A DNA stretch of 20,888 nucleotides from positions 1-20,888 of IMG/VR virus record IMGVR_UViG_3300025914_000483; one strand, given 5' to 3'. Below are positions 1-20,888 of this stretch, in pieces (position 1 is the first letter of the stretch; each line of letters starts with the position of its first letter). Origin of the DNA: a virus. Below the pieces are notes generated by a model, which saw only the letters and a program-made list of their open reading frames with translations, had not been told where the DNA came from and made no database searches. A program made the translations under genes and the position numbers.

Positions 1-555
1 CTAAGGTATCTCTATCTCCGGTTCCACCTTCACCGCTGCCGATATATACTGTATCACATCACCTGCACTATAATCCTCAAATGCTATGCGGTAGCGTATC
101 TCGCGCACACGTATGTTGTCATAGCGCTTTTCTGTAATAGCACTGCTACGCGTCAGGTAGCCGAAGTCATCACCGGGACTCCAGCCATGCAGTGCTTTAT
201 TGAGGTTCCATTCTGTGTCATAATAGGAAATGGCTTTCTCTTTATAGGTATCAGGTGTGGCCTGCCCGCTGCTGCTAAAGGGCGCAAAGCCAAGTTTCAG
301 CACCACCGTGCCCTCAGTGTTCTGTACATTTTCTGACATGTTTTGAAACTGAAAATCTTCAAAATCTATCAGCACACAGGGCCACGATACGGGCGGGCGA
401 AAGAAAGGTTTGTCATTATTTTTCAACTGGCCCATATCCTGGTCTATATAGGTAACATCTGTAACAGTACTTTCTAGACGCTGCTGTATGGCCAGAAAAA
501 GATTGGCAAAAGGAGAATTCATAAAAGATAGGGTGTGGTTAAAAAACTCCCACAT
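1..555 (-). CDS. Tail-completion or head-tail joining protein (Mu gp37-like position)
   Basis: This 184-residue protein is the last gene of the minus-strand packaging operon, and its stop codon is the first three bases of the window. No motif gives a firm family. The N-terminus (MNSPFANLFLAIQQRLES, from residue 12) followed by mixed alpha/beta sequence with a conserved-looking W-P-C-V-L-I-D segment near residues 58-64 resembles small tail-terminator or completion proteins. In Mu-like phages such proteins sit next to the DUF1320 connector and portal, so the role is inferred mostly from position. The ATG at 555 gives the full length. The ATG at 522 removes 11 residues and begins at the more typical-looking helix, so it is a good alternative start. 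The 90 bp separating it from the portal gene hold only a doubtful 22-codon ORF (627-559). Confidence 0.5.
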   Translation of the reverse strand: MWEFFNHTLSFMNSPFANLFLAIQQRLESTVTDVTYIDQDMGQLKNNDKPFFRPPVSWPCVLIDFEDFQFQNMSENVQNTEGTVVLKLGFAPFSSSGQATPDTYKEKAISYYDTEWNLNKALHGWSPGDDFGYLTRSSAITEKRYDNIRVREIRYRIAFEDYSAGDVIQYISAAVKVEPEIEIP

Positions 556-645
556 GCTTTAGCACACGGGAGTCTGACGATAGGAGTATAGTATGAATAT
601 AGGATACTTAATAAGACAGTTCTGCATCGAAAATAGTTGGGTTGC

Positions 646-1773
646 TTATGGTTTTGGTATGCCGTAAGTATTGTACCAGTAGTCTTCAGGCACCGGCACC
701 ATCCCTGCCACTTCTTTGTCTATTTCCAGCCGTGCTTTTAGTTGTGCGTTATCCACTTCTTTAGTAAAACAAAATTGACCACCATCCACAGGGTACCCAT
801 AGCTGCGCAATATATTCAGGAATTTAGGGTCATTCAGCATGCTGATGGTGTACATCATATCGCTGCGGTGTATTTCTTTTTGCTGTTCTTCATGCACCAG
901 GCTCTGTGCATAGCCACTTCCGCTTTCTGAAACGGTGGTGCCGGTATTACCCAGTATAATGATGGACATCTCCTCATTCATAGCCCGCATAAAGGATAGC
1001 TGCAGCCTGCCGTCACCACTTACATTTTTACCATCCTTCATTTCAAAATCGGCCTGCTTGGGTATCATCAGTGCCAGCGAGCTACCGCTTTCATCCAGCA
1101 CTTTCTTCAGCTCCTGCTTGGTTTGCTCATCATAGGCATCATACTTTATCACGCGCACGGGCTGCCCAAACAATTCTATATACTGCGACCAGTCCGAGAT
1201 ATTGCCTTTTTTATACAGTGCATATGGTGCGCATTTCAACAGCAATCCCAGGTTATCATCTTCACCCATTACCCATATATTAGGTATGTCTGTATAGCAA
1301 ATACCATCGGTACCGCTTTGCTCATAGGCTATAATATCCAGGTTGGGTTTTATATGCTTGCGAGGTATCTTCAGAAAAGATAATTTCTTACCCGGCAAAA
1401 ATTCAATACCGGATATGCCCCAAAGCAATGTCTGCATAACAGTGCGCATTATATCGCGGAAGGGCAGGCTGTTTATAAGACCATCAAGGCCTGCAACCTT
1501 TCTGCCATCTTTTTCAAAATACAATTGCTTATTCAGCACCGCATCTATACGCTTGGCAATAATACCGCTCAGGTGCCCGTCCAGTATCACGTCCTCATAC
1601 AGATCATACAAGCGGCTGCGGTTGGGGTAGTAAACAGATTCGGCAGCTATATGGGCATTGCGCCAGTTGCCAATATCTTTACGTGTGCGGTCTACAGAGC
1701 GTACATTCAGCTCATGCACCACCACTTCTATTTTCTGATCTTTATCAGGCTGGGTAACAGTAACGAGTGACAT
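646..1773 (-). CDS. Portal protein, DUF935 / Mu gp29-like
   Basis: At 375 residues this looks like a short member of the DUF935 family, the portal proteins of Mu-like phages. The portal is the dodecameric ring at the unique capsid vertex through which terminase pumps DNA and to which the tail connects. Family-like features are the early stretch on a divided vertex-like region (DGHLSGIIAKRIDAVLNK, about 65-82), the W-G-I-S-G-I-E-F segment near 117-124, the F-G-Q-P-V-R-V-I-K motif near 201-209, and a Gly/Ser-rich segment near 275-289 (LGNTGTTVSESGSGYAQS) followed by H-E-E-Q-Q. Mu gp29 is over 500 residues, so this one is compact, as in related Bacteroidota prophages. It lies downstream of the terminase and connector genes on the same strand, which supports the call. 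The start at 1773 is preceded by an A/T-rich leader without a Shine-Dalgarno sequence. Confidence 0.85.
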   Translation of the reverse strand: MSLVTVTQPDKDQKIEVVVHELNVRSVDRTRKDIGNWRNAHIAAESVYYPNRSRLYDLYEDVILDGHLSGIIAKRIDAVLNKQLYFEKDGRKVAGLDGLINSLPFRDIMRTVMQTLLWGISGIEFLPGKKLSFLKIPRKHIKPNLDIIAYEQSGTDGICYTDIPNIWVMGEDDNLGLLLKCAPYALYKKGNISDWSQYIELFGQPVRVIKYDAYDEQTKQELKKVLDESGSSLALMIPKQADFEMKDGKNVSGDGRLQLSFMRAMNEEMSIIILGNTGTTVSESGSGYAQSLVHEEQQKEIHRSDMMYTISMLNDPKFLNILRSYGYPVDGGQFCFTKEVDNAQLKARLEIDKEVAGMVPVPEDYWYNTYGIPKP

Positions 1774-1800
1774 AGGGGTTTATTAGGTTTAAGGGTTGCA

Positions 1801-2232
1801 TCAGTGCGCTTGTCGCACCAGCACAACTTTTTGCAATAGTTGATAATTATCCCGGTAGGGAATTAGTTTATAGTGTCTTATGCGCGAGTTTATGAATTTT
1901 CTGGGGTCATTGCCTTTCACTATCAGGTAATAGTCATTTATGGTTTTGTCCACTATTTTCCATTTTTCTGGAGGGTAAATAGGTTCAAGCCCTGGTGTAG
2001 GATTGTGTACCACCAATATCTGGTATGCATCATCGCCCGAATACTGCCACAAGAACATAGGCTTGCTTTCATCGCCCTTGGGCTGTGTAGGGTAAAGCTC
2101 TATAGTATCCAGCATGTCCAGTTCCAGCCTGGGCACCTGTGCATACCAGTTCCTGCGCATGTCCACATGTATGTTCTGTGAAAAAGCAGGGCAGCAAACA
2201 AACAGCAGTATAGAAGCAAACAACGATTTCAT
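1801..2232 (-). CDS. Small exported protein of unknown function
   Basis: This 143-residue protein opens with a clear signal peptide: MKSLF, a hydrophobic core of about 10 residues, then C-C-P-A-F-S-Q with a likely signal peptidase I site after residue 18. The two cysteines do not form a good lipobox, so a soluble periplasmic product is likelier than a lipoprotein. The mature part contains many aromatic residues and a repeated Y-x-L-I-V/I-P flavour (DYYLIV, HYKLIPY), suggesting a small beta-rich fold. I do not recognise the family. It lies between the connector and portal genes, where virion proteins would be expected. A secreted product there suggests a lysogenic-conversion or superinfection-exclusion role, but this is inference only. 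Confidence 0.7.
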   Translation of the reverse strand: MKSLFASILLFVCCPAFSQNIHVDMRRNWYAQVPRLELDMLDTIELYPTQPKGDESKPMFLWQYSGDDAYQILVVHNPTPGLEPIYPPEKWKIVDKTINDYYLIVKGNDPRKFINSRIRHYKLIPYRDNYQLLQKVVLVRQAH

Positions 2233-2241
2233 ACAGCTAAA

Positions 2242-2358
2242 TTAATTCAATCCCACAAAAAATGTGTGCGGTATATACAAGCTCAGCATCATTTTAAATA
2301 CGTAGTCATTGATCTGGAAATACACAATGTGCCCATGATCTGCAAATGTGAATATCAT
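2242..2358 (-). CDS. Candidate 38-residue small protein
   Basis: A minus-strand ATG at 2358 opens 38 codons ending in TAA at 2244-2242. The product begins MIFTFADHGHIVYFQ and is rich in aromatic and hydrophobic residues. The ORF fills the gap between the connector gene (stop at 2369) and the exported-protein gene (start at 2232), leaving about 10 bp on each side. That tight packing is the pattern of neighbouring real genes and is the main evidence. No family is recognised, and an ORF of this size can arise by chance. Confidence 0.4.
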   Translation of the reverse strand: MIFTFADHGHIVYFQINDYVFKMMLSLYIPHTFFVGLN

Positions 2359-2368
2359 ACGGCAGGGT

Positions 2369-2803
2369 TTAAAAGTAATTCTCACGCTTAGGATTGCTGC
2401 ACCAGCTCACATCATCACCTTCGGGAAATGAGTCTGCACTGGTGTCCCTGTAGGGCCATCCTTCAGGGTTTGCGTCGCCGCACATGATGCTTTTCAGTAC
2501 AGCAATGGCATCCTGGTAGGCAGTACGGTACGCGTTGTAATCCACATTTGCATTGGCCAGCCTTATGATGTGCCAGCAGGCAATGTCTTTCAGCAGGCTT
2601 TTCAGGTATTCATCCTGCACGGTGGGCGCTACCGTATCGCTGCCAAAAAGTTGCAGCAGGTCATAGCGGCCCAGGTACATCTTGGCTTCCTGCGTAGCGG
2701 CATCTATAGCGCGACTAACAATGGTGCTGTCTGCACGGGTGATCTCGTTCAGCACATCGGCATAAAGATGCGTGCCGAGGTCGGCCTGGGTAATGAGGGG
2801 CAT
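2369..2803 (-). CDS. Head-tail connector, DUF1320 / Mu gp36-like
   Basis: This 144-residue, largely helical protein matches the general pattern of the DUF1320 family (Mu gp36). It starts with ITQADLGTHLYADVLNEITR, followed by a helix containing AIDAATQEAKMYLGRYDLLQLF, then LKSLLKDIACWHIIRLAN, an N-x-Y-R-x-x-Y-Q-D-A motif and a loop-rich tail (GWPYRDTS). The Ala-rich helix with Y-L-x-x-R-Y-D is typical of adaptor proteins that dock under the portal. It is transcribed with terminase and portal, as expected for a protein that closes the filled head and presents the surface for tail joining. The start at 2803 follows a short A/T-rich leader. The acidic C-terminal tail from about residue 121 looks disordered. 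Confidence 0.75.
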   Translation of the reverse strand: MPLITQADLGTHLYADVLNEITRADSTIVSRAIDAATQEAKMYLGRYDLLQLFGSDTVAPTVQDEYLKSLLKDIACWHIIRLANANVDYNAYRTAYQDAIAVLKSIMCGDANPEGWPYRDTSADSFPEGDDVSWCSNPKRENYF

Positions 2804-2841
2804 GAGGTATAGGGTTTAAAGGTTATTAATATCGCTTGTTC

Positions 2842-3261
2842 TTATTTATCGTCTTTATCATCTCCGGTAGATACGTCTACTCCGTCGAGGTCATTTTTAA
2901 CAGCTACTATCTTTTGTGTAGTACGATCAAATTGTATTTCGTAGGCAGTAACACTCATCTCGCCAATATCTTCTTTTATATATCCGTTTATAGTGCTGTT
3001 GCCTGCTGCTACATCGTCGGCACTGGCAGAGTCTATCTCGACCACTATCTTACATGGATGGCCGTTTTCTTTACTTAGCTTCGGCAACTTTTTCAATTCT
3101 TCTTTATATTCCTTTAGCATTTTTATCTGCTTACCGAAAGTCGAATTGTCTGCTCTTGCTTTCAGGCGTGCAATTTTTTCTTCCCTGTCTTCCTGCTGCG
3201 CAAAACTGTGTATACCAGCAAACAATAGGGCGCTTAATACAAATGTGCTTTTCAGTGTCAT
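2842..3261 (-). CDS. Small exported charged protein of unknown function
   Basis: I take the ATG at 3261 as the start (139 residues), because it places a textbook signal peptide at the N-terminus: MTLKS, a hydrophobic core, then I-H-S-F-A-Q with likely cleavage after the Ala. An upstream ATG at 3279 would add six residues. The mature protein begins with a strongly charged helix of about 45 residues (EDREEKIARLKARAD onward, many K/E, probable coiled coil). A small domain with a single Cys follows (HPCKIVVEID), and the protein ends in an acidic tail (STGDDKDDK). I recognise no family. It sits directly after the large terminase gene. Together with the other signal-peptide protein in this operon it suggests periplasmic cargo carried with late genes, but the function is unknown. 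Confidence 0.7.
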   Translation of the reverse strand: MTLKSTFVLSALLFAGIHSFAQQEDREEKIARLKARADNSTFGKQIKMLKEYKEELKKLPKLSKENGHPCKIVVEIDSASADDVAAGNSTINGYIKEDIGEMSVTAYEIQFDRTTQKIVAVKNDLDGVDVSTGDDKDDK

Positions 3262-3296
3262 GCTAAAGTGTTTTACCAAAAATATAGGTTTTCATA

Positions 3297-4796
3297 TCAA
3301 TATGCGCGGCCATTCGCAGGCTTTTTTATTACCATAATATTTCCTGTTGCCCTGGCGGTTTCTTTATTGTTTATCATCCACACTGCGCCTTCTACAGCAT
3401 CCGGCCCGTCATCATGCGCGCGGCTCTTCGGCGCCAGCGCCAGGAACTGTTCCTGCAGCCGTTGCATGTGCGGATTGTGTTTTTCATTTTCGTTCAGAAA
3501 AAGCTTTCCGTTCCTGTTCAATGGCTCCAGCAGACTTTCTATGCGCATAAATTTTTCAGGCTTGCCACGCCTGTCGCCTGTTATCGGTATTATTTTTCCG
3601 TTGCGTTTGCCGGTGGCATAAAATTCCTTCAGCAGTATATCCTGCAGAAATATTTCTTCCATATAGTAGTAGCAGTTGCATTCACCTACCATTTGCATCA
3701 GCGTATAGTGCCAGTCTATCATACGGGCGGTAGTGGTTTGCTCCAGGTAACATTTTATTACATGAAACTCATCCTGCCAGCGGCCCACCAGTACAGTAGC
3801 CTTATAGTCGTTGCTGCGCGTGTCTTTAAAAGAAGGGTCAGTATAGCATACCAGCATAGCATAGTCGCGCAATGGCCGTGCAGGCTTGTACGCCATCTCC
3901 GCAAACACAGAACCTTCAATAACAGGGTTATTAAAATACTCCTTTTGCGCAGCCGCATAGCTTTTCTGGCTCAGCACACGTTCTATGTCCAGCTCCGTAT
4001 TTTTCTGCGGCCACGATGAGCGCCCGTCCGCATCACGTATATTTATCTCGTCCACATGGTCAGCTATTTTTGTAGCACGCTCTATACAGCAATCCGTAGC
4101 TATACGGTTGCCGCAAAATATAATAAGCGTAGCGGCAGATATGGAGCGCGTACTTATAGCAGCTTCTTCTATCCACTTCCATTTTTTGGCCACTATTTCC
4201 GGATTATGACAATCAGCGTCTGTATCTATATCGTCAAACAATATTATGTCAGGCCTTACCTCTTCATTGCGCGTGCCACGCGGGCTTTGCCCTGCACCCA
4301 GCGCACGGAAGGCCACACCTTTGTTGGTGATAAATTCTTCCGCCTTCCATTTGCCGCTCTGCTCTTGTAATCCATAGTCCTGTATAATACGCTGGTTATA
4401 TTCCAGGTTAGCACGATAGGGCATAAAGAGGCGCGTAGCATTGTCCAGGCTATTGCTTATTAGCAGCACATATTTCTTCTTACCTGTCAGGCACAGGTAC
4501 AGCACTTCCATCATGGTACGCGTGCTTTTGGCCAACTCACGGCTCCATATACGCAGCTCGCACCACTCAGGGTTTTCAAACACGCGTTTGGTAGCAGCAA
4601 GATGAAAATCAGCCGGACTTGCAAAAGTGTACTTAGGAAAATAGTAATGGAACCATGCCTCACTATCCGCCTCTAGCCTCGCCATACGCTGACGCTGCTG
4701 CTCGCTTGTCTCCAGCAGGTTTATAGGCGTGGCGTCTATTATGTTTTTCACATATTCACGCCAGCCGTCTAGTTCCTGTTTCTCTGTCTTTCCCAT
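3297..4796 (-). CDS. Terminase large subunit (packaging ATPase and nuclease)
   Basis: This 499-residue protein is the motor that cuts concatemeric or integrated phage DNA and pumps it into the prohead through the portal. The ATPase half shows a variant Walker A, SRELAKST at residues 85-92, a Walker B of hydrophobics plus acids, DIILFDDID at 183-191, and a coupling motif F-C-G-N-R at about 227-231. The C-terminal RNase H-like nuclease half has the first catalytic-type Asp in V-C-Y-T-D at 320, an E-E pair at 380-381, and the late acidic motif H-D-D-G-P-D-A at 461-467. Length and motif order are those of a full, intact terminase of Mu-like phages. The start at 4796 lies 2 bp beyond the stop of the small subunit, so the two are probably translationally coupled. 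Confidence 0.92.
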   Translation of the reverse strand: MGKTEKQELDGWREYVKNIIDATPINLLETSEQQRQRMARLEADSEAWFHYYFPKYTFASPADFHLAATKRVFENPEWCELRIWSRELAKSTRTMMEVLYLCLTGKKKYVLLISNSLDNATRLFMPYRANLEYNQRIIQDYGLQEQSGKWKAEEFITNKGVAFRALGAGQSPRGTRNEEVRPDIILFDDIDTDADCHNPEIVAKKWKWIEEAAISTRSISAATLIIFCGNRIATDCCIERATKIADHVDEINIRDADGRSSWPQKNTELDIERVLSQKSYAAAQKEYFNNPVIEGSVFAEMAYKPARPLRDYAMLVCYTDPSFKDTRSNDYKATVLVGRWQDEFHVIKCYLEQTTTARMIDWHYTLMQMVGECNCYYYMEEIFLQDILLKEFYATGKRNGKIIPITGDRRGKPEKFMRIESLLEPLNRNGKLFLNENEKHNPHMQRLQEQFLALAPKSRAHDDGPDAVEGAVWMINNKETARATGNIMVIKKPANGRAY

Positions 4797-4798
4797 GC

Positions 4799-5242
4799 TT
4801 ATACTTTTTTCAGCTCCTCTTTTATGTAGGCATCAAAATGCAGTGCCACAGTTTTTGCTAGTTCTAGGTCAGCCATTTGCAGGCGGTTTATGAATTTCTT
4901 TGCTACCTCTATTATCTGAGTTACGCTGCTTTCTGTTTCCAGGTTCTTTATGGCGCTGGTGTATTTTATTACCAGGTCTGCATCTTTCGTATTGTCGGCA
5001 CCATTTTCCTTTATGCGTGCGGTTATAGTTTCCAGTATATCATACAGTATATTCAGCTGCACTTCTTTCGATGTAAGCAATGAGCGGCGAATACCCTCCC
5101 AGTTACCTTCCTGTATCCACAGCCGCAGTTCCTCTTCACTTGCCCCGGTCTTTAAGGCTATATCTTTTATAGAAAGATCGAAACGGGTAAACAGCAGCTG
5201 TGCCCATTCCTTTTTCTGACCGCCTGATAAACCATCTTTCAT
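4799..5242 (-). CDS. Terminase small subunit (DNA-recognition, DUF1804-like)
   Basis: I place the start at the ATG at 5242 (147 residues, MKDGLSGGQKKEWAQLLF). The upstream ATG at 5278 would lie inside the apparent promoter and adds an unlikely N-terminus. Residues 15-50 form a helix-turn-helix: LSIKDIALKTGASEEELRLW followed by W-E-G-I-R-R-S-L-L. This is the usual DNA-recognition element of small terminases. The rest is helical, with a segment (KNLETESSVTQIIEVAKKF) typical of Bacteroidota DUF1804-like subunits. The protein selects the packaging site and hands DNA to the large subunit encoded immediately downstream. A stretch of tandem palindromes starts 48 bp upstream of the gene and could be its regulatory region or, less likely, its packaging site. 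Confidence 0.85.
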   Translation of the reverse strand: MKDGLSGGQKKEWAQLLFTRFDLSIKDIALKTGASEEELRLWIQEGNWEGIRRSLLTSKEVQLNILYDILETITARIKENGADNTKDADLVIKYTSAIKNLETESSVTQIIEVAKKFINRLQMADLELAKTVALHFDAYIKEELKKV

Positions 5243-5246
5243 ATCA

Positions 5247-5279
5247 CAAAGGTCATTTGAAAGACAGCGTACCAACAAA
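5247..5279 (-). promoter_or_regulatory. Putative Bacteroidota-type promoter for the packaging operon
   Basis: Reading the minus strand, TTTG (5279-5276) is followed after 21 bp by GACCTTTG (5254-5247), which matches the Bacteroidota -7 consensus TAnnTTTG at all but its first base. The -33 element lies 10 bp below the end of a palindromic block. The implied transcription start, about 5-8 bp past 5247, falls at or next to the ATG at 5242, so the transcript would be nearly leaderless. That is a weakness of the call. Confidence 0.45.
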
Positions 5280-5289
5280 TTGAAAAAGT

Positions 5290-5338
5290 ATGCTACCGCA
5301 TTTACTGCAGTGGCTTACCGCAATAACTGCGGTAGCAT
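5290..5338 (-). repeat. 49-bp double-palindrome block, copy 1 (candidate operator)
   Basis: The block opens with ATGCTACCGCA and closes with TGCGGTAGCAT, so its ends are inverted repeats. Inside are two roughly 22-bp units. The distal one, relative to the minus-strand promoter, has arms GCTACCGCA and TGCGGTA around the centre GTTAT. The proximal one is more degenerate. The block ends 10 bp upstream of the TTTG of the packaging-operon promoter. A second block of the same length lies at 5598-5646 in the opposite orientation. Dimeric regulators bind such sites. Confidence 0.8.
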
Positions 5339-5597
5339 AGAAAAAAGTTTGCAGCATTCATGCGGCTTTGAGACTGTTTTGCAGAGGTAGTAAAACAGGC
5401 TGTTTTCTTATAGTGAATTTAGGTGATGTATTGTTTGAACAAAACTGCGCCCATTTATCATTTCAACTTCAAATCACTTGCAAAAAATGCAACAAAACAC
5501 CCCTCCAAACACCCCATTTTACTTTAAAAATTTCCTCGGGTTACAGCGCTATGTATAACCAGCTCATAAACAACCCTTCATCCCAGAAAAAAGTTTT
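5339..5597. other. Non-coding spacer between the two palindromic blocks
   Basis: This 259-bp stretch separates the two operator-like blocks. I see no convincing gene. A plus-strand 91-codon ORF across it (5368-5643) runs into the second block and has no leader or family resemblance. The 12-mer AGAAAAAAGTTT occurs near each end, at 5339-5350 and 5585-5596, in direct orientation. The A-tracts may bend DNA, but this could be chance. Confidence 0.6.
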
Positions 5598-5646
5598 ATG
5601 CTACCGCAGTTATTGCGGTAGCTTACCACAGTTACTGCGGTAGCAT
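5598..5646 (+). repeat. 49-bp double-palindrome block, copy 2 (candidate operator)
   Basis: The outer 13 bp are a perfect inverted repeat (ATGCTACCGCAGT and ACTGCGGTAGCAT). The distal inner unit is a perfect 9-bp-arm palindrome, GCTACCGCA-GTTAT-TGCGGTAGC, at 5600-5622. The proximal unit (TACCACAGT / ACTGCGGTA) is imperfect. The first 23 bp are identical to the reverse complement of the far end of copy 1, so the two blocks carry a strong distal and a weaker proximal site in the same order relative to their own promoters. Confidence 0.85.
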
Positions 5647-5657
5647 AGATTTCTGAT

Positions 5658-5688
5658 TTTGCAGGCGTTCCCAGGCATCTCATCTTTG
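5658..5688 (+). promoter_or_regulatory. Putative Bacteroidota-type promoter for the capsid/tail operon
   Basis: TTTG at 5658-5661 and CATCTTTG at 5681-5688 are separated by 19 bp, close to the TTTG / TAnnTTTG arrangement of the Bacteroidota primary sigma factor. Only the first base of the -7 box deviates. The element lies 11 bp below palindromic block 2 and 22 bp above the protease ATG at 5711, leaving a short leader. Confidence 0.55.
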
Positions 5689-5710
5689 TGTCAGAAATAA
5701 CGGTTTACCT

Positions 5711-6706
5711 ATGACCCCACAGGAAAAATTCAAAAAGATAAACAAAGAGTATGTGCTGTCGGACAGCACAGTAAATGAATACGGCTTTCGCCTGCTTACC
5801 GAAGGCTACCAGCTCGATGAGTTTCGCAAGAACCCTATAGGCTATTATATGCATCGCCGCGAAGATGGTGTGGCACTGAAATGGGATGAGCTGCGTATTG
5901 AAAATGATAAAGTAGTAGGCATACCGGTCATCAACCTCTCAAATGAAAGAGGCGAGCAAACTTATGACGAAGCAGAAAATGGTTTTCTTAATGCAGCATC
6001 TGTAGGCCATATAGTGGTGCTTGAATATTCTACCGATCCGCAACTAATGCTGCCTGGGCAGACAGGCCCTACCATCACAAAATGGTACAACAAAGAATGC
6101 AGCCTGGTGGATATTCCCGGCAATGGCAATTCGCTTACTAAGCTGTACGATGCACAGGAAAACGAAATAAACCTGGTAGACCTGCATACAGAAACCTTGC
6201 TGATTAAAAAGCCTGCAACAACGCTGCCTGATTTGTATAGTGTGCTGAAGCTTGAAGACAATGCAGATGAGCATACTGTACTGGCAGCAGTAAAGCACCT
6301 GGCACTGAAAGCCGAAGAGCTGGAGCTGGATAATAACAAGCTGCGCAACGACCGCAATAACCTGCGCCAGCAGATAGACGATATAAACAGGGCACATACA
6401 AAATACGAAGTAGCAGCCCTGCTGGACAGCGCCCTTGAAGACAAAAAGATAACCCTGGAGCTGAAAGAAAAGCTGGCGCTGGACTATGCGGATAATCCGG
6501 AAGGATTGAAAAACCTCATCAGCGCTATGCCCGCCTATCGCTCTATAGTAGAGAACCTGAAAGCTACTGAACGTGATAAAGCAGAGCTACAGTGGAACTG
6601 GGATGCCTTTGAGGCCAATGACCCCAGCGGCAGAAAGCTGCGCGAGCTGAAGGCGAACAACCCAGACCGCTACCGCGAAATATTTAAAGAAAAGTTTGCT
6701 GGATAA
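5711..6706 (+). CDS. Prohead protease fused to scaffold
   Basis: This 331-residue protein combines a capsid maturation protease with a scaffolding tail, like Mu gpI and its internal scaffold product. The protease half carries H-R-R-E-D-G at 48-53 with a candidate catalytic His48, N-A-A-S-V-G-H at 94-100 with a candidate nucleophile Ser97, and ECSLVDIPGNGNS at 129-141, the hallmark strand and loop of phage prohead proteases. From about residue 195 to 230 there is a charged coiled coil (LKAEELELDNNKLRND and on), followed by a helical C-terminus ending in RYREIFKEKFAG. That is the expected scaffold region on which the coat assembles before cleavage. It is the first gene of the plus-strand operon and lies just below a candidate promoter and operator block. 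In most Mu-like phages the coat gene would follow directly; here a foreign cassette intervenes. Confidence 0.88.
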   Translation: MTPQEKFKKINKEYVLSDSTVNEYGFRLLTEGYQLDEFRKNPIGYYMHRREDGVALKWDELRIENDKVVGIPVINLSNERGEQTYDEAENGFLNAASVGHIVVLEYSTDPQLMLPGQTGPTITKWYNKECSLVDIPGNGNSLTKLYDAQENEINLVDLHTETLLIKKPATTLPDLYSVLKLEDNADEHTVLAAVKHLALKAEELELDNNKLRNDRNNLRQQIDDINRAHTKYEVAALLDSALEDKKITLELKEKLALDYADNPEGLKNLISAMPAYRSIVENLKATERDKAELQWNWDAFEANDPSGRKLRELKANNPDRYREIFKEKFAG

Positions 6707-6806
6707 ATTATATTTATTTATCACGTGTAATGGTCGAATGCAATTATTTTAATTTTCATATTAAAATGCCTAATTTTACGGGTCTATTTTACACACGAGC
6801 ATCCAA
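6707..6806 (+). promoter_or_regulatory. AT-rich junction with possible cassette promoter
   Basis: This 100-bp gap is much richer in A and T than the protease gene. An 8-bp inverted repeat, ATTTTAAT (6746-6753) and ATTAAAAT (6760-6767), lies in it. TTTT at 6747-6750 is followed after 20 bp by TAATTTTA (6771-6778). That is close to TTTG / TAnnTTTG and about 28 bp above the next ATG. It may give the cassette its own transcription. The elements are weak because any AT-rich DNA yields near matches. Confidence 0.3.
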
Positions 6807-7529
6807 ATGAATCTTCCGAAGAAAATAACACCAGATCCCTTGGTGCAAGCTTCTGTGGAAATAAGGGTACAAACTACGCTAAACGCTGATTCTGTTTTAG
6901 AAACCTTATATCCCATTTTTGCAAAAGATTTTCCAAAGGTTAAACCGCATGATATACCTTCATTGATTCGCCAAAATGAAGGACTTTATGCTCCTACCTT
7001 TCTTTTTAGGAATGAAAAGTACTCAATTGGCGTAGCCCATAACACGATTTTGTTTGAAATCATTAATGGTTATGAATCTTGGGATATTTATTTTCCGATA
7101 ATTTGCGAAAATTTAGATAAAATAAACAAACTCAATATAATAAAAGGAATAAGTAGAATTGGCATTAGGTATGCAAGTGTGTTCGAAACTGAAAGTGATT
7201 TGTCGAAAATAGTAAATTTTACATTCGCAAATGATATGTCAGAACAAGGTTTTAATCAAACATTACAGGTGTATAACGCCGTATATACTAAAGAAAAAAC
7301 CCAAATTGTTTTGCAGCTAGCTGCAAATGCAATGATCGCAAATTCTTATGGTGTTGTTAAAAATGGCCCTTATATAGATATTGACTGTTCAGTAACCAAC
7401 ATTAATGGAACAACATTTGATGAGAATGTTTTCAGTTTAATTAAAGAATTACACGACGATGAGAAAAATATTTTTTATTCTCTGATCAAAAAGGATTTTT
7501 TACAAACACTTAATCCGCAATATTCATGA
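6807..7529 (+). CDS. TIGR04255-family protein (cassette gene 1)
   Basis: This 240-residue protein has the look of TIGR04255, a sporadically distributed family of unknown function. The signs are the N-terminal P-L-V-Q-A-S-V-E-I-R-V strand (residues 11-21), a G-Y-x-x-W motif at 88-92 followed by a helix, the central G-I-R-Y-A-S-V-F strand at 119-126, an I-D-I-D-C-S strand near 193, and the C-terminal helix with L-H-D-D-E-K-N-I-F-Y ending in L-N-P-Q-Y. It is not a known virion protein. Its DNA is about one-third GC by eye, against nearly half in the flanking capsid genes, and codon choice differs, both signs of separate acquisition. It overlaps the next gene by the four bases ATGA, so the two are translated together. 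Function is unknown; host-interaction or anti-phage roles are speculation from context. Confidence 0.75.
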   Translation: MNLPKKITPDPLVQASVEIRVQTTLNADSVLETLYPIFAKDFPKVKPHDIPSLIRQNEGLYAPTFLFRNEKYSIGVAHNTILFEIINGYESWDIYFPIICENLDKINKLNIIKGISRIGIRYASVFETESDLSKIVNFTFANDMSEQGFNQTLQVYNAVYTKEKTQIVLQLAANAMIANSYGVVKNGPYIDIDCSVTNINGTTFDENVFSLIKELHDDEKNIFYSLIKKDFLQTLNPQYS

Positions 7530-8131
7530 GCGACCAACCAACTTTACCTATGAAACAAATATCATTAGTGGCGTTAATGACACTTGCTTCCATTTCACAG
7601 CCAGTAACTGGTACTTGTGCGACTTTTCAAACGTCGTTATGTAATACAACTGAGCCAACTTATTCGGCTGGATTATATAAGGCTTTAAAGAAACAAGAAG
7701 GAAGCGCAACAGATACTTATGAAGACGGCACTTATACGACAATAATGAAGTCTATTCAAGAAAACCCTATAAATGTTGAAATATCGAAGCGAATAAATGA
7801 AATTGCCAGTTTAAACTACAATTGGGATGGTTATAATGCCGTGACGCCTGAACCAATTGTTTTTTTAAATGTTTATAATTTTTTGAAAAGTTTACCCACA
7901 TATGTGATTGGCAATTTGAATAAAGATGAGATCACGCCTACTCCCTACGGTACAATTGTCCTGGATTGGAATAAAAATGATGAGCTAGTTTCTGTTGAAA
8001 TTGGTGAAACAGAATGTGGATTTTTCTCCGAATTTAATGATAACACTAATATGGAATTAGATGCCATCCCTTTTACAAAAGATCAAATACCTTTTCAGTT
8101 GGCTACGGCATTTGAAAAATTATATTGCTAA
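7526..8131 (+). CDS. NWDGY-motif protein with N-terminal hydrophobic segment (cassette gene 2)
   Basis: This 201-residue protein has no named family that I can assign with certainty. Its central region is distinctive: I-N-E-I-A-S-L-N-Y-N-W-D-G-Y-N-A (motif NWDGY at 99-103), then a helix F-L-K-S-L-P and the strand pair PTPYGTIVLDW at 138-148. From memory, small proteins with this pattern often sit beside TIGR04255 genes, which fits the neighbour here. Residues 9-33 form a hydrophobic, signal-like stretch (MKQISLVALMTLASISQ), so the protein may be membrane-attached or exported. The Met at residue 9 (7550) is a possible alternative start, but the ATGA overlap with gene 1 favours 7526. Base composition is AT-rich like gene 1. 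Confidence 0.7.
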   Translation: MSDQPTLPMKQISLVALMTLASISQPVTGTCATFQTSLCNTTEPTYSAGLYKALKKQEGSATDTYEDGTYTTIMKSIQENPINVEISKRINEIASLNYNWDGYNAVTPEPIVFLNVYNFLKSLPTYVIGNLNKDEITPTPYGTIVLDWNKNDELVSVEIGETECGFFSEFNDNTNMELDAIPFTKDQIPFQLATAFEKLYC

Positions 8132-8687
8132 TTCTTTTAAAGTAGAAATACCACTTAATGTAAATGATGAAGAATTAATCGTGAGGGGTATTTTGCATCC
8201 CTTATTCATCGATTCTAAGTCTAAGTTTAAGAGAGAAGCTTTTTTGCCTCCATTTAATAGGAATGATGTGTCCTTATTGAGGAGAAAGTATACAAACGAT
8301 TCCTTTTGTAAAGATCACTGTGCGTCGCTGAGAATTTCCGGTAACAAATATTTAGGAATGGCAACATTTATTGCATGTCATGTTGATGAAATAAACAAAT
8401 CCTCAGATATTTCTGTAAAACCTAAGCTTGTCGCGACTCCTCTTAATGAAGAAAAAGAGATTATCGCAATTACACCAGTTTATAAGACAACAAGAGGATT
8501 ACCAATGCATGCAGATTTGCTTTATCCGAGCCCTTTAATAAAGGGGCAACCAAATACACAATATCGGAAATTTGCGAACGAAATGATTAAAATTGCTAAT
8601 TATTTTCCGGATCCAAAGCCAGACGAAAAGGGATGGGAAGGGTCGCCTTTAAATTGGGAAAAGAAAGAAAATCACCTCGAGGGATAA
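8061..8687 (+). CDS. Unknown cassette gene 3 (HP...AH-type protein)
   Basis: As drawn from the ATG at 8061, this is a 208-residue protein overlapping the previous gene by 71 bp. Residues 1-24 are then read from DNA that also encodes the end of gene 2. A TTG at 8112, or another later start such as GTG at 8181, could be the true beginning, because the recognisable part starts near residue 39. That part reads I-V-R-G-I-L-H-P-L-F, then a Lys/Arg-rich segment with AFLPPFNRNDVSLLRRKY (60-77), a C-x(3)-C pair near 83-87, and M-H-A-D-L-L-Y-P at 149-156. The pattern of a HP-containing strand, a downstream S-L/S-V stretch and a late H-A motif resembles a third protein I associate with TIGR04255 loci, but I cannot name it. 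It ends the AT-rich cassette. Confidence 0.65.
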   Translation: MPSLLQKIKYLFSWLRHLKNYIANSFKVEIPLNVNDEELIVRGILHPLFIDSKSKFKREAFLPPFNRNDVSLLRRKYTNDSFCKDHCASLRISGNKYLGMATFIACHVDEINKSSDISVKPKLVATPLNEEKEIIAITPVYKTTRGLPMHADLLYPSPLIKGQPNTQYRKFANEMIKIANYFPDPKPDEKGWEGSPLNWEKKENHLEG

Positions 8688-8714
8688 ATAACACTTATCG
8701 CCTTCCTACCTAAA

Positions 8715-8744
8715 ATAGAGTTTGTGCCTTCAAGGCAACTCTAT
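8715..8744 (+). other. Long hairpin between cassette and capsid gene
   Basis: ATAGAGTT (8715-8722) pairs with AACTCTAT (8737-8744), and inside it GCCTT (8726-8730) pairs with AAGGC (8732-8736), leaving a three-base bulge. A real hairpin would open the innermost pairs to form a loop. There is no T-run after it, so it is not a classical terminator. It may mark the cassette end, stabilise the downstream capsid mRNA, or act as a protein-binding site. Confidence 0.5.
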
Positions 8745-8750
8745 GAAAAT

Positions 8751-8764
8751 TAATCTTAAGATTA
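8751..8764. other. Perfect 14-bp palindrome upstream of capsid gene
   Basis: TAATCTTAAGATTA is a perfect palindrome 28 bp before the major capsid ATG. It could be an operator half-pair or a simple RNA stem. No matching copy was noticed elsewhere in the window. Confidence 0.4.
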
Positions 8765-8792
8765 TCCTTTATTCATAAATCCTAAAGACCCT

Positions 8793-9701
8793 ATGGCAAT
8801 TCAAAAAGAAATATGGGAAGACCATATAGAGGGGAACCTCTTTAAAAACAATGAATTTTTACTTGCATCTACCGACGCCAGCCAGTATGTACTGAATGGC
8901 AAGGTAGTACACATTCCGCAGGCCGGCGCTACGCCTACCGTAGTGATGAACCGCTCTTCCCTGCCTGCTACGGTAGTGCAGCGTGTGGACACGGACGTGA
9001 CCTATGTGCTGAATGAATTTTCTACAGACCCGATACTGATACCACAGGCCGACACGCTGGAGCTGAGCTACAACAAGCGCGAGAACATACTGAGCGAATA
9101 TGAATCGTCTCTGCGCCAGCTCACTGCAGACAATCTATTGGTCTCATGGGCGCCATCTACAGCTGCAGGCATCATACGCACTAGTGGCGCGTCGGTAGCT
9201 TCTCACCTGGAAAGCACTACCGGCACACGTAAGAAATTCACCACAACAGATCTGAAGTATGCACAGCTGACGCTGAACAAACAGAATGTACCGCTGGAAG
9301 AACGTTATGCACTGCTGAGTGCTGACATGTTCCAACAGTTGACAGATGACATGAGCCAGACACAATACCGCGATTTCTCTGCAGCCTTCGATGCAAAGAA
9401 TGGCATACTCGGCCAGCTTTTCGGCTTCAAGATTATGATGCGCAGCAATGTAACCGTGTTTGACAATAGCGCTACGCCTGTGGTAAAAGCTGTAGGCGCC
9501 GCTGCCGCTGCTGATGACAACGATGGTGTACTATGCTGGCAGATGAACGCAATAGAACGTGCCTTGGGCGACATTACCTTCTTCGAAAAAATTGGTGACC
9601 CGCTTTATTATGGCGATATCTATAGCGTATCTGTACGCATGGGTGGCCGCAAGCGCCGCGCCGATGAAAAAGGTATTGTAGCAATTGTGCAGACTCCTTA
9701 G
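8793..9701 (+). CDS. Major capsid protein (HK97-fold expected)
   Basis: This 302-residue protein is the shell-forming coat protein by sequence flavour and position after the protease/scaffold. The N-terminal arm (MAIQKEIWEDHIEGNLFKNN) leads into strands V-V-H-I-P-Q-A-G and V-Q-R-V-D-T-D-V-T-Y-V-L-N-E-F-S-T-D-P near 62-80. The spine-like helix (SYNKRENILSEYESSLRQL) is near 92-110, and a basic C-terminal strand with G-G-R-K-R-R-A-D-E-K-G-I-V ends the protein. The length and the strand-helix order fit coat proteins of Bacteroidota Mu-like prophages. No separate decoration protein is obvious next to it. The leader is A/T-rich without Shine-Dalgarno sequence. Base composition returns to the ordinary phage level here, in contrast to the cassette upstream. 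Confidence 0.85.
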   Translation: MAIQKEIWEDHIEGNLFKNNEFLLASTDASQYVLNGKVVHIPQAGATPTVVMNRSSLPATVVQRVDTDVTYVLNEFSTDPILIPQADTLELSYNKRENILSEYESSLRQLTADNLLVSWAPSTAAGIIRTSGASVASHLESTTGTRKKFTTTDLKYAQLTLNKQNVPLEERYALLSADMFQQLTDDMSQTQYRDFSAAFDAKNGILGQLFGFKIMMRSNVTVFDNSATPVVKAVGAAAAADDNDGVLCWQMNAIERALGDITFFEKIGDPLYYGDIYSVSVRMGGRKRRADEKGIVAIVQTP

Positions 9702-9730
9702 TCTTTAATGCATTAATAAATCTGTGTGTT

Positions 9731-9997
9731 ATGGTATCTGAAGTGAAGATATGGATCCTTATAGCAGTGGTGAGCGTGCTGGCTGCCGTGCTGGGCTTTG
9801 TGATAAAGACAGTGATGGACCAGGTAATAAAAAAACTGGATGAGATAGTGAGCGAGCTAAAGCAGTTGACAAAAACAAGTGCTGTACAGGAGCAGCAGAT
9901 ACGCGAGCTGCAGGAGCAGGATAAGATGATACACCACCGGCTGCACGATATTTCCGGCAGGCTGCGTACACTGGAGCTGAACGCGAATAAAAGTTAA
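9731..9997 (+). CDS. Small membrane protein with coiled coil (possible lysis accessory)
   Basis: This 88-residue protein has one N-terminal membrane segment (about residues 7-27, IWILIAVVSVLAAVLGFVI) followed by a continuous coiled coil (VIKKLDEIVSELKQLTK, then VQEQQIRELQEQ, ending in RLRTLEL). This topology, with the helix outside the membrane, resembles inner-membrane spanins and small haemolysin/holin-like phage proteins. It lies alone between capsid and sheath genes, and no endolysin is recognisable nearby. A lysis accessory is therefore only one possibility, the other being a membrane-anchored assembly factor. The membrane segment and coiled coil are visible; the function is not. Confidence 0.65.
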   Translation: MVSEVKIWILIAVVSVLAAVLGFVIKTVMDQVIKKLDEIVSELKQLTKTSAVQEQQIRELQEQDKMIHHRLHDISGRLRTLELNANKS

Positions 9998-10023
9998 ATA
10001 CAACCAATAAACCCTTACAAAAA

Positions 10024-10455
10024 ATGTTCTGTACAAAAGTGAATGCAGAAATAAAATCTGCCCTGAAACAATTTGACCAGTATGTGGATGCGCATATTGA
10101 TACTGCCCTGCAGATAACCTCGGCATTGAAATCCATGCTGACCTCGCCTGCTGCCGATATTATCACTGCCATTATACCCGGCAGCGCTGATGATGTGTTG
10201 CGCACACAGCTATTGAATGCGCTGACTAAAATAACAGAAGCGCTAAGCATAGTAGATAGCTGCAAGCAATACACCGATTTGAATGATAAGCTGAAATGCT
10301 TTGTGCAGCAGCTAAGCCAGCGCGATCCCAAGCTGCAGGATGCTATACTGTTAAAACTATCAAGCCTGCTGGCTGCAGAGCTGGATGGACAGAAGCTGAA
10401 ACAATCATTATACGATTTGTACACACAGGCCAAATATGTTACAGCCAACAACTAA
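10024..10455 (+). CDS. Helical protein of unknown function
   Basis: This is a 143-residue protein that appears almost entirely helical, with heptad-like leucines (LKQFDQYVDAHIDTALQ, LLNALTKITEALSIVDSC, ILLKLSSLLAAELDGQKL). It has cysteines near residues 3, 80 and 90 and one hydrophobic patch (ADIITAIIPG near 44-53) too short for a reliable membrane span. I recognise no family. It follows the membrane coiled-coil gene by 26 bp with an A-rich leader and shares composition with the structural genes, so it is probably a phage gene of the late operon. Confidence 0.65.
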   Translation: MFCTKVNAEIKSALKQFDQYVDAHIDTALQITSALKSMLTSPAADIITAIIPGSADDVLRTQLLNALTKITEALSIVDSCKQYTDLNDKLKCFVQQLSQRDPKLQDAILLKLSSLLAAELDGQKLKQSLYDLYTQAKYVTANN

Positions 10456-10562
10456 GCCAATCATATTACTAATAGCAGGCCATCAGGCAATCATCATTTC
10501 TTTTCTATCCTATCAGCCCTTGTCTGCACAGGAGAATATGGCCCTCTATAGACCCTCATAGA

Positions 10563-10667
10563 ATGATGATGCCCATCTGTGCCACTTGTTTACCGGTGTT
10601 CCGTAGCAATACGGAACCGCCGGGAACAGTGAAACAACGCCCGCTGAATAAACAAGAATTTTTATGA
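10563..10667 (+). CDS. Candidate 34-residue protein with CxxC
   Basis: Three successive ATG codons at 10563-10571 open a 34-codon ORF ending in TGA at 10665-10667. The product begins M-M-M-P-I-C-A-T-C-L-P-V-F and has many Pro, Arg and Lys residues later. Its last bases overlap the next gene by ATGA, the usual sign of translational coupling, and it sits in an otherwise empty 208-bp gap. The single CxxC recalls small zinc-binding regulators such as Mu Com, but Com-type proteins have two such pairs. A strong hairpin lies inside the ORF and may be the real feature instead. Confidence 0.35.
   Translation: MMMPICATCLPVFRSNTEPPGTVKQRPLNKQEFL
10593..10623 (+). other. Hairpin with GCAA tetraloop ahead of small late genes
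   Basis: GTTCCGTA (10598-10605) pairs perfectly with TACGGAAC (10610-10617) around a GCAA loop, a stable GNRA type. Outside an asymmetric internal loop, CCGG (10593-10596) pairs with CCGG (10620-10623). Further out TTGTTT (10586-10591) could pair with AAACAA (10632-10637). No T-run follows, so it is not a plain terminator. It may shape the mRNA before the sheath genes or control the coupled small ORFs. Confidence 0.55.
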
Positions 10668-10846
10668 ACGACAACATACGGTCCTACTTCGACAATCATC
10701 CCAATGTAGATGAGTTTCATTTTACATCAGATGGATTTGCCTTTTTCAGGGAACATGATGCACGCAACCATGCACGCCATCTGGATAACGATGATGTACT
10801 TACCATTAGCCGCGAAGAGCTGGACGATATCGATACAGAAGAATAA
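10664..10846 (+). CDS. Small conserved-looking acidic phage protein
   Basis: This 60-residue protein has a compact pattern: V-D-E-F-H-F-T-S-D-G-F-A-F-F at about 15-28, then H-D-A-R-N-H-A-R-H-L-D and an acidic C-terminus (SREELDDIDTEE). The strand with T-S-D-G-x-A-F-F followed by D-A-x-x-H-A is one I associate with small ORFs preceding the sheath gene in Bacteroidota prophages. Its role is unknown. The ATG overlaps the stop of a possible 34-residue ORF. The sheath gene starts 35 bp later behind an A-rich leader. Confidence 0.65.
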   Translation: MNDNIRSYFDNHPNVDEFHFTSDGFAFFREHDARNHARHLDNDDVLTISREELDDIDTEE

Positions 10847-10881
10847 TCAAAACAACATTTAAAAAGATAAAAAGCAAATAA

Positions 10882-12075
10882 ATGTCTTTACCTAACGTAA
10901 ATATAACCCTTGCTAACGGAGCGCTCGGCGGCGTGGTACAAACTGCTGATGGCGTAATGGGCCTGGTACTTACCGGCGCATCTAACGGATCAATAGTTGC
11001 AGGCACACCATTCCTCGTTACCAGCCTTAGCAATGCAGTAACACAGGGGCTGGATAGCACAACAAACCCCTTCGCATACAAGCATATAAAAGAATTCTAC
11101 GACGAAGCGGGCGATGGTGCGCAACTATACTGCATGTTTGTACCAAGCACTATGAAGGTGAGCGCTATTGCAGATAAAGCCAACGCAGGCGGTGCAATAA
11201 AGCTGCTGAACTTTGCTGCAGGGCAGATAAAAGTACTGGGCATTGTTACTGATGATACACAAGTGTACCCGAGCGGTACAGGCCTTGTGCAAACACATGG
11301 CATAAACGACGACGTATACTCTGCCGCATCAAACGCCTTGGCAAATATGCAGGACCTGGCTACGCAGTTTTTTAACCAGGAAACACCATTCCGCGCCATC
11401 ATAGGTGGTACTTCGTACAACGGCACAGCTACCTCACTGCTTGATATGACGCAGAAAAGCGACAACCGTGTAGCCATATTGATAGGAGATACAGTAAGCG
11501 GCAATGGTGCTGCGGTGGGCCTCACACTTGGCCGCTTGTCTGTAATACCTGTGCAGCGCAAAATATCGCGTGTTAAAACAGGTCCTTTAACTAATACTAC
11601 CGCATATATAGCCACCACATCTGCAGATAGGTATACGGATACCGCTGTGCTGCATGATAAGGGCTTTATCAGCTTTCGTAGCTTCCCTAATAAGAGTGGT
11701 TTTTACTTTACAGGTGATGCTACATGCACAGCCACTACAGATGATTTCGATACCATAGCCCGTGGCCGTGTAATAGATAAGGCACATATACTGACTTATG
11801 CTACTTACGTAAATGAAGTGGACAATGAAGTACCTGTGAACAGTGATGGTACGCTGAACGCAGGCTACTGCAAATACCTGGAGCAGCAGATCATCAACCA
11901 GATTAATCTGACCATGACTGCCAACAATGAGGTGAGTGGTGTAGACTGTTTTGTAGATCCGGCTCAGAATGTACTGGCAACTAATACAGTGAACGTAGTA
12001 TTGAAGATAACACCGGTTGGCTATAGCTCGCAGATAAATGTAACACTCGGTTTCAGCAATCCTGCTAACGGCTAA
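10882..12075 (+). CDS. Tail sheath protein, DUF2586-like
   Basis: At 397 residues this matches the DUF2586 type of sheath protein, which polymerises around the tail tube and contracts to drive the tube through the envelope. The N-terminus MSLPNVNITLANGALGG followed by V-Q-T-A-D-G-V-M-G-L-V-L-T-G is characteristic. Other markers are H-I-K-E-F-Y-D-E-A-G near 70-79, V-A-I-L-I-G-D near 194-200, a central I-S-F-R-S-F-P-N-K-S-G-F-Y near 265-277, the R-G-R-V-I-D-K-A-H segment near 294-302, and a C-terminal beta strand V-V-L-K-I-T-P-V-G-Y ending in V-T-L-G-F. The protein is intact. The presence of a sheath is what identifies the particle as contractile-tailed. Confidence 0.88.
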   Translation: MSLPNVNITLANGALGGVVQTADGVMGLVLTGASNGSIVAGTPFLVTSLSNAVTQGLDSTTNPFAYKHIKEFYDEAGDGAQLYCMFVPSTMKVSAIADKANAGGAIKLLNFAAGQIKVLGIVTDDTQVYPSGTGLVQTHGINDDVYSAASNALANMQDLATQFFNQETPFRAIIGGTSYNGTATSLLDMTQKSDNRVAILIGDTVSGNGAAVGLTLGRLSVIPVQRKISRVKTGPLTNTTAYIATTSADRYTDTAVLHDKGFISFRSFPNKSGFYFTGDATCTATTDDFDTIARGRVIDKAHILTYATYVNEVDNEVPVNSDGTLNAGYCKYLEQQIINQINLTMTANNEVSGVDCFVDPAQNVLATNTVNVVLKITPVGYSSQINVTLGFSNPANG

Positions 12076-12111
12076 GAACACAATTAATCAATAAACCTAA
12101 ACACAGTAAAA

Positions 12112-12540
12112 ATGGATTTTTTCAATAGTAAAGAATGTGAGTGGGCTGATATGGAGGTGCTGCTGGGTGGCGCGATAGTTACCAAAATACGCAGCATAAA
12201 ATATAAGGCCTCGAAAGATAAAGAGTCATTGTATGCAGCAGGCGATCAGCCCATTGCAATTCAGTCTGGTAATCGCTCTTACGAAGGAGAGATAAAAATA
12301 CTAAAGGGCTGCCTCGATGATCTGCAAGCTGCAGCGTTATCTGCAGGTGTACAGGATATCCTTGACCTGGAATTTGACGTGCATGTAACCTACAAAGCGA
12401 AAGCGAACAGAACACTAAAGCAGGATGTGCTTGTAGGCGTGCAGGTAAAGGATTTTGAAATAGGCTGGGAGCAGGGCGCTAAGCACATGGAGATAGCGCT
12501 GCCCATCATATTTCTGCGCCTCAATCCAACAAAGAACTAA
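12112..12540 (+). CDS. Tail tube protein
   Basis: This 142-residue protein lies directly after the sheath gene, the usual tube position. Its beta-rich pattern fits a tube subunit: W-A-D-M-E-V-L-L-G-G-A-I-V near 11-23, then I-K-Y-K-A-S-K-D-K-E, Q-S-G-N-R-S-Y-E-G-E-I-K-I near 51-63, and a C-terminal F-E-I-G-W-E-Q-G-A-K-H-M-E-I-A-L-P-I segment. The G-N-R-x-Y-E-G motif is common in Bacteroidota tube proteins. The tube stacks as hexameric rings inside the sheath and conducts DNA. The start has a long A-rich leader without Shine-Dalgarno sequence. Confidence 0.78.
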   Translation: MDFFNSKECEWADMEVLLGGAIVTKIRSIKYKASKDKESLYAAGDQPIAIQSGNRSYEGEIKILKGCLDDLQAAALSAGVQDILDLEFDVHVTYKAKANRTLKQDVLVGVQVKDFEIGWEQGAKHMEIALPIIFLRLNPTKN

Positions 12541-12556
12541 AAATAAATAGCACGGT

Positions 12557-12880
12557 ATGGCAGCAACAGAGCAACAACTAACAGGACAACAAAGTGATGA
12601 ACAGGTACAAACCTGGAAACAACAATACAAGCAAGGTATTTACGCCATAGTGGTGGATGATTGCATCGGGTACTTTAAAAACCCCAGTCGCAATGAAATG
12701 AATTGTGCCATGAGCAAGGCTTCATCAGATGCTGCGCTTGATATGTATGAGGAGTTGGCACGGCTTACATTCATTGGTGGCAGCGAAGAAGTAATAAATG
12801 ATGATCAAATGTTCTTTGGCCTTGTGCAGCAGATAAAAGTGAAGATGGATGGTAAGAAAGCAAAACTGGTAAACTTATAG
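12557..12880 (+). CDS. Tail assembly chaperone, short form (G-like)
   Basis: This 107-residue protein lies between tube and tape-measure genes, where almost all long-tailed phages encode a chaperone that coats the tape measure during assembly. The sequence is helical, with Y-A-I-V-V-D-D-C-I-G-Y-F-K-N-P near 30-44 and M-Y-E-E-L-A-R-L-T-F-I-G-G-S near 65-78. It ends shortly after the basic stretch K-V-K-M-D-G-K-K-A-K. The gene stops at TAG 12878-12880, and a second reading frame continues with no start codon, as expected for a frameshifted long form. Confidence 0.75.
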   Translation: MAATEQQLTGQQSDEQVQTWKQQYKQGIYAIVVDDCIGYFKNPSRNEMNCAMSKASSDAALDMYEELARLTFIGGSEEVINDDQMFFGLVQQIKVKMDGKKAKLVNL

Positions 12881-13032
12881 AGGAGGCGCGTGGCGGCCCG
12901 GCACACGACTTCCTGGGATATTTTGAAACCCTGCTTGAATATTACTTACCGGGCCTAGATCATAAAGACCTCAGCGACGAAGCCTTTGCCCAAAAAATAG
13001 CGCAGCTCGCATTTATTCGTAAACACAAATGA
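12557..13032 (+). CDS. Tail assembly chaperone, long form by -1 frameshift (GT-like)
   Basis: The -1 frame is open from 12856 to TGA 13030-13032 and encodes EEARGGPAHDFLGYFETLLE from 12880, then Y-Y-L-P-G-L and further helical residues ending in F-I-R-K-H-K. It lacks a plausible start. The shift must happen between 12854 and 12879. The best slip point I see is the run AAAA at 12862-12865, where the zero-frame Lys codon AAA can re-pair on AAA one base back; no canonical XXXYYYZ heptamer is present. The long form would join about 102 residues of the short form to about 56 residues of the T domain, as in lambda gpG/gpGT. The T domain would recruit the tape measure and tube. Codon phase and gene position are seen; the frameshift itself is inferred. 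Confidence 0.65.
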
Positions 13033-13042
13033 CCCACAGACT

Positions 13043-14518
13043 ATGAATGATTTGGCATCCCTGCTACAACAAGTAAATGACATGAATGCTTCCTGGCTTC
13101 CGGTAGCAGTCACTGCACAGTCTGCATTTGATACAATAGATGCAGCTGCGCTTAAAACACAACAGACACTGAAAGATACTATAGCTGATGTAAATGGATT
13201 GAATAAGAGTTTGGGAGGGATAAAAGGCAACATTTCAGTATCCGTAAATAATGATCAGATCACTGCAACGCAAAATCAGATAAAACAATTGCAGAGCCAG
13301 GCTGGAACAATTGGTAAGCCGGCATCTGGTAATGGTATTAACGCCGCCACAAATACTGAATCTTCAAGCTTTGCTGATAAAGCAATTACCGCAGCTACTA
13401 AATCAATAGTAAAAGGTGGAATAACCTCTGTAATCGAAGACAAAGCACTAGGAACAGCAGTTAAAGAAGAATTGGCTAATGGTTTTAGGGGGTTGGTAGC
13501 AGATGAAGCAGGCGAATTTGTTGCGTCATCTGCCGGCGGAATACTCGGAGATGTGCTTGGTGGCGGAATAGCAGGAGGGCTTGAAGTTGCATTGGGGGCT
13601 GTGGCCCCCGAAATTGTATTGCCTGTCGTTGCGGCTGGCGCTTTAATAAAAGGTTTTATGGATCATAAAGCAGAAGAAGAGAAAAAGCAACAGCTTGCGG
13701 ATGACAAAATTGCAAAACACAGAGATCTTGTTTATGCATTGGCCGGGGTAAAAGATGATGAACCAGAAATGCCGTTAAGGGGCAATCCGATTGAAGATAT
13801 GGGATTCGCACGCCGGCATTCAAAAGACCCTAATTTTTATTTAGCTCGTGTAGGGCATGACTTCAGAACATCGGAGGATGCGGAGCTTCTAAGATCTATG
13901 TCGATCTACAATCTGAATAGTTATAAATCATACAGAGAAACGTACGATCCACTAAATGTGGAAGGGCTGAGAAAGCCGCTTCCAGGTGCGTATAAAGAGC
14001 AGCTGGAAAAGGCAAGGCGTGGAGAATTTCCGAAAATGAAAAAACCAGAAAAATCTTTTTTTGATGAAATACCAACAGACCTCGACAAAACAGTATCTCT
14101 GAAAGAAATATATAGGGTTAATGGAGAAAAGTATGTTAATAAATATTTTGATGCTGTGAAAAAAAGTGCAGAAACCTTAGATAATAGCATCGTTCATTTA
14201 CCAAACACACACCCTTTTTCCACAGCTACAAATAAACTGCTAAAAACATTTCCATCATACATAGCCGCCACAAAAAGAGATCTGCAAGAGAATAAAGATG
14301 AGCATTCGCCAGAAAAACAAACACAACATCGCTCTTTTGTGACTACCGGGAATTTGCAACCGCAGGGCAAAGTAATCAACATCAATATCAACAAGGCCTT
14401 CATCGAAAACTTCAGCATTCATGCGCAAAACGTTCAGCAAGGCTATGATAACCTGAAACAAAAAGTCGAGGAGATTTTTCTTGAAATTCTTAACAGTGCA
14501 AACGCAGTACACGAATAA
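13043..14518 (+). CDS. Tape measure protein (short)
   Basis: This 491-residue protein follows the chaperone gene, the standard place for the tape measure that fixes tail length and enters the cell envelope during ejection. The N-terminal 100 residues are helical and Gln/Ala-rich with coiled-coil character. A Gly/Ala-rich hydrophobic region at about 155-210 (SAGGILGDVLGGGIAGG, then IVLPVVAAGALIKGF) would be the membrane-active part. The rest is charged and helical. The C-terminus (KVINININKAFIENFSIHAQ to the end) is the conserved-looking tail hub contact. At about 1.5 angstrom per residue the tail would be roughly 70-75 nm, short for a myovirus. The T-domain frame ends 11 bp upstream. Confidence 0.75.
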   Translation: MNDLASLLQQVNDMNASWLPVAVTAQSAFDTIDAAALKTQQTLKDTIADVNGLNKSLGGIKGNISVSVNNDQITATQNQIKQLQSQAGTIGKPASGNGINAATNTESSSFADKAITAATKSIVKGGITSVIEDKALGTAVKEELANGFRGLVADEAGEFVASSAGGILGDVLGGGIAGGLEVALGAVAPEIVLPVVAAGALIKGFMDHKAEEEKKQQLADDKIAKHRDLVYALAGVKDDEPEMPLRGNPIEDMGFARRHSKDPNFYLARVGHDFRTSEDAELLRSMSIYNLNSYKSYRETYDPLNVEGLRKPLPGAYKEQLEKARRGEFPKMKKPEKSFFDEIPTDLDKTVSLKEIYRVNGEKYVNKYFDAVKKSAETLDNSIVHLPNTHPFSTATNKLLKTFPSYIAATKRDLQENKDEHSPEKQTQHRSFVTTGNLQPQGKVINININKAFIENFSIHAQNVQQGYDNLKQKVEEIFLEILNSANAVHE

Positions 14519-14520
14519 TC

Positions 14521-15093
14521 ATGGCAGAAGTATCATTTAGTATAGCACAGCTTTTTGAAAAACAATTCGGGTATAAAAGCGATGCATTCAATTTTAATAA
14601 AATAACTGATAGAAACTTAAAGGCGAATGGCGGTAGCCCTTTGTACAGTTTGGATTCTTTTGGCAGGGAATATTTTATGCCTGTTTGGCTTGGGCAAACG
14701 CTTGATTCACTTATAGAAATTCCTTACCCTGTTATCCGTATTGAGTGCCGGAAGACAATTGTTGAAACACCGCTTACCGAAAGAAATGGCACTGTTAAAG
14801 AGCTTATATATACGCAAGACTATAGGATTTCGATAAAGGGCTTAATTGTTAGCAGTACGCCCGACTGGCCTGAAAAAGACATCAGAGCGTTGAATACCTT
14901 GTTTAATGTTAACACACCAATATATATTCAGTCTGCACTTACGGACATTTTCCTAGTAGCAGTAGATCGCAATGGCGATACTCAGGCAGTAATCTCATCT
15001 ATTTTCTTTCCCGAAAACAAAGGAGTGAAAAATGTATGTCCTTATGAAATAGAATTGCTGAGTGATAATATTTTCAGTTTAAATGAAGTGTAA
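14521..15093 (+). CDS. DUF6046-like baseplate/tail protein
   Basis: This 190-residue protein resembles the DUF6046 family of Bacteroidota prophages, found between the tape measure and the hub gene. Characteristic parts are F-G-R-E-Y-F-M-P-V-W-L near 46-56, I-P-Y-P-V-I-R-I-E-C-R-K-T near 67-79, V-E-T-P-L-T-E-R-N-G-T-V-K-E near 81-94, and Y-R-I-S-I-K-G-L near 101-108. By place it probably links the tape-measure/tube end to the hub, like gene 53 or Mu gp43-44 region proteins. The family's role is not established. It ends in TAATG, overlapping the hub start by one base, so the two genes are coupled. Confidence 0.65.
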   Translation: MAEVSFSIAQLFEKQFGYKSDAFNFNKITDRNLKANGGSPLYSLDSFGREYFMPVWLGQTLDSLIEIPYPVIRIECRKTIVETPLTERNGTVKELIYTQDYRISIKGLIVSSTPDWPEKDIRALNTLFNVNTPIYIQSALTDIFLVAVDRNGDTQAVISSIFFPENKGVKNVCPYEIELLSDNIFSLNEV

Positions 15094-16127
15094 TGTTTGT
15101 TTTAAAGAGCAATATTTCAATAGGCGTTCCGGGGAAGCAACTGCAGTTCACAGGCGTGCATGAGGTGACCATTAGAAAGAGCATACATAGCTATATAGAT
15201 ACAGCAACTATTAAGCTGCCTTCTATAGCCTGGCTGCACACAAAAATCAACAGCTCAAATCCTAAAAAGGTAATTACCGGTGCGCAGTTTAATGATGGCG
15301 ATCCGGTTAATATCAGCCTTGGATACAACGGCGATATGCAGGAAGAATTTAGTGGCTTTATAAAAAGAAGAAATCTGAACATGCCGCTAGAAATAGAATG
15401 TGAAGGGTATAGTTATAAACTCAGACGAAATAATATTAGTGGCTCATGGGCTTCAATATCAGTAAAAGATTTGCTGAAGAAAGCAACCGATGGTTTGGGT
15501 ATTACACTTCAGGTAAATACAGATATCAGCCTTAACAACGTATTAGTTTCAAACTGGACCGCTGCACAGGTAATAGACTTTATATTGAAGGAAACCGATG
15601 GCTGTATCTCTATCTTTTTCATTCAGCCAACCATATTATGGGCAGGCCTGGTGTATACACCGTACTCAAATGGCACAGATGTGTTTAACAAATCAACCAT
15701 TAGCTATAGACTTGGATATAATGTGGTAAAAGACAATAGTTTGAAACTGCGGGTGCCGGATGATAACCCTGTTAAAGTGAATTTTAGTAAAAAGCTAGCA
15801 ACCGGCGAAAAGCTAAACGGATCATCTGATGCCACAGAAGCAGCAATAATAAGAAATTACCGAAAGGTACTGAATCATATTGCCTCGTCACCTGTGTTAA
15901 AAATGCTGGCCCAGGAAAAGCAAAAGCGATTCAACTACACAGGCTATGAGGGGAGAATAAACGCTTTTCTGCAACCATATGCACTACCCGGTTATAAGGC
16001 AAATATGCAGGACACACAATACCCGGAAAGAAATGGAGCTTACCTGGTAGAAGGGATAGAAGTGGTATACGGAATGGGAGGCGCCAGGCGAGTAATAGAA
16101 ATTGGTCCGCAAATAGGAGGCAAATAA
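15093..16127 (+). CDS. Baseplate hub protein, gpD / Mu gp44-like
   Basis: This 344-residue beta-rich protein is the likely trimeric hub (phage T4 gp27, P2 gpD, Mu gp44 group) on which the spike sits. Features include the N-terminal barrel strands (L-Q-F-T-G-V-H-E-V-T-I-R-K-S), N-D-G-D-P-V-N-I-S-L-G-Y-N-G near 69-82 followed by F-S-G-F-I-K-R, Y-S-Y-K-L-R-R-N-N-I near 105-114, and the middle L-L-K-K-A-T-D-G-L-G-I-T-L. The F-x-G-x-I pattern after a Gly-Tyr strand is typical of hub domains. The start overlaps the previous stop by one base (TAATG) and its own stop overlaps the next start in the same way, so three genes form a coupled run. Confidence 0.75.
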   Translation: MFVLKSNISIGVPGKQLQFTGVHEVTIRKSIHSYIDTATIKLPSIAWLHTKINSSNPKKVITGAQFNDGDPVNISLGYNGDMQEEFSGFIKRRNLNMPLEIECEGYSYKLRRNNISGSWASISVKDLLKKATDGLGITLQVNTDISLNNVLVSNWTAAQVIDFILKETDGCISIFFIQPTILWAGLVYTPYSNGTDVFNKSTISYRLGYNVVKDNSLKLRVPDDNPVKVNFSKKLATGEKLNGSSDATEAAIIRNYRKVLNHIASSPVLKMLAQEKQKRFNYTGYEGRINAFLQPYALPGYKANMQDTQYPERNGAYLVEGIEVVYGMGGARRVIEIGPQIGGK

Positions 16128-16621
16128 TGAGTAAGAACGCAGCAAAAATAAAAACTGGATTACAACATCTAAGTGCTCGGCCTCATGAAATAGTATCAGG
16201 TACGGTAGTAAGTGTTGATGAAAACGCAACGACAATGAGTGTGCTACTTACGGATTATGACGCAAACGTAGACAATGTGCTGCTTAACGGAGTAAGTGAA
16301 AACCTAAACGGATTAATCGTTTTCCCAAGTGTCAATAGCAATGTAGTAATAGCAAGTATAGATGGCCCTGGTGAATATACATTAGTACGCGCCAGCAATA
16401 TTGATAAAGCTCTTTTAACTATAGGCGCTACCAAACTTACTATTGACAGCAAAGGATATAGTATAACGCACAATGGCGAAAGCCTGACAAAGATAATGAG
16501 TGATCTTTTAAGCGCTCTTCAGGAAATGACATTTACCAATGGTGCGGGAACAACCAATGTAGCAGACAATCTTCCAAAACTGCAAGACATATCAACACGT
16601 ATAAGTAACCTTTTAACATAG
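16127..16621 (+). CDS. Baseplate spike / puncturing protein, gpV-like
   Basis: This 164-residue protein begins, after about 20 residues, with an OB-fold-like beta barrel: E-I-V-S-G-T-V-V-S-V-D-E near 21-32, then M-S-V-L-L-T-D-Y-D, G-L-I-V-F-P-S-V-N-S-N-V-V-I-A near 65-79, and D-G-P-G-E-Y-T-L-V near 82-90. This is followed by the short strand T-K-L-T-I-D-S-K-G-Y-S-I-T-H-N-G near 101-116, as in P2 gpV and related spikes. A helical C-terminal tail (MSDLLSALQEM onward) replaces a long beta helix. The gene follows the hub gene as expected. It is shorter than gpV (about 210 residues), so the tip may be supplied by the next small gene. Confidence 0.72.
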   Translation: MSKNAAKIKTGLQHLSARPHEIVSGTVVSVDENATTMSVLLTDYDANVDNVLLNGVSENLNGLIVFPSVNSNVVIASIDGPGEYTLVRASNIDKALLTIGATKLTIDSKGYSITHNGESLTKIMSDLLSALQEMTFTNGAGTTNVADNLPKLQDISTRISNLLT

Positions 16622-16625
16622 AAAG

Positions 16626-16850
16626 ATGGCACTTGATATATCAATATTAACAGACGCATTCAAACAAATAAGAGATTCTGCAGGTAAATTATCGACGTCG
16701 GAACAAGACCTTAAGTTAGCAAATGCCATTGCGCAGTTTGTAGCGAGCGCGGATGTTATTTATACAGCTGGTCTCATAGCACCATCCGGTGGTGGCCCTG
16801 TAACCGGACCTACTACCACGCCACCTACTACTATAGCTAATCTAAAATAA
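16626..16850 (+). CDS. Small unknown baseplate-region protein with Gly/Pro/Thr tail
   Basis: This 74-residue protein has a helical first half (DAFKQIRDSAGKLS, then LKLANAIAQFV) and a flexible C-terminus rich in Gly, Pro and Thr (PSGGGPVTGPTTTPPTT). I recognise no family. It lies 4 bp after the spike gene and 6 bp before the gp25-like gene, so it is almost certainly part of the baseplate operon. It lacks the PAAR-type motifs expected of a spike tip. A linker or adaptor role is a guess. Confidence 0.55.
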   Translation: MALDISILTDAFKQIRDSAGKLSTSEQDLKLANAIAQFVASADVIYTAGLIAPSGGGPVTGPTTTPPTTIANLK

Positions 16851-16856
16851 TTTGAC

Positions 16857-17153
16857 ATGCCTACAAAAATGATGGACATAGGATTAGTAAGCGATGATCT
16901 TGATATAGAACAAGGAGACTTTACTAATGCAGAAAGCACATACCAGCACCAGCGACAGTTGCTAATAAACGATAAGGGAACTTTTAAAGAGAACCCTACA
17001 ATTTGTATAGGCATCTACAGCTACCTGGACAACGAAAACCCCAGTGATCTTTTGCGCGATACAACCATTGAATACACACGTGATGGCATGACGGTAAAGA
17101 GTATAAACTTATCAAGCAACGGAAATATAAATATAGATGCGTATTACCCCTAA
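16857..17153 (+). CDS. Baseplate wedge protein, gp25-like
   Basis: This 98-residue protein fits the small gp25/gpW type wedge family by place and pattern: M-D-I-G-L-V-S-D-D-L-D-I-E-Q-G-D-F near 5-21, then the helix (Y-Q-H-Q-R-Q-L-L-I-N-D-K-G near 29-41), and N-P-T-I-C-I-G-I-Y-S-Y-L-D-N-E-N-P near 46-62. The combination of D-L-x-I-x-x-G-D-F followed by a helix and a G-x-x-Y-L segment is common to this Bacteroidota subgroup. In T4, gp25 is part of the wedge that holds the sheath start. The next gene begins inside the last codons (17-bp overlap), so expression is coupled. Confidence 0.68.
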   Translation: MPTKMMDIGLVSDDLDIEQGDFTNAESTYQHQRQLLINDKGTFKENPTICIGIYSYLDNENPSDLLRDTTIEYTRDGMTVKSINLSSNGNINIDAYYP

Positions 17154-17412
17154 TCAAACCATGATGGACCTGGCTATAATGGCAACAGGCACCGTAGAAT
17201 CAGTTTTCCAGATACTCGCCGCAAATGGAAAAGGAATAACTGATGCACCGCATGTGAATGACGATTATGCTGTTCCGGCAGATTCAATTATAGACCAGGC
17301 GCAGCTTAACTATATAAACCAAAATGGTGTATTGATCGGCACCGGTGATGACCCCGATTTATATATAGGTATTGGCTACTGGCAAATAGAAGTAGACTTT
17401 AAAGTATCATAA
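17137..17412 (+). CDS. LysM-like tail protein (gpX-like)
   Basis: This 91-residue protein has the signature of a LysM-type tail protein. M-R-I-T-P-N-Q-T-M-M-D-L-A-I-M-A-T-G at 1-18 is followed by V-E-S-V-F-Q-I-L-A-A-N-G-K near 21-33, and by A-V-P-A-D-S-I near 47-53. In P2, gpX and similar proteins sit at the hub and may contact peptidoglycan. The C-terminus (P-D-L-Y-I-G-I-G-Y-W-Q-I-E-V-D-F) is a beta strand typical of Bacteroidota members. The ATG lies inside the end of the gp25-like gene, and the gpJ-like gene follows by 3 bp. Confidence 0.65.
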   Translation: MRITPNQTMMDLAIMATGTVESVFQILAANGKGITDAPHVNDDYAVPADSIIDQAQLNYINQNGVLIGTGDDPDLYIGIGYWQIEVDFKVS

Positions 17413-17415
17413 ACA

Positions 17416-18249
17416 ATGGCAAGAACGATAGCACAAATACAACAATCGATAATAGACGCTAAGACGGCGGATCCCAATCTGAGCGCGCTGACAAGCACCA
17501 GCAACGTGGCTATATGGCGTCTATGGACATATATAATAGCTTTTTGCCAGTGGACGCTTGAGACATTTTTTGACCTGCATGTAAGCGAAGTAACAGGCAT
17601 AATAGCTGCACAAAAAGCACATACGCTGCAATGGTACGCTACTATGGCTAAGGCCTTTCAATATGGCTATAGCCTGACGATAGATAGCGACACCTACAGT
17701 GTAATAGATACTACAGCACAGATTGTAAATTATGCAGCAGCTATTGAATACACAAACGGCCTAAAAGGATTACGCATAAAAGTGGCCACTCTAAGTGGTA
17801 GCACCCTGTCTCCATTAAGCATTCCTCAGCTTGCTGCATTCACTGCATATATGCAGGCCATAAAAGATGCCGGCGTAAGACTTACCATTTCTTCTGCAAA
17901 TGCTGATAGCTTAAAGCTGAACCTGAATATTTACTACAATGCAATGGTATTAGATGCTGCTGGTGCAAGGCTTGATGGAACAGAGGCTACCCCTGTACAG
18001 GACGCAATAGATAAATATCTCGAAAATCTGCCTTTCAATGGACTATACATAAACTTTGAACTTCTGGAAGCATTAAAAGCTGTGGATGGCGTGATAATAC
18101 CTGAATTGGTAAGCGCGCAATACTACTACGCCGGAAACCCGGGCTATACATCGATAACCACAGAATATACACCAGATGCCGGCTACATAAGAGTCATAAC
18201 CCGTTCTACAGATCTCACGCTAAACTTTATACCACATGGCCTTGTTTGA
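17416..18249 (+). CDS. Baseplate J-like protein
   Basis: This 277-residue protein resembles P2 gpJ/Mu gp47-type wedge proteins that join the hub, gp25-like subunit and tail-fibre base. The N-terminus M-A-R-T-I-A-Q-I-Q-Q-S-I-I-D-A-K is the standard start. Further marks are the helical stretch with W-R-L-W-T-Y-I-I-A-F-C-Q-W near 34-46, L-R-I-K-V-A-T near 119-125, and the C-terminal domain with V-D-G-V-I-I-P-E near 219-226 and Y-T-P-D-A-G-Y-I near 251-258. It is shorter than gpJ proteins with multiple inserted domains, as in compact baseplates. The next gene begins inside its last codons (14-bp overlap). Confidence 0.8.
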   Translation: MARTIAQIQQSIIDAKTADPNLSALTSTSNVAIWRLWTYIIAFCQWTLETFFDLHVSEVTGIIAAQKAHTLQWYATMAKAFQYGYSLTIDSDTYSVIDTTAQIVNYAAAIEYTNGLKGLRIKVATLSGSTLSPLSIPQLAAFTAYMQAIKDAGVRLTISSANADSLKLNLNIYYNAMVLDAAGARLDGTEATPVQDAIDKYLENLPFNGLYINFELLEALKAVDGVIIPELVSAQYYYAGNPGYTSITTEYTPDAGYIRVITRSTDLTLNFIPHGLV

Positions 18250-18718
18250 TATTGACTACAATGCATTGGTAAAGCTGTTGATACCAAAACAGCTGCGTAA
18301 TGCCAAAATGGTAAGCTGGCTTACTGCACTCATAAATCCGGTACAGTATATATATAACGCATTTATGGCGCAACGCTACGATAACCTATATATATTGAAT
18401 CATAGCAGTCAGGTAATATATCTCCAGGCGGTACTGAATGATATGTTTGACAATACGCTACGGCGAATACAGGTGACAGATCCACGCTATAAAGATCCTT
18501 TATACATCTACACTGATAGTGAAATTAAACCTGTATATCTGTATACTGATGCAGAAAGCAATCCGATATGCCTATATACAGACACTGAAACGACAGCTGG
18601 AGATGACTTTGTAGTAGACGTGCCTGGGGTGATAGCTTACGATTACATATATATGCATGCACTTATTGAGCGCTTTCGTTTGCCTTCAAAATACAAATAC
18701 TCAATCATAACCGTATAA
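18236..18718 (+). CDS. gpI-like baseplate protein with internal triplication
   Basis: This 160-residue protein lies after the gpJ-like gene, where P2 gpI-type fibre-anchoring proteins are found. The N-terminal half is helical (Y-N-A-L-V-K-L-L-I-P-K-Q-L-R near 8-21, W-L-T-A-L-I-N-P-V near 29-37), as in related Bacteroidota proteins. Residues about 88-120 are three imperfect 11-residue repeats, each with Pro, two hydrophobics and Y-T-D (PLYIYTDSEIK, PVYLYTDAESN, PICLYTDTETT). The matching DNA repeats are 33 bp each, at 18497-18595. The repeats probably form a small beta structure or linker before the C-terminal D-V-P-G-V-I-A-Y-D-Y segment. The exact role is inferred from position. Confidence 0.65.
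   Translation: MALFDIDYNALVKLLIPKQLRNAKMVSWLTALINPVQYIYNAFMAQRYDNLYILNHSSQVIYLQAVLNDMFDNTLRRIQVTDPRYKDPLYIYTDSEIKPVYLYTDAESNPICLYTDTETTAGDDFVVDVPGVIAYDYIYMHALIERFRLPSKYKYSIITV
18497..18595 (+). repeat. Three 33-bp in-frame repeats
   Basis: Units at 18497-18529, 18530-18562 and 18563-18595 share a CCT/CCG start and a TAYACWGAY-type core that encodes Y-T-D. They differ at many third positions, so the duplication is old rather than recent. The length in codons is kept (11 each), which leaves room for unit gain or loss without frameshift. Confidence 0.75.
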
Positions 18719-18720
18719 CT

Positions 18721-19542
18721 ATGAATACACTTGATTTAACAAAAACAGGCGGCTTCCCCTTTACACAGGATATGCTTGACTGGATACAACAAAATGGCCT
18801 TGGGGTAATGAATATGCTTGGCGCGAAATGTTTACCCAATAGCCTGGCAACGACACCCAATACACCTGTGGTGTTAACAGGATTTAATCCAAATGGCGGG
18901 GCTACATATAAAGCTGGGTACATGTGGTACAACAATGAAATATTGCATTTCCCGGTAGATATTGATACAAGCGGGATACCATTGCTGGACCCAACAAGTG
19001 GTTTAGTTTATGGCTTTGCCATAGTAGAAACTGATACATCCGTGTCTTATTTCGATGGAAGCAGCCATAACACTAAAATATCCCGCACCCTTACAATAGT
19101 TGCCGGAGCAAATGCACTAACAACTACGTTTATTCCGCTCACTACCACTATTTATTATTTTGATAACGGGTTACGAGAAATAGTAGAAACACATGTACCG
19201 ATATCCGTTTCAAGTATTACGGGAGATGTATATTATCGTAAAAATTACTTAAATAACACCCTTCAGGTTAGAGGCTTATTAAGTATTCCGGCATCTGTTA
19301 TAAACCCGCCTTCCGTCATAACGCTTGCAACACTACCCGTCGCATATAGACCAATTTCACAGAGCGGACTTTTTACTGGATATTATAGATATGTATCTTC
19401 ATACTTAACGGACGTTTCAGGAATAGATTTTATTAGAAATGTCCACATGGAATTACAAACTAATGGGAGCTTGAATATACTGCCCATACCTGCTGCGGGA
19501 GTATACAGCATAATGTTTAATTCTACAATTCCACTCGACTAA
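18721..19542 (+). CDS. Tail fibre / baseplate-attached structural protein
   Basis: This 273-residue protein starts with an N-terminal segment (M-N-T-L-D-L-T-K-T-G-G-F-P-F-T-Q-D-M-L-D-W-I-Q) typical of Bacteroidota phage fibre genes that follow gpI. It continues with beta-rich, Thr/Asn/Ser-rich sequence without a named domain. The C-terminal half carries short strands (NNTLQVRGLLSI, TLATLPVAYRP) that resemble a trimeric fibre tip domain seen in phage tail fibres. No enzyme signature is visible. It is followed at 30 bp by another fibre gene. Confidence 0.62.
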   Translation: MNTLDLTKTGGFPFTQDMLDWIQQNGLGVMNMLGAKCLPNSLATTPNTPVVLTGFNPNGGATYKAGYMWYNNEILHFPVDIDTSGIPLLDPTSGLVYGFAIVETDTSVSYFDGSSHNTKISRTLTIVAGANALTTTFIPLTTTIYYFDNGLREIVETHVPISVSSITGDVYYRKNYLNNTLQVRGLLSIPASVINPPSVITLATLPVAYRPISQSGLFTGYYRYVSSYLTDVSGIDFIRNVHMELQTNGSLNILPIPAAGVYSIMFNSTIPLD

Positions 19543-19572
19543 AACTTTGAACCCTCCGAAAAACGCAATTAA

Positions 19573-20013
19573 ATGGCAATAAAAGACAGAACAACATTAA
19601 AAGGCTATTTTCCTACAGGGGGACAGCCTACACAGCAGCAGTTCAGCGACATGTTGGATAGTACATTTTTGAAGAACGAAACGATACCAATAGCAAACGT
19701 AACCTTTGGTGTAAATGTACTTACATATGCAGCGACTATTAACTGGGATATAACAGCAGGCCAGCAAGCAAAACTTATACTTACAGGCAATACTGCGCTC
19801 AATATATTAAATATGCAAGCAGGGCAGTTTTATCTGCTGGAAGTAATACAAGATACTACAGGTGGGCATACATTAACACTATCAGGAGCTAAAGTAGTAA
19901 ACAACAGCGGTGGCATAATCGGGCTTTCAAGTGCCGCTAACGCTATAGACCTATTGAGTATATATTACAATGGCGCAACATTCTATTGTATGGTTAATAA
20001 ATCATTCAGCTGA
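19573..20013 (+). CDS. Small tail fibre component
   Basis: This 146-residue protein opens with a signature I associate with fibre genes of Bacteroidota prophages: K-D-R-T-T-L-K-G-Y-F-P-T-G-G-Q-P-T at 4-20, then Q-F-S-D-M-L-D-S-T-F. This part probably docks to the baseplate. The rest is a single beta-sandwich-like domain (INWDITAGQQAKLILTGNT, then QAGQFYLLEVIQDTTGGHTL), a pattern seen in many phage fibre and head-fibre proteins. The stop overlaps the next start by one base (TGATG), so it is made together with the adhesin that follows. Confidence 0.65.
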   Translation: MAIKDRTTLKGYFPTGGQPTQQQFSDMLDSTFLKNETIPIANVTFGVNVLTYAATINWDITAGQQAKLILTGNTALNILNMQAGQFYLLEVIQDTTGGHTLTLSGAKVVNNSGGIIGLSSAANAIDLLSIYYNGATFYCMVNKSFS

Positions 20014-20888
20014 TGATAGCGACTTTTTATAAAGTGCCTACCGACATGCCGCTTGACCTTGTAAGTGGTGCATGGTTTGCACACGGGCTGCGGCGCTTAT
20101 CATCCTCTTATATGGGAAAGATTTTACGTGTACGAAGAGATAGCGATAATGCTGAGCAGGATATTGGCTATACGTTGGAGAATTCACTTGATATAATGAA
20201 CATTAGAACGTTTATAGGCACAGCAAATGCATACGTCGTTAGACTATACGACCAAACAGGTAATGGGCATGATGCAGCACAGACTACGGCGACCAATCAA
20301 CCCAAGCTAAGCCTTGTAGAAGCTAATGGGCTCCCGGCATTAATACTGACAAAAGCAAATGCAATCTCATTGCAAGTAACGCTGACAGGCAGCAAACCAA
20401 CTTCGTTCTCTGTGCTCTGTTCTTATCAAACTTCAAACGTAAATCTAAATAGTCAGGCTGCTTGCGGCAGTGCAATAACTGGGGCAAATGTGAGTATGTG
20501 GGGACTTGTACTTCAAACTTATTTCGGCGGTAACGTGCAAAACGGCATGATAGAAACTACAATTGGAGATAGCACTTTGACTAGTTCTATTGTCTCAAAC
20601 ACTCCTCAAAATGTTATGTCTAATAGTGTTTATGAGACAGTATCTGTGCGCTATCAGAATGGTAATACTTCGCCTTCCATCCATGTTGGCGGTATAAAGC
20701 AAACACTCACACAGGTGGGTAGTGGCTCAAGCATTGGCGGTAGTACAGGTAATTATTACATCGGTAAGGGCTACCCAGGTACAGAGCTGGATGGAAAGAT
20801 ATTAGAAAGTATGGTTTACTCAAGCTATGTGAGTGATGCAAACATGACTAAAATAGAAAACAATATAAGAGCATACTATGGAATTTAG
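20013..20888 (+). CDS. Tail fibre adhesin with arabinofuranosidase-B-like domain
   Basis: This 291-residue protein is the likely receptor-binding tip. Residues 22-53 carry the N-terminal signature of alpha-L-arabinofuranosidase B-type (GH54-like) domains: F-A-H-G-L-R-R-L-S-S-S-Y-M-G, then R-V-R-R-D-S-D-N-A-E-Q-D-I-G-Y. Residues 73-91 add V-V-R-L-Y-D-Q-T-G-N-G-H-D-A. A concanavalin-like beta sandwich is expected, and the middle and C-terminal parts fit (VSVRYQNGNTSPSIHVGG, SIGGSTGNYYIGKGYPG). Such domains on phage fibres bind, and may cut, surface glycans; I cannot tell which from sequence alone. The protein ends with a stop at the last bases of the window, so it is complete. Confidence 0.7.
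   Translation: MIATFYKVPTDMPLDLVSGAWFAHGLRRLSSSYMGKILRVRRDSDNAEQDIGYTLENSLDIMNIRTFIGTANAYVVRLYDQTGNGHDAAQTTATNQPKLSLVEANGLPALILTKANAISLQVTLTGSKPTSFSVLCSYQTSNVNLNSQAACGSAITGANVSMWGLVLQTYFGGNVQNGMIETTIGDSTLTSSIVSNTPQNVMSNSVYETVSVRYQNGNTSPSIHVGGIKQTLTQVGSGSSIGGSTGNYYIGKGYPGTELDGKILESMVYSSYVSDANMTKIENNIRAYYGI

Follow-up and report, generated by a model that had tools for sequence, protein, structure and literature searches.

The gap between the divergent late operons of a Mu-like Bacteroidota phage holds two palindromic blocks, each of which consists of three short cores exactly two turns of DNA apart and lies at a fixed distance upstream of an outward-facing promoter. Arrays of this kind, with the same offset, are conserved in related phages, occur solely at the late gap in most of those scanned, and are tied to the presence of one gene, c27. 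On balance, we favour the interpretation that they serve as operators for a late regulator encoded by the phage; this regulator would most likely be an activator, and c27 is its most likely gene.

Palindromic arrays in the late intergenic gap

The window, that is, the whole stretch of DNA analysed, comprises 20,888 bp and is the entire IMG/VR record. Its gene content identifies it as part of the genome of a Mu-like Bacteroidota phage, with matches to the Mu portal, Gp36, a Mu-I-like protease, a DUF2586 sheath and baseplate genes. A 468-bp gap, which holds both blocks, separates a leftward packaging operon from a rightward protease/capsid/tail operon. The former opens with a terS-like small terminase gene (4799–5242, minus strand; phrog_4151, DNA-binding protein), found in the same cluster and the same place in 31 of the 31 phages compared; it also includes terL, encoding the large terminase (3297–4796, minus strand; phrog_38), and the Mu gp29-like portal gene (646–1773, minus strand; PF06074), and its last member is a cluster 6 gene (1–555, minus strand), with c27 lying convergent to it just past the left end of the window. 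The latter opens with a Mu I-like protease/scaffold gene (5711–6706, plus strand; phrog_11321 and a weak match to PF10123) and includes the major head protein gene (8793–9701, plus strand; phrog_267). Three open reading frames between the protease and capsid genes (6807–8687) lack Pfam matches, are absent from relatives and are likely to be cargo.

The original prediction had described the blocks as 49 bp long, each holding a near-perfect distal and a degenerate proximal palindrome. They are real rather than chance features: three sites in the window match the 23-bp palindrome within three mismatches, as against none in 100 shuffles. Each block in fact spans 51 bp; the difference between the distal and proximal palindromes is borne out in both, and the distal part is, as proposed, identical once each block is read toward its own promoter (the first 24 bp are the same). 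Because each block is a dyad in its own right, the two can be aligned in either orientation: inverted, with 66-nt arms at 79%, and direct, at 87% over 53 nt. The smallest repeat unit is better described as three palindromic cores per block at an exact, two-turn spacing of 22 bp, and the two 23-bp palindromes correspond to the facing halves of adjacent cores. In array A, on the terS side (5289–5339, minus strand), the cores occupy 5289–5295, 5311–5317 and 5333–5339; in array B, on the protease/capsid side (5597–5647, plus strand), they occupy 5597–5603, 5619–5625 and 5641–5647. The core is a palindrome of 7–11 bp, GGTAnnnTACC-like in the window and TATSATA in other phages. Three phased sites fit the blocks better than the one dimer per block envisaged originally. 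A search of viral contigs for the exact palindrome pattern returned 19 scattered single matches. Midway between the arrays, a segment of ~46 bp (5513–5558) is near-identical in three close relatives, although the surrounding spacer differs; no function was found for it.

Each array stands above a pair of TTTG elements. On the terS side (minus strand), the −33-like TTTG (5276–5279) ends 13 bp past array A, and the −7-like TTTG (GACCTTTG; 5247–5250) ends 42 bp past it (41–42 in relatives); on the protease side (plus strand), the corresponding elements, at 5658–5661 and 5685–5688 (CATCTTTG), end 14 and 41 bp past array B. In Bacteroidota promoters, the −33 and −7 elements are 19–21 bp apart. The pairs in the window, with 27–29 bp between their ends, agree in spacing with the housekeeping promoter consensus of this phylum (−33 TTTG, −7 TAnnTTTG; PMC7366714) but lack the TA of the −7 box, and are thus candidate promoters of this type. 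The fixed placement of each block above a TTTG pair, as originally described, is borne out. Across phages of quite different sequence, the −7 TTTG ends 41–42 bp past the array on 23 of the 24 sides read, the offset being exactly 41 bp past the outer core, or 42 bp on the terS side of the window's clade. The −33 TTTG is missing in many relatives, and its frequent absence, together with a −7 box without TA, is consistent with a weak, activator-dependent promoter. The terS start codon lies only 4 bp after its −7 TTTG (5242–5250), as it does in L163 and L182, and the terS mRNA is probably leaderless in the window's clade.

Conservation of the arrays among related phages

Relatives with the same gene order mostly carry the palindromes, an outcome that largely favours the original prediction. 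Both blocks lie at the same positions in three close relatives (L004, L005 and L162; terL 87–88% identical), where the outer arms have changed together in both, from TATGCTACC..GGTAGCATA in the window to TATGGTACC..GGTACCATA. More distant phages (terL about 45–55%) have a single array, of other sequence and with the 41-bp offset, in a gap of 100–200 bp; in L027 and L039, it reads TATGATACC-n-TATCATA-n-TATGATA, and that of the isolated Elizabethkingia phage TCUEAP3 is similar. The divergent terS/protease layout is common to nearly all of the surveyed phages with a readable gap, and the gap dyads score well above shuffles in many of them. Most relatives have just one array, which lies between the two promoters and serves both, whereas the window's clade has two. 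Additionally, array A is accompanied by an inward-facing −7-like TTTG (5378–5381, plus strand; 42 bp from the array, with a partner TTTG ending at 5351), possibly a second protease promoter, or the relic of one, that relatives have lost. Since it is absent there, it suggests that the window's clade acquired its two arrays through duplication of one ancestral array.

The top-scoring three-core array coincided with the late gap, and not with early or repressor regions, in G002, G015, G019, G022, G025 and G029; the TATSATA motif had no clear match anywhere in G005, G007, G013, G027 and G031. In G005 (the record of L010), which carries c27, a strong direct repeat of 22 bp (CTCAAGTACTTTCTACTTTCGG) lies close to the start of the protease gene, at about 15385–15450, in place of TATSATA cores. 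In the early region of G013 (L139), a block of four small genes occurs twice in a row, through either tandem duplication or an assembly artefact. In a Taibaiella prophage (L163, 9305–9584), the terS array is kept and the protease gene is no longer its divergent neighbour.

A candidate regulator at the end of the early operon

In relatives that retain more of the left arm, the early operon encodes a repressor, MuA-like and MuB-like proteins, and others. Its last gene is convergent with the packaging operon and is c27 in one class of phages, whereas the other class usually has c32 or c71 there; one of these occupies that place in most phages in which the region is present. A 5-kb contig (L006) matches the window at 99.5% identity over 4,475 bp and continues into c27 (4479–4784 of the contig, minus strand); the window ends 4 bp short of the gene. 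The search for a co-conserved DNA-binding protein, suggested with the original prediction, yielded a candidate, c27.

The two classes differ in the geometry of the gap. With no motif assumed, 41 direct-repeat lags were compared; the strongest was 22 for the phages with c27 (z 5.2), as against 21 for those with c32/c71 (z 4.5). The score for three TATSATA cores peaks at a spacing of 22 only, and in the c27 group only; as the motif was derived from this group, the evidence resides in the dependence on spacing rather than in the score itself. Likewise motif-free, the distance across the gap from CAAA to TTTG recurs at 133 bp among the c27 phages (12 of 23, against a shuffle maximum of 4); among the 30 c32/c71 phages, it recurs at 131 bp (12 phages) and 89 bp (10 phages), against a shuffle maximum of 6. 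Promoter-to-promoter distances cluster at 133 bp in the former and, in 21-bp steps, at 89, 110/111 or 131 bp in the latter; judged by eye, 89 bp corresponds to one dyad, 110/111 bp to about two sites and 131/133 bp to about three. The distance is 131 rather than 133 bp in the c27 phages L202, L210 and possibly L010, and the array is unreadable in L165, L172, L174 and L213.

Among 66 gene clusters in 20 phages, only c27 perfectly marks the 22-bp class (9/9 versus 0/11; p = 6 × 10−6), with c32/c71 as its exact complement; this test left out the ambiguous c27 phage G005, with which p becomes 3 × 10−5, and counting strict 133-bp distances only gives p = 8 × 10−5. Counted by locus, the 133-bp distance is found in 17 of 19 c27 phages and 1 of 30 c32 phages. 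On the terL tree, the c27/c32 class switches only two to four times, with one supported independent pair, and part of the association is therefore attributable to common descent. Within a mostly c32 clade, however, the Bacteroides phages L199 and L200 combine c27 with the 133-bp distance. L214, a locus to which only its c27 gene had led, carries TATCATA-type cores spaced 22 bp apart, with TTTG at exactly 41 bp. The further out-of-sample c27 loci gave a distance of 133 bp (L217), a spacing of 105 (L216) and no readable array (the aforementioned L213), and no terS was seen in the stretch retrieved for a fourth (L215). Of the annotated isolates with c27, L211 fits exactly and L210 is the 131-bp case noted above.

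The c27 protein has ~100 residues and belongs to PHROG 17154 (unknown function), with no match in Pfam or NCBIfam. For both the c27 and c32 families, sequence searches of the PDB and Foldseek searches with models returned nothing significant, and a comparison of the two profiles indicated no homology (2.5%). The AlphaFold model of c27 is all-helical, with five helices (pLDDT 85); the solved structures closest to it are for the most part helix-turn-helix DNA-binding proteins, Mu C among them, all with Z ≤ 6.1 against a noise guide of 8, and we predict from the model that c27 is helix-turn-helix-like. The c27 homologue is labelled 'transposase' in hankyphage genomes PV107404, PV107405 and PV107407 and hypothetical in others; the former label is probably a misannotation of a DNA-binding regulator.

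Proposed mode of action and relation to known systems

How c27 might act is inferred from this arrangement. Produced last from the early operon, c27 would bind the palindromic cores, probably as dimers, and, with the cores two DNA turns apart, the bound units would line up on one face of the helix. The outermost unit would then contact RNA polymerase at the weak −7 TTTG promoter, a fixed 41–42 bp away. A single array would drive both divergent late operons at once in most relatives; in the window's clade, the putative duplication would have provided one array per operon. Activation by direct contact with RNA polymerase, by analogy with Mu C in function, is what the upstream position, the fixed phase on both sides, the weak or missing −33 element of many relatives and the early-encoded last gene point to. 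Comparison with relatives supports the earlier proposals that one regulator would act on both late operons from upstream of Bacteroidota-type promoters, and that it would more likely activate than repress, in the manner of Mu C. The DNA looping that was also suggested is unneeded and has been dropped, because one central array serves both promoters in most relatives.

The main alternative is that the arrays bind a repressor, CI-like or c27 itself, that silences both late operons in the prophage. Palindromic multi-site operators are typical of repressors, and in the related hankyphage, most genes are under the control of the CI-like RepC (PMC12135933). Nevertheless, we judge this to be improbable: the sites lie upstream of the −33 element and do not overlap the −7 box, and a repressor needs neither a strict 41-bp offset on both sides nor quantization in steps of 21 or 22 bp. 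Moreover, G015, G022 and G025 cover the repressor gene as well, and in all three the array occurs at the late gap only; both the phasing and this absence from the early regions argue against repression. It is also unlikely that some other factor, such as a host protein, TerS or another early phage protein, occupies the arrays, with c27 and c32 co-varying through ancestry alone. TerS, encoded next door, is a predicted DNA-binding protein, and the c27/c32 classes do track the terL tree with few switches; however, neither TerS nor the other shared early genes distinguish the classes, as they are present in each, whereas it is with c27 versus c32/c71 that period and distance vary. L199 and L200 have c27 and the 133-bp distance within a mostly c32 clade, and the site sequences differ between related phages, which is not what a shared host factor would lead one to expect.

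Two further explanations concern the blocks as structures in their own right. The palindromes are strong dyads, whose pairing is kept in relatives by compensatory changes, and might be taken for RNA hairpins in a leader or terminator of the late transcripts. This is very improbable, given that there is no Rfam match and that helical phasing with the promoter is a property of DNA; furthermore, the palindromes lie upstream of the −33/−7 boxes of both outward promoters and are thus absent from those mRNAs. Similarly, two inverted 51-bp repeats around 257 bp of non-coding DNA recall the recombination sites around a promoter that can be inverted, a mechanism of phase variation in Bacteroides, or the ends of a small mobile element. 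We attach almost no weight to this possibility, as the window and three close relatives display a single orientation, most relatives have only one array, and both blocks face outward promoters at a fixed offset.

The preferred reading, activation by c27, has its closest parallel in phage Mu, where C is required for late gene expression (PMC4461284). Mu C is the last regulator before late expression and binds upstream of its promoters (Plys, PI, PP and Pmom); c27 is proposed to act alike, and its position as the last gene of the early operon is analogous to that of Mu gene C. The structure of Mu C in its transcription complex (9l0x_I) superposes weakly on the c27 model over 57 residues (Z 5.5, rmsd 3.2), on a par with unrelated helix-turn-helix proteins. 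By sequence, membership of c27 in the Mor/C family was rejected: the profile (PF08765) matched in none of 40 related phage records and in none of the 23 c27 members. Unlike Mu C, which uses one site, the arrays described here have one to three phased sites, with one set serving two divergent operons; the promoters also differ, being of the Bacteroidota −7 TTTG type, whereas the Mu C site at Pmom overlaps the −35 element.

The gene order of the window's phage is also that of the Bacteroides transposable hankyphage (p00 and jmh43). Hankyphage p00 encodes a c27 homologue (10177–10446 in BK010646; L209) and has a degenerate array of three cores; TTTG lies 41 bp from it toward terS, and the box on the protease side is TTTC. 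Only the CI-like RepC has been studied in this phage, and no late regulator is mentioned in the passages searched. Phage-encoded late activators are a known kind of regulator; the open literature searched contained nothing on late regulation in Mu-like phages of Bacteroidota, and no description of the layout, the shared bidirectional array, the 21/22-bp classes or either protein family. A broader proposal, which we find plausible but advance tentatively, is that c27 and c32/c71 represent two unrelated, undescribed families of late activators that swap at the same locus. Each would assemble on tandem sites at a characteristic helical step, 22 or 21 bp, and dock RNA polymerase at each end, turning on two divergent late operons at once, with distances quantized by the number of sites (one, two or three).

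Hankyphage, a prophage widespread in the gut, is difficult to bring into its lytic cycle under laboratory conditions. The arrays and c27 would provide a late-gene switch open to experimental test in a large group of Mu-like phages of Bacteroidota, hankyphage included, and a likely function for protein families now annotated as 'hypothetical' or 'transposase'. They also offer a natural series of promoters in which the number of sites and their helical phase vary.
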